Assembly (NCBI GenBank): GCA_037952775.1
Contig: JBANAY010000004.1
Span: forward strand, 14,446,001-14,510,000
Direction of reading: 5' to 3'
Length of the DNA stretch: 64,000 bases
Source: Clonostachys chloroleuca
Taxonomy: Eukaryota > Ascomycota > Sordariomycetes > Hypocreales > Bionectriaceae
Shown: piece by piece, positions 1 to 64,000 of the stretch
How positions within the stretch are numbered: position 1 is the stretch's first letter
How the letters are laid out: each line of letters opens with the position of its first letter
The notes under the pieces: generated by a model
Told to the model about the DNA's origin: nothing
The model's input: only the letters and a program-made list of their open reading frames with translations
Database searches by the model: none
Made by a program: the position numbers and the translations under genes

Positions 1-1205
1 CCAGTCTTCTGCAGATGCGTCTTCAGTGTCTTACCACCGTCAGGGAAGTAGGCCAGCGAAATTTGCCTCATGGCTGTTGCAACTTTGTATGGCTCAAATG
101 TCTTCACTTGAAACCGATTTGAATTATCGAGCTTGGTCCGAGCCCAGGCAAGTGCCCTGGCAACAGGAGGTTGCGGGGAAATGACACCATCGCTTGTCAT
201 AAGACCAATCTTCAGGGGGGCCGTGGTAGGCGAACGAAGGCCAGTCCAAGGGATTGGAACGAGTCGAGGGTCTTTCAAATGGGGTTGCGCCGAAGAGACA
301 ACGGACATGAAAAGATCCATATCCCTCAATGAGTGAGCCATGGGCCCTGTAGAACAGAGGATGTTGAGTTCTGCAGCAAATCCGCCGGGAATGAAGTCCT
401 TCATAGGGAGTGTATATGAAGTCGCTTTGAAGCCATAGATGCCACAAAAACTAGCAGGCGCACGGATGCTCCCGCCAATATCTGTGCCAACACCCAAGAC
501 AGATCCTCGCATGGCTATAAGAGCTGCTTCTCCGCCTGTAGAGCCCCCAGCAGATAGGTTGATATTGTAAGGGTTCAAAACACGGCCATAAATAGAGTCA
601 GATTCAAGGTGCATCAGGGATTGGGGTTGAACCGTCTTGCAGTAGAACACAGCCCCAGCCTTCCGCAAGATAGCTATCATTTGACAGTCCTCCTCATCTT
701 TCGTCCGTGTATCGAGGAACCCAACAGAAGACCAGTGGCCAGCTAGCGGTATGTGCTCCTTGATACTGATAGGGATACCATGTAATGGCCCGAGAGTCCT
801 ACCTGTTGCTTCAAGATGATCATCGAGGGCCTGAGCTTGCTGGATAGCCTCATCCATGAACCACTCCGTCAAACAACAGGTGACTTGATGAGCGATAATA
901 GCACGTTTGCTAAATGCCGTAGCAACAGAAACGGCCGAGAACTTCTTTGAGGCAATGGCAGAAGCAAGTGCAGTAGCATCAAAGTTCTCTGTAATATCAA
1001 TCTCCTCTGATGATAAGATGCCACATTCGTGAGGAATAGACGTAACGTTTCTCGGGGGTTTCGCAATACATGATGCAGATATGCGGAGGTTGAGAGGCAC
1101 TTTGGCCGCAAATTCTTCGAGTATAGACTCTTTCAGAAGTTCGTACTTGGGAGGCCCAGAGGGAACTGGAATGGGCTGGATAATAGGTAGTCTGTTGGAT
1201 GACAT
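1..1205 (-). CDS. Amidase-signature family amidase, C-terminus cut off by window edge
   Basis: This is an uninterrupted frame of 401 codons from an ATG at 1205 down to base 1; the family is usually about 550 residues, so roughly the last quarter lies outside. The amidase signature is plain. The catalytic Ser-cisSer-Lys set can be placed at Lys149 (GIPISIKE), Ser222 (SAGGSTGGE) and Ser246 (DIGGSIRAP), spacing that closely matches fatty acid amide hydrolase and fungal acetamidases. These enzymes hydrolyse carboxamides to acid and ammonia, usually in the cytosol. No signal peptide is seen and I found no intron in the visible part. It is divergent from the MFS gene at 2109, across about 900 bp, so a shared promoter region for uptake and hydrolysis is possible but only inferred. 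The substrate cannot be told. Confidence 0.92.
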   Translation of the reverse strand, partial: MSSNRLPIIQPIPVPSGPPKYELLKESILEEFAAKVPLNLRISASCIAKPPRNVTSIPHECGILSSEEIDITENFDATALASAIASKKFSAVSVATAFSKRAIIAHQVTCCLTEWFMDEAIQQAQALDDHLEATGRTLGPLHGIPISIKEHIPLAGHWSSVGFLDTRTKDEEDCQMIAILRKAGAVFYCKTVQPQSLMHLESDSIYGRVLNPYNINLSAGGSTGGEAALIAMRGSVLGVGTDIGGSIRAPASFCGIYGFKATSYTLPMKDFIPGGFAAELNILCSTGPMAHSLRDMDLFMSVVSSAQPHLKDPRLVPIPWTGLRSPTTAPLKIGLMTSDGVISPQPPVARALAWARTKLDNSNRFQVKTFEPYKVATAMRQISLAYFPDGGKTLKTHLQKT

Positions 1206-2108
1206 CTCGAGGAGGGCGTGTTGACGACAAAAAATGGGGTTGATTGGATTGCTTAGTGTTTGTAGGGTGGCTCCGGTTAGACAAGGAGACACATGCCGGA
1301 CGGTTATTTTTATAACTACACCTACTTACAACATGTCTGGCAAAAGCCCCAATACCTGCCTCCCCGGAGTTGTGTGGGCCGGCAGAGTGACGCCAGACTT
1401 GGTACTTCTCGAAGTTAGTTTCTCCTCCATTCACTTGGGCGTTTCCTCCATAGCACGACTTGGCCAAAATAGGCTCTTCTCCTCACATGCTAGGCTACAG
1501 TTGGCTCCGTTCACCCGCTTTATCTAATTGTGGTTAGAACCTGACGCATCATTCCACCCCAGCCGCACTCAACGCCCGCCATGACTCGGTTCGCTTGTTG
1601 CTGAGTCTATGGGAGAATTGCCGAGTCTGGGGAAGAGTTGCCAGAGGCTAGACCGAAACAGGAAATTCACTGATGAATGTCACTCCTTACACGGAGATCG
1701 GTAATTTCAACTAATTCCAGTAATTTTTCAAGTTCATCCATGGGTAAAATAATCTTCCCGTGTTAATATTGACGTCGTTGGCCGGCTTTTCCGTTAATGC
1801 CAATCTTCTAGTTGGGCTCCGGCACTGTTGTTTCCGTTCGTCCGTCTCAAAACGTTACCCTGCCTTGCCATAGGCTTACTCATTACGAGCCATTTCAAGG
1901 CAGCTAGAACGGGCATATTCAGCCTGGAGCTGATATATTCTCAGGCACTGAGACACCTGTTAGGGGAAACAGGGCGATGGCATAAATAACATAAAGACAA
2001 CAGCAGCCTCTTCGCCCTGGGTTTGTATCACCATCTTCATCCTCGTCCTCATCTTTATCTTACACCATTTGTACTATCCAAGGATTGAGCAACCACTTCA
2101 TCAACAAG
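1206..2108. other. Divergent intergenic region, amidase / MFS transporter
   Basis: It holds the putative promoters of both flanking genes. An AT-rich stretch (gcataaataacataaag, about 1979-1995) lies roughly 115 bp before the MFS start. Open frames here (for example 1234-1527) show no family resemblance and are taken as chance. Confidence 0.5.
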
Positions 2109-3763
2109 ATGGGTGAGCCATGTGTCACGCCAGGTTCTGCGGCCAACAACCATCTCGGAATGGTGCCCGGCACGGTTCGCCTTGTCGACGTTGCTGCGGA
2201 ACTCCGTCACGATGCCATTGAGCTTGTCCCACGCCCAAGTGAAGACCCTGAGGACCCGCTCAACTGGAGTAAACGACGCAAATACTTGTCTGCCCTCATG
2301 GTCTGCGTGTATACCCTGGGTGTTGGTCTTCCTGCTACTCTTCAGTACTCGGTTCTTATAGACATCACCCACGATACCGGCATTTCCACGGCCGATCTGG
2401 TCCAGGGCACTGGAGTAATGTTTCTACTCTTGGGATGGGGCTGTCTCTTCTGGCAACCCATTGCTCTCACCTACGGTCGCCGTGGCGTCTACCTTATCTC
2501 ATCACTTGCAACTGTCCCGATTATGGTGTGGACAGCATATTCACGCTCTTCTGGCGAATGGTACGCTCACCGCATTCTGCTGGGATTCTTTGTCGCCCCA
2601 ATCGAGGCTTTACCAGAAGTCAGTATTCCTGATGTATTTTTCGCCCACGAACGGGGATCTTGGATGGCCCTCTATGTTTTCGTTCTATTTGGCTCGAATT
2701 TTCTTTCACCCCTTGTCGCTGGGTTCTTTGCCCAAGCATATGGCTGGCGATGGACTATGCACTTCGGATCAATTGTCGCGGCTGTTACCTTCATCATCCT
2801 ACTTCTTTTCATGGAGGAGACAATGTACTTTCGAGGCGCTCTTGAAGGCCTCGAAACTGAACAATGGCAGCAAATGCCAGAGGCTGCCGAGGTCAGGGCC
2901 TCCAAAGAGGTGAGCGAGAAGGACCGTGACCAAAATGCGGACCCGACAGGCAATGAGCCATCCATTGGCGTTAGCACCATCAAGAGAAGCTTTTGGATGA
3001 AGCTGCAGCCGTTTTACAAGATGCAAGGCCGTCCAAGCAAGACGGAGATGTTCAAGGCAATGCTCAGTCCCCTACCCATCATTTATCAGTTCCCAAATGT
3101 TGCCTGGGCCGGTTTTATTTATGGTATCAATCTCAGCTGGTACAACGTGCTCAACGCCACCGCCAGTCCTATCTTAAGTGCCCCCCTTACAGCTGGCCGA
3201 CTGGTCTGGTGGGATGTATTTATATTGGCCCCATCATTGGCGCAGCATTTGGAAGCTTTTGGTCTGGTGTGGTAGCTGATCGTCTGACTATCTGGCTTGC
3301 TCGACGCAATAAGGGTGTCAGAGAGCCCGAGCAGAGACTGTGGCCTCTGAGTCTGTCTGCTCTCCTGTCATGCGTCGGACTCATCGTGTGGGGTGTTGGT
3401 GCTCAGCACCAGATCCATTGGGTAGGCCTGGCTTTTGGTCTCGGGATCCTCACGTTTGGCTGTGTGACTGGAGGCTCCATCGCCCTATCTTACAACATCG
3501 ATTGCTTCAAAGATATCAGTGGCCAGTCAACAACCTCGGTGATCCTCATTCGAAATACGCTCGGATTTGCGGTATCCTATGGGATTACCCCATGGTACAC
3601 CAATATGGGTTTACAGGACTGCTTTATCATGGCTGGGTTCCTGGCTCTGGGATGTTCCAGTACGTTTCTCCTTCTTGTTTGGAAGGGCAAGGCTCTTCGC
3701 CGGCGTTCAGCACAGCGATACTGGAGATATGCTGAAAAAAGCTTTCACCGCGAGGCACTTTGA
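2109..3763 (+). CDS. MFS transporter (DHA1-like), with a one-base frameshift in a C run
   Basis: The N-terminal part reads in one frame from the ATG at 2109. It shows the GTVRLVD start, the 'PLNWSKRRKY' motif that opens this fungal polyamine/multidrug-like MFS group, and the first six membrane segments with 'TYGRRGVY' between TM2 and TM3. After a hydrophilic loop rich in E/K (about 2850-3000) the C-terminal half begins. At the run of six C (3181-3186) the open frame shifts by one base. The following segments (IYIGPIIGAAFG to the tail) continue in the next frame to the TGA at 3761-3763. One extra C there would make one continuous protein of about 550 residues, normal for the family. No intron with GT/AG borders explains the shift. 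Role: proton-linked export or uptake of a small molecule at the plasma membrane, substrate unknown. An upstream TTG at 2085 is not a plausible start. Confidence 0.85.
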
Positions 3764-5332
3764 GTCGGTGCAGGTAGTACCCATTATGACAACGGGTGGT
3801 GGTTACTCTTGTAAGAACGGACAGCTGCAAGAGCAGTAGCTTAGATAAGGTTATCTACTGTTTCTTGTCAATTATCACACCTCCTCGAGGCTGTCTGTCC
3901 AACAAACCTGTACTTGTAGAATAACACCCTTGATTCTATCCTCCAGTGTGCTGTTATGGGTGACACAATTGGTACATGGATTTTCAGCCTCTTGTGGCGA
4001 GGGAACGAGGCAAATATCACCAGATTCTTGGCGACCTCGCAACGGTAGCTCCACTCCCGTGGCTATTGATACGCTACTAGGGTAGAAACTGGGACTTGAA
4101 CATTTTGGCAAGCTTCAGAATACTATTATGACACCTATTGACAGCTTCTTGAGATTGGCCTATCGCCCAGGGATCGTAAACTATCTGACGCCTCTACAAG
4201 GCTCCTTCAGTTCCTCCAACCCGAAATTCTCTGCCATTGCGTCGGCGATTGTCAATACCTGGAGCGGGAATTTTAAAGTTGCACCTAAGGTACAGGCGGG
4301 GAGGCATCCAGTCCCGGAAGCTTATCACCCAAACAAACCATCTTTATGAAAACGACTCTGTTAACTGGATTGAACTAATCACGACTATTCCAGCCCATCG
4401 AGACTTTAATTGATGGAAATGTGAGTTGGCTCACCTTCTCATTTAAAGAGAGAAAAAACGGCGGATACTGGCCGCTGCATGGTCCAGGATCTGCTATGGC
4501 CGCACTCATGACCCAAGTGACAGGGTCCCAAATATGAGCCTTTGAGTCCTTGCAGTACCGGGGGATGCGGAATTATTTTTGATTGTCGTTGAGACGTTAA
4601 TGATGTCTAGCTTAATGAGTTTATACTCGGAGCATCCAAATTGGAGCCTCGCAATCGAGACGTTGAGTAGGCGCAGTAATTTCCTGTCTCTTGCGACGCC
4701 ACTCGGTTAATCTGTCTACATCAGGCAAAAAAGTTGGAGCTTGACCGAATTTGCAAATTCCGTCTCTTTCATACCCTTAATCATCCTCCAGGGGTGGCTG
4801 AAGGCATTGCAACATCTTCAGAAAACTGCCGCGCACCCATCGCACCACATTGTTCCAGTGCTATTTAACTTAGCTGTTAAATGACAAGTTGTGACGATCG
4901 CTATGATTCGCCTCTAACCTATATATGAATAACAGATTACCGCTTAAAACTGTGCTTCGACACGTCAATCGAGGGTTTCCCACTGACACGTTACTTCTGA
5001 ACCCCCTTAATGGCCCTGATAGCGGCAGACTGGAATCTCGAGCTCTCACCCTCAACTTGTCTTGGCAACTTCATTAGTCGCCTTGAGTCCAGGTTCGGTT
5101 CGGACACCCGGAACAGACTTAAAATGACTCGATTCAGTTAAAGTAAACGGACAAGTAAATTAGCAATATGGTTCAGGCCCAAAATCCCCGCTAGCAGCAG
5201 CCTGAGGCTGCAACAAATATCAACATATTCCTGTCGAGTTTTTTTATTATCATATTGGTGTACTATATTCTTTGTCTTCTTGCACTTCTTTGTTTAATGA
5301 TCTAGGGCTAACCTAGCTTCTAATCTACAACC
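3764..5332. other. Intergenic region, nothing recognised
   Basis: About 1.6 kb without a supportable gene. The frames at 3875-4111 (-) and 4128-4349 (+) have no recognisable motif. A 'gttcaagtccc' string (minus strand, about 4090) resembles a tRNA T-loop, but the stems do not pair. Confidence 0.5.
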
Positions 5333-6620
5333 ATGGACGGCGGGGCAATCAATGTCTCTGTCTCCGTTTCTATCACCTTTGCGCTAGCAGCTTTGGCTGT
5401 GGCCCTCCGACTTTATGCACGCAGTAGTACCAAGTTGGACTTGGGACGTGACGATATATTAGCCGTCCTTGCCTTTGTAAGTTTTTCATGTACACTTTTG
5501 TTTGAAAGTCGCTGACTTACGCGTTGGTCGTTGCGGGTGGCTACTCAACTATTGTCCTGATATGTAAGAGCTGTGACGGTGCCAATATATGAGGAGGCCT
5601 TGCTGACTTGACTTTACAGGGGCTTTCAATTGGGGACTTGGACAGTCGCTTAGCAATCTCACTGATGATAATACGAAGCACGACATCCTTGCGAAATCAT
5701 ACCTATCACTATTCCTCGCCGAATTACTGTACTCATTGTCGATATGTTTCTCTAAATTGGCTATCCTAGCCTTCTACTGGCGAATGTTCAAGATTTCCAA
5801 TATCAGACTTCCTATCCTAGTACTTGCTGGAATGTCAATCATTTGGCTTGTTGTTCGAATCTTCTTGACCATCTTCACTTGCATCCCCGTCCAAGCCTTC
5901 TGGGACAAGACAATAAAGGATGCACAATGTTCAGTCGACGAGTCGGGTTTTTTTTTCGGGACCGTACTGACGCATTGCCTCGTGGATGTTGCTATCCTTC
6001 TACTGCCAATTATCCCAGTCAGACACCTTCGCCTGCGCTTTCATCAGAAGGCAGTGGTTATGGCTCTCTTCGCCTTTGGCATCCTGTAAGTTCATGATGA
6101 TTCGCGGAAAGTTGCACCAAGCTAAACTGAGTCAGGGTTTGCGTCGCATCCATTATTCTTCTCGTTGAATCCCTGAAGTTCAACACCCGCACAAATGACA
6201 TGCCGTATGACATAGTCATGATCATAATCTGGTCTACAGTCGAGGTCAATCTGGCCATTGTTTCTAGTAATAATCCCTCCCTTTACTTGAGTATTGGTAT
6301 GTTGCTTATGGATGTCTACAGTTTGCCTTCCAATCCTCAGGCCAATCCTTCGCCACCTGTTCCCAAAATCACCTTCCGTTTCCAGTAGTCACAACCAACA
6401 TCTCAGCCTTCCAGATAGAGTCGTCAAGCTTAAAATACTCACCAGAATGAAGGAAGCCGACGACACTAACTCGACTCATCAACTAACGGAATTGGAGGAC
6501 AGAAGGCTTGGCTCGAATCAAAATACACATGCCGGTTGCATACTGCAGGATCAGCAAACAGTTGTTAGAAGCCTATCCTGTGATAGTTCTCTGTCTGGAG
6601 ACGCTACAAATGAGAGGTAA
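5333..6620 (+). CDS. Fungal rhodopsin-domain (PTH11/SAT4-like) integral membrane protein
   Basis: Five exons give 364 residues: 5333-5476, 5509-5563, 5620-6085, 6136-6266 and 6322-6620. All phases close on whole codons. Family marks are the RLYAR...LGRDDIL segment after TM1, the 'FSKLAILAFYWRMF' helix, 'CIPVQAFWD', and the near-C-terminal VEVNLAIVS / CLPILRPILRHLFP motif typical of the fungal rhodopsin-like domain. Seven hydrophobic segments are apparent, with a hydrophilic cytoplasmic tail of about 80 residues. Proteins of this class are putative plasma-membrane receptors, PTH11 being the known example, but most have no known ligand. The first intron would be only 32 nt (GTAAGT...AG), unusually short; the others are 50-56 nt. 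It is convergent with a second member of the same family at 7286-8508. Confidence 0.85.
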
Positions 6621-7285
6621 TCATAAATCACAAATCTGATCATGGGATCAACTTCACAACGGCTATGTACTTGACTAAACCTGAAATAAACGATGTAACA
6701 TAGCTCGTTGCTTCCAAATCATTATTAATTTTATCTCCCGGACCTATTTATGACTCTAATCACTATTTGAAGCATGGCAGTGGAAGACTATCGACATCAA
6801 GCTGCCTTGAATGACCCATGAGGCCTTGTGCAGTGAACTTGATTTCCACCTCATGGGGAGAGGCCATCGGAGACATCTTTCCGCAATACCCAAATGCCCC
6901 ACAAGCCCAGAGAGGAATGCCCGGTTTTCGCTCCTATACGGCACCCAAGAATCGGGATACAATCTAATTAGTGGCAAAGGGTTACAAGGCCCCATTTAAT
7001 CCGCTACACTGAAGATTGCGTTCGATTTCTCAGAATGCGTCGGTTTGACAAGTCTGATATCTTACTACCAACCAAATCCCACCGCGGTTACTTTCATCGC
7101 TTGGGAACTCAACCGTCACGCCTCACAGCACAGACACACCATATATGAGAGTGCTGGAGTTTATGGGAATTAAGCTCACTTCCTAACTCAAACTGAGCTT
7201 CCTTCATTTGAATGTCCCTCGCTGTAAAATCAGATCCATATTTCACGCTCCTCCAGCGCCCAACCACTCGCATGAGTCTACTCTA
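6621..7285. other. Intergenic region between convergent receptor genes
   Basis: The 3' regions of the two convergent rhodopsin-domain genes meet here. I see no further gene or repeat. Confidence 0.5.
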
Positions 7286-8508
7286 TCAACATTCCTGCCT
7301 TCTGGGTGTCGCCCTTGCACAGCCAACTGTGGCAACGCCATCAAAGCCGCTGGCCGCGACATTGCTCCTCGTGCCGCATTTGAATAAGTCTCTGAAGAAC
7401 AAGCGCGTCAAGGGTCGGAGTGTCGGGAGGCAGGCGCTAACACATCCGATGGAAATCTCTACATCACTCCACCACCAGACACAGGCGACAAGTTCTACTG
7501 GAAGGTCAGTGACTCCCCGTGGGCAACAGGGTCTATTCAAGCATACGAGTAAAGTCTCCATTTTCTTCACCGCGCAAGTTGAGTAAGCACCGGAGTCGGA
7601 GGCAACTGACAATGACCACGCTTGATAAAAGTCAGCACAGTGCACCAAGGTAATGCTTTAGAGAGAGACTAATTCTTACAAGCCTCCCAGGAGAAAGATA
7701 CTAGCAATGGCCAGCTTCCGCACCATACTTAGATGAAGCTGCAAAACCTGATGTACAGGCAGGGCCAGAATCGCCACGTCGGTGGCAATATTTGGGACAG
7801 CGACGCCAGTAAACCAAATGCCTTTATTAATGCATGTGCCGTCTACTGTGGACATGCCCCAGGCCTTCTGGATGGGCCGGCATTGGAATACAGAGATGAG
7901 GCAGACCAGGAGCCACCATATGAGGACGATAACACCAAGTGAGACACCGCCAACCTTCATGAATCGTATCGGGAATATTCGACAGTACATCGTCAAGATG
8001 GAGGCCTTAAGAAGAGCAATACTGGTGGCGTAGAGGAGGTCGCCCACAGAAAGGTACTTGTGCATGTCAGTGATACCTGGGGATAAAGCATTGAAGAGAC
8101 ATACCATTACTGCTCTGCTATATATGTTGGGTTCTGCTATTAGGTTGGCAGCGAGATGTTTCCCGGCGCCTCCACGGTAGACCGCTGTTGACCGACGATT
8201 AGTCTCGTCGCACTAGCACGTCATGAGCATGCATTACTTGCCAACAACGCCGACGACGATAAAACCATAGATAAACAACTAAAATGAGAAGTCAGTTGAG
8301 GTAGTTTATGCTGAGTTAGGACCCGTACTAGGGCAGAAATAACAATCCAATCGTCCATTCCATGCCTAATCTGCGTATAGGTTCTCGCCCAGAGCCGCAA
8401 AACAACGAATAACGTCGCGAGCAATCCCATGGCAATGCCCAGTCGAACGATGAATGGGCCCTCATCGTAGGCAAGGAACTGCGATGCCAGGTCTGGCTGT
8501 GGGGCCAT
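7286..8508 (-). CDS. Fungal rhodopsin-domain (PTH11/SAT4-like) integral membrane protein, with a GC-AG intron
   Basis: Six exons on the minus strand: 8508-8329, 8278-8242, 8184-8105, 8056-7680, 7620-7547 and 7497-7286, giving 319 residues with all phases consistent. The second intron (8241-8185) starts with GCAAGT, a GC donor with otherwise perfect consensus. Only this choice joins the frames and yields the family segment VVAVYRGGAGKH. Other family marks are RLWARTYTQIRHGMDDW, 'LLKASILTMYCRIFP', 'QCRPIQKAW', LLGGFVVIVSCLRLR and VEISIGCVSACLPTLRPL. The start is the ATG at 8508 (MAPQPDL); the frame opens slightly earlier only at a TTG. Likely a seven-helix plasma-membrane protein of unknown ligand. 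The C-terminal tail is short compared with its neighbour at 5333-6620, from which it differs enough not to be a recent duplicate. Confidence 0.83.
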
Positions 8509-9354
8509 TTTACTACCAGGGCAAAACAAACGTGAGGGAATGCTGTCGGCGATGAGTCAGAGTCAGCGTAGAGGCCACAGAGGCTAAACGACGTGCAGGT
8601 GGTTGATAGGTGTGGAAGCTCTGTTCCCTTATCAGTAAGATCGGCAATTAAGAAACAACTCTTGAGGAGGAAAGGTGCTGAGGTGCATGAAATATATCCG
8701 GGGTATTCCGTGACGTAACTCTCGTGACACAGGCATTGAATCTTCTTTGCTGTATTCCCCCAAATATATAAACTATGTATGGCTCCGTCACATCACAAAC
8801 ATGCCTCACCCACTAACAGCCACAATGAGATAAGGAATAAAAGTCATACACTATAAGAAAAGTGCAGGTTGTGTAACCTATCATGGGTGAGAGAAGTAGC
8901 CTCTCTGCATGGTGGTGTCGATATTATGCCAACGAACGAAGCGGTAATAATTGGCGTTCGGTCGAGACTGTTCTTCTGGCAAATGTGTCGTCTTACTTCC
9001 GCCATACAAACTCTCGACAACCTTTCATAAACTTCCCCGCACCAGACTACTCTGAAGTAGGACATGTCCTCCGCAATCTCCAGCTTTGCAGAGTTATGAG
9101 GGTGCGGGCTAAGGGAGAACTCTAATCGGGCCAATGGAGAAACCAGGGCAGACTCGAACTAGTGTAAACTTTGGCTGGAGCGAGATTGATTCCCCCACGA
9201 ATCGCAAGTGTAACCCCGGACTTTGAGCAAGCGGTTCGTCATCTGTATCTTGGCTCAGTTCCATTTCATCAATTCCATTCTACAGAACACCCCAGGCATA
9301 ATCAATAACAACGGCCTGAGCACAAGCTGAGCTTGCCGTGATCTCTCAGAAGCC
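8509..9354. other. Divergent intergenic region, receptor / Zn2Cys6 regulator
   Basis: It carries the promoters of the receptor (leftward) and the regulator (rightward). The small frames at 8844-9134 show no motif. 'atatataaa' near 8764-8772 is a TATA-like element whose gene cannot be assigned. Confidence 0.45.
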
Positions 9355-11426
9355 ATGGAAGGACATCCAAGGCTCGATTCTACGTCAAGAGGCCGCCAAC
9401 GGGTACGAGTGCCGATGCGATCCAGGTCAGGGTGCGTAAATTGCAAGACCAAGCATGTAAGCATTCATTGAGATATTCGTGCGGCCCCATGCGTTCAATC
9501 CTAACAAAATCACGATCGATCGATAAGGTCAAATGCGATGAGACCCTACCAAGCTGCAAAGCGTGCATTTCACGCGGTGAACAATGTCCCGGTTACGTCA
9601 AAGTCTTCCGGTGGTCCACTAAACACGAGAAACGGCCACAGGCCAAGCATCAGCTTCCCCTACCATCTTCTCCTGCTCCGGTTCCAGTTCCCAGCTATTC
9701 CCCCGGCACCATTGACTGGGAATCATCGGAATCTGTAGGCGACTCGACGCAGGAACTTCAAAGCTGGAATTCACAATTCGGCAGTCTATTCGATGATGGC
9801 GCACGGGAGAATTCCGTTCCTCAACCCAACCCGGATGAACTCTTTGGAGGCCTTCAGCTGGACGCTGACTCACTTAGCTTCGCCAATGCCGCCGATAGCA
9901 CATCTTCAACTACCTCTGTTGATGATGTAGAAGGCGTACATACTCTCGACAATCTCTCTGAATGCAGCTCCGATTCCTCACTTATTGGACGACGAATAAT
10001 TCACGACACTGGTGTCCCCACCACTATCACACATATTCCAACGTCCCTTATTGAATACTGGTTCCACGACGTCTGCGCTATTTGGTCCCAATATGATTCC
10101 CCCAAAAACTTCAATCGCGTAATAGCGACCACCCTTTGGTCTAGCTCTGAAGCTGTTTCCATCAGTCTTGAAAGCATGTCAGCAGCCTATCTCTCATCAA
10201 AATTGCCCCATATGAGACAGACATCAGCATCATTGATGAAGTCTGCAACAAGGATTATTAACTCCGAGCTTGCAGCAGTCCAAAACTTAAATCAGTTCAC
10301 TTCAGTCCCTATAGGCCTTCTCTTTGCACTTCTCTGTATAGGCACTAGCGTCTGCTGGCTCTACCCAGATTACCTGGGAACCCCTTACTTGCGAGAGGCA
10401 AAATCTCTTCTATATCAAATCAACAGGCAGAGAAGAAGGCTATGCGCGGAGGACTACAAGCTCCTACATGTGCTCAATAAGAGCTGGACCTACTGTGATA
10501 TGCTCTTATCAGTGGTTACTAGTAGTGATGCGCAAAACTCTCACGACATGGAAAACATCGAAGATATCAGCGCCGACGGCTACCCGACCGCCGAGCAACC
10601 CCCGCTAAACGATGGCCAGGAATCTCCCCATCCCTGGACCGGCGTCTCGACTACTATCTCAATGTTATTCACTCGAACAATGAAACTCTGTCGCAACTTT
10701 CACTTCAAGGTCAAGCAACAGAGTCTAGTTTCGGCGGATGATCTTTCCGCTGCGTTGGGGCTGATTGGGGAGGCAAAGGCCATGGAACAGCGGCTATTAC
10801 AGTTTACAGTCTCTCGCCCGGTGGAAGAGACCGGAGATCAGAGAACACCATGCGGCCACCTAGTCAATGTAGCTGAAGCTTACCGGCTAGCAGGTCTGTT
10901 ACATCTCTATCAGACCTTTTCAGACCTGGTCACGCGACGGTTACCAAACAGCGTCTCTACAGGCCAGGGAAACACGAGGACAGCTGGAGACCACGTCATC
11001 ATTCCCCTGGGTCTACATCTCGTTCAGATTCTGAAGCAGCTTCCCACAGACTCTGGCAGCAGAATGACCCAGCCTCTTCTCTGCATCACCGCCAGCACAG
11101 GTCTCCGGTTCACTTCTTCAAACACTATCCCAGACATTGAAGAGTGGGATATGTCCGCGTATGTCAGCCGTCTCTGCCGCGCAGATGAAGACCCCGAGCG
11201 GTTAAGCTCTTTAAGCATATCAGACTTGGAGATTGGCAATGCACGGCAGTTTCTTTTAGGTCGACTCAATGCGCTCGAGATGGTCCTCCCGTCTCGGCCA
11301 GTCATTGTGGCTAAGAACCTTATAAAATCTATTTGGAATGCGTATGATAATGGTCGGCCTACTGGCAACAACGTTCATTGGATTGATATCATGGAGAGGC
11401 AAAGCTTACAGTCGTTATTTGGATAA
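9355..11426 (+). CDS. Zn2Cys6 fungal transcription factor
   Basis: Two exons (9355-9456 and 9528-11426; intron 71 nt inside the zinc cluster) give 666 residues. The binuclear cluster is complete: Cys27, 30, 37, 44, 47, 54 (C-x2-C-x6-C-x6-C-x2-C-x6-C), preceded by a basic RVRVPMRSRSG stretch and followed by GYVKVFRWSTKHEKR. The rest is a Ser/Thr/Asp-rich linker and a mainly helical region starting near 'SLIEYWFHDVCAIWSQYDSP', typical of the Fungal_trans_2-type middle domain. It would act in the nucleus on CGG-type sites. Its nearest downstream gene is the repeat precursor at 13000-13617 and its upstream neighbour is a rhodopsin-domain receptor; control of either is only a guess from position. 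The frame does not start at 9432 but at the upstream exon that supplies the first two cysteines. Confidence 0.9.
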
Positions 11427-12999
11427 CAGATTAATATATATAATATTTAAATAAAATAAATAAATAAATTAAAGCAGTTACTTTTCAATTTATAGATAAT
11501 TTATTAAAAAAAAAATTAAAAAAATTTAAATCTAATATAAATTTAACACAAATTCAAAATCTAGTTACGACAATTTAACTGGCTTTGTTTTTCATAGAGA
11601 TGATGCCTGGAGAGACGCAGTCGAAGAAGGGTAGATCAAACGAACACATATCGAAATCAAGAAATGCATTTCCGGAGTGTTTGCTTTGAAATCCCCTGCT
11701 AACAAGAAGATGAATACATACTGTGGGTCTAATATTTCAAGCTTGCCACATTCTGCCTTAACCCCCAGAACAAACTTCGCAAACCCGATCAAGGCGGTCC
11801 CAAGAAATGTTACCTTACCATCATTCACTCAAGTTTCTATAACGGAAGAGAGTTCGAGTACAAAGTTAAACAGAAATAGAAGATGCCAGACCCGGCATCT
11901 CAAAACAATGAATACGAGTGTTTCTGTAACATTCAACAAAAAACGACCCGCCCGATTAACTAAATTCTATTCGAAACTCCCATCCATTCAATAGACTCTA
12001 TCTAACCCCGAACTTCAGGACTAGACGTTGCTAAACTTATTGAGCGTTACTGTCTTGGTTCTGGAGACAGATAAGACGGGCGGAGTCAACAAGGTCTCAT
12101 CGCACGATAGCGTTCAGTCTCTGCGTCTTGAGTGAGGCATACCACCAACTCACGTAACTAAGTCTTTGCACTCTCCGGACTTCTTTTCCAGTGGTATTAC
12201 CATATTCTACGCTCGAATCGTGGCTGTGATAACGCACAGTGAGCAGTTAGATCCCGGTACTGCCATTTGACAGCATAGATAGATCCGTCAGATATACTAA
12301 GTCTGTCATTTCACTTACTAGCTCTCCCAAATGCAGCGGAAGAGGATACGGAACTGAGTTTGATAAGTGTAGTCGTCATGTACCTTATAAATCAACAGGC
12401 AGGGATCGCAACCTTAGCCATTTTGGGGACCATTACAGCGCTCCCTGTTGCTCCACAATGCCTCATGTTTTCTAGTTCTCACCCTTGGGCTTACTGTGAA
12501 GGATTTAAATAAGTATTGTACTTATTACTAGGTTATATAATCATTCGCCATATAGAGAAATCCAAGATAAATTCGTACGGAGTTTATCATGTCACCAAAT
12601 AACAAATATCTTTTCACTGTGAGATCGTGAGAAATGCATAGCTGTATGGGCTTTCAGCACAGAACGTCAGGTCGGAAATGAATGTCATGACTGCCTATTT
12701 CGACATCTATCGTATCAGCACAAGGGATATCTTGTATAAGAATCTTAAATAACAAACCATGAGAGCAGTCACATACGCAAATGCCTTAAGGTCAACACCT
12801 TGAAGAATTAGGATTGAAAAATAGCTGCACACGGGTGCTCTGTGAAAAGTATTTATACATTTGAAGAATTCTGATGAAGGACCACCCATCGGGAGAATGA
12901 AAGCTGTTCTGCAACTCTCCTAAACGGTAACCAATAGAAAACTTCAACACAAAGGTCTTGCCAATCATATACATCCTGCCCATGAGGTTTGTGGTAACC
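11427..12999. other. AT-rich intergenic region
   Basis: The first 150 bases (11427-11580) are strikingly A/T rich, with repeated taaa/ataa units and runs of A and T. The rest has ordinary composition and frequent stops. The frames at 11592-11828 (-) and 11677-11994 (+) overlap and have no recognisable motif. Confidence 0.5.
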
Positions 13000-13617
13000 T
13001 TACTCCCAGTCACGCTCCTCGAACTCTTCGAGATCGCGCTTGCCACGGCCGCCTCGACCACCTCGACCTCCCTGGTTACCCCAGGTCCGGCGGTCATCAC
13101 CAGGTCTGTTACCACGCGCTTCGAGGTCACGCTTGCCACGGCCACCACGGCCACCACGTCCACCCTGGTTGCCCCAGCTCTTGCGATCATCACCGGGTCT
13201 GTTGCCACGCTCCTCAAGATCACGCTTGCTACGGCCGCCTCGACCACCTCGACCTCCCTGATTACCCCAGGTCCGGCGGTCATCACCGGGTCTGTTGCCG
13301 CGCTCTTCGAGATCACGCTTACCACGGCCGCCACGGCCGCCCCGACCGCCCTGGTGACCCCAGCTCTTGCGGTCATCGCCGGGTCGGTTACCACGCTCCT
13401 CAAGATCACGCTTACCACGGCCGCCGCGACCGCCCTGGTTGCCCCAGCTCTTGCGGTCATCGCCGGGTCTGTTGCCGCGGACGAGAAGGTCTTCGGTAGG
13501 CTCGGATCGCTCTACGAGTGAGAGCTCATCGTTCTGGGTGACTTCAAGGGCGAGTCCCTTGGTGGCGAGGCCGAGCCAGAGGAGACCGGCGAGTCCGAGG
13601 TTCTTGGTAGCGACCAT
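13000..13617 (-). CDS. Secreted repeat precursor with five KR (Kex2-type) sites; candidate processed peptide or RiPP precursor
   Basis: Single exon, 205 residues from the ATG at 13617. An in-frame ATG upstream at 13731 would add 38 hydrophobic residues; the inner one gives a normal signal peptide (VATKN then GLAGLLWLGLA). After a short pro-region (to about residue 46) come five copies of a unit: R-G-N-R-P-G-D-D-R-(K/R)-(S/T)-W-G-(N/H)-Q-G-G, then an RGG-rich run, then KR. KR lies at 69-70, 100-101, 131-132, 162-163 and 193-194, an exact 31-residue period; the first unit is three residues shorter. Each KR is followed by DLEE or DLEA. The tail is DLEEFEERDWE. There is no Cys and no Tyr. Dibasic-separated repeats behind a signal peptide are the mark of fungal Kex2-processed precursors (pheromone, dikaritin/ustiloxin, epichloecyclin types). 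No UstYa-like (DUF3328, HxxHC) gene is seen within the window, so cyclisation is not supported. It might instead act as an uncut RGG-rich secreted protein. Confidence 0.75.
   Translation of the reverse strand: MVATKNLGLAGLLWLGLATKGLALEVTQNDELSLVERSEPTEDLLVRGNRPGDDRKSWGNQGGRGGRGKRDLEERGNRPGDDRKSWGHQGGRGGRGGRGKRDLEERGNRPGDDRRTWGNQGGRGGRGGRSKRDLEERGNRPGDDRKSWGNQGGRGGRGGRGKRDLEARGNRPGDDRRTWGNQGGRGGRGGRGKRDLEEFEERDWE
13001..13408 (-). repeat. In-frame 93-bp tandem repeats coding the KR-terminated units
   Basis: Four full 93-bp (31-codon) units plus the tail lie here. They encode DLEE(E/A)RGNRPGDDR...GKR-type units, preceded by one shorter unit just upstream. Units alternate between KSWGN/KSWGH and RTWGN cores, and one has GRSKR instead of GRGKR. 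Confidence 0.7.
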
Positions 13618-13805
13618 TTTGAATGTGAAGGATGGATATAAATGGAAAAATTGAGTAATGAAGTATAGTTGGCTTGAAGTTGGTGTGAAAGATGAAAGGA
13701 AAAAAAAAGTTGATAGGAAAGAAAAACTCAAGGAAAAGGTCTGAAGACCTGCTTCTAGTGTAGTTGTGTTGTTGGTTGGGTTTGTTGATGAATGGAAAGC
13801 TCAAC

Positions 13806-13818
13806 TCTGCGGCGCAGA
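13806..13818. promoter_or_regulatory. Perfect inverted repeat TCTGCG-G-CGCAGA flanked by CTCAAC direct repeats
   Basis: It sits about 190 bp upstream of the repeat-precursor ATG. CTCAAC occurs on both sides of the palindrome. Its placement near a TATTTAA element suggests a regulator-binding site, but no factor is identified. Confidence 0.4.
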
Positions 13819-13827
13819 ACTCAACAC

Positions 13828-13834
13828 TTAAATA
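13828..13834 (-). promoter_or_regulatory. TATA-like box (TATTTAA) for the repeat precursor
   Basis: Minus-strand TATTTAA about 210 bp before the ATG at 13617. The spacing fits a 5' leader of roughly 150-180 nt. Confidence 0.4.
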
Positions 13835-15614
13835 TTCACTTCGATCGCATTGAAAGTCTCGGCTGTCGACACCTTCTAAAATTAGGCAACTGCACGACTC
13901 AGGGAACTCCCTGACCACGTACAAGCCTAACATCCTCCTACTAGTGGTGCAACACTCGAGCCGGTAAATGAGTGGACGCGGGGAACAAGAGCCCGTGCCA
14001 TCATTAAGCAAAAACCATTCGCCTTCTTTCGACGAAGAGCTACCCAGACATAGCTCAATTACGTGCTTGGATGCAAATCCTCTGGGTCGATAGTGCTGAA
14101 ACAGCAAATCACTATCCTAAAAAGGGGCATTTTTCGCTTTCTATCCAACCAGCATTCCCTGGTATCCACCTTCACAGCCATGCTCAAACCACGAAACCCA
14201 ACTAGTCCTTCGACGGTTGGCGGTAGTTTATTAATATCTTGCTCCATGCTGCCCGGTATTAACGGCAAGGATAATCTATTGAGAATCCTAAATTAGGACA
14301 GATTGAGGGGCATGGTTCGCGTCCGCCTTGAAGCGACCCCTGGATTCGAAGACTCACAAGATTAATGCGATCCATACTCATAGAATCCAACATTATGCAA
14401 CTTAGATTCTACACATCCAGAGGCTTTTCGGTTAAGATGGCTTGCGAGTACTCTCATCCTTGGTGAGTCCAATCATTTAACAAAAAAAAAGGTTCTGAAA
14501 AGTTACGTTCTATCAAGACTGTCGATAGATTTACAATACATTTTGCGGAGGTCTTCGTACCCGTCCCTTATTTTGGAGTATTTACCACCTATGGCTTATC
14601 CAGACCGAGTTTGAATAATAGTCAACGGCCATAGGTCGCGTATTGAAGCGAATCAGGGACAAAGAAGGGCAAGTGTCTGCGTAGGGATTGCAACGTAGGT
14701 TAACCCTTACCAGCACGGTGCTAGTCCGGCGATCCTACGTGGCGTCATTTCGCGTCTCGCGATGAGTATCAAGATTCCATCCTGGTCCTTTTTCAGGAGG
14801 AACTCAAAAACCCAAAAGAGTCTAGATCTTTGTTGATTGGCCTGCCCGCAAGGTAGCCATCATGGAATAGGATAAGGTAATCAGTGACGCTAACGCAAGA
14901 AAAATCGTACTTTGTTCCAGGAATGGGTAGTTTTCACATGCCTCTTTAAGTGTTCAATGTTAGTAAAAGCTTTCTTGCAACGCTGCCAACATAATTTGGA
15001 CTAGCAGATCTATTCTTTAAATATTTAATGAACTTCTTGTCGGGAAAATGAGGTAGATTTTTATTATTGAATTGCAATTCATCGAGATATCAAGACTTGT
15101 CACACCAGTCGCAACCACAATGATGGGCATAGGGTAGGATGACACACAACGCAGCGGATCCCCTAATTTCCCTCCCTGAAATTCTGATAAGCAATCTATG
15201 ATATGGCTGTGTGTCTGTGAAGCTCTGAAAGCTTGATTTGTCAAAATACGCGGTGGCTCTGTTTGTGGGCCCGAATCCTTGTCCTCGTCTGTGATATACA
15301 GGGGGAGCTTTTACTCGGATTCAATCAATCAATCAACCAATATAATGTAAATGATCTGATCCTACGAACGGGCAGGTTTACTCCTTCTGTATTCTTGTGC
15401 TTGCACCTACCTTCTACAGCGTTACAAACTACGCACGGAGTTTATGATCGTTTCTATTCTAGCCTACCCTGTACCAAGCACTGCTGTTGAGCGATTTGCT
15501 GTCACAATACGGCTAATACGCAATCTTGAAATTTGCAATAATGCACAACGCAAATACCTGGATTTTATCCCAAACTCACCAATTTTAACATTCATATCCA
15601 CAGTCGTGCCCAAC
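13835..15614. other. Intergenic region, nothing recognised
   Basis: About 1.8 kb without a supportable gene. The frames at 14059-14268 (-) and 14063-14296 (+) overlap and show no motif. An A9 run lies near 14482. The frame upstream of 15615 is open from 15444 but looks like 5' leader. Confidence 0.45.
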
Positions 15615-16160
15615 ATGAGTGCTGCTCCCAAAGTAGTCGTCGTTTCCTCTACAAATCGCGTCAAAACAAAGGCGGCCAAAGAAGGTTTCCAAGCCCTCTT
15701 ACCAGGAGCCTACGAATTCCTCGAAGTAAAAGTCGCAACGGAGGTGGCCGCCCAGCCCTTCTCCGACGCAGAAACGCTCCTCGGAGCGTCTAACCGGGTC
15801 AAGAATGCGCGGATCGCCAAGCCCGACGCCGACTTCTGGATCGGCATCGAGGGCGGCGTCGACGAGCACGACGGGAACCTGCTCAACTTCGCCTGGGTCG
15901 TGGTGGCGAGCAAGGAGGGCCGCACGGGGAAAGCCCGAACTCCTGCGTACTACCTGCCGGAGGAGTCGGCGAGGCTCGTGCGGGAGGGGCTGGAGCTGGG
16001 CCAGGCGGACGACCAGGTGTTCGGGACGTCCAATTCGAGGAGCGGGAGTGGCTCGGTTGGGCTTCTGACTGGCGATGTCGTGGACCGCGCGGGCTTCTAC
16101 ACCCAGGCCGTCATTCTAGCGCTCATCCCGATCAAGAACAAGGACCTGACGTTTAAGTGA
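15615..16160 (+). CDS. Inosine/xanthosine triphosphatase (YjjX / NTPase_I-T family)
   Basis: 181 residues, no intron. The protein begins MSAAPKVVVVSSTNRVKTKAAKEGF, the usual nucleotide-binding start of the YjjX family, followed by QPFSDAETLLGASNRVKNA, 'DFWIGIEGGVD' and 'SRSGSGSVGLLTGDVVDRAGFY', all typical of this fold. It would hydrolyse non-canonical purine nucleoside triphosphates (ITP, XTP) and clean the nucleotide pool in the cytosol. The open frame continues upstream to 15444, but homologues start near this ATG and the extra 57 residues look like translated leader. The coding region is clearly more G/C rich than its surroundings, as in a conserved housekeeping gene. Confidence 0.9.
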   Translation: MSAAPKVVVVSSTNRVKTKAAKEGFQALLPGAYEFLEVKVATEVAAQPFSDAETLLGASNRVKNARIAKPDADFWIGIEGGVDEHDGNLLNFAWVVVASKEGRTGKARTPAYYLPEESARLVREGLELGQADDQVFGTSNSRSGSGSVGLLTGDVVDRAGFYTQAVILALIPIKNKDLTFK

Positions 16161-16370
16161 GATCGGTCGTCTCTGCTTGGATGGATGTCCTATGCCCGGG
16201 ATCGGATCTACCCCGCACCCAAGGAGATGCTTTGGCGGGGCGCGGAGGGGGAGAGATGGCTTATCTCCTCAAGCAGGACATCTCCAGTATTTGTATCGAA
16301 TTGTTGAGCTACTTTCTGACATCTCATTCATCCCCGACATAGATAAATCATCAATCATAATCACTTCACG

Positions 16371-17333
16371 ATGAAAGTTGCACTTGTCACCGCGTCCTCT
16401 GCTGGCCTGGGTGCCGCCATCGCCAAGGTCCTGGCGCCAGATTTCCGTGTTGTCATCAATTACCATAGCAGCCCTGATCGCGCCGCCAAGGTGATAGCCG
16501 AGTTGGAGGAGATCGCTAGTAAAACCACTTCCGAGCAGGATGGCGATGGCCCCAGATTCCTCTCGATCCAGGCCGATTTGGCAAAGCGAGCCGACATTGA
16601 GCGCCTAGTGTCCGAAACGGTACAGACGATGGGCCGCCTTGATGTTCTCGTATCGAACGGTGGATGGACGCAGCTCCGAGACTTTTCCAACTTTGATGAC
16701 AACGTGAATGAGGATGACTGGGATAGATGTTTCAACGTCAATGTGAAGAGCCATCTCTTCCTTCTGTATGCAGCCCGGAAGCACCTGGAAGAGGCCAAGG
16801 GCTCCTATGTGTCTGTTGCCAGCACATCCGGGATTAAACCCAGTGGCAGCTCCATTGTATGTTTCGTTCTCGTTTCAAGGCATCTTTCTCACTGCTGACT
16901 TGCCCTCGCTTGACTAGCCTTATGCCGTCAGCAAAGCGGCCCAGATACATCTTATCCAATGCCTGACACGCTGCGTGGGCCCCAACATCAGGGTGAACTC
17001 CGTATCTCCTGGTCTCATGTTGACGGTAAGTATCTTGGAAGACACCGAGAACCAAGAAAAGACTGCGTTTTCTAATATCTCACTAATTGGCAGGAATGGG
17101 GCCGCCGCTTCCCGGAAGACAAGATCAATCGTACTAAAGAATTAACCCCCTTAAAAGAACTGGCCGAAGTAGATGTAGGTCTTGCCTAAAGAGAAGCGAT
17201 CTGAATTGATTTTTGGAAGATTAGGACGCTGACTATTTGGTATCAGGATGTTGCAGCAGCTGTGAGAAGCCTGGCGGTGAACATGTCCATTACTGGCCAG
17301 AATCTCGTTGTTGACTCTGGATTTTCTGTATGA
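16371..17333 (+). CDS. Short-chain dehydrogenase/reductase (SDR)
   Basis: Four exons (16371-16856, 16918-17025, 17094-17174, 17247-17333), all phase 0, give 253 residues. Classical SDR motifs are present: the cofactor loop TASSAGLG (residues 7-14), 'LDVLVSNGGW' at the NNAG position, the catalytic Ser in 'VSVASTSGI', YAVSK (YxxxK) just after the first intron, and 'RVNSVSPGLMLT'. The C-terminus 'SITGQNLVVDSGFSV' is the usual SDR ending. It reduces or oxidises a carbonyl/alcohol with NAD(P)(H); the substrate is unknown. SNGG in place of NNAG is a modest departure. It lies beside the acyltransferase gene (convergent, 380 bp apart) and could belong with the 17.7-25.4 kb group. Confidence 0.92.
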
Positions 17334-17712
17334 TATGATGGGTTGATGCAGGATATTTATTGTCAAAAAACAAATTATTATATGAATAGAACGTTGCTCT
17401 GCTCGTGCGAATAAGGGTAAATAAGCCTTGTGACCCGCATCATTGATCGTCTGTTGATCCATTAGCCATGAGACTGATTTAACTTGGCGGATTTCGAGAA
17501 CATGCACTTATAAATATGTTCGGTTTCCATCGGACCACGTGTACAGTATATGTATGCTTGCCTTGGGCCGTCATATCTTATGGAGTGTGAAAGGAAGAAT
17601 GGGAGAATGTAACATTAGAGGAATCTATTGCCGTTTCCAATTGTGTGAGTCAAGCCACTCAAACTCTCTCACCCATAACATAAAATAAAGCAAGTAAATG
17701 AAAACTTATCAT
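17334..17712. other. Convergent 3' intergenic region
   Basis: The 3' ends of the SDR and acyltransferase genes face each other. No further feature is seen. Confidence 0.5.
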
Positions 17713-19203
17713 TTACAACAACTCGAACCCTGATTTCAGGGTAGCGCACACTTCATCCATGAATGCCCCTTCATCGCCTTCAATCCCCAACACCCCCGTT
17801 TGCCAGGTCATAGTAACCATCAAACTCCCACCCTTCAGAGTCACAGTGTTTACCGTAAAAGGCGGCCCGGCGACATGCCCAGGCTGAGTGAAGACCATCT
17901 TCTTGATGACCACGTTTGAGCCTGCCGCCGCATCGGCATCAATCAACCCCAGATTGCTCAACTCAATAGAACAGTCTCTCGGCTTGCCAACCTTGCTCGC
18001 CATCCACTGCCGAATGTTTGGGGCATAACGAAGCAGGGCAATTGCGTGATCCTTTAGCTCCGATGCGCTAAGAGCGAACTGCTCAGTGATCTCCTTTGCG
18101 TTTGCCCACTCTGCTGGGGTCAACGGGCCCTCGGCCTCGGAGCGCGCCGTCTTGGTGTAGCATCCCGAGGCGAACTCGCCCATCTCATCGGCGGGTACCC
18201 CGACGGATCTGCGCATGTTTATCGCTGTCTGGCAGACGAAGTTGGTGATGTGCTTGTCTGGCAGCAATTTGCTGAGTGCTCGGGCTATCAGGGGATTAAT
18301 CACACCGGTCAGCTTGGCCTCGTGTTCCCTGGTGGCGCGGAGAGCTCTCTCGACAACTGCGGGTTCGATTTCCACGACCCTTACTTGAGTCTTGTATGTC
18401 TTGGGGTCAAAGAATACAGGAATGGCTGTCCATGTCCCCTCATCGTTGGGAGTGATGCTTGCCTTCAATCCCAAGAGGTCCAGGACGAATTTCGGGAAGA
18501 TCTCGCCGAATATCGGGCCAAGAAGGAAGGACCAAGAGATAGGGAGTCTCTCTGGGGTATCGAATGGACCGGGCAGGGGATTCATGCAGCTCTTTGCAAT
18601 TTGATACTCTGCCAGCTTGGTTCCAGCCGTCGTTTTATTCAGGCCGCGTCCAAACGTTCGATGAAAGATGGGTCCAGTCATGCCATCGCCAATGGTATGG
18701 GAGAAGGAAAAGACGGCAAAAAATTGACTTTCTGCCTCTAGGGGTTGGACTATAACTCTCCAGGGTGGGCATCCTTTGGTAAAGGGACGGTCAACATCGG
18801 CCTCGAGTGTCTCTTGTATGAGAGTCAGATCATCCATGTCCTTTTCGGAGGGACCGAGAACGGTGATATGATTCTTGAAGTCTAATGTCGGAACCCGCTC
18901 GAAGAATGCCTTCTCTGTATGCTCGTCGCCCACGACAACGCATAGCCAAGGCTCCTGCTGTACGCACTGCGAGAGGGCTGGGTAAAACGTCTCAGGAGCT
19001 TCGATGTTGAGTTCTCCTTTCAATTCGTACACTGCTCCAACGATTACAGCGTAATAGTGGCCCAGATCCTCGCGGCTGATGGTTCGCTGTTCATTGGGGC
19101 CTGTAAGAGTGAATCGAGTTAGCTACAAGAATACATGCTGGTAGTTGCCGCAAAAGTGTTGCTTACTGGCCCGGCGCTGATAAATGTTCTTGGCGGCCGT
19201 CAT
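17713..19203 (-). CDS. Alcohol acetyltransferase-like (AATase/BAHD-type) acyl-CoA transferase
   Basis: Two exons: 19203-19167 encodes the first 12 residues, and 19100-17713 the rest, 474 residues in all. The catalytic HxxxDG motif is HTIGDG (residues 147-152). The start MTAAKNIYQRRA..., 'ISREDLGHYYAVIVGAVYELKG' and the later 'CSIELSNLGLI' strand match fungal alcohol O-acetyltransferase-like proteins (PF07247), whose usual length is about 450-500. These move an acyl group from CoA to an alcohol or amine, outside membranes. The neighbouring CoA ligase at 23.5-25.4 kb could supply the acyl-CoA. The short first exon is chosen because it is the nearest ATG that joins in frame and a TATA-like box lies about 115 bp upstream. 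Confidence 0.85.
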
Positions 19204-19316
19204 TGCGACCAAGTTTAGCGCTCCTGTAGACTTGCGAGAGAATGTAGGTCCCTATTTGAACAAAGGAATCTAAGCTGTCGTATTCTCCATTGGAGAAAAT
19301 AGAGATTGAGCCTGGG

Positions 19317-19323
19317 TTATATA
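19317..19323 (-). promoter_or_regulatory. TATA box (TATATAA) of the acyltransferase gene
   Basis: Minus-strand TATATAA about 115 bp upstream of the ATG at 19203, supporting that start. Confidence 0.5.
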
Positions 19324-20013
19324 TGTACGGCGAAAAGAAAGGGCCGTTCCAGCAATGCCGGCGAAGCGAACCATGAAACCGTGAGACGCCCCTTTTGGCA
19401 CAGTTTGAGGTGGAGCCTCCATTTAGATTAACTGAATTGGGAATTATGTCACCGGTCTGGTATTACGGGAAGCCCGGTGACGGAGCTATAATGAGATAAG
19501 CACGTCCACAGCAATAACCATAGGAACGCTTTGGCCGTCGCAAATCAAGGACTCTAGCCAATTTTTAAAGCCCCGTTGCATGTGATCTATCTCATGGAAT
19601 ACAGCCCGCGAAAGGTACCCGGCAGCTGATCCCTGATGGCCAACTCTGTGTCGACTTCTGGGTGACAAAGCATGAGGCGCAAACAATGTTCATTAGTCCG
19701 ATCCCGTACATGTAGAATCAGGGAAATGGTCCTACGATCATAAGAATATCCTGGAATTCGATGACTCTAGATTCCCATACCAATTAAGCCATCTCATAAC
19801 TACTAACTTTCCCCACTGTGACAACAGACAAACAACATCTACGGCTCCGCTTGGCCAGAAAGAGAAGAATCCGGATCCGACGCCAGAAGCAGTTTAGTTG
19901 AAGCCCACTTTCTGGATGTTTGAGCCCATGAGCACCTCGCCTTACATCACGCATGTAGGTGTAGTCTGATACTCACGGATTTTATTAATCAGAAAGCCCT
20001 ATTGTCCCTCTGG
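19324..20013. other. Divergent intergenic region, acyltransferase / NmrA reductase
   Basis: About 0.9 kb between the two starts. It holds TATA boxes at both ends. I see no gene; the frame 19486-19686 (-) has no motif. Confidence 0.45.
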
Positions 20014-20020
20014 TATAAAA
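20014..20020 (+). promoter_or_regulatory. TATA box (TATAAAA) of the NmrA-like gene
   Basis: About 120 bp before the ATG at 20139, followed by a pyrimidine-rich leader. Confidence 0.5.
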
Positions 20021-20138
20021 TGGCCACCATTTCCTTCAATTATATTTTACATTTCATCCTTCTTATCCATTCCTCTAAGCCTTCTAAGAACTTCTTCTTT
20101 ACTATATCAACAATATCTCAACACCCGTATACCTAGTT

Positions 20139-21053
20139 ATGATGAGGGTCGCTCTTGCAGGTGCCACAGGCAATCTTGGCCGCCCAATCCTCAAGGCTCT
20201 TCTCGATGCTGACCTGCTTGTGACGGTCCTATCTCGAACCACCGGAAACTCACCCTCGCCAGCTCCCCATCCCAATCTTGTCGTCAAGAAGGTCGACTTT
20301 GACTCGGTTCCAGACTTGAAGCAAGCTCTTGAAGGTGTCGAGGTTGTCGTTTCCTGCCTTGCTACGATCGCCATTGGGAGCCAGAACCCTCTCATTGACG
20401 CCGCCGAAGCCGCGGGCGTGAAGCGCTTCATCCCTGCCGAGTTTGGGATGGACTCTCTGAACCCGCTGTGCGCCCAACTGCCGGTTTGCAAACCAAAAGT
20501 CAGCACACAGGCGTATCTTCTTGAGAAGCACAAGTCGAATCCCAATTTCACCTGGACTAGTGTCGCCAACGGCCTCTTCCTTGACTGGGGGATGGAGGTT
20601 GGGTTTATCATTGACCCGGCCAACCGCACCGCGACGCTCTACAACGGCGGTGATGTGCCGTTCAGCGTGACACTCCTTGCGGACATAGCCAAGGCGGTTC
20701 TTGGTATCATCAAAAACCAAGCAAAGACGATCAATCGAGTTGTGTACATCCATTCCACGGTCACGACCCAGAACAAGCTGATCCAGTATGCGAAAGAAAA
20801 AGATGGTAGAGAGTGGACTACCGCTACTAAGTCCACTGCCCAGGTCCTAGAAGAGAGTCTGGCTGAGATGGACAGGGCTGCGCAGGGAACTGGAGATCTT
20901 GCTACTGCTATGATCGGATTTTCTGCCTGTGGGATGTGGGATCCAGAGTACGGCTGCGATTTTTCTGATCGTCTTGATAACGAGATTTTGGGAATCCGAG
21001 AGCTTGGCGAGTCTGACCTGAAGAAGCTGGTCCAGAGCTTTGTGGTGGAGTAA
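20139..21053 (+). CDS. NmrA-like / isoflavone-reductase-like NAD(P)-binding protein
   Basis: Single exon, 304 residues. The N-terminal Rossmann loop is GATGNLGRP (residues 8-16), followed by 'VLSRTTG', 'VEVVVSCLATIAIGSQNPLIDAAEAAGVKRFIPAEFG' (quoted in part: key residues KRF-PAEFG) and 'KSNPNFTWTSVANGLFLDWG', all typical of the NmrA/CipA-like group related to plant isoflavone reductases. Such proteins are either NADPH-dependent reductases of aromatic substrates or redox-sensing regulators. It starts with two ATGs in a row (20139 and 20142); either could be used. Only 50 bp separate its stop from the end of the regulator gene at 21104, so the two are tightly convergent. Together with the acyltransferase and CoA ligase it suggests a small-molecule pathway. 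Confidence 0.88.
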   Translation: MMRVALAGATGNLGRPILKALLDADLLVTVLSRTTGNSPSPAPHPNLVVKKVDFDSVPDLKQALEGVEVVVSCLATIAIGSQNPLIDAAEAAGVKRFIPAEFGMDSLNPLCAQLPVCKPKVSTQAYLLEKHKSNPNFTWTSVANGLFLDWGMEVGFIIDPANRTATLYNGGDVPFSVTLLADIAKAVLGIIKNQAKTINRVVYIHSTVTTQNKLIQYAKEKDGREWTTATKSTAQVLEESLAEMDRAAQGTGDLATAMIGFSACGMWDPEYGCDFSDRLDNEILGIRELGESDLKKLVQSFVVE

Positions 21054-21103
21054 GAAGCTAGTTACTCGCAGTTATAGATCTGATGGGTTCCTGCTGATTT
21101 TTA

Positions 21104-23148
21104 TCAACTGTCAACTCCGTTCAACCCACGATTTAGAATTGATTGTCCAAATTTCTTCTTGGCAAGAGCAACCTCCATGGAACCTTGTGGTAGCTGCTGA
21201 AGTGTGTTGTTCAACGTTTCCCGTAGATTCACATATGCTGACTCGCTGAGGTCACCTCGGAGATGCTTGCGGCCGATGGCTATATCCAGTAATCGCACAG
21301 ACGCAAGGATATAATGTGGATAGGGGTCGATAGCGATGAGGGATGCTTTGGCTTTGGTGCTGGTTTGATTGGACGAACCCTGAGAGACATCAAGTTCTTT
21401 CTCCAAAGAAGATATGCAATATTGGTTCTCCAAACCAAATTTGAGAGTATTGAATAACTCTCTCTCTGCGTTCATTCCATAATCGGAGTACTGTTCCAGC
21501 AAGTCCGCACGAGCTGCAGTGTCCAAGGCATCGACGATGATCAGTATGCCCAAGTAGTAATGCAGAACAGCCCCAAACCACGTCAGCCTAGTTTCTTGGC
21601 TTCGGTATTGAAGCCATTTCTCGCAATTGTTTAGGGCAGGCTGAACGGTATGTTTGAAAGTCTTGAGCCCATCAAGCACCGCGTCGGACCCATGCTGCAC
21701 GCTGTCCTCGTCTACGCCTTCGATGAGTGCTTCCTTCAATGATGCAATTGTTCGCCAAACATAGAGACGACAGACACCCGTGGCAGACACAATCCTTTTG
21801 GCGATTTCGTCGGTAATTTCAAAGTCTTCCCTTCTCCATTTCACTGAGTCGGGGTGGAATGAGTCGCGAAGGAAGCCTCGCGCCAGAATCCACGCGGGTT
21901 CGCGGCATGCTCCCCGTATCCCTGTACTCAGACTTGACCGAACATTGCAGATGAGTGAATGTTCCGTGTCCCAGGCCACGGCTGCCCAGAACACCTGATT
22001 TTCCAGCTCAATATACGTGGAAGTAAGTATGAGATTTCGTGTGTCAGGCTGTGGACCAACGACGAGGCGCTCTGCTGAGCTATCGAATGCACGGCTTCGT
22101 AACCTTGACCGGAGTTGTTGGATATTTTTGAGCGCTGCTTGGATGCACATCATCCCGCTTAGACCGTCGAGCCGTTCGTCTTCAGATATCCCGATGGGAA
22201 TCGGCGTCTGTCCAAATAAGTACAGCGCAAAGATGGATTGGTAAGATATTTGGTTGATGGCCTTGAGCATATGTCGTCTTGTAGCTCGCCAATGGGTTCG
22301 GAATATTTCTGCCCACAGCTCACAATCACCCGTCGTAGAGCTATCCTCAAGTATAGTAGGGAGCCAATAGACAGCAAATGACTTCATTGACAGATGCAGA
22401 GACTTAGATGCTTGTTCTGTTTGCAGCTTTCTACGACTGGTTACACCATGGCCGCTTGAACCCGAGTTTTCGTTGCTGAACTGCTTTTCTAAAAGATAGT
22501 CAAGCTCGTAGAAAATGGCGGTTGGGTTATCCCCATTGTCTGTTAGATTGTTACTAAATGCATCTCATATTAGCAACAAACAATAGGTCGAGGATCTCAT
22601 GACATATGCAGTGCAATACTTACACCAGCGGGCACCCATAATTTCCTACTAACCGCTCGAAAACAGTGCCAAACCCTTCACGGAAAAATTGTTTACACCA
22701 GTGATCAATCTGCATGTCCGTCGTTATATCAGGCGATGGCCGACAGTTTCCCATTTGTCCAAGTATAGGTGGCCCCGTGGATGGAAACTGCATAGATTTC
22801 ACGGGCTGTTCCCAGGTAATAAAAGAGTCAGCCGTGATCATGGGGCTAGGCGCCTTGGAGTTCCGACGAAGCCGTTGAGGTTTGGTGCTCGTTTTCTTCA
22901 GCCACTTGAGTCTATCGAGTCAGAAAGCTGTCAAAAGGAAGGGAAATGTGTCCTCAGACCTCAAATGTGCATGCTTGGTTTCTCGATGAGCATCGGGAAC
23001 AGGAGCCTTCCCACCGTCTGTCTCCTGGCTGATAACCCCTCTGCGAAGCATTGCAGCCAACTCGAGCCGTGCGACATGCGTCGCAACTCGAGAACTGAGT
23101 TCGCCGCTGATTTGACTCACTGTCCATATTTTGTCGTCTAGAGCTCAT
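21104..23148 (-). CDS. Zn2Cys6 transcription factor with an enlarged zinc-cluster loop
   Basis: Three exons (23148-22960, 22904-22624, 22553-21104) give 639 residues, phases consistent. The cluster cysteines are 22, 25, 32, 50, 53 and 60: C-x2-C-x6-C-x17-C-x2-C-x6-C. The loop between the third and fourth cysteine has 17 residues rather than the usual 5-12. The first intron falls right after CTFE and joins to WLKKTS, giving CTFEWLK, a common continuation in this family. The long C-terminal helical region contains 'RTHWRATRRHMLKAINQIS', 'GISEDERLDGLSGMMC' and 'WILARGFLRDSFHPDSVKWRREDFEI', like the Fungal_trans_2 group. A nuclear regulator, and by position the likely controller of the adjacent CoA ligase, NmrA and acyltransferase genes. 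An alternative start at 23127 also exists. Confidence 0.87.
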
Positions 23149-23537
23149 ACGATAGTGGTTGTTGATGATTGATCGAGGAGTAAGTTTTCGTAACTCCGGA
23201 GATATCAAGGACAAGAAGAAATTGTGAATTAGTAAGCGCCTAGCTCTGTCCCGGGCCACCCAAGCCCTGGTCTGAGCATTAATAAGTTCAAGCAAAAAAA
23301 GCCAAGTAATGTTGTAGAGAAGACCGTAGAAACTATGATTTAAGAGACTAGTATATATATGTTTGCAAGGTTTCATCCCAACATATCAGACGTAATGCTG
23401 GTACATATTGAACCCCATCAGCGAGATATATGGTTGATACGACTGGACAACTGATAGGTACCTTGTTAGTGATTTGAAACATCCTTTTGATGGGGATCTG
23501 AGGCTATATGACATAGATCTTCTAGTCTTGTATCCAT
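23149..23537. other. Intergenic region upstream of the regulator
   Basis: 389 bp between the regulator start and the end of the CoA ligase gene. 'actagtatatatatg' near 23349-23362 (minus-strand TATATA) is a possible promoter element. Confidence 0.45.
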
Positions 23538-25397
23538 CTAGAGTTTGGACTGTTGATCCTCAAGCTTCCTCCTCTCTCTTAGCTCCTTTCTCAAAATCTT
23601 TCCGGAAGCACTGCGAGGAACCGCGTCCACGAAGCGCACGCCACCTCTAAGGCGCTTGTAGTCCATAACTTTGCTCTTAACAAAGTCCATGATATCTTCT
23701 TCACTGATCCTGCCCTTGGCGGGCGGGGCCAATACGACGTAAGCTCGGGGAACCTCCGTGTAGTTTTGCGGCACACCAATAACTGCAGCATCTAAAACAG
23801 CTGGATGTGAAGCGATTATTCCCTCAAGCTCGGCGGGTGCTACTTGGAATGCCTTGTACTTGATCATTTCCTGATATGGTCAGTTTTTCGATCTGTCCTT
23901 TGTCAATGATTCAGACATACCTTCTTCCTGTCAACGACAAAAAGCTCATCACCTCTCATGCAAAGGATATCTCCAGTACGCAGCCAGCCGTCGGCGGTAA
24001 AGGTCGCTTTGTTGGCTTCTGGGTTGCGGTGATACCCTTGCACAACGGTTGGTGCTTTGACAAGTGCTTCGCCTGGTTGTCCCTCTGGAACGTCCTTTTC
24101 TTCCTCGTCAACAAGCCTGAGATTTTGTTAGCATTTCATCTAATTGAAAAGCAATACCGTTTCCAACCTCAATTTGGTGTTTGGCAGCAAACGACCGACG
24201 CTTCCGGCTGTATTTGTTTTCGTCGGGGTGCTCCAAGTTACACTGGCACTTGTCTCTGTCATGCCCCAGGTTTGCGCAAATAGGCCCTCCAACTTCATTC
24301 GGCTCTTGGCGGCGTCCTGGAGTTCCTTGGACATCGGAGCTGCTCCGCTGCATACAATTACTAGATTGGAAAATTGATCTTTGACGGCGGGGTGCTTGGC
24401 TATCCCCAGGAAGACGGGTGGCACAGAGAAGATGCTGGTGATCTTGAGCTCGCCAAAATATCGAAGGAAATCATCAAAGTTGAACGTGGGCATCCAGTAG
24501 GTCACGCCCCCTTCGTAAATAGGGTTGACGAAATAACAAACCAGTGCGGCAGCATGCGCTGTAGGCAAATGCGCCAGTGTTCGAAATTGGACCTTGGCCT
24601 TCTCTAGAAGTATTCTTCCAGCGGAAGAGAGCATGGAACCTTCAGCAACTAGATTGGTGTGAGATAAGACCACGCCTGCGTGTCACTGTCAGCTCACCAA
24701 CTCTGTTTCACCAGAAGGGAGTCCGCTTACCTTTGGGCAATCCCGTAGTGCCGGACGAGTAATAAATACAAATCTTGCTCTGGTCAAGTTCCTTGGGATC
24801 TGTAATCTTTCTCCACTGGAGTTGTTTCTTGAAGTCACAAGCCACTTCCCCGTTAACACTTTCGAGGTTAATTTCGGGATAACTCGTCAGCACGAGCACA
24901 TTCCTCTGCGGGAGTCCTACGCGGGCTGCTGCAGCGATTGCTAGATCCTTGGCGTCGCTGCTGCAGACAATAACCTTGCCCGGACCATCTTTGATCTGCC
25001 GCACAGCATCATCGACTGTGCTTGAGTGAGAAACGGGAGCGTAGATGCCTTCGGCGGCTATCACACCATAGAGAAGAGCGGGCAGCGCAGACTGTCCCGT
25101 AGATATGGGAACGACAACATCTTTGCTTGGTCCGTCTGCACCGATCGCGTACTCTGTCCTGAGAAAATGCGCAAAGCAGCCAGTCAAATTTCGCAGCTGA
25201 GCCTTCGTGATGTATTTCTCCGGAGCTCTTGCTTCAGCGTGAAGTGGTGTATCATCTGATGCGCGTCCATTTGGATCATCTGTGCTCTGTTAGTTGCCAT
25301 ATGTTTCATTGACCCGGTTTCATCCACTGTTATTACCGAATAAAAACGTCAGAACATCAACAGTTGGAACGTCTAGGTTTGGCCCTTCGTAAATCAT
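23538..25397 (-). CDS. 4-coumarate:CoA ligase-like acyl-CoA synthetase with peroxisomal SKL signal
   Basis: Five exons (25397-25337, 25279-24731, 24675-24168, 24116-23921, 23870-23538) give 548 residues, normal for the ANL (adenylate-forming) family. Motifs in order: the AMP-binding P-loop SSGTTGLPKG split by intron 2; 'GAAPMSKEL'; 'QTWGMTE' (A5-type motif); 'GWLRTGDI'; 'VVDRKKEMIKYKAFQVAPAE' across intron 4 (key residues DR and the lysine hinge); and 'PRSASGKILRKEL' with the catalytic Lys (A10). The protein ends QQSKL, a type-1 peroxisomal targeting signal. It would activate an aryl- or fatty acid to its CoA thioester inside peroxisomes. Intron 3 has a weak GTTGGA donor, chosen because it alone keeps the frame. 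With the acyltransferase and reductases nearby it supports a biosynthetic or catabolic cluster. Confidence 0.93.
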
Positions 25398-26211
25398 GGT
25401 GTGTGTGGGAAGGGCGATCTCTCTAAAGCTTAAGCAGTGATGACTCGGAACAGCACGACCAGAGCTGAATTGGCAGCTCTGCCCTGCTTATGTAGGTGTT
25501 CTATCGCTAGGACGACTTCCCAATCTTCATTTACCCCGCAGACATATCCCTGTGGTATTGGATTTGATGCTACGATCCTCTTACCAAACTGGGCCGTTAT
25601 CTGACCACCACAATCCCGGTCGCATGTGACAACCCTCAGAATTCATGGTCGTGGCTTTCCTGTTTGTGGCTGTAATATGCAGTTGGTAAAAGGATGACAG
25701 TCATACCACTCGTACCATGACTAGTCGTATGTTGTTGAGATACTATCGACATCGGTTTCGTAACAGATCAAGACCCTCGGTGGAACGTAGCAATGTCATG
25801 AACCTGTCAGCGCTTGCTAGGATCGCTGTTTCATTCCCGGCCGCTCATTCCGTTGGTAGAGTAACGTCGGAATTAACGGCATTTGGGTTTTGCATTGATA
25901 AATAATTAGATCATTGTTGATCATTTGCGCTACCCTTGCCCAAACACCTGCACAAGCTTTAACTCTTAAAATCTCAGAGAGTAAATAATTCTAGTGATAA
26001 ATAACGAAGTTGTCAAAACGATATCGTAGGTAATCAAGAGAAGTCAATTTGTAACTCCAAGACCTACCGTATTAACTATAAAATCATGTGATTACAAGCT
26101 TTGGTTTGCGTGGATACATGAACTAAGATATAGTGCCCGACGGGAGAACTACGTTATTCTCTTTTTATACTTGGCTCTATGATCTTCCAAACTGGTTTCT
26201 CAGAAGAAACT
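25398..26211. other. Intergenic region, nothing recognised
   Basis: It holds the 5' region of the CoA ligase and the 3' region of the kinase gene. The frame 25717-25905 (+) shows no motif. Confidence 0.5.
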
Positions 26212-28854
26212 TCAAGAATCGGAATCGATGAAATGGTCCAACTGCCTTGCGTGATTGATGTACTTCCATCGCCTCTCGAATGATTCTCCACATTTAGGAC
26301 ATATGATAGGGGCAGCATCATCTTGTGCCTGAGAGGCTTCCTTCTTCGTTTCCCTAGGGCGGTCATCAGGAGCCTTCTCTTGGTCTGCTTTTCCCTCATC
26401 CGTTCCCTCCTTCGCCGCCTCGCCAAGCAGCTTCTCCGCAAGCTCCTTTATGATATGGGGCTTTTCATAGGAAGGATCAAGGCGGAGTGCGCGCTCGCAA
26501 TCTTTGATGGCAAGCTCAACTTCGCCAAGCTTGATGTAGGTTTGTGCACGGTTTAGAGCAACCCGCGCGTTGTTGGTTCTATCGCGCGGCCATATAACCA
26601 ATGCATCCGAGTAGACCTCCAACGCCTTGGCGAACTGTCTTTTTTTGTATGCCTCATTACCAATCGCTTTCACGCGGACGATCTCCTTGGCGTAGTACTC
26701 TGATATCGAACTCACAGAGTGGGAATCACTATTGACATCGGAAGTGGGTTGCGTGGCATCGCCCGGAACAGACTCTCTGGTATCTTCGGCCTCGGTATTC
26801 ATAGTTTGATCGGGGCCTTCATTGGTAGTCGTTGGTTGAGTTGAGTTTCCATCGGCGTCGGCAGGCTTCATCGCTTTAGTTACTCTGATGCGAGCGTCTA
26901 AATGGTGTGCCTCGGAATCATTGTAGTCTTTCCCCAAAAGGTCACGCAAAATCTCCTCGGCCTCAACAAGGCATGCCAAGTCGCCATCGCGCTGCCAAAT
27001 GTAAATACTGGCTTCGGCCCGCAACAACTTCCATTCCCTTGGAGTAGGGGCGAGGGTGCCGAGTTCAACCTTGGCATTGTCGATAAATGAAAGTACTGCA
27101 GAGTAGTCCTTGTGGACTTCCAGGGCCTCACGCGCCGATTTGATGGAGTGCGCCATGTGGTTGGCCCGGTTCACGTCCTTTTCTCTGACATGATCCGGGA
27201 TTTTCTCATATTGGGCCAAAGCCTCTTTAGGCTTTCCGAGACGCGTATATATCCGACCCAATCTCAAACGGAGTTTTGGAGTTGGTATCTCGAGATCCAT
27301 AGCTCTCACGCAGTCTGCAAGGGCCTCCTCCCAGCGAAAGTGAGCCATGTAGGCTGCCGCACGATTGCCCAGGTAAACAGCAGATGAAGGAATCATTTCA
27401 ATAGCTACAGATGACTCCGCGATCAGAATTATGAACAGAGTCGACCAGGATACTATAAAAACGTACCTTTTGTGTACTGCTCGATGGCCAAGTCGTATTT
27501 CTCCTCTTTGAAGAATTGATTGCCAGAATCCTTATGACCTTCTGCAGCCTTTTCTAATACAGTCTGACCGTTGCCGAGCTTTGCTGATGGTTCATCAGGT
27601 CGAGTATCGGAAGGAGGTTGCGTTTTCTGTCGGGTAGTTTGCTCGCATTTGGGCTGCGCTCCAAAACCATCAGGCCAAACATTCGAAGGATCTTCAGTAT
27701 CTACCATTGTTTCGGATCCTTCTGTTAGATTCTCGCTTCGACTTTCAGTGCCGGGATTCAGTGACATATCCATCCACGGATGGTCCAAGGCTCCCAGGGC
27801 CGTTAAACGTTTCGCGGGCTCGATCCTTGTAAGACTCTTGACAAAGTCCGTTACATCATCAGTCGCCCCGACGTCCCGTAAGAGCTTATCCGGGAATTTG
27901 ATGTCCCCAAAGTAGTACCGACCCAGATCCAGCTGGGTAGGGAACAGAACCTGGCCTGTCAAGAGCCTGCTCACAACTTGTCCTAAACCCCACATGTCCA
28001 CGGCGTATGGGTCAACTTTGCTGTCGAGATCCTTGAATCCACTGATTTCGGGCGACATGTAGCCTCGAGAGCCCGCGCTGAAGTTCGTGGTGCTATCGTT
28101 GCCGCCTCTTTTACTCAGTCCAAAGTCAGCCACCTTCACCCACCACCTCGGGCCCGTTCTTTTGATCAAAATATTCTGCAGAGAATAAAACGTTAGTATA
28201 CGTGTTATTAATCATTACAAATTGCCGTACCGCCAGCTTCAGGTCTCTATGACAGAACTTCTCCTCGTGCATCGTCGAAAGCGCCTCTAATACTTGATAT
28301 ACAATCTCGCGAGTGTCCAGTTCAGGTAAGCGGTTCTCAGGACACAGCAAGCTGTTTCGTAGGTACTTGTTCAAATCGCCAAGTTCGCAATATTCCATCG
28401 CAATATTAATGTACCCAGGGCTGAGATACCATCCGTATGATGTGACGAACAACTTTGAGAACTGCGTTGAGGATCGATAGTTGTGAGCTTAATTCGACGT
28501 AGCGACAATAGCGACACAAACCTTGGCCTGGGAGAACTTAGCAATGGTCTCGAGCTCCCTTTGGTACATCTTGGATCTTGCAGCCTTGTGCAAATCAGGG
28601 ATTTCGATTCTCTTCACTGCCCGTATTGAAGGCTCCCCAAATTCTTCAACAACTCTGGTCTGTAAATCCACCGACCCTTGGCCCCCTGACCTCAGATGTC
28701 GCTTGACGAGCCATTTTTCCTCTGCAGAGCGACGTCTTGCCGTATGCGTGTGGATGACAAAGCTGCTGCCGCCTTCTTGCACAAACTGCACTTTTAGCTC
28801 CGAGTCTCGAACGAGCTCGGGGAGAATGTCAAGCGGAACGGTAGGTGTTTCCAT
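26212..28854 (-). CDS. Protein kinase fused to TPR repeats and a C-terminal C2H2 finger
   Basis: Four exons (28854-28522, 28461-28231, 28175-27467, 27404-26212) give 821 residues. Kinase domain, about 48-300: Gly-rich LRSGGQGSV (54-62), AVK Lys81, HRDLKLANIL with Asp184, DFG 205-207 and GSRGYMSPE (APE equivalent). All key catalytic residues are present, so it should be active. A Ser/Thr/Glu-rich linker follows, then TPR units (GNQFFKEEKYDLAIEQYTKAIE; 'YLGNRAAAYMAHFRWEEAL'; 'GNEAYKKRQFAKALEVYSDALVI'; 'ALNRAQTYIKLGEVELAIKDCERAL') like those of DNAJC7-type co-chaperones. A charged stretch and a single CPKCGESFERRW...H finger end the protein. The two domain groups are joined in one open exon (28175-27467), so the fusion is not an artefact of intron choice. 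The frame is open up to 29067, but the ATG at 28854 (METPTVP) fits better. Confidence 0.88.
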
Positions 28855-29741
28855 CGGATAAAGCCCGTGATGCCTCGATGTGATACTATCAGTTGCTTGG
28901 TTATTAATGGTGGTGGGATCCTCAAGGGTATTGAGGTTCCCGCACGCCGCGCGAAATATGCTGATACGGCGAAGATTCGTGCTGACGGCGAGGGGCAGGG
29001 CGGTGCCCTTTATAACTGAGGCTGGATGAATCGAGACTCGTCTGGATTCAGCCCACACTAACCGCATTGACTAGATAAAGAGGTCCAACTGCGCTTACTA
29101 ACCCGTGAGCCGTTTGTTCTGTGAATGCATAAAGAGCTGAATGAACCTTGCCGTTTTAGCCGCCGCCGACCAGTACTTGTTCAATCGGTAAGAAACATCG
29201 ATACGTTGCTTTATTGGATAAGATCCCATCGAATGAAACAATAAAGTTTCCGGTATGGGACTGGTAGTTACCAACTAGACAAATTAGTTTAGACAATCAT
29301 TATCATCCGACCCAACAACTCACTGCTAGCATCTCAAAAGTCTAAATAGATATTTAATTAAAGCTTTGCCTGGAATAATAAGGTAAAATCCTTGGTTCCT
29401 TGAGCCAGATAGGTATTCAAAAAGGCAGATTTAGCCAGAAGGTTGAGTTTATGCGTGGACTGGAGCAAACCTCCGATGAACACTACAGACTTGCCTACGA
29501 TACGACCTTCCGAGCTAGCACAATTAAAATAGTTTAAGGATGTTATTATTAATCATGCCATGGATAAATGGACGAGGTCATTGAATTGGCAGACTGAATA
29601 TTTTGATAGTCAGGATACGTTGTTTTAAACTCCCATTTCAAGCGTTACCTTGATTTTAATTGATAGCCTTGATTTTATAGTATGATGATTGTCACAGACC
29701 TGGTTGTAGATGAGGGGAATTCAATAATCGACGAGAGATAA
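28855..29741. other. Intergenic region, AT-rich in its second half
   Basis: The first 200 bp could be an N-terminal extension of the kinase if the upstream ATG at 29067 is used. Beyond that no gene is seen, and 29330-29760 is A/T rich. Confidence 0.4.
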
Positions 29742-30333
29742 TATAAAGACGACTCGTATAAAAGATTACCCGCTGACCTTCGCCAAATTACCTTCATTTG
29801 TTCCGGGAGTTTGGTATTTACCACCGGTACATTTCTCATGCCAGATGGCAAGACCTCCACCATAACACATCTCGTCAACGTATCTTCAACAAATATCATA
29901 CCTTGGACTACTGTGCAGTCGGCATCTAGTACATCTACACCGGCGGCCACATCTTCGGCGGCAGCAAGCGGCTCAGAGAGCAGTATGTTATGCAGTTTCC
30001 CCTCCTTTCTAACCCCTAACTGTAAGTGACTTTGCCTCTTTAGATGCTTGGATTGCTGGACCGGTGGTGGGCGGTGTTGCCGGACTAGGTATTGCCATAT
30101 TCGCTGCTCTATGGTTTTGGCGACGACGATCTCGACGTACCACGCCGGTCCCCGAAGATGGAGAGCACTATGAGAAAGCTCAGCTTCATTCCGACTGTAT
30201 CCCAAAGCCGGTGCTTGAGGCAGCAGATGGGGCGATTCATGAGATGCAAGGGTCATCACCACAGAAAGCCGCCGAAAAAGCTGCAAACGAACCCCCTTGC
30301 TATGAGCTGCCAACAGGCGACACGAGGCCATAG
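29742..30333 (+). pseudogene. N-terminally truncated Mid2-like single-pass membrane protein
   Basis: Two coding segments (up to 29982, then 30044-30333; 61-nt intron) encode a Ser/Thr-rich stalk (SASSTSTPAATSSAAASGSESS), one transmembrane helix (WIAGPVVGGVAGLGIAIFAA) and an RRRSRR cytoplasmic anchor with a tail of about 60 residues. The layout resembles the complete gene at 55252-56289 (there AWVAGPVIGGIAGLAIIALLVW). Upstream the frame closes at a stop at 29739, and there is no signal peptide or Cys-rich ectodomain, only a hint of it (ICSGSLVF). Either the first exons lie beyond introns I could not place, or the 5' half is lost. The first in-frame ATG is at 29838. Confidence 0.5.
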
Positions 30334-30869
30334 TCTAATAATCCGTCGCATACCGCTCATGGATTTGAGGACGAGCGAGGTATTTTATTTTGCTTCTTTT
30401 GATCGGAGCTGAATATACATGCAATGAGCTTGGATCAATAAATAGGTCTTCATGTTGGGTCATCGCGAGAAACATGCTGAAATATACAGCATGTCCGTTT
30501 TCAGGGCGATATTCCCCCTACTTGTAAGTGAGAATGAACATGAGATATCCTACTCTATGATAATCTGAATCAGGTTGCAACTGGTATAACAAAATCTTGG
30601 GAAGTTAAACTATTAGATGTTTGTCTGTTCTGATCTAGGCTTTCAGGTCAAGAACCATAAATAAGCTGACTTTCGGAGGCAGTTATTTAGCTATTAGTTT
30701 GCTTGCTGATTTATATCGCGCATGGCGCATCGCATTATTAATTTCTAAGCGAACTAAGGTAGATATCGCTTTTTAGCCTATAAATAGAACATGCTACGGT
30801 GCAACTATTGCCTTGCGCTTATGAATCCTTCCATGGTGGAATCTCACCTCCCTTTCACAGCCAATAATT
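30334..30869. other. Intergenic region with a TATA-like box near its end
   Basis: No gene seen. CTATAAATAG at about 30778-30787 lies some 90 bp before the next ATG. Confidence 0.5.
30779..30785 (+). promoter_or_regulatory. TATA box (TATAAAT) of the archaemetzincin gene
   Basis: About 85-90 bp upstream of the ATG at 30870. Confidence 0.5.
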
Positions 30870-32425
30870 ATGTCTCGCACATCAAGAGCCAGAGCTTCCA
30901 GGAGTCAGCCAGGACATGTCGCCTGCTCCCATGATGTTTTATACAATTCCGTCTCTACTCATGCTCGCAGCTTGTCATACTATGCCCGCCCTTCAAATCT
31001 AGCCGCTCTCTCTGCAGCCTCTCGTACAAGAAGGCCGCCGGATCGTTGGGACTCATCGATCCCGTTGGCACAACGCTCTAGCTTTCCGGGTGCTAACATT
31101 CTTCCTCAAGATCATCTCGACCAATTCCCGAAAGAGCCCGGAGATGACCTTTGTGACTTCATCACAAACGGAGCCCGCAATCAGGTTACGCCTAGGAGGA
31201 AATGCCTCTATATAGTTGACGCACCGGATATCGATCCTGAGATTGTTGGATTCATGACGGGGTGGACGGACCCAGTGTTACCGGCCGGATCTGATACCCT
31301 ACTCTTGACCTCGGTCATCAGTTCCCCTCGTGTCGAGGACACAGCTGGCTACCTCGCAGCCTTCTATACGGGCCTGGATGTCAAGACTCTCAAAAGCCAT
31401 TTCCGTTTCAAGAGTTGGGGCGAGAATCAACAGGGTGTGGATGCGAAAAATCGTGGGAATATTGCTCTCGTGGCACCAGACGGCGTGACCACACGTGTGC
31501 GCTTCCGGCCAGCCCCGGATGGTGCAACGCCTGGCCAGCTCAATCTCAATGATATGCTTGATGCTTTGCATGCATCCATACCACCTGATGCATTCGCTGT
31601 CATCCTTGTTACGGACCATGACCTGTACGAGGATGAGGAAGATGACTTTTGCGCTGGGCGCGCCTATGGCGGCTCGCGCATCTGCATCGTCTCCATGTTC
31701 CGGTACAATCCAGTCTTGGACAGACACGCTGGAACCAACCACGCCCACAGTTGGCCAGCATCTCACTGCAGAGACTATGTTGATGAATGCTGGGAGGGTA
31801 GCGAGCCAGCTCTGAAAGAGACAGACTACGGGCGGGAGAGGAAGAAGAAACGACGCGCCCGACCTGACCTTAGTTGCACTGCGGACCTCAAACGAGACGA
31901 GACCTCCCCCTGGCAAGGGCGGTCTTGTATGCACGGGAGGTCCTAGTACCTACGAGCCAAGAAGATTGGGAGGGATTATGGCTTGCGCGGGTGTGCCGTA
32001 CGGCCAGCCACGAGCTTGGTCATTGTGTTGGGATAGGCCACTGTGTTTATTACTCATGCGTCATGCAAGGTTCAGCGAGCATCGCTGAAGATTACAGACA
32101 GCCGCCGTATCTTTGCCCCGTTTGCCTGAGAAAGGTCGCCTACTCCCTAGCAGGTGAAGGCATCATGAAATCTCCGGGGCTGAGACGCCTAGAGAGAAGC
32201 GTTGCAGCTGAAGAGCGTTGGATAGCGCAGAGATATCACAACATGAGCTCATACTGCCAGGGGCGGAAAGGGATAGGGATGTTTGGTGGATTGTATGGTT
32301 GGCTGGAGGGACGGCTGCGAGAGATTGACGTGGCCGCACATGATGTCTCTGTTCCTCACGAGCAGGACGGAGACGAAGACGACGATTCATCTGTAATATT
32401 CATGGGGTCAGTTGAGAGAACGTAG
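30870..32425 (+). CDS. Archaemetzincin-like zinc metallopeptidase, with a one-base frameshift in a C run
   Basis: The first frame runs from the ATG at 30870 to a stop at 31946. The catalytic part reads in another frame, ending at 32425. The zinc site HELGHCVGIGHC (32009-32044) is followed by CVMQG, the archaemetzincin pattern (HExxHxxGxxHC...CxMxG), and by 'CPVCLRK', a second Cys pair. Before it, 'WLARVCRTASHE' is also typical. The join lies near the run of five C at 31906-31910. One additional C would carry the frame from 'LKRDET' into 'PLARAVLYAREVL', giving about 518 residues. No GT/AG intron does the same. Role: a soluble aminopeptidase-like metallopeptidase of poorly known substrate. Without the shift, only an inactive N-terminal half would be made. 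An Asp/Glu-rich tail precedes the end. Confidence 0.85.
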
Positions 32426-33351
32426 ATGTATTAAATGGCAACTGTTCTCTAAGACCCAGCCGTAGCAACATTCCATATTGTGCTTTGCAATTTCTTAATC
32501 AACGCGGTGTGAGTAATGTAATTAGACTAAGCTAGAGGATTACGTGGTTTAGAATAGGGCGCTCAGTGGTTCAGCCATGTTTGTTTGTTGACTGATTGAC
32601 TCGATGATGCAGGTGATCTAGGCTTAGATCTATGCTTGGATTTAGGCGCTGAACAGGTTTCGACATCGTTCCCCACAAACTCCCAAGTAAAGTATTGAAG
32701 CATGGCTAGAGGAACGAAGCGATTGGACATTGAAGAGACCAACTCACACGTTAGGACAATCTCGCTTGACCGCACAGTGATTCCTAATCGGGAAATCAGC
32801 ACGCATCGCCGACGTAGCAGGCCGTTGGGCTAATTTTTGATCGAGCTCGTTGGTTCGCGAAGATCATTGCCCCTCCGACTCTCCAGTCGAGCCGCTAAAA
32901 TTAGCTTTCTCCAACTCTAAAAGCTTGTGGATGGACGCCATGAAGTCAGTTGCCGCGGCAGTGCCACTATGACGTGTTGGAGTTATTCTGTTCAAGCTAA
33001 AGCTATTGAAACGGCATGATGTGGCTAAGCTTGTCAGCCTGTGGACAGCCTGCCGTTGCCTCAAACCCCAGAAGGATCTAGGAACGAGATGCTTTTTGTT
33101 GATCATCATCTAGTCTTGGCCAACGCCGAACAACTAACTCCTAAAACTTAGCACGCTTAGAACTTAGCACGGTCCACCCTTGTCGTCATCGAGCTTATGC
33201 TTATTATATCGTAGGCTGTGTGTAGCATTCCGCCCAGAGAGGATCCCCAGAAGAGTCAATTCTCGGCCATTGTTCCAGCCAAAAACGTGACGTGCCGCCT
33301 TGGCTGCAGATCGTCACAGGCAAGAATCATGGCCAACTCCAGATCATCACG
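32426..33351. other. Intergenic region, nothing recognised
   Basis: Two short minus-strand frames (32563-32802 and 32864-33109) show no family motif. Confidence 0.45.
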
Positions 33352-33360
33352 TATATATAA
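33352..33360 (+). promoter_or_regulatory. TATA box (TATATATAA) of the serine hydrolase gene
   Basis: It lies about 90 bp before the ATG at 33445 but only about 13 bp before the ATG at 33373, and so supports the inner start. Confidence 0.5.
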
Positions 33361-33444
33361 GACGAGTCCTCCATGCAGATGACCAAGACATTTCAGATCG
33401 CCACAATCTCATTCAGACTTGACATATTCTTTCCCCCGCTCAGT

Positions 33445-35330
33445 ATGTTATTCACCGCAGCTGTTGCCTGCGCCTTGGCCGCTGGCTCCTCTGCCTTTAT
33501 TACCGGCACAGATGACATTCCTTTGATTGGTCCATCCTTCCTCTCTAATGTCGACCTGTCCAACTCTCAACATCTCCAAGATGCGAAATCTGAATTCTCC
33601 AACCGAATTGAGGAGCTCTTTTCCAGTAGCAAGTTAAACCGTACCGACTTGGTGTTTGCTTTAGACATCTTCTCTGCCAACACAAATGGTTCAATTCATG
33701 AATACTTCCACGTTGGGGAAGGCCAGGAAGAAGTGTTAACCTCGGGTCGACTTGACTTCAATACTATCGGCCGATTGGGCAGTGTATCTAAACTCTTTAC
33801 TGCCTACGCACTTGTTGCAGAGGCCGGTATTGAAGTCTTCAGTCACCCTGTCACAAGGTACTTTCCGGAATTGCGTGGCAATTCTTCGAGCGTGCCTCTC
33901 AACCGAATCCACTGGGATGAAATCACAGTCGGGGCACTTGCTTCACATCAAGCCGGCACTGGAGGAATAGGCGGTAGGTCCAAGCATCCCATTTGTTTGA
34001 TATTATGTCAATTGGCACTAACAACTTCTTGAAGACTTCTTCCTGAAATATTTCCAGACACCAGAGAAGCTTACGACCGAAGGTAAGCAATAGCCCCTAG
34101 GAGGTAGAGGCATCAAGCTGACTCTATTTTCAACCCAAGCGTTTGTTTCATTTCTCCGCGATGAAAAACGCCCAAACATGCCCGCCTACCGAAATGCTCT
34201 TTACTCAGACGCTGGATACTCACTTCTGGGTCACGTCCTTGCACGCATCACTGGACAGAGTTATCCAGACTCAATGCAAAAGATTCTGTTTGGCCCCCTT
34301 GGCATGAACAGCACTACAGCAAAGCCACCTACCGGGCCGGATCTAAATGCCATCAATCGTTACCTGGTGGACAACACATCCAGCTGGAACATTGATGTCC
34401 AAGTTACTGTACCGTATGTTCCCGCCCATCTTTGCCCACGTGTTATCCTGACTCTAATTCGCCTCAAGGTCCGGTGGCATTTTTTCCAGCCTCGCAGACA
34501 TGCGCAAAGTCGGTCTCTCGATCCTCAACTCGGAGATCATTTCACCTGCTACAACCCGAGCCTGGATGAAACCTTTGAGCGGAACTGGTAGCTTGGTAGA
34601 ACTGGTGGGTGCGCCTTGGGAAATCAGCCGTCTCACTATCCCAGCTACGCCAGGCTCTAACCGCACCCGTGTCTCCGACCTCTACACCAAAGCCGGTGGC
34701 AACGGTGACTACACTGCTGTCTTGGGTCTTTCACCTGACCACGGTTTCGGTTTTTCCCTCCTTGTTGCCGGTAAAACTGCAAGCAGTGCGCGTTGGCCAA
34801 TTCGCCAGGCCATCGGCGAAATCTTTGTTCCCGCCGCTGAGCGTGCAGCTGCTGTAAACGCACAAGAAAACCTTACTGGAACCTTTGTCGATGAGAACTC
34901 TGAGAACACAAACATCACCCTCTCTTTTGAGGATGGAAAGCCCGGGCTGGGGCTTGACTCTTTTTACGTGGAGGGGAAGGACTCTCGTTACCTTCTTCAG
35001 GGGGCAAAAGAGCCTTCCGATGCCGTCTTGCGCATCTATCCTACAGGCCCTAGTTTCACATCCTCCTCGCTCACGGAGCTCTACCGCACCAAGGGGACCT
35101 TGCTTGTGTCGCATCGCTTCGTTGCCCAGCGTGCCCCGACTCCTCCCCGTGCCTCGGCACTGGGAGGCGAGGGTTTGTTTGAGAACTACTTCGAGTGGAT
35201 GAATATTGGCTTTAATGGTCCCTTGGACGAGCTTGTGTTCGAGATTGAAGACGGGAAGCTTGTTAGCGTGACTATTGCGGGCGCGCAATTAGCATCGGGC
35301 AAGCAAATGGTATTGAAGCGGGTGGAATAA
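33445..35330 (+). CDS. Secreted beta-lactamase-family serine hydrolase
   Basis: Four exons (33445-33973, 34035-34082, 34140-34413, 34469-35330) give 570 residues. It starts with a clear signal peptide (MLFTAAVACALAAGSSA). The class C beta-lactamase/esterase motifs are the SxxK tetrad in LGSVSKLFTA (Ser113, Lys116) and YSDAGYS (Tyr214, the YxN equivalent). 'GNGDYTAVLGLSPDHGFGFSLL' sits at the third motif region. Several N-glycosylation sequons (NRT, NSS, NST, NVT-type) fit secretion. A C-terminal beta-rich domain of about 150 residues follows, as in many fungal LACTB-like proteins. It would act outside the cell or in the secretory path as an esterase, D-peptidase or lactonase; the substrate is not deducible. 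The frame opens at 33373, but that ATG lies too near the TATA box. Confidence 0.88.
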
Positions 35331-35841
35331 AGTAGCAGATGGCCAGCCAGAGGGCACAAACAGAATTGTATGAGTACATGATATATATTTTCTTCAGTCA
35401 CCTTTTCTACCTTGAACTCTTTAAAACAATAGATATTGAACTCAAACACTAAACTTAAATATATGATTCTTCTCGAAGTGTCACGTCACGGCGGCGAGAA
35501 AGCCTTGCGGGAACAATATCAGCAGGCTTCTCTACACAGAGGTTGATTTAATCTTGTGCATCAGGCTCTCATACGCTTTGATTTTTTGATTTTTTGGTGA
35601 CGGAGTGAACTAGACTCGTGGATCTTTGGGTCAATATCACCTTACGTTGTATTGAGAGGAAACGAAGGCAAGCCAAGTGATAGCAATGGAGAGCCCAACT
35701 CCAGTGCTGTCAAAGGATTAAAATAGTTAGAAGGTCCTCTTTACAGATGGTCAGAGCATGTATTGATCAAATATCAAAGTTTTACTTATTATACAATTCC
35801 CGTTTAGGCATTGGGTCTTCCCGGGCGTATCTACGGTTTAC
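35331..35841. other. Convergent 3' intergenic region
   Basis: No gene seen. A local 'ttgattttttgattttttgg' direct repeat (two gattttttg units) lies at about 35578-35597. Confidence 0.45.
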
Positions 35842-38183
35842 CTACTTAAGGACATCCTTGATCCTAGCAACGCTTTCCTGATCTCCCACCACCGCAGCAG
35901 ACCCTTCCAAGGTCGAAAAGCCGTACCGCACACGACTCTTCCGTAGCTCGAATCCTAAGTCTGTGCCCTCCAAGCCTTCCTTTTCTCTAGGCAGTTCCAG
36001 AATGGTTTTCCGCATCAAGGAAGTCGCATAGCCAAGAATCTCTGGCCCAACAGCGAGGTGTGCGAATAAAGAGCTAGCAATTCCACCAGCCAAAAAGATT
36101 ATGCAGGCTATCACGGAGAATACGGACCAAACTCGTGATATGCCGAAAACTATGTTTTCTCTCACGACTTCACCATTGCTGGTAGCCGTGTGCACACAAC
36201 ATTTGACGCCGCCATCGGCATTCTGGAGGTTCAGCGCCATGAATTGCATTGAGCGAAGCTGTGTGTACGTGTTCAGAGCTTGGCTGAGGCGAATGCTGAA
36301 ATCCGTCGCAGATATGTTTTGTAGTGCGAGCGGAGGGGATTCAAGCTCCAAAGTATTGCCCAGGTTCTCCATGGTCGGGTCGACCAGAAATTGAAACAAA
36401 ATGTCGTGGTCGCTCAGCGTGCCAGTTGCGACAATAACTTTCGGCCCCGTCGATAGGGGCCAATACGCAGTAAGAAAGCGAAAGGAGTATGGCCAGTTCA
36501 GGATGCTCAAGTTTTCATTGATCCTGTATCTGTGAGACCAACGCTGGGATACCGCGGTGCAGTTTTGCCTGGCAGATGAGCCAGTTTTCTCACAATTAAT
36601 TCTCGATTCAAGATATCGCTGCTTCACGTTGCAATAGCTGCCAGCGTGTTCGACGGGCGTCGGTCGCAAGCCTGCTCTCATGTACGCCTGAAACATCAAC
36701 CTCGTGGGGCCGACATCAATGTCTGTCTCATTTTCAAAATGAACCGGAGTGTTTGCTAGGTGATTCCGTCTAGACCAGTCCGGGTCGACGAACCGATCAA
36801 GACCTATGCTCCAGGACGTTTGGCGAACACTAGCACCCCGATTAACATCGTAGCCCTGGAAAGACCCATTTTCTATTTGAGGAATCCTTTTGGTATTGAC
36901 AGATTTGAGGGAATCTAGGTAGGTAAAATTGAGATAGCCCTGGCTTGTGGTACTAGGAGGCGTAGGCATGAATCCGCCTGGGTTTCTCTCCCAAACCTCC
37001 ACCTGATCGCATTCAAGGTCAATATAGCTCGACTCAACGTTGAACGTCGTATTTCCAGTTGATATGTTCGCGACAGGAATACCTAGGAGTGAAGAATAGA
37101 CAACTGGTGATACTGTAGTGATATCTTGCCACTCATCGGTACTATCGGGGGAGAGTCTGGGAATTTTTTCATTGCCCCATAGATCCACACCACTATTCTT
37201 CGTGCTGGAGGGTGCCAGAACCATAGCACCATAGAGAGTGTTCATCATGTTGATCGTTCCGTTGGTCGTATCGTCCAAATTCTCAGAACTCCCTCCTTGC
37301 ATTACCGCTACGCCTCCCAATTCATTCCAGAGATGATCAAAATACACCACCTTCCCGGCCGTCGTAGATTTTTCGATTTTTGGTACAACTAATCGAAGGA
37401 TGGCCTGTGATCCTACTGGAGACATGGCCCAGAGGATGAGGATACCGATGCCAAGAAAATTGAATGCTCTCAAGTGGTACTGCGTGAGGACTGCACCCCC
37501 AACAGTTCGACTTCCAAGCAGCTGTTCAAGGCTTCCGATGGACGCTCCCTCTTCCAGTTTCCACCGAGCAACCTGTGTCATGGAACGCCCTGTAATGGCT
37601 GCAAATAGGATGGGAAACAGAGTAGACAGCTAGATTTTAGCAGGTCAGATAGAATGCCCACAAAGCCGAAACGTAAACGCAGGGAGAGCCTTACCATTGA
37701 CGCTGCGCCATACCAGTTTGCAATATCGCTTGTTGTGGCTTCTTTGCCGGATTTCGAGCTTAATAGGACCACGAATACAAGAAGCGTACATGGTATTCCA
37801 ATACACAGGATGTCGGCGATGATCGTTTCATAGCTTATTTTGGTCCTTATGAACGGTTGGTGAGCCTGTTCATTTTCAATTTTCCTGCGGTTATTCTGAT
37901 CGTCAAAGTGTTGCTCAACCGTGACGAGCGGTGAATATTCCGTTGTAAACTTCGACTGCTGCGGCTGCTGGAGCTCGCCTCTGTACTCTATCGCTGATGG
38001 CGAGACTCGATCCCGCTGCGTGGTCAAATCTTGCTCATCCTGCGTATAGTAGACTTGAGGCATATGGTGTTCTATTGGAGACGGGTTGAAATCAATATCA
38101 GGATAACTAGGCCCCAGCGAACTCATGTAATGTCCCCGTTGGGAGGCCGGGGATGGAGGGGAAATTGACCTCCTACGAGACAT
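35842..38183 (-). CDS. Multi-pass membrane protein with large glycosylated ectodomain, function unknown
   Basis: Two exons (38183-37695 and 37629-35842) give 758 residues. The first 120 residues are hydrophilic (Ser/Pro/Gln rich). Three membrane segments follow (IIADILCIGIPCTLLVFVV; the WYGAASM...LFPILFAAITG segment spanning the intron; FNFLGIGILILWAMSPVGS). Next is an extracellular or lumenal domain of about 450 residues with many NxS/T sites (NGT, NIS, NTT, NFT, NGS, NET, NCT, NLS) and several Cys. A final membrane segment (VFSVIACIIFLAGGIASSLF) and a cytoplasmic tail end it. The arrangement is that of a family of uncharacterised fungal membrane proteins often annotated only as hypothetical. 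I do not recognise a domain that would give a function. The exon phases close exactly. Confidence 0.8.
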
Positions 38184-39538
38184 TCTGGCCGGGTTGGAAA
38201 ATACGCTTTGTTGGACGTTAGAGCAAATAGCGAGGAAGAAACCTCGTAAAACTCCTAGACAGATTTATTAAATCGCCAGCCTCAGGCAGTGGCTATGCCT
38301 TTCGCCAAGTCTCAGCCCCCAAGTCGGATAGTAAAGGATTGGATGTCCATCGATGCATACAACATCACAATGCAGGTTGGCTGGCCTGTATTCGCCCATG
38401 GTAAGTAAGCCCACATGTGTACAGAATACACATACCGAAAGAGAGCGGGACGGGATTTGGGATGGCAATAGAACGGCATAGGTCCAAAGTCCCAAATTAA
38501 TGGTACGACCTCAATGGTCCACGGCATGGGTGGTTGCAGTGGCCAAGAAAAGGCATTTGGAAGCGCATCAATGCATACACCAGAATGTTGTGCCGTTTCA
38601 GCCTCCGTGCCATTGCAATTACAACGCTGACTGCAGTGCATTTCAGGACCCTTCGAGCTTCCAGTCGGGGCTCATATAGCGTAACATGGCTCCATTGGAC
38701 TTGGCGAGCCATTCCGTAGCAGATGCATCAATCAACAATGTATAGTAGGATTTATAGGATTAGGCTGCGCATTTCAAGGCACATTGTGGCACGAGAAAGG
38801 ATTCCATTGCCACAATACGACACCATCTTCTCTCCTTCATGTGCAGAGTAGTCAAAGATCTTCGAGCAGGAAAGGAGTGAATGAATGCCAGGTCTTGTGC
38901 TAAATGGACCCGAGCCGTCGACTTAAACACAGTTGTCAAAGAAACTGATTGACCGGCCATACTGCAATTATAGCCGATATTTGAACGATAGTCGCTAGAG
39001 CCGGTTCTCACCGTAGGGCTAACTAGTTTGCACCACAACGGGATCCCCCTACTCAAGTGCAGAATGGAATAATGAATGCGAATTTAAAGGCTCAGTGTTT
39101 TGGCTGTTTGAAAAGGAAGAAGATCGCCCAAAGAATGCTTTTAGTCAAGTCCTTGGAAAGGCAATTCCCGGAGATCCCCAATCAAGTAATTTCCGAGCTA
39201 CCTGTTTACACGAGGCATGCCACAATAGGAAATCGAGCAGCGCTACTGATTAGGGAATTTGCAATGGTCCAAACCCGCATGGAGTAAAGTGAGTTGATTA
39301 TAACTGAATGATGCTTGAAATTTTCGCTCGCGGGCTTCATTGACTAATGGGATGATTGATCATGACGGCAACATTCGGCCAAGTATGGAGTCATGGGCTG
39401 GCGTCGGGCTCGTTGTATTTATTTCCAATACCATCCACCAGATTGCACACTGAACACTCTCCAGAGCCCGTACGATCGGTGAAAAGCGAATCTTGTTTGT
39501 TCGACATCTAGCTAAAACAGCTTACCCAAATCTCCAAC
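38184..39538. other. Intergenic region, nothing recognised
   Basis: About 1.35 kb. Overlapping minus-strand frames (38268-38712) and 38760-39056 have no motif and conflict with one another. Confidence 0.45.
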
Positions 39539-40343
39539 ATGGCTTCCGACACTACGTGAGTACCCTTGATCATTCATACGCCATACGAATTTGCCAATAC
39601 TTTCAGTCTCAGCCCTGCTAACCTGCCTTACCAGATACACCCCCAAAGGAAAGACAGTAAAGGTCGGACAGTACGACGCGTACTTAGCTGAGGCTCCGGC
39701 AGATATTGCCCATAAGGAGTCCGCCATCCTTTATGTGTCGGACGTCATTGGCATCTGGTCGGACAGCCAGCGCCGTGCTGATGACTTTGCCGCCAAGGGC
39801 TACACTACCTTGATAATTGACCTATTCAATGGAGATGCTATCAAGATGAGCGAGTTTAACGATATCAACCTTCCCGACTGGCTCAGCAACGGAAGAGATG
39901 GAAAGGGCCCGCACACGCCCAAGGAGGTCGACCCGATCGTGCAGTTTGGCATCAACTATCTCAAGAACGACAGAGGTTTCAAGCACATTGGGGCAGCGGG
40001 ATACTCCTTCGGTACACGATATGTAGTCCGCCACTTCAAGAGCGGCATCGATGTCGGCTACCTAGCGTACCCGTCGTTCGTGGAGGACGAGGAGCTTGCT
40101 GCCATCACCGGTCCGCTCTCCATCGCCGCAGCTGAGACTGATCACATCTTCCCGGACGAGATGCGATACAGATGGGAGAAGATTCTGAAGGAGAATGGAA
40201 ATGTCTACCAATTGACTCTCTACTCTGGTGTGGTGCATGGGTTCTTTGGCGCGGAACGGGATGTGGACAAGGTTCATGAGAAGTTTGCGCAGGAGCAGTC
40301 GTTTCTCCAATCAGTTCAGTTCTTTGATAGGTTTCTTGGTTAG
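39539..40343 (+). CDS. Dienelactone hydrolase-family protein with Ser at the nucleophile position
   Basis: Two exons (39539-39555 and 39635-40343) give 241 residues, normal for the family. The nucleophile elbow is AAGYSFGTRYV, with Ser130 where most dienelactone hydrolases have Cys (GxCxG). The acid and base candidates are Asp in 'AAETDHIFPDE' and His in 'GVVHGFFGA', both well conserved. 'ILYVSDVIGIW' matches the N-terminal strand that in homologues reads 'xxxDIFG'. The tiny first exon encodes MASDTT and joins in frame to YTPKGK. A cytosolic alpha/beta hydrolase acting on lactones or esters; the Cys-to-Ser change makes an ordinary esterase mechanism likely. It is not clustered with an obvious aromatic-degradation pathway. 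Confidence 0.9.
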
Positions 40344-40744
40344 CTGACATGCTCTCTGCCTAAACATTGATAACAGAGTTTAGACGGGGGTTTCAATAAT
40401 GCACTGGCATGGATGTACCCCAAAATCCGGTGCTAATGAGAAAATTCCAAATGAAGAAATAACATGACATGTATATGCAGTATCAGCAATTGTTGCAAAT
40501 TACCGGGAGTTAGCAATTAGGTTCTTCGCTAAGTCCGAACTCGACCATGGGAGCACGGGGATGTTTGAGTCATTCGGCGTCGTCCATGTCCATGGGGCTC
40601 CGTGGAATTAAGTGTGCGCATAGTGGTGATAATTTGGTGATGAGATTCACGCACCTCAACTCCGGATCTCCGGAGCGGTCCAGACGAAGACATAAGCATA
40701 GATCTACAACAGGCAATTCAACCACTGATACTAGAACAGATGTT
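40344..40744. other. Intergenic region
   Basis: No gene seen between the hydrolase and the NmrA-like gene. The frame 40547-40819 shows no motif. Confidence 0.5.
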
Positions 40745-40752
40745 TATATAAA
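40745..40752 (+). promoter_or_regulatory. TATA box (TATATAAA) of the second NmrA-like gene
   Basis: About 120 bp upstream of the ATG at 40869. Confidence 0.5.
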
Positions 40753-40868
40753 TCAAGGAAAATCGTCACATTATCATCAGTCATTACCAACAGCGTATAA
40801 TTCAATCAAGATTCCTTAACCCAAAAGCTTCAAAACACCATATACATTCAACCCACCAAGTCTACACC

Positions 40869-41869
40869 ATGAGAATCGGAGTCGCACCAGCAAGCACTCG
40901 GACGTGCACCGCCGCCATTCGTTCCCTTCTGGAGCAGTCTTCCAACTCTGGCAGCTCAATTGAAGTCAGAGCCTGGTATAGAGACTTGGCTAAAGCACCC
41001 TCCGAGTTTCTTTCGCACCCCAAATTCGAGGCAGTTCAAGGCGATGTTTCCGACGCCTCCTCCTTTGCTTTTGAAGGCTGCGACGTGATACTCACCGTTC
41101 CTCCTCCGTTCTTTACGCATGAGGACATGGTCGCGTTGACGGAGAATCTGAGCCGCAATATCAAGAGTGCCATTGAGAAGTCGACCACTGTGAAGAGGCT
41201 TGTTATGCTTAGCAGCATGGGTGCGCATCTACATGATGGCGTGGTAAGTAATTTTGCCTCTCGTCTGCGCTTGCCATCAACTAATGACAATGACTCCAGG
41301 GAGAAATCAAAACAAAGACGGCAGCTGAGCGAATTCTGGTAGAAACAAAAGTCCCAAGAATCACTATCATTCGTCCTGCCTACTTCATGGAAAACTGGGC
41401 TACCCAATATCCCACTCTCAAGGCCCTGGAGGCCTCTCTGGTATCATACCTGACCCCCGCAGACTGGAAGCTCGAGATGGTTTCTATCAAGGACGTCGGC
41501 AAGGCTGCGGCAAAGGAAGCGACAACGGATGCTCCGCAGTCGACTCCAGTCTACATCTACGAGCTTCAGGGGCCTCAAAAAGAAGGATATTCTTCCCTAG
41601 ATGCGCGGGATGCACTAGCCAAGATACTTGGGAAGGAGGTTAATCTGCAGCTGATCGAGAAATCCAAGCTTCCTGAGTTCTTTGGATCGTTTCTGCCTGC
41701 CGGGTGCGTCAATGAGTTTGTGGAAATGGCATCAAGCTTTCTTCCAGGAGGGACGCTGAACGTTAGCCCTGACCCTCAGGCCAACGTAGTCCATGGAGGG
41801 ACCAGCTTGGAGTCTGCATTGGAGGAGGCGATCCATGAGCAGGAAAAGATTAGCGGAAGCAGCGCTTAG
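40869..41869 (+). CDS. NmrA-like protein with altered cofactor loop
   Basis: Two exons (40869-41243 and 41300-41869) give 314 residues. The fold can be followed through 'CDVILTVPPPFF', VKRLVMLSSMGAH, 'AERILVETKVPRITIIRPAYFMENW', 'MVSIKDVGKAAAKEA' and 'VYIYELQGPQ', which match NmrA/NAD(P)-dependent epimerase-like proteins of the quinone-oxidoreductase (YtfG/AzoB) type. At the N-terminus, where a GATGxxG loop should be, the sequence reads VAPASTRTCTAA, without the glycines. It may therefore bind the dinucleotide differently or not at all, and might be a sensor rather than an enzyme. The coding frame is otherwise clean. Confidence 0.82.
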
Positions 41870-43207
41870 TGACAGCTTTTTTTTTTAGCACCAAATGGGT
41901 TGAAGCATGTTATTTCAAATGTTGTTCAACACCAAGTTGCATACAGAGGCCTCGATGTCGATAGATAATCTCAACGCAGAAGAGTTGAGTTTTATTTTGT
42001 TGATCCGTAGCTCCAGGATAGAATTAGATTTCTATATCAGCTATTTCAGACAATAATTGATAAGCCAGCATGTGAATTGTCTGCTCATCCTCTTTGGCAC
42101 ACTGAAATTGGTTTCACGTGACAGTGGAGAAGGAGCAATGGAAGTGAAGCCACCTAAAGGTTGCGGACAGGGCAGAATCGCTAAGAAATATCCGGGAGTC
42201 TGCTCATAAGCAACTGTAGAAAAGCAATGCTTAAGAATGATGCGTAACATCCTACACGGAGTCACAAAGATCTTCAATAAAGCTAGAATGCCAGTCAGGT
42301 TCATCCGCGCCGAGAGAACAATGGGCCGGCCGTGAATCAGTGAACTGAATTGCCCCAGCGCTCGGCACCACCTGTCAGGCCCGTTCCGCCGCAATAAGCT
42401 TCAAAAGGGAATGTTGTCAGTTGGATAGAGGGAGGATTGATTGGCAGCTCCACGTTTGTCGCGCGTTTCCTTTCCCCAGAGGCTCTAGACTCATTGGTCC
42501 TAGTGCTCTGAGCGATTTGCTCCGGCTGGTTGATGACTAAGCACAGTCCCTCAATTAGGGCGTCACGCAGGTTGAAAACCGTGTACCCTTGAGACAACTC
42601 ATTACTGCTTATGAAAATACCCGTTGACGTTTGTTGAAATGAGGTAATGAATCTTATTCAATATCAAAATGGCCTAATGCTAGCGCCTTGTTTTCTATCA
42701 CATAGTTAGTTGATCGTAATAGACATAAAATTCTGCTTGATCGATTGTCGACTGCTCTGGCTATAGGGTATCCTGAGCCGAAACGGTGATTGAAGTCGAG
42801 CAGTGTTACCATTAGTGGCTCTCTCCGGGTGCGTCAGACTCGGGGTGTTTCTGGAAGCCACATTACGACAGCGAGCGACGAAAGTCTAAAGAGAGGGGAC
42901 GCGCAACCGCAGGCAGCAGCAGGCATGCGCGCAATGCCATCGGTCGATTGGACTGCATGGATTGATCATTGGCGGGGGTGGGTCAGCTGAGACACCCAAA
43001 ATGGTGACATCATCACTTGCTACCCGCCACATGATGCATCATCGACACCTTCTGCCACCTTTATTTTCTTCTTCATTCCGCTTCCTCTCTTCTTCTCAAT
43101 TACTTTCCCCTCCCACAACAGCTCTGACTAGAACTTGTCCCTCTACTTCGTTTGCTGCCAACTCGAACTACCATTACGCCGACCCCCAAACAGTCACCAG
43201 TACCACC
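41870..43207. other. Intergenic region with pyrimidine-rich leader
   Basis: No gene supported. A T9 run follows the NmrA stop at about 41877-41885. The 43040-43120 part is C/T rich, probably the leader of the next gene. Confidence 0.45.
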
Positions 43208-43589
43208 ATGATGACCAACTTTTTTCTGTCAGCTGTGCTTTGCCAGCTTATGGCCGCCCTCGTTTTCGCTGCCCCCGTTGCAGAAGACGCCGTGAAAGTT
43301 GCCAACAAGGATGCGATTGGATATGGTGCCGGTGGAGGCTTCATCGGAGTCGTCGTTTTGATCCTCGACATCATCACCATCGGTATGCTTACCCCTAGCT
43401 AAATGCAGTATGTTCCATGGTTGCTAATGCTTCTCCCTCTTACTAGTCGAGATCTTAAAATCGAACCGTCCTCCTCTGTCCAAGCTCCTGTGGTCCCTTG
43501 TCGTCTTCTTCTTCCCTATTATCGGCATGATCATCTACTACCTGTTCTCCAACCGCCACGCCCACAATACCTATGAGCCGTTGCCCTAG
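43208..43589 (+). CDS. Small membrane protein with PLDc_N-type domain
   Basis: Two exons (43208-43382 and 43447-43589) give 105 residues. An N-terminal hydrophobic stretch (LSAVLCQLMAALVFAAPVAEDA) looks like a signal peptide. Then come two membrane helices: one in 'GGGFIGVVVLILDIITIVEI' and one in 'LLWSLVVFFFPIIGMIIYYLF', joined by KSNRPPLSK. Helix, short basic loop, then 'W-hydrophobic-PxxGxxxYY' is the pattern of the phospholipase D-nuclease N-terminal domain (PLDc_N), found in many small membrane proteins of unknown role. Two adjacent ATGs (43208, 43211) are possible. It ends HNTYEPLP. No catalytic residues are expected in this domain. Confidence 0.82.
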
Positions 43590-44874
43590 ATGTTCACTTG
43601 CCAGCGACGACTGTTCTCGAGTCCCTGAAAGGCACATTTCTTTGGTGAGAAGACAAGACTTTGAACAGCGACAAGGGATAAGGGATGAAAGTGGAGGACC
43701 GTGTTTTGTCGAGCCGTCACGAACCACTGCACGGGTGTTGAGTGACAGGCGACTGGGAATGTTGACTATTGATGGTATCATGCACGCACCTTGCGAAATT
43801 GATATGCATGTTCGGAAGAGCATACGTACTATAAATTGATAAAGCTTGATGAAGCTTTCTTAAATGCTCCACAGTTGCCGCGAAATTTTTTGTGCGATAA
43901 TCTCATAAATGGAGAGTCGCAACAAGATGAATAGCAAATTGCTCATTGAATCAAAGTCCCTATAGTGAATTGCGACGTTGACTAATGCGAGCTCTTACTT
44001 ACACTTGTATTTGAATACTAGAATCAGTATCATTTTATAGTTTATCGCACATCAATATGCCTTACGTCCACGGTTAAGAGTCTAGGATGTCTTGGTACCA
44101 CGACTACCTGCATTATCTACACCACCAAAAGAAGCTTTATTGACATAATTGCTATGAGGCACATTTCGGATAGGTACCTCGCCTTCTTAGTATCAACACT
44201 ACCCGACTACGCCGCGATAGAAAAAAGACTTCATACAATGCTAAAATGAACCATCAATATGAGTTGCTAATCAGGAGTTTCTCAAGACAACCCGCAACAA
44301 ATTGGCCGTGTACGCCTGCTATAACATTCTCATATGAGGGGGGCATGGTCGTTGGCTCAACAGAAATCTATGCGAAATAAACCGCATACCTGGCTGAGTC
44401 CACTGGCTGCACCGTGTTTGCACCTGGATATCGACTGGCATCAGAAGTTATGAGCGAACGAGGGGCAGCCGCTCTTGTCCCGAGGATGTCTGCACCTTAA
44501 AGAAGATCGAGAGGGTTTAATATGTAGCTTGACGACAATCAAGACGCTCCGTCGTATGGAATTTCATAGCCTTGCTCGAGCATAGAACAATCTGAGAGAG
44601 AATTGGATAAGCCCCTAGCAGGCATATCTCTGTTTCATATTAGAGCGTAATAACGATAGGTATTGGCTTATTCTCGACAACTGGTGCCTCCTGAGCTCTA
44701 TCGCGTTCGATCCTCGGCCAAATTTATTTCGAGTATTCAGGTATATAGACTCACCATACTTGGATTACATAAGTTTGGGCGGCCGATGAGGTAAACAAGA
44801 AGCATTAGCTAAATATTTTTATTGAAGTTATTGGGATGTAAGAATGTGAGTTGTAGAAAAGGGAAAAAGGCAAC
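43590..44874. other. Intergenic region, nothing recognised
   Basis: About 1.3 kb with many stops in all frames. I could not find inverted terminal repeats or transposase fragments. Confidence 0.45.
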
Positions 44875-45983
44875 CTATAGTGGTTGACTTTGAAACCACC
44901 TGGTGATAGTACTCTGCTGCGAAACAGGTGCGATATTTTCGGAAACCCACTGCTTTCCACGTTCTAATACTGGCTTACAAATCTCTTCATACGCAAGCAA
45001 TAACAGCCGAGTTTGCAAACAGTCTTCTTGGGCTCGATGATTGAGCCCCACGAGACTGTGGCCAGGGTAGAAGACCGGAAACAGAATCTCGAGAGACATT
45101 GGAAAGGCTTTGAACCCCTCGGGTGCCACAGATAGACTCCGTCTGAACATGTTTATCATGATATACATCTATGGTGAGGAGGCAGTATTCCATAGTGTCC
45201 TGCGGACTCTAGGAGCTCCCTTAATAAGTTCATGTCTATCCTTCCCGTATGCCATACGAGGAAAACCGTGCTGGGAGTAATACCAGCCTCTTTCAGTTGG
45301 ACTGCAATCTCGTTCACATCTAGAACGGTGCTTCCTGGCCTTTGAGGTGCACCGTATACTTGAGATGCTTTCATTTCGCTCATTCTTCGCAACCAGGGAT
45401 TTATTCCGATGGTAGTATGATCTAGGCCAATAGTATGTCGTACACGGGTATTGATCAAGATTTTACCAGAAACTTTCTCGACCATGCTGAATTCCCACAA
45501 CTGTCTTGATGCAGGAGAGAGCTCGCAGTCAAGAATAACAAGGTCAGAACCAACTCGTTCACGTTGTTTAATTTCAGCTGTGCGGTCGTGAACGACTTGG
45601 TAAGGAGGTGGATGGTACCACTTCTTCTGTGAGGCCGAGGCTAGTCCTTTTCTCAAACTTTTCATATCTACATTCTTGTTCGCTAAATGTAGAGATCGAA
45701 GATGCATATGAAATTCTCTACTAAAGAGATGTTCAATACACTTCGCAGATGAACCATGAGACGGTTGTAGGCAATTCTCGATGGCGCAATTAGTATTCCA
45801 AGCTTCACATTCGATCTTGCGACTGGAGAGAAGAGTTGTGATTCTAATGGAATTTCTGCACTGAACACATCTGTTGTCGAGTATTAGTCGGCCATTTGTT
45901 CGTGCTACTATATAACGAGCCGTGTCAAAGTCGATAGTAGAATTATTCGGACATTTTTTCGGAGACAAAGTGGCCTGTGCCAT
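44875..45983 (-). CDS. DEDDh exonuclease-like (ribonuclease-H fold) protein, frameshifted near its end
   Basis: The frame from 45983 encodes a Cys/His-rich N-terminal part (CVQC, CAIENC, HMHLRSLH), then an exonuclease fold. LVILDCELSP carries the first D-x-E and 'VWHTGRIDMNLLRELL' the second Asp. The frame stops just after 'ILPPHHRCIS'. In the frame one base over, from about 45160 to 44875, the sequence continues with INMFRRSL, then 'LEILFPVFYPGHSLVGLNHRAQEDC', which supplies the last H-x4-D of a DEDDh site. A single missing base near 45160 would explain this; no GT/AG intron does without losing conserved residues. Intact proteins of this kind trim single-stranded RNA or DNA 3' ends. As it stands the product would lack the third motif. 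Possibly joined upstream to the C2H2 segment at 46050-46442. Confidence 0.7.
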
Positions 45984-46049
45984 AGCTTGGTCCTAAGCAT
46001 GTCTGGCTTAGATTTGTGAAGGTAGTCATTAAGTCTGAGTGAGTTCCTA

Positions 46050-46442
46050 TTATTGGTTAACAGTAAGGACAGAAAGTAGATAGGCAGCCTTCGGATTCAA
46101 AAGGACACGGGGTTCGTAATTTTTGTGCTTCTTACGAATGTGGGCCGTGACAGAACGCTGGGTAGGGAATGACCCAGTGGTGCATTTGGATGTTTCTCGA
46201 AAGGGGCAGAGAAAATTTCCATTCCCAGCTCTGTGATATGGATACGCCTGATGCTGCAAAATGGAGTGGCATGCAGCCTCTGATTCAGTAATAAATGTTT
46301 TATCACAGCCGGCCGCCCTGGCATCTGGGCAGTAAAAGACCTTTAAAGTGTAAGCCGGGGGTCTTGCAACGATGCAGGTTAGCTCATCCAAATACAGTAC
46401 TTCACCAGAGTCCAAGTCGGACTTGCAGACAAGCCTTGCCAT
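46050..46442 (-). CDS. Small protein with two C2H2 zinc fingers (may be the 5' exon of the exonuclease gene)
   Basis: 130 residues as a single exon from the ATG at 46442. Two fingers can be seen: YCPDARAAGC...ACHSILQH (C-x7-C-x12-H-x4-H) and 'LCPFRETSKC...TAHIRKKH' (C-x7-C-x13-H-x4-H). Finger-like Cys/His continue in the next frame downstream. A 69-nt intron (46061-45993; donor GTTAAC, acceptor CTTAG) would join codon 127 in frame to DQAMAQATLSPKK of the exonuclease-like gene, making one zinc-finger exonuclease. The donor is weak, so both models stand. No independent DNA-binding role is shown. Confidence 0.6.
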   Translation of the reverse strand: MARLVCKSDLDSGEVLYLDELTCIVARPPAYTLKVFYCPDARAAGCDKTFITESEAACHSILQHQAYPYHRAGNGNFLCPFRETSKCTTGSFPTQRSVTAHIRKKHKNYEPRVLLNPKAAYLLSVLTVNQ

Positions 46443-47454
46443 TGTTATTGATGAGAGCGAAGAAAAAAAGGCTAAAGTAATATAGAATTGCTGGGGTGTT
46501 TGAATTAAAGTATGACTTCCTGGATGTAGTAACTTTGGGGAACCTTTGAGATTTGAGGCGCAGGAGGATGGGTATTTATGTTATTTAACAACAAGGCTTG
46601 TGGTTTGTCTTCGTCCAAAAGCGCCATGGAGATCCATTCTGTCAGTAATTGGTCGGAAGGGGCCGTTCTGAGTTTCTACCCAACGAGTATAGACAAACTT
46701 CATTACTGGCTGAGCTTTTAGCATGTTGGGTGCCCAAACCTTTACTGCCAAGCTAAATCCCATGCCTATGTGAGTAAGAGATCTGCTCAAACGGGCCGAA
46801 ACAAGTAAAACATAGCATAATAAGGTAACGTATTTTCATAACATTGACTGAGGTCGAAGATATTGTAGCCTGGGAGGTTACATAAGTCGTTTCCAGGGTG
46901 TACTAAGGTAATGATCAATATATAGGGTGGAAGTTCCCTGGCCATTCGCCTCAACCTACCTACATGTAGTCATCCGTCTATCGATAATCATCGGGCGTAT
47001 AGGTGGGCTGAAGCGAGAAAGTGATTAGCTGGGTATTTCTGGTGCTGTAAATCTAAGATGTACCTCACGTTGGGGTAGATAGAACTGCCACCTCGTCGTG
47101 GTTCCTACCCCACAATACCACAACACGTTACGTTTTTCGATCGGAACTTTCCCTTTATTAGCCTTGTTTAAGTTTGAATGAGTTTTGGGTTTTAGATTGG
47201 ACTGTTGAAGTCAGCCAATGGCGGGGTGCGGGTTTGAAGCGCCAGCCATTCACTCAGTGGCGCAAACTGATACTGGGCCACATAGTGTGCTAACTTTATG
47301 ACGGTCCGATTACGGAGAAAATTTGCGACCCCATCCACCCGTTTCTGTTGCTGCTGCTGCTGCTTTTCTCGCATCGCAGTGCTCAACCTCCTCGCCATTG
47401 CTCGACCTACAATCAAGCGACGCAGCCTTGCCCTTATCCGTACCGCTGCTTATC
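46443..47454. other. Intergenic region upstream of the Lys2-like gene
   Basis: No coding similarity to a Lys2 N-terminal domain is visible in any frame. A short (GCT)n microsatellite (about 47347-47362) lies in the probable leader. Confidence 0.5.
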
Positions 47455-50400
47455 ATGAGCCACGGACCAGCACCCCCAGATCCAACCACCGATCTCCGGT
47501 GGGGAGATTTCGTTGGGCGTACGATATCCTCTCCCCTCTCCACCGAGTTGGACACATTCTAACATCCCCTGCTCGTGGGCTAGCAATTCATGAAATATTT
47601 GCCGAAAACGCCCGGAAATTTCCAGAAAGGGAATGTGTCATAGAGACCCGGAGCTCGCAGTCCCCCGCGCGCTCTTTCAGCTACCGTCAGATCAACCAGA
47701 GTGCCAATCAGCTGGCCCACCACTTCCTGAGCCATGGATGTCAAGTTGGGGATGTCGTCATGATATATGCTTTCCGAGGGTGAGTTCGTCTCTGCCCTCG
47801 TTCTCAAGGCCTGGCCTTTTCATCCTGACCATTCCCTACCTAATGTAGCGTTGAGCTGGTCGTGGCCTACATGGGCGCGCTCAAGGCCGGCGCGACGGTC
47901 AGTGTCATTGACCCCCAGTACCCTCCAGAGCGCCAAAAGGTCATCTTGGATGTTGGCAAGCCCAAGTTCCTCGTCTGTATCCAAAAGGCCAACGACAACT
48001 TCGGCCCCCCATCCGATTTGGTCATGGACTATGTCTCTAGCAGCTTGAATCTCAAGTCCAGCGTCCCTGCCCTCGCCCTATCCAATGACGGGCAGCTCAC
48101 TGGCGGCATTGTCAACGGCAGCGACTGTCTTGCTGGCTTTGGCCACGAAGATCCTGTCAATATCGTCGTCGGGCCAGATTCTATCCCGACACTAAGTTAT
48201 ACCAGTGGCACGCAAGGAAGACCCAAGGGCGTTCAAGGACGACACTTCTCGCTGACCCATTTCTTTCCCTGGATGGCCGACAGGTTTGGCCTCTCAGCCG
48301 ACGACAGGTTTACTATGCTCTCCGGTATTGCGCATGACCCAATCCAGGTAAGTGAGCCATCATCAACCTTCAACACAAGCCGGCCTCAGATGCTAATTAC
48401 ATCTTTCCGACAAGCGTGACATCTTCACTCCGCTGTTCCTGGGTGCAAAGATAGTTTGTCCCCCGGCTGAAGCAATTGCGTACGAACTTCTCGCCGAATG
48501 GATGAAAGAAAACTCCGTCACCGTTACCCATCTGACGCCTGCCATGGGTCAGATCCTTGTTGGAGGCGCTACGGCGCGCATTCCTTCTCTTCGCAACGCA
48601 TTCTTCGTGGGTGACATCTTGACCAAAAAGGACACCAGCAAGCTGCGCGAGCTCGCTCCCAATACTACAGTCATCAATCTTTACGGCTCGACGGAAACCC
48701 AGCGTGCAGTGTCTTTCTTCGAGATCCCCAGCAAGACCCTGCAGCCCGAGTTTCTCGAGGACCTGCCTGACATCATTCCGGTCGGCGAAGGAATGCAAAA
48801 CGTCCAGGTTTTGGTGGTTGACCGCGAGGACAAGTCCCGGCTTTGTGAGATCGGAGAGCAGGGTGAGATATTCATCAGGAGTTGCGGACTTTCCGAAGGC
48901 TATTTAGGAGACGACGAGACCACGGTGGAACTGAACCGATCCAAGTTTCTGACCAATTGGTTTGTGGAACCCGCTGTATGGAGAGAAAAGTATGGCGACG
49001 CCGGCATCTCCAGTGTAAACAAGGGGCCGCGTGACCGTCTTTATCGAACGGGTGATCTTGGTCGACGTCGCCCAGAGGGAGGTGTTGAGTGCACAGGTCG
49101 CATCGACTCGCAAGTCAAAATTCGCGGTTTCCGAATCGAGCTGGGCGAGATCGACGCCAATCTCTCACGCCATCCGTATGTCCGTGAAAACGTCACCCTT
49201 GTCCGAAGAGACAAGAATGAGGAGCATACTCTCGTGACGTACTTTGTCCCCGAGACCAAGCGTTGGTTCGAAAGTCTCGACCATCAGGAAGACGGCCACC
49301 ATGAGATGAGTCTAGACGAGTCGCTTGGCGAAATGATTCGACGTTTCCGGTCACTTTCCGAGGACTGCAAGAAGTTCCTCGCGGCTAAAATCCCGTCATA
49401 CGCTGTTCCGAGCCTCTTCATCCCGCTGGCTCGAATGCCCTTGAGTAAGTAGCAGCCATTTTTGCCCCCCTTTAGCCTCTCGCTTCTAATGGGAAGCAAT
49501 AACATGTGGCTGTTTAACTAACATTTGTGTGCTTGCAGATCCCAACGGCAAAGTGGACAAACCCGCCCTCCCCTTCCCAGACGAGACCGATCTGGCGGCC
49601 CTGGCCAAGAGGAGGGCCTCCTCTCTGTCTGTCAACATGACGGAGACACAGACTCGATTGGCGTCGATCTGGGCGTCTGTGCTTCCCAACACATCTGCTC
49701 GGCTGCTTAGGCCCTCGTCCAACTTTTTCGACGAGGGCGGCCACTCCATCCTGGCCCAGCAGATGTTTTTCAAGGTCACCAAAGAATGGAAGCACATTGA
49801 CTTACCAATCAGAGTCCTCTTCCAGTCGCAGACCCTCGAGGCGCTTGCTGCCGAGATTGACCGTGCCCAAGATCCTATTGGTCTGCGTCTTGACGCCATG
49901 CCTCTTCCTGGGGACGGGCATGCTGAGGACGAGGCCTACGCCGCCGACGCACGAGAGCTCGTGAACCAGCTCCCCCAGTCCATGCCCGCCGCAGCAGCGG
50001 ATTGGGATTACTCTTCCCCGCCGACCGTTCTCCTAACCGGCGCGACTGGCTTCCTTGGCTCGTACATTGTCCACGAGCTGCTCGAAGGTCCCACCAAAGC
50101 AAAGGTCATCGCCCTCGTAAGAGCCAAGGATGCGCAGGCGGGTCTAGCGCGTCTTGAGGCCGTCATCAAGGCTTACGGCCTCTGGTCGCCATCCTGGCTG
50201 TCGTCATCCAGGCTCGAGGTAATCGTGGGTGACATTGGCAAGCCGCAGCTCGGTCTCGCCAGGGACGTCTTGGAGCGTCTCTGCAACGAGGTCGATGTCG
50301 TGATCCACAACGGAGCCCAGGTCAACTGGATGCTGCCCTACTCCAGTCTCCGTGCGGCCAACGTGCTCAGTACGTTGGCCTGCGTCCAGCTCTGTGCCGT

Positions 50401-51286
50401 GGGCAAGCCCAAGCGGTTCGCATTCGTCAGCTCGACCTCTACTCTGGATACCGATTTCTACGTTAACCTGTCCAACAAGGATGGAAAGGCAGTCGTGGAG
50501 GCCGACGATTTGGAGGGAAGCAGAAAAGGGCTTGCTACTGGTTACGGCCAGTCCAAGTGGGCAAGCGAATATCTGGTGCGTGAGGCCGGGCGACGGGGTC
50601 TGGTTGGCGCCGTCATCCGCCCTGGATACATCACCGGTGACTCAAGATCTGGAATCTCTGTCACAGATGACTTCTTGGTCCGTCTATGGAAGGGATCTCT
50701 GCAGGTGGGTGGGCGCCCGGATATCAGCAACACAGTCAACGCTGTCCCGGTAACGCGGGTCAGCCGCATCGTGGTTGCCGCCGCTTTCCATCTCTCCGGT
50801 GCTACTAAGAAGTCGCTCGCCGTGGCGCAGGTCACTGGCCACCCACGTGTGACTATGAACGACTGGATTGGCGCCCTCGAAGTTTATGGATACAACGTAC
50901 CCCTCATCCCTTACTCTGAGTGGTCCTCCAAGGTGAAGAACTACGTTAATGATGCCGCGGAGAAGGAGGAGCATGCCCTTCTGCCGCTATTCCACTTCGT
51001 CGTGGGCGACTTGCCCGGGAACTCTATCGCACCAGAGTTAGACGACGCTAATGCGCTAGGGGCTTTGGGTATCTATGAGGAGAAGCAAGAGGCACAAGCT
51101 GATGCCCAAGCCTCGAGCAATGTTAATATTGATGTATTGGGAACTTACCTGGCGTACCTTGTTACGATCGGGTTCCTTCCTGCCCCATCAGGGGAGAATG
51201 GCGGCCAGCCACTGCCAAAGCTAGATGATGCTTTGTTACAAGCTTTGGCTAGTAGCCAATTCGGTGGTAGATCTGCGAGATCATAG
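47455..51286 (+). CDS. Lys2-like A-T-R reductase (alpha-aminoadipate reductase paralogue) lacking the N-terminal domain
   Basis: Five exons (47455-47518, 47584-47779, 47849-48347, 48415-49444, 49539-51286) give 1178 residues; Lys2 enzymes have about 1400. Order: adenylation domain from 'DLRWGDFVG' and IHEIFAENARKFPERE, with YTSGTQGRPKG, 'MLSGIAHDPIQ', 'VTHLTPAMGQ', FVGDILTKKD and 'YRTGDLGR'; a carrier domain with FFDEGGHSILA (Ser is the phosphopantetheine site); then a reductase domain with TGATGFLGSYI and catalytic 'GYGQSKW' (YxxxK). Close likeness to Lys2 throughout suggests 2-aminoadipate or a similar amino acid as substrate, reduced to the aldehyde with NADPH. The condensation-like N-terminal domain of about 230 residues found in yeast Lys2 is missing. 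That argues for a paralogue with a specialised role, perhaps in secondary metabolism, rather than the lysine enzyme. It needs a phosphopantetheinyl transferase, not present here. Confidence 0.92.
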
Positions 51287-52571
51287 AGATGACAATGGCT
51301 GGACAATTTAAAAAATAATAGACGATAGAGGAGCGATCCCTGCCTCCAGACGAGCCGAGGAGCCATCACATAATCGTGATTCATTCTTGAAACAGATCTA
51401 ATCACGTTTTCTTATAGGTAGGCAGATTCAAGTCTACGTAAGGTGCTGTAGGACCTATAGGTAGGATAGGTAATGCCGTAGACTGCTATTGCCATTCAGC
51501 CATGCGACAATTCTTCAAAAACCCAACCTAGACACAAGAAATAGCAATATGAACCTGTTACATTTATTCTACGCTCGAGGACATCAAAATATAATGGTGC
51601 AAATCATACGAAGTCAGTCATGCCCAGGCATTATTACTACTGATGGCTTGAATATCTGAGGTTCAATTCTTATTCAATACGATTAGATGACTTGGAAGGG
51701 AACGCGAAGAACCTTTCCAGGCTTGGAAAGGAATGCAGATGAATCTCATTCAAGAAGTCAGCCCAGCTCTATAGAATGGTAGGTTTCAACATTTAAAATG
51801 AGCTGCGGGCGACTGGTCGAGTGAATGCGATGGCTCATACTCACCACGATAACAGCCGATACCGTTGTCGGTACTGTCGTCTCAGGACGGTCTCTATAAG
51901 CGTTGGATGTGTCCAGGACGACTTTAAGCATCATAGCGGCCACGCATCATATAAGGTTGCCGACGGTGAGAATTCTGAGATACAAAATGTGTTACTGACA
52001 AGGGTTATCGGCCAGGCAGTAAACCTCACCGCCATGTGTACATAGGTAGAGGGAACGAATTTTGGGAGTTACCATTATGGTATTCTAAATGCTCAAGGTT
52101 TCATGACTACGCTATAGCCGTCGGCGGCTAATTGCCCAATAGCTCTTCACATACTTAAGCGAAGTAGGTTAATAATAAATTCCAAACGTCCTACGCGGTG
52201 GCAGATTGGGCGTTCATTATTGAGATCCTGTTCGGAGTCTCGGACCGTCTCGGGTCCTCGTATAATTCTCTCTTGCGAGAAGAGCCCACTTACACCGCCC
52301 AACAACCCTGGCACGGAGAAGGTATCCTGGGGGAATATTGGGACTTCGCATGATCTGGCAGCCTGACCCGGGAATTTATCACATTGGCTATGAAGTCTGA
52401 AGACACAAGGACTCTAGATCCTGGGGAATCTGGAGAATGAGGCACGCACTGTCAAATGGCGGGAAACGATTTGAAGCTTGATCTCTTCAATGCATCGCAG
52501 AAAAATTATGATACAAAATTATAGAAAGAGAATAGAATCTTATGTTGTGTAGGCTGAATACATTTTGCACC
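51287..52571. other. Convergent intergenic region
   Basis: About 1.3 kb between the ends of the Lys2-like gene and the regulator gene. Nothing recognised; the frame 51821-52045 (+) has no motif. Confidence 0.45.
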
Positions 52572-53774
52572 TCATTCTTCTGTCTGCGCTGGGGGCACCC
52601 ATCCAATCTGCTCAATCGGCCACGCAATCCAGGGTCTGAAATCTTCGCCGAGCAGAGAATAAACCTCCTCCAGAATATAAGATGACCATCCCTCCACCCA
52701 CCAAGAATTGGCCTCCAGATCTCGTATCAGCGGCGCAAAAAAGACGAGGATGCACATGGCCTCGTTGTTCGCCTCGCTCAGCAAGTTCAGATAGTCTTCG
52801 CCCACCTCATAAAGCCACGTGTAGTATCCTCTGAACTTATCCTCGATATTGTAGATGCCATCGCGGAACGTGTAGCTACGGCTCAGTGTATGGATCGCCC
52901 CAAGGAGAACACGCTGCTTCTCCTTATCCTTGTCATCTAGGCTGACGATCCGGGAGTGGAGCTCAGACAAGGCCGGATGCTCGATCGGAGTATGCGTCTT
53001 CCAGTAGCTGAAGATCCTTTCAGTGCTCTGGAAGACGAGGGCCACGGGCGACCTGTCGAGCCCATGGTGCGACTCCCTGATCAGATGGGTCCCGCGCAGC
53101 AGGTGTACCGGCCCGGGAAGCAGCCCGCTACCAAGCATGATGGAGTCGTCCAGCCTCCGGGGTCGAGCAAGGTTGAAGAAGAGTGTGAGCAGAGAGAAGA
53201 TATACATGGAGCTTCCGTTCTCGGGGGTGATCAGGGACACAAGCGGCAGGCCCTTCTCCAGGGAGCTGGTGTGGTAGCGAGTCGCATGGTACAGCAGTGA
53301 CTCTCTGCGATCCGGCTCCTGGTGGGCTTTGTGAAGGGCAGCAAAGGCACAGATGCCGTCCATGATGTAGTCGGCACCTAGCGCGAGCTGGGGCACATGG
53401 ATACGCCACATGTCGCGCACGGGCGTCTCGGTGGACAGCGTATAAGCCGTCAGGGCGCAGAAGTGGTGGAACATTTCTAGGTCCAGGTATGGCGGCTTCT
53501 CCAGGGCAAGCTCTCGATGCTCGGGGGCCTGCTGATCGGCTGCTTGCTGGATGTAGTCGCATTTGACGCCCCGCTTGAGGCAGTTGACGCAGGACGGGTG
53601 CTGCTCATCGCACTGGCGATTATGGAGTCAGCATCTTTGTGACGCGGTAGGCGGTAGTGGAAGATTGGAACGCACCTTGACTCTTCTGGCTCTGCACCTC
53701 TGGCACCCGGTTCGAGATTTGTAATGAGGCCTTCGTCGGATGACCAATGCCTCACCTTGTGATGCGCTTGACAT
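52572..53774 (-). CDS. Zn2Cys6 transcription factor, UPC2 (sterol uptake control)-like
   Basis: Two exons (53774-53676 and 53612-52572) give 379 residues. The zinc cluster is Cys24, 27, 34, 41, 44 and 51 (GCQRCRARRVK, then CDEQHPSCVNCLKRGVKCDY after the intron). It is preceded by RRRPHYKSRT, as is usual in the UPC2-like group. The intron lies between the second and third cysteine. The effector half starts 'LEMFHHFCALTAYTLS' and includes 'WRIHVPQLALGADYIMDGICAFAALHKA' (quoted as key stretch: VPQLA...MDGICAFAALH), the classic UPC2-like signature. It ends with 'PWIAWPIEQIGWVPPA'. The size is typical. It could regulate the nearby Lys2-like gene (tail to tail, 1.3 kb) or the membrane protein to the right. 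Sterol binding is not implied by sequence alone. Confidence 0.9.
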
Positions 53775-54828
53775 AGTTTGACAGAGCAATCGAATAGAAG
53801 GGGATGAATAGCGAATTGAGCTCTGGGATACAATTATCTAAGGTCCTAGGAACAGTGAGCAAGTCGAGACCGAGAGTCTATTTCAGTGGATATCGCAATG
53901 GGACTGGGCAGTGACAAGGGTCACCTTCAAATAACCTCTGCTGGGCCTAAATGAATGGCTCCTCCGGACCCAAATTGTCCGTCTAGTGGACCCAACCAGG
54001 TATGTGACCCTGTTGGGAAAGGATACAATTGAGGACCTTTTTGGTGATTTGATGTTCTATATGCCACCTTGAGATGTAAGAGTATTCAAAATACATTTCC
54101 CTATTGCCCACTGAGTAAATCTTTGGAACATGTCTAGAGACGAGAGCCAAATACGCCGTTTCTTTCGCTGGCCTAAGAGAACTCTCCATATTTTCTTTTG
54201 GAGTCAAATTTAGTTTCTGGTAATTGTATTGGCCAACTCGTTCAGCTGCTGCTCGATCACTGAACCCCACTAAAGGCATTTCCTTGCAAGAATACTTACT
54301 CGAAAAGCAATCCGCTGGCTGATCATGGTGGAATTAGAAGATGGTCGCATCGCGGCTTATGCACGAAGATAGAAGGCCGTGGGAAGAGTGCTGACGATAT
54401 TGACGACAGAAGACGGACATTCAGTCCGAAAGACAGATCGAACCGAAGCCTAAGAATGGCCTCAAATGATAAGTTACTTACACTGGAGAAGTGAGGTAAG
54501 CTCGCTTTCCTTGGGGCCTAGGGTTGAATTGGGGGGGGGTTGCCGATCTCTGGCTCTACCAAAGGACACAGAGATTGGTTCTAGCTACATTGAAACACAA
54601 TGTCTCGGCCCATCCTGGTGCTAAACGCTGGCTTGCTGGCAAATCGGAGCCGCCGTCGGCAACCTGGGGATCGAACCTACCCCTGGGCTGTCATTGTTTG
54701 TCTTGAGTAATGGCTTTGGCCTGTGTGGCATATCCGCGAATAATGCTCACAAATATTACCGAATGTCCATCACTCTCACAGTAGGAGAGCGATGAGCCTT
54801 GGTGTGGGTGCACGGTAGGGATTGTCGG
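53775..54828. other. Intergenic region with a G9 run
   Basis: A run of nine G lies at 54531-54539. A frame at 53983-54279 (-) has no recognised motif. 'ggttcgatcc' on the minus strand near 54675 looks like a T-loop, but no tRNA cloverleaf can be folded around it. Confidence 0.4.
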
Positions 54829-54840
54829 GTGCAATAGTAC

Positions 54841-55146
54841 CGTCATCTTTGTGACTACTCATATTGTTTCCACACATTAAAACCACCCTCTATTCGTTGT
54901 CCTCTGAGAAATGCATACGGATTATGTTCAGCTTTAAGCCCAATTTCATGCGGCACATGTGCATTTTCGAAAACGTAGGAGCATTACAGGGGTTATTGAG
55001 TGCGCCACCGTCATCTTGGAAGCCGCCGTCATCTTGTTTCCGCACATCACAACAACCCTATTCGTTGTTCGTTGTTTCACCAAGCTCACATGCAGCTGAT
55101 TTCCAGCAAGCTGCATATGAACTGCACATTTAAACTTAGGAACGCG
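54841..55146. repeat. Diverged direct duplication (about 170-bp spacing)
   Basis: Unit 1 contains cgtcatctt...gtttccacacatta...accctctattcgttgt (to about 54900) and later gcacatgtgcattttcgaaaacgtagg. Unit 2 repeats the order with cgtcatctt...gtttccgcacatca...accctattcgttgt (55027-55070) and gcacatttaaacttagg. Identity is high only in these blocks. Confidence 0.4.
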
Positions 55147-55251
55147 GTAAGCTTGTAACTTAATCCCTCATAGGGGGCATTGTCAGGCCTTTTAGTAGGC
55201 ATTGTGTCCCACCTCTGCACACTTCTTCCTGGATGATTCCACAACTGTTCC

Positions 55252-56289
55252 ATGATATCCATTCTCTTTCTGGTTATCATTATGGCGTATCTTCTATTAA
55301 GAACACAGCTTATCCAATCATTGATTTGTTTCATATTTTTTGTCAGTACTTCATCCCAAGCTTCAGCTCCAACCATCACCTCGGCACCAAAATTTGTGTT
55401 TCAGCGACAAGAGAGCGAGGGGCCAAACTTTTTGGGATACCAAACCCTCAAGGACGGCCGCTGTAAGTCTCCATTTGTGAACCCGCGTTTCACTCAAAGC
55501 ATGGCTAACGATAGACACCTCTTGCAGATGACACGGAAACATGCGATGGTAGCTCAACATACTTCACTTCGAGTCGCTGGGCAGCCTGCGTCACCGATGA
55601 TGCAAACCTCTACACGGGCTGTACCAATGGCTCTGTCGTTCTGGTTCCCACGGGCAACGGCACATGGTATTTTCTTCTGATCCCATTGCGATATCGGTCA
55701 GGACTTTAATAACATCCCTCTCCATAGTGGGCCGTCCAAGACTTGCGGTTCAGGATTGATCTACAACCACCCGACCGATGCGACCGCGCTGTCGTATGTC
55801 GGATGTTTTAGTAATTCCTTGAGACCGACCTACTATAGGCAGAAGAGGACATCTTCAACTACAATCACAACCACGTTAGCGACTACCATAACTTCAAGCG
55901 CATCGTCCGAAGCTAGGGCCGGTCCGATAAGCACAAGCACGAGCACGAGTTCAACGATATCGCCCAGCCCGACTGAGACACCTGCTCCTCAGAACCTTGC
56001 TTGGGTAGCCGGGCCAGTGATCGGCGGGATCGCTGGCCTCGCCATCATTGCTCTCCTGGTTTGGATCGTGCTGCTGTTGCGGAAGAAACAGTCCCATGCA
56101 CCAACCCCCGAGAATCAATTTGCCCAACCGAATCATGCCGCCAAGCCGCCATATCAAGCCCAGATGTACCCATCACCTGTGCCAGAACAGCTTCCGAGGG
56201 TTATGTCAGTGGGTCCGTCGCAGTATCCTAGCGCACCAACATATGAACTAGAGCATGTTACCTATCATGGGCCTAGACCTGGGGCATAA
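55252..56289 (+). CDS. Mid2/Wsc-like single-pass membrane protein with Cys-rich ectodomain
   Basis: Three exons (55252-55462, 55528-55666, 55728-56289) give 303 residues. An N-terminal hydrophobic signal (LLLRTQLIQSLICFIFFVSTSSQASA; an inner Met at 55282 is an alternative start) leads to an ectodomain with about eight Cys (DTETCDGSS, RWAACVTD, YTGCTNGS, GTCGPSKTCGSG, YVGCFSNS). A Ser/Thr-rich stalk follows, then one membrane helix (WVAGPVIGGIAGLAIIALLVWI), an RKK stop-transfer signal and a Pro/Tyr-rich tail. Such proteins may serve as cell-wall or surface sensors, but nothing here proves signalling. Its stalk and helix resemble the truncated gene at 29.7-30.3 kb. The third exon join (TG|T) creates a Cys, which fits the Cys pattern. 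Confidence 0.8.
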
Positions 56290-57314
56290 ATATGAGTGTG
56301 GTCGAGGGAACGAGGGGCAGCGATATTGATCATTCTATCGGGCCCATTGCTGTGGAATAAAATGTTATTAGGTTTCCGAGATGATTAATATTATGGAGTG
56401 AATGAAACATGTAATGCTTGTCCTAGTCTATGACTTATTGAAGTTTGCGTCGGAGATGTTGAGGCCGTAGATATTCATTCTATCTCGTTGTCCCTGATGT
56501 TGGGATGGCTGCTCATTTCTTCGCAAACCTGACACTAGACGTCGAAATATCGAAATAATGAGAATCTTACCGATGGCCAAATATGCTGCAGATGTCCAGT
56601 AGCATTTCCAGTCAAGTGATGTTAACCTTTTAGTTGTCCTCAAAGAGGTAGCAGAGCAAGCCACTAACTCCGCTACAGGCTACCTGACTGACTCCCCTCA
56701 ACTAACTGTACCTGCCAATTGAACTCCCTGGCCTTCCGCTACAGCCAGTGCTCAGCACGTCCCTACAGCTCCAGGTCACCAAATTGCGATCGGCTTGGAC
56801 CAGTTGCAATGAATAATTCACGAGGAAGGGCCTAAGGATCTAAAGACGTGTGGACTCAATTGAGGTTGGAGAATAGAGTTATTAAATTGAATCATCTTTA
56901 GTTGCGATGAAAAAGAAGGTGGGGTCTTGCGCCATTCTCTCAATACAGCAATTAATCAGCATGTATTAAGGCTATGTTGTCGCTGAAAAAGATGGAAAGA
57001 CACATCGGCACAGCCCGAATTTGGAAAATTCGAATAGTTGGCGCTAAAAATAGGTAGCCTCGTATGTAGCTCTGTCCAAGATCTGTGCTAATGGACTACT
57101 AATGCGCTGAACCAGGCCTCTGATAGGCGCTATGGCTCAGATGGAGAACGCCAAATGGTCGTAGCGTTGATTGAAATACGAGCGGCCAAGCTGAGAAATC
57201 TCTACGCGAGCTAACTGTATTAGTATTCAAGTTTACAGGCATAGCCTTTCCTCACCTCCCTTTCCCCTGACATACTCTCTACTTCGACCGCAACTTATCA
57301 GAAAACCGCCCAAA
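56290..57314. other. Intergenic region, nothing recognised
   Basis: About 1 kb. The frame 56428-56664 (-) has no motif. A pyrimidine-rich leader precedes the next ATG. Confidence 0.45.
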
Positions 57315-57615
57315 ATGCAGCCCTTGATCGTTCTATGCCTCGTACTTGGCTGGTTGGGATCCCAGGTATCGGCTGGCAATGTCCTCCGCATCTTTGAGAG
57401 GCCCTTTTTCCATGGACATCGTGCCTCTGTGTCGAAAGATCAGTGCAAGGATCTCAAGTATGCTTACGTCCCCCACCAACGTCCTGCTCATATGTCCGCC
57501 TCGGCCCTAACGCGCGACTATAGGGAGTTCACATTGGGCGTTCAGTCGCTGAAGCTACCGGAAGAGGAGGGAATCTCATGTTACTTCTACGGGTACGTTC
57601 CCATCGCCTGTGCTG

Positions 57616-57655
<40 letters not shown>

Positions 57656-57795
57656 TATATGTCTCTAATCTGACGGAATTGAGCAGAGAGCCTGGATGCT
57701 CTGGTGCGCCATACCGAGCATACACTACAAGTCGGCAGGACATTCAAGAATATGCCGGTTCTCTATTGTGCGTCACTTCAACAACTTCGACATAG
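57315..57795 (+). CDS. Small secreted protein, function unknown
   Basis: Two exons (57315-57592 and 57687-57795) give 128 residues. MQPLIVLCLVLGWLGSQVSA is a clean signal peptide. The mature part starts GNVLRIFERPFFHG and has four Cys (KDQCKDL, ISCYFYG, EPGCSGAP, LLCVTST), enough for two disulphides. Repeated short beta-like stretches (LRIFERPFFHGHRASV; FTLGVQSLKLPEEEG) recall the Greek-key layout of beta/gamma-crystallin-like secreted proteins, but the likeness is weak. The intron (GTACGT...CAG, 94 nt) contains 37 consecutive A (57616-57652). Reading through it would give a poly-Lys tail, which is clearly not the real protein. Possibly an effector or antimicrobial candidate by size and secretion only. 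Confidence 0.75.
57616..57652. repeat. A37 homopolymer inside an intron
   Basis: Thirty-seven A in a row between the donor (57593) and acceptor (57686) of the small secreted protein gene. Confidence 0.95.
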
Positions 57796-58082
57796 GAAAG
57801 GGGTGGTTGGATCTCTAGCAGAAGGGAAGTCGGAGGCTGGGGAATGAGGCAAAAGTTTCGTCACACACCATGGACCGGGCTCCAGACCAGCCACTATAAC
57901 AATATACATAGGCATACGACTGTCTTCGCGATGTACTCATTTAGTGGGGGTATTATAGCTGACGGTACAAAAGACTTGATTTAACGTGTGATCTAACTAC
58001 CTACTTCTGTTGTGTGCCGATACGATTCACGCCATTTTTAACTACCTATCCATTACTATCGACACCGTATATTAAATTAATT

Positions 58083-59555
58083 TCAAGGGATAAAAACCCC
58101 GTGTAGTCCATCATGAACCAGGTCCAACCACAAACCAGAATATCCAGCGCTCCTGGCATCGGTGACGAATTTGACAAACTCCGACAGCTGTCTACTCTCG
58201 CCATGTTGGCGATACCTCAGTGGCACAAAAGCCTCGTCCACCTCGGACCCCGGACCTGGCTTCTCGACCATGGCCACGAGCAACGGGAAGTCCAGCCCAA
58301 GACCTGTCGCGCAATCTCCTTGATGTTTTGCCAGCCGTGACAAAAGCAGGATGATCTCATCGGCCATGACACCCGCAGCCTCGTCCTCCACCCCGAGCGG
58401 ATATCGAAGTCGGTGGATGATGAGCAAAGCGCCGAGGCGAAAGCTCTGAGCCTGGGCGACTATCTTTGTCGCCTCCAGCGGTGAGAAGGTCGTGAATAAG
58501 TCTGGTGGCCATTCCGGTACCCATGAAGAAATGCGCTCCTCGATATCCGCGTATGGGTCGTGTTCTGCACATGGAGTGATGCCCTTGACCTTGCACTCGT
58601 GGCTTACGATACAGAGGTCGTGAATATATGAAAACAGAGGCATTGATACCCCCAAGAGTCTATCGACGGTGCATATGTTTCTAATCGGGATCTGCACAAC
58701 GGGCACCTCCCGGCGAAAGAGACAATCCACCGTGTCGACAAAGACGGGCGCTAGAGTGATTGAGTCGAAAGACGGTTCTTTTAGAAGTTGCGGGTACCAT
58801 TCCTTCGCGGCAAGCAGAGTGCTCTTGGTAATTGTGCGTGTGTACGGATTTGGTATCAGCGAGTTGTAGACCAGCATGATCTGGCCCAGCATAATTACCA
58901 CGGCAGCATCGCCAACGCAATTGATAGAGGTTGACAGCTTGACCAGATAACGGAGACAGGATGCAGCTAGCGTCAGCTCATTGTCGCGTTGACCTGGATT
59001 ATTTTGGTCGAAGAGAGCAGACATGGTTGCGTAATATGCGTTGGAAAAGACCTGCGGGGCAAGGTCGTAGATAACAAGCGTTGCCGACTGGTAGAGCGAG
59101 GTAAAAGTCTCCCCAAGCATGAAGAACCGATGAAATCCCTGGAAGCCATCGACGGAGCCTATGACATGTTTGATATTCTGAGAGAGCGGGCTCTGCTGAA
59201 TCGCAAACAGGCTCCTTGGGAAGGGGAAACCTTGGCTTTTGAAAGCCGCTTGCTGCCAATTGCTCTTACGACTGATTGTCTTCTGGGTGACAATCATCTC
59301 GGTATTCGTTTCCGGAGTATTTGCGGCTCCGATGGAGCGAGTGCCAACATCAAGAATTGTGGAAGAGGCCGACTTAGCCACAGGAGGACGTCCCATCCGC
59401 TTCTTCACTCTCAACACACACTCTCTTTTCAACTTCAAACAACGGATGCATGACTTCTCGAGACCAATGTAGGTGCATTTCTCTTTGTATTTATGGCAGC
59501 GTTCACATGCGGCTCCTTGGCCAGCAGGGCCTGTAGCCGATGCCGCGGTGGACAT
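58083..59555 (-). CDS. Zn2Cys6 transcription factor
   Basis: Single exon, 490 residues. The cluster is at the N-terminus: Cys17, 20, 27, 36, 39 and 46 (ACERCHKYKEKC...SCIRCLKLKREC), C-x2-C-x6-C-x8-C-x2-C-x6-C, followed by the basic 'RVKKRMGRPP'. An intronless, C-terminally helical protein with 'YFPLGVEDEA'-like and 'RLGALLIIHRLRYPLG' segments in the last third fits the type in which a fungal-specific domain lies late in the sequence. A nuclear regulator. It is divergent from the alpha/beta hydrolase gene at 60205, across 650 bp that include three TGACG repeats, so it may control the two hydrolases to the right. This is inferred from position only. Confidence 0.9.
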   Translation of the reverse strand: MSTAASATGPAGQGAACERCHKYKEKCTYIGLEKSCIRCLKLKRECVLRVKKRMGRPPVAKSASSTILDVGTRSIGAANTPETNTEMIVTQKTISRKSNWQQAAFKSQGFPFPRSLFAIQQSPLSQNIKHVIGSVDGFQGFHRFFMLGETFTSLYQSATLVIYDLAPQVFSNAYYATMSALFDQNNPGQRDNELTLAASCLRYLVKLSTSINCVGDAAVVIMLGQIMLVYNSLIPNPYTRTITKSTLLAAKEWYPQLLKEPSFDSITLAPVFVDTVDCLFRREVPVVQIPIRNICTVDRLLGVSMPLFSYIHDLCIVSHECKVKGITPCAEHDPYADIEERISSWVPEWPPDLFTTFSPLEATKIVAQAQSFRLGALLIIHRLRYPLGVEDEAAGVMADEIILLLSRLAKHQGDCATGLGLDFPLLVAMVEKPGPGSEVDEAFVPLRYRQHGESRQLSEFVKFVTDARSAGYSGLWLDLVHDGLHGVFIP

Positions 59556-60054
59556 GATTCAGGGAGGTGTACCCGGTTCCTCGGAAATGTCGTCTATTCA
59601 GCGAGAAGGCTAGCGGCTGCCTCGAATTGCCGATCTGGCCATACCATAAGAGATTACTCAATTGACCGCTAGGATCAGGGGCAAGGTGCAGGTCACGACG
59701 ATCAATTCGCGATAGAGGGAAGGATTGAGACCGGTGAAGCGAAAGGAGAAGATCTTCAGATGGGTTCCTGCTTAACTAATCATGGAGCTACTGATTCCAT
59801 CGCTCCAATGAATCCCCAAAAATAGGCGGCAGTTAGCGTCAGAACCAGCAATTTACGACATGGTGTTAGGAGTTATAATAAAACTGCACAGACTTCACTA
59901 TGGTAGGTTGAGGATATCTGATCCGTTGCTACTCTCTAGAATACCAATAACGATCAGCCAAAGCGTGATGATGGTTATCTGCGCCTTGGCATTTCGCTAG
60001 TCTTTTTACGGGAATAACGAAGAGATCCTGGTTTTGATGTTCTCATTAGAGGCG

Positions 60055-60080
60055 ATGACGTTTATGACGTTTATGACGTT
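60055..60080 (+). promoter_or_regulatory. Three tandem ATGACGTTT units (CRE-like TGACG half-sites)
   Basis: TGACG occurs at 60056, 60065 and 60074, exactly 9 bp apart, about 125-150 bp upstream of the hydrolase ATG. TGACG(T) is the half-site bound by ATF/CREB-type bZIP factors. Confidence 0.55.
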
Positions 60081-60121
60081 GAATCCACTGTCAACTTTAG
60101 GGCGCGACAGTGTGCAACTCT

Positions 60122-60128
60122 TATTTAA
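60122..60128 (+). promoter_or_regulatory. TATA-like box (TATTTAA) of the hydrolase gene
   Basis: About 80 bp upstream of the ATG at 60205. Confidence 0.45.
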
Positions 60129-60204
60129 AGCCAGCCTGAACCAAACCACATGTTTCTCTCAATCATTCTAGATACGACTTACTGCTCACATCCAGCTAAA
60201 CATC

Positions 60205-61128
60205 ATGAGTTCAACGCACAGAGATAGTACCTCCCTCAACCATGATTTTCATCATGAAAACACCACACACACCTTCGATATCAAATGGACTTCGCTGGGC
60301 GATCCCCAATCCCCGCCAGTCATTCTAATTCACGGCACGCCCTGGTCATCCCGTGTCTGGACTCCATTTGCCCTCTCCTTATCCCGCCAGTTCCACGTCT
60401 ATCTCTTCGATAGGCCTGGATTTGGCGACTCGTCGCCGGAAAGATTACAGCCCGGCACAGTGGACAGCCAGGATCCCATAATCAAGTATGACGGCGGTCT
60501 TGCCCGGCAAGCTGAGGTCTTTGCTGCACTATTCAAATCATGGGAGGCGCACTGGGGTGGTCGGAAGCCTCATGTGGTGGCGCACGATAATGCTGGCCTC
60601 GTGAGCTTGCGTGCGCACTTGCTTCATCACTGTGACTATGCGAGCCTTTGCCTACTTGATGTTGTCGCCATCGGGCCATTCGGCCAACCACTATTTAAAG
60701 CGATTGGGGAAAATCCTGCTCTGTTTGAACGGCTTCCTGCGACCGCTTTCGAAGGGATCTTAGAAAGCTATATCAGAGACGCGGCCTACCACGACTTATC
60801 CAAGGAGACTATAGAGCTTTTGAAAGAGCCCTGGATTAGGGAGAGTAGTGGGAAGGCCGGGTTCTTCAGAGAATTGTGCCAAGCCAACGTCAGATCGACT
60901 GAGGCTGTGGAAGGACGGTACGGAGAGGTTGGACCGAAGGTTCCGGTCAAGGTCATCTGGGGAGCCGACGATAAGTGGCTTCCGGTGGAAACCGCACGAA
61001 GGCTAGGAGATGCACTCAAAGCTCAGGAGGTTGTCATAATCGAACAAGCCGGCCATCTAATCATGTATGATCAACCAGCTCAGGTTGGCGTTGAGCTGGC
61101 CAGATGGCTACTGAGTGTGAATAAGTAG
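60205..61128 (+). CDS. Alpha/beta hydrolase with Asp nucleophile (epoxide hydrolase / dehalogenase type)
   Basis: Single exon, 307 residues. HGTPWSS (residues 43-49) is the HGxP oxyanion loop, followed by FDRPGFGDS. The nucleophile elbow is VVAHDNAGL with Asp128, as in haloalkane dehalogenases and epoxide hydrolases, which have GHDWG. The acid is Asp in 'IWGADDKWLP' and the base His in 'EQAGHLIMYDQP'. The usual Trp after the nucleophile is replaced by Asn (HDNAG), which could matter for halide binding or oxyanion geometry. No signal peptide, so probably cytosolic. It sits in the same direction as the secreted epoxide hydrolase at 61693, 560 bp upstream. The two are only distantly alike and are not a recent duplicate. 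Confidence 0.9.
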   Translation: MSSTHRDSTSLNHDFHHENTTHTFDIKWTSLGDPQSPPVILIHGTPWSSRVWTPFALSLSRQFHVYLFDRPGFGDSSPERLQPGTVDSQDPIIKYDGGLARQAEVFAALFKSWEAHWGGRKPHVVAHDNAGLVSLRAHLLHHCDYASLCLLDVVAIGPFGQPLFKAIGENPALFERLPATAFEGILESYIRDAAYHDLSKETIELLKEPWIRESSGKAGFFRELCQANVRSTEAVEGRYGEVGPKVPVKVIWGADDKWLPVETARRLGDALKAQEVVIIEQAGHLIMYDQPAQVGVELARWLLSVNK

Positions 61129-61597
61129 TTATTCAAAAAGTTATATTTTGTTCACGCGTAATATCCACAGCATGAGGTGGCATGAAATGAATTCAATGCC
61201 TTTAGTAGCGAAATACCAATTTGGTTGGATGTAGCATAAAAAAAATCAACGCTTTTAACCCGACAGATTCATGCGACCATGTTCACTTGAACATCAAGCC
61301 TCCAGTTGCGATGAGAAGGGATATTGGCGGGGATATCTTCCATGACGTCGAACCACGTGCGAAACGGATGGAGAATTCCCTGATTTTTCTTATTCTCTTC
61401 TTTATTGGACTATAAGCTGACGTCCTTGCAATCTTGACCCTGCGAACATCTTTAGTAATGCCTTACTGCTTAGAAATACTGCAGAACGGCAAGAATCCGC
61501 GAAGGCTAGGGTCTAGACCTCCACTTCCAAGGCCCTATCCTTCCTATTTGGGGGAATAGTACAAACAATGTTCCGAGTGGCGCTTGATCGTGCCCGA
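61129..61597. other. Intergenic region between the two hydrolase genes
   Basis: No gene seen. An A7 run lies near 61240 and a TATA box at its right end. Confidence 0.5.
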
Positions 61598-61606
61598 TAT
61601 ATAAAA
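61598..61606 (+). promoter_or_regulatory. TATA box (TATATAAAA) of the epoxide hydrolase gene
   Basis: About 90 bp before the ATG at 61693. Confidence 0.55.
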
Positions 61607-61692
61607 CCATATGTGTTTCCCACTGCTTACAGTCAAGGTGCTACATCAACAAGAACTTCTCTTAGCATTCTATCTACAATCATCGTTAAGAA

Positions 61693-62836
61693 ATGCGTCT
61701 CTGTCTAACCCTCCAGACCATAGCTTGGCATATAGCTCTCAGTAGTGCGCTTTGCGGCACTGCCTCCGCAGCAGCGAGCTTGAATTCTACCATCAGCCAT
61801 TTCACAACAACTGATGGTACCACCTATGCTTACGACTTTAATCCCGCAAGTGGTTCGAACGCGACTTTCCTCCTCTTACACGGCTACCCATCCTCTCACA
61901 AAGACTGGGAGCATCAAATTGCAGCGTTGAATGCAGCTGGCTTTGGGACCCTCGCTCCTGACATGTTGGGGTTTGGTGCCTCTGATATGCCAACAGATCC
62001 TCACCAATATAGAGCAAAGAGATTGGCTGGTCATTTGACGGAGCTCCTTGATCACAATTCACTCGGCACCGTGATCGGCGTGGGCCACGATTGGGGTTCC
62101 GTAATTCTAACCCGTCTTGCAGTCTACTACCCCGACCGATTCGAGAAGTTCGTCTTTGTCAATGTAGGATACCAGGCGCCCGGGGGGTTCGTAGACCTTG
62201 ACTCCCTGAACTCCATGCTTTCAGCCGAATATGGATATATGCCTTACGGATATTGGTATTTCTTCGATCGGTACGATGCCGGATCAGTAATCAAAACTCA
62301 TGTGAGTACATGAGTCAAACTCACCTGCTCATCTGTAATCCAAACATTCACTGACGCATGTCTTCCTCTAGCTGGAATCATTTTGGCATCTAGTGTTCCC
62401 AGAAAATCACACTATTTGGGTCGATCATCTCGCTCCCATCAGTGCAGCTCGAAGCTGGCTGCAGGCCGACACAAAAACCAACGAACCGTCGTTTCTCAGT
62501 GCCGCCTACAAATCTGATTGGCTAGCGTGGATGAGCCGCCCGAATGCGACAGAGTCTGGCCTTAACTGCTACAGGTCTCAGTTGAGGGGAATAAACGATG
62601 CTGATGAGTCTACGCTCAAGACAGAAGACTGGGAACTACACATGCCAGTGCTGGCTATTGGGGGATCTCTAGACCCGATTGGCCGAGCTGACTTGATGGT
62701 GGCATCAACCCAGCCTTGGGCTCTGGCCGGATTTGAAACCAAGACTCTGGATTCAGGACACTGGACAGCTCAAGAACTACCAGATGAAGTTAGTGAGCTT
62801 CTACTGGAATTCGCTAGAAAGGGTTTGGTGCATTGA
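61693..62836 (+). CDS. Secreted epoxide hydrolase-like alpha/beta hydrolase
   Basis: Two exons (61693-62301 and 62372-62836) give 357 residues. An N-terminal signal peptide (LTLQTIAWHIALSSALCGTASA) is followed by HGYPSS (HGxP loop, residues 63-68), 'LAPDMLGFGASDMP', and GHDWGSVI with nucleophile Asp133. The cap region contains tyrosines (PYGYWYFF; LNCYRSQ) that could supply the epoxide-polarising pair. The acid is in 'GGSLDPIG' and the base in 'LDSGHWTAQE'. These are the marks of soluble-type epoxide hydrolases, which open epoxides to diols. Sequons NST, NAT and NHT fit secretion. Together with the cytosolic relative just upstream and the Zn2Cys6 gene it may belong to a detoxification or biosynthetic group. 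Confidence 0.92.
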
Positions 62837-63675
62837 GTCTAGTCGAGATCATGTTATTTGTAGGCACAACTTGAGACGAGTTAACTCCTACAAAGAGATT
62901 AAAGTAATTTAGTAGTCATCTCTTGCAATAACACGCTCAATTGCACTTCTATCGCGACGTATGAAAGAACTATAAATCAGGCTCGCGGTCACCAAGGCTG
63001 ACCGTGCACGCTCGCACTATGTTATAAAATGCCTCCATGTTCGTCGATCTATATCATACCTCCTCCTATATGAGCCCCCAAGATTGATTCTTGCATCAAA
63101 GCTCCGAAGGACTGATGGCCTTTCCCAATGAACTGGCTTCAATGATGTAAAAAATTAGAGTGTACGAGAATAATCCGCTCAGGGTACAGATTAGGTGGGG
63201 AGACTGTAGCCGCCGATATCGTCATCAGAAATCTTCATGAATTGCATGATTGGGACTGATCGCAGCACTTTTAGTGTCCACCGCCTCGAGACCAGATTTC
63301 TGGCGCCTACCGCGTACGGACGGCAACCAAGTGAAATCATGCAAGGCTGTCCCGACCCTATCTCCAGTACGCTTGTCCAAGTGCCCATCTGGCCACTATT
63401 GTTCAATTTGAACAAATACGGCTAATAACGAGTGCTTATTTGGGTCAATTATGTGTGCGTTTTCAATGTCTTGTTGTTGTGTGTTTTATTGTACGTAATA
63501 AATCGGTAAGGGGGGATCGGAGAGACATGCAGTCATGAATGATCCGGCATAACCAAAGCTAACACGCGGCATGCTGGAGGAAAACGAGTGGGTGAGCTAA
63601 ATCTCTGAGCTCTATACATATACTCGTGAGATATCGGTTCGCCGAGAACGATGCCCTTCCATTTCCCCACGAAAT
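62837..63675. other. Intergenic region, nothing recognised
   Basis: Overlapping frames at 63191-63425 on both strands have no motif. Confidence 0.45.
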
Positions 63676-64000
63676 TTAGAATAAATCTCCCCATGCTTTG
63701 CCGCGAGTGATCTCCATTTCCAGTTCTTCAGGAAATATATCCAGAAACTGAGGGATCAACTATTTGCAATTTGGTCGAATAATATTGCCGCACCAAGCCG
63801 ACGTATATTCCCAATAGTCGGGATACCATCCGGCGAATTACCAGTCAATGATTGCCACGATTTTCCCATCACGAACCAGGATGTTGCATGAATTAAGATC
63901 TCTATGTGTGAAGCAGATCTTTGCTCGGGGCAAGTCTTGTAACGTGATCATATGTCTGACGTCTCTTACTCCGTCTGTTTGCTCACGATCCGCTAGATCC
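63676..64000 (-). pseudogene. Aminoglycoside phosphotransferase-like (APH) gene remnant with two in-frame stops; 5' part outside window
   Basis: Reading leftward from the edge: 'DLPRAKICFTHRDLNSCNILV' contains the kinase-like catalytic motif HRDLNSCNI (Brenner motif), followed by DGKIVAIIDW, the metal-binding Asp. The next codon is TAA (63840-63838), where this fungal family normally has Glu (DWEFAGWYP). The same frame continues FAGWYPDYWEYTSAW, then a second stop (TAG), then 'LIPQFLDIFPEELEMEIT' and a final TAA at 63678-63676. Because recognisable protein sequence persists past both stops without a change of frame, this is a decayed copy rather than a chance match. The rest of the gene lies to the right of the window. 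Confidence 0.75.

Follow-up and report, generated by a model that had tools for sequence, protein, structure and literature searches.

The gene at positions 13000 to 13617 on the minus strand of the window (the whole 64,000-nucleotide stretch of Clonostachys chloroleuca DNA analyzed here) encodes, at a probability that we put near 0.6, a KEX2-type secreted repeat precursor that belongs to a dispersed Clonostachys family and acts by the mechanism proposed below. As read from its sequence, the precursor is a KEX2-processed repeat protein (KEP) under the published criteria, with peptide release predicted: its five units, with KR sites 31 residues apart, provide at least three repeats of at least eight residues between KR, RR, KK, or RK pairs (criteria taken from the publications and applied directly to the sequence). 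Judged from their sequences, the family members have related signals/leaders and acidic spacers bounded by Arg, and their basic cores diverge. The KEP class itself is known; what appears new is that precursors with differing cores have a leader in common, that their spacers are acidic, and that an upstream element recurs among them. More tentatively, we propose that dozens of such dispersed genes form an arsenal that would extend across the genus, in which leader and acidic spacers would be conserved and basic cores freely replaced. Many members would fall in one regulon marked by Smaug/Vts1-type hairpins of the 5' UTR, with the window gene as a diverged member.

Reading frame, repeat anatomy, and neighborhood of the window gene

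Open reading frame, translation, and unit analysis gave a single-exon coding sequence of 205 amino acids plus stop (13000..13617, minus strand, as are all features of the gene below), the start codon being the sole ATG 5' of the repeats within the open frame. Residues 1 to 23 (MVATKNLGLAGLLWLGLATKGLA; 13549..13617) form a signal-peptide-like start that is common to the paralogues; by eye it has a basic beginning, a hydrophobic stretch, and a G-L-A end with putative cleavage after A23, and an AF2 model places a helix at residues 5 to 19. An acidic pro-segment (residues 24 to 47; 13477..13548) leads into unit 1 (residues 48 to 75; 13393..13476; KR at 13408-13413), unit 2 (residues 76 to 106; 13300..13392; KR at 13315-13320), unit 3 (residues 107 to 137; 13207..13299; KR at 13222-13227), unit 4 (residues 138 to 168; 13114..13206; KR at 13129-13134), and unit 5 (residues 169 to 194; 13036..13113; KR at 13036-13041), and the protein closes with an acidic tail, DLEEFEERDWE (residues 195 to 205; 13003..13035). 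The lysines of the five KR sites are residues 69, 100, 131, 162, and 193, so that the exact 31-residue period claimed by the sequence-only reading holds from KR to KR; core starts are spaced 28, 31, 31, and 31, the first interval being shorter because unit 1 is without one RGG. All five units carry GNRPGDDR(K/R)(S/T)WG(N/H)QGG, and in all five DL directly follows KR. Tandem Repeats Finder scored the array at 557 with a 93-nt period and at 648 with a 186-nt period. Beyond what the sequence-only reading noted, units 3 and 5 contain an internal RR (DDRRTW; residues 114-115 and 176-177, at 13273-13278 and 13087-13092), which might be a second candidate Kex2 site inside the putative peptide. The repeat precursor first noticed from the sequence is thus borne out by its signal-like start, five near-identical units, invariant core, and single-exon minus-strand frame.

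Database searches placed the protein in no known group. The only Pfam candidate, PF17040, scored 11.4 bits, below the cut-off of 25, and was rejected; a PDB sequence search gave no match; and Rfam over 1.5 kb around the gene returned a single match far below threshold. A protein database search in which 7,990 candidates were scored gave one match, P0001 of C. rosea; the window protein itself was absent from the matches among those candidates and may be unannotated or not in the database. Nine window ORFs were scanned and comprised Zn2Cys6 regulators, an NTPase, an SDR, an acetyltransferase, and NmrA, AMP-binding, and NRPS-like reductase proteins; with no obvious modifying partner among the nine, the neighbors were rejected as a biosynthetic cluster. 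Separately, AMP-binding, phosphopantetheine, and Male-sterility reductase domains at 48502-51283 (plus strand) probably mark an NRPS-like carboxylate reductase gene.

A dispersed family with related leaders and mostly differing cores

Searching the genome with the first 40 residues of the window protein (E<=10) led to 15 places, each of them a precursor of the family type or a broken copy; at C3:28.364 and C3:9.315, acidic spacers are present and a core repeat is not visible. After additional queries, 29 family ORFs were parsed, the window gene and 28 paralogues (C4:13.921 is cut by the end of the sequence, and C3:21.756, which has a frame change, is possibly broken), and more than 10 additional family loci were seen, comprising a near-copy, other precursors, or degenerate ones. 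Five degenerate copies were left out of the parsing: C4:9.269 (C4:9269730), C3:4.008 (C3:4008255), C3:31.113 (C3:31113035), C3:1.418 (C3:1418098), and C3:21.499 (C3:21498782). Each keeps a leader but is interrupted by stops or a shift of frame; such copies suggest birth and death of members, an intron being possible in some.

Compared with region-preserving shuffles, 19 of the 28 paralogue leaders scored above all 500. Five were not clearly above them (8 to 302 of 500 shuffles; C3:24.603, C4:8.245, C3:6.790, C4:13.921, and C3:22.682) and were grouped by plan; for four of these, all but C4:13.921, a strict upstream palindrome also guided the grouping. Even outside the first 40 residues, similarity to the window protein stayed at z>=3 for 16 of the 28 paralogues, which we attribute to common spacers and Gly/Arg tails; judged by eye, the cores mostly differ between members. 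Single members carry, for instance, six copies of GKGTKKINNAINIANAGANVVGAFHGAKR, seven of a KISAKGVAKGVGKVAKGALRLLFR-type core, 11 of a GGGGLKPPIVIPGSTGDFGKTKRPHKR-type core, or six of AKPPPNVPRPPPNRPTGVGYTTGGRGGRGRR, the last having its Gly/Arg end in common with the window core. Two very similar precursors 1.24 Mb apart (C3:13.331 Mb and C3:14.568 Mb), each with both of the palindromes described below, are likely a recent duplication that included the promoter. At C3:29721219-29723900 lies an 894-residue frame of mostly RDFDDELYE-like acidic repeats with a different start and without evident basic cores.

Outside this genome, profile search A3 gave 17 matches, 16 from Clonostachys or Bionectria and one JGI protein; profile search A4 gave 64, from Clonostachys/Bionectria, agarics (Hebeloma, Crepidotus, Agrocybe, Pleurotus, and Tephrocybe), and metagenome proteins; 33 sequences from these matches were inspected. 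Among open-licence papers we found none on this Clonostachys precursor family. The suggestion that the gene might represent a new peptide class survives in part: it is a Kex2-type repeat precursor unlike the dikaritins, and it is not isolated, being one member of a leader-sharing family.

CNGGN palindromes upstream of the family

Words around AGACCAGC were overrepresented upstream of the family genes, where the coding strand carries palindromes with a CNGGN loop and varying 4-bp arms (AGAG-CTGGT-CTCT, ATTG-CYGGY-CAAT, GTTG-CTGGT-CAAC, and GAAG-CNGGN-CTTC). Within 250 nt before 28 ATGs (28 members, C3:7.937 having been left out for too little upstream DNA), strict CNGGN hairpins numbered 21 in sense and 1 in antisense and occurred in 13 of the 28 members, the strict element being absent upstream in the other 15. 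Dinucleotide shuffles of the same regions gave a mean of 0.12 and a maximum of 3; CNGGN ranked first among 64 loop classes, the runner-up class having 2; and 22.7 kb of sense coding sequence contained none. Two palindromes recur across the genome: the 13-mer AGAGACCAGCTCT has 23 copies in 59.4 Mb against 2 of the reversed pattern, with 15 of the 23 preceding a precursor of the family type (leader similarity being weak in some), 4 an ORF of another kind that looks secreted, and 4 neither, and ATTGCYGGYCAAT has 19 copies against 1 reversed, 11 of them at family loci (12 of the 19 places were examined). Palindromes with no precursor ORF nearby in the sequence inspected lie at C3:14472139-14472203 and C4:5642626 and could reflect lost genes or other targets.

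Covariation between the arms was scored at 0.676 versus 0.185, a value reached by 0 of 500 shuffles; the counts of cells paired and of cells changed on both sides also lay above all 500. Pairs changed on both sides were not in excess (3 versus 2.3, reached by 165 of 500 shuffles), nor were further pair types (4 versus 4.3, reached by 448 of 500). Since the covariation rows were picked for complete stems, a count of GCNGGNC with no demand for a stem is the fairer test. In the family upstream regions it found 26 such cores in sense orientation against 1 in antisense; the arms were fully complementary in 21 of the 26 and paired at 2 of 3 positions in the remaining five. Over the window as a whole, GCNGGNC is a frequent motif, at 6.2 per 7 kb of strand.

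The window gene has one such element, GAAG-CAGGT-CTTC (13743..13755, minus strand; -138 from the ATG), a candidate Smaug/Vts1 site with a CNGGN loop and complementary stem in the presumed 5' UTR, and a TATA-like box, TATTTAA (13828..13834, minus strand), about 80 nt before it. Judged from eight other strict matches in the 128 kb of window strand, chance would yield roughly 0.016 per 250 nt. The TAGAAGCNGGNCTTC stem of this element shows no genome-wide enrichment (6 versus 4; two of the six TAGAAG places were examined), so that the case for the window's own copy depends on its position, the distance to the TATA-like box, and a resemblance to TAGAAG-CTGGT-CTCCTA at the paralogue C1:5.888. In 13 of 15 members a TATA-like box lies 65 to 100 nt before the element, compared with 0 to 1 of 15 in twelve other windows (the pattern was widened to TATTTAA after that box had been seen in the window gene). 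By the usual distance from TATA to transcription start, 65 to 100 nt past such a box is where a transcribed leader is expected; on this spacing, the palindromes are probably within the transcript.

Yeast Vts1 binds short hairpins with a CNGGN(0-1) loop, known as the Smaug recognition element (PMC2573929, PMC9893680), and the genome encodes a Vts1 SAM orthologue (C4:30194-30370; best E of 1.2e-21 to PDB Vts1) that retains the RLHKY and LGARRK segments, to which, by reading, the seven RNA-contact residues named in PMC9893680 appear to map. Control of the family by Vts1 we consider probable, its extension to the window gene slightly less than an even bet. The placement differs from the known cases: yeast Vts1 targets are enriched for the element in coding sequence (PMC2573929), and a review describes Smaug elements for 3' UTRs (PMC9893680), whereas those here would lie in the 5' UTR. 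The hairpins are also weak, with energies near zero and a mean stem probability of 0.16 over 21 elements folded in 80 nt; the window hairpin came to -0.2 kcal/mol, with a stem probability of 0.000 in isolated RNA, where a competing hairpin was favored. This weakness would suit palindromes that a transcription factor binds as DNA, or that were left behind by promoter duplication, with Vts1 unrelated to the family. So would the paired elements 46 to 63 bp apart in nine members and the apparent common ancestry of the paralogue promoters, most of which carry TCAAA ahead of the ATG. Such an origin is nonetheless unlikely, in that orientation is sense in 21 of the 22 strict palindromes and 26 of the 27 GCNGGNC cores, the arms vary in sequence yet remain complementary, and the elements lie downstream of TATA-like boxes at the distance given above.

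Charge plan, core edges, and the case for processing

Among the 14 of 29 members parsed for charge, cores carried a net +3.0 to +8.0 and the remainder was acidic in all 14, a result to be read with the facts that these members were picked by hand-made patterns, that cores were set to end at basic residues (which favors the sign), and that only 2 of the cores of C4:5.985 were caught. Cores of the window gene had a net +5.8 and the rest of its precursor -18. Across the 29 members, Arg was followed by Asp or Glu in 290 of 737 cases (expected, 165), and charge blocks reached z>=2 in 18 of 29 in a 15-residue test, one member scoring -2.4; the window gene itself showed no excess of Arg before acid (6 versus 7.1 expected) and no significant blockiness in that test (z of -0.8). 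Amphipathic helical cores were significant in 3 of 14 members, the window core not being one (76 of 1,000 shuffles were equally good).

Over the ten pairs of units of the window gene, pN was 0.052 against a pS of 0.475, giving a ratio of 0.11; all five KR sites are encoded by AAG-CGY. Differences of 48% at synonymous against 5% at nonsynonymous sites imply that the peptide is under selection and that the repeats are old copies held alike at the protein level; recent DNA duplication as their source is ruled out by the same values. Selection of this kind between units fits a peptide product. Values for C3:28.048 (out of register) and C3:12.773 (three units, no synonymous change) were discarded.

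A comparison for the core edges comes from C1:5.888 Mb, a paralogue with the RPGDD-WG core type of the window gene and 93% identity to P0001 of C. rosea. After the core it has TR in three of four units and RR in one, and P0001 likewise has TR in place of KR; before the core it has RTRR in three of four units and RTRK in one. As judged from these sequences, KR as such is unconserved between the two genes, though the edges of the core stay basic in both. Homologues without KR had been named in advance as evidence against processing, and this paralogue supplies part of that evidence while keeping basic edges.

The observation bears on a second alternative, that of an uncut, RGG-rich, disordered protein of the cell surface or matrix, its KR pairs being part of a basic repeat and not processing sites. 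The AF2 model (built on a two-sequence alignment) had a mean pLDDT of 45 and no structure past the first 36 residues, and that of the helical relative A7 was unusable (pLDDT 38); the predicted disorder makes a folded surface protein less likely and is compatible with a disordered one. The sequence-only reading had offered either a secreted peptide or an RGG-rich surface protein, and it is the secreted-type, Kex2-type plan that finds support. Besides TR in C1:5.888 and P0001, the uncut protein could account for the many family cores bordered by monobasic ER or AR in place of KR. We regard it as improbable, more so than the DNA-site origin of the palindromes: the window's KR codons are invariant at roughly 48% synonymous divergence, RTRR or RTRK occupies the other core edge in C1:5.888, C3:20.426 is a plain KR-ended 27-residue repeat, and basic cores alternate with an acidic remainder in the members parsed.

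Proposed mechanism and significance

Returning to the KEX2-type secreted precursor, we propose that the protein would enter the secretory pathway and that Kex2 would cut after each KR, a step that we rate as highly probable; the genome has a single match to the kexin P-domain (P_proprotein; E of 2.7e-17; C3:10031004). The acidic DLEER spacer would neutralize the basic core (net about +6) in transit and would then be cut or trimmed away. We infer this removal because ER, AR, or RR borders the core in other members; a second cut at ER, argued from those relatives, stands at even odds. The products released outside the cell would be four or five linear peptides rich in Arg and Gly, each with a single Trp, and they would probably serve against competing microbes, either as cationic weapons or by binding to surfaces. 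Clonostachys is a mycoparasite genus, and we put forward an antimicrobial or competition role as a tentative proposal. Many of the family mRNAs would be controlled post-transcriptionally by a Vts1/Smaug protein binding the CNGGN hairpins of the 5' UTR, which would allow the arsenal to be held down or switched together. A pheromone-like peptide signaling to the fungus itself is very unlikely, for although a signal-repeat-KR plan is that of alpha-pheromone precursors (PMC6339444), no Ste13 XA/XP motif follows KR (DL does, in 5 of 5 units), and 28 paralogues with mostly other basic cores are unlike one conserved signal.

One leader type serves dozens of precursors in one genome, and new peptides appear to have been swapped into a fixed delivery cassette, which would make the family a natural library of fungal cationic peptides. 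Leader plus acidic spacer offers a search rule where dibasic sites are few. If the palindromes are Vts1 sites, an RNA-binding protein would control a whole secreted peptide arsenal.

Comparison with known systems

Like the KEPs described in PMC6339444 and PMC7329392, the window gene has a signal-like start and five repeats between KR sites; KEPs are highly diverse, at about five per strain in Ascomycota (PMC6339444, PMC7329392), and 78% of them are without UstYa nearby (PMC7329392), as is the window gene. It differs in having a leader common to many paralogues with mostly different cores, along with acidic Arg-bounded spacers, monobasic borders in several relatives, and CNGGN palindromes ahead of many family genes. 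The main texts of those two papers contain none of the terms Clonostachys, Bionectria, and acidic. As to the palindromes, the likeness to Smaug/Vts1 elements lies in the CNGGN hairpin shape and in the SAM orthologue encoded.

The dikaritins (ustiloxin, phomopsin, asperipin, and epichloecyclin) have a signal, repeats, and Kex2 sites in common with the window gene, and dikaritin identity was ruled out by the absence of Tyr from the core and of UstYa from the vicinity. The claim that the core differs from theirs is upheld by the whole precursor, whose 205 residues include neither Tyr nor Cys. As the sequence-only reading had also stated, no UstYa-like gene is nearby: a genome search for PF11807 gave nine matches at four places, the nearest on the contig of the window gene lying about 3.2 Mb from the precursor, and among family loci the closest approach was about 74 kb (C3:27.339).

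Agaricomycete KEP products were apparently cut after a single Arg in P. pastoris (PMC9769878). In the agaric proteins P0047, P0055, P0058, and P0062, basic cores that look helix-like by eye alternate with acidic R-bounded spacers, as in several family members, whereas the window core is Gly/Arg-rich and not helix-like; these four and P0074 show a similar basic/acidic alternation, which may reflect shared origin or convergence. In frog-skin prepro-dermaseptins and conotoxin precursors, the signal and the acidic pro-region are conserved and the mature peptides are hypervariable. Diversification of the Clonostachys family may be likened to that of these frog-skin or cone-snail precursors, by analogy and with no sequence relation implied, the family being fungal and its precursors carrying multiple repeat copies each.
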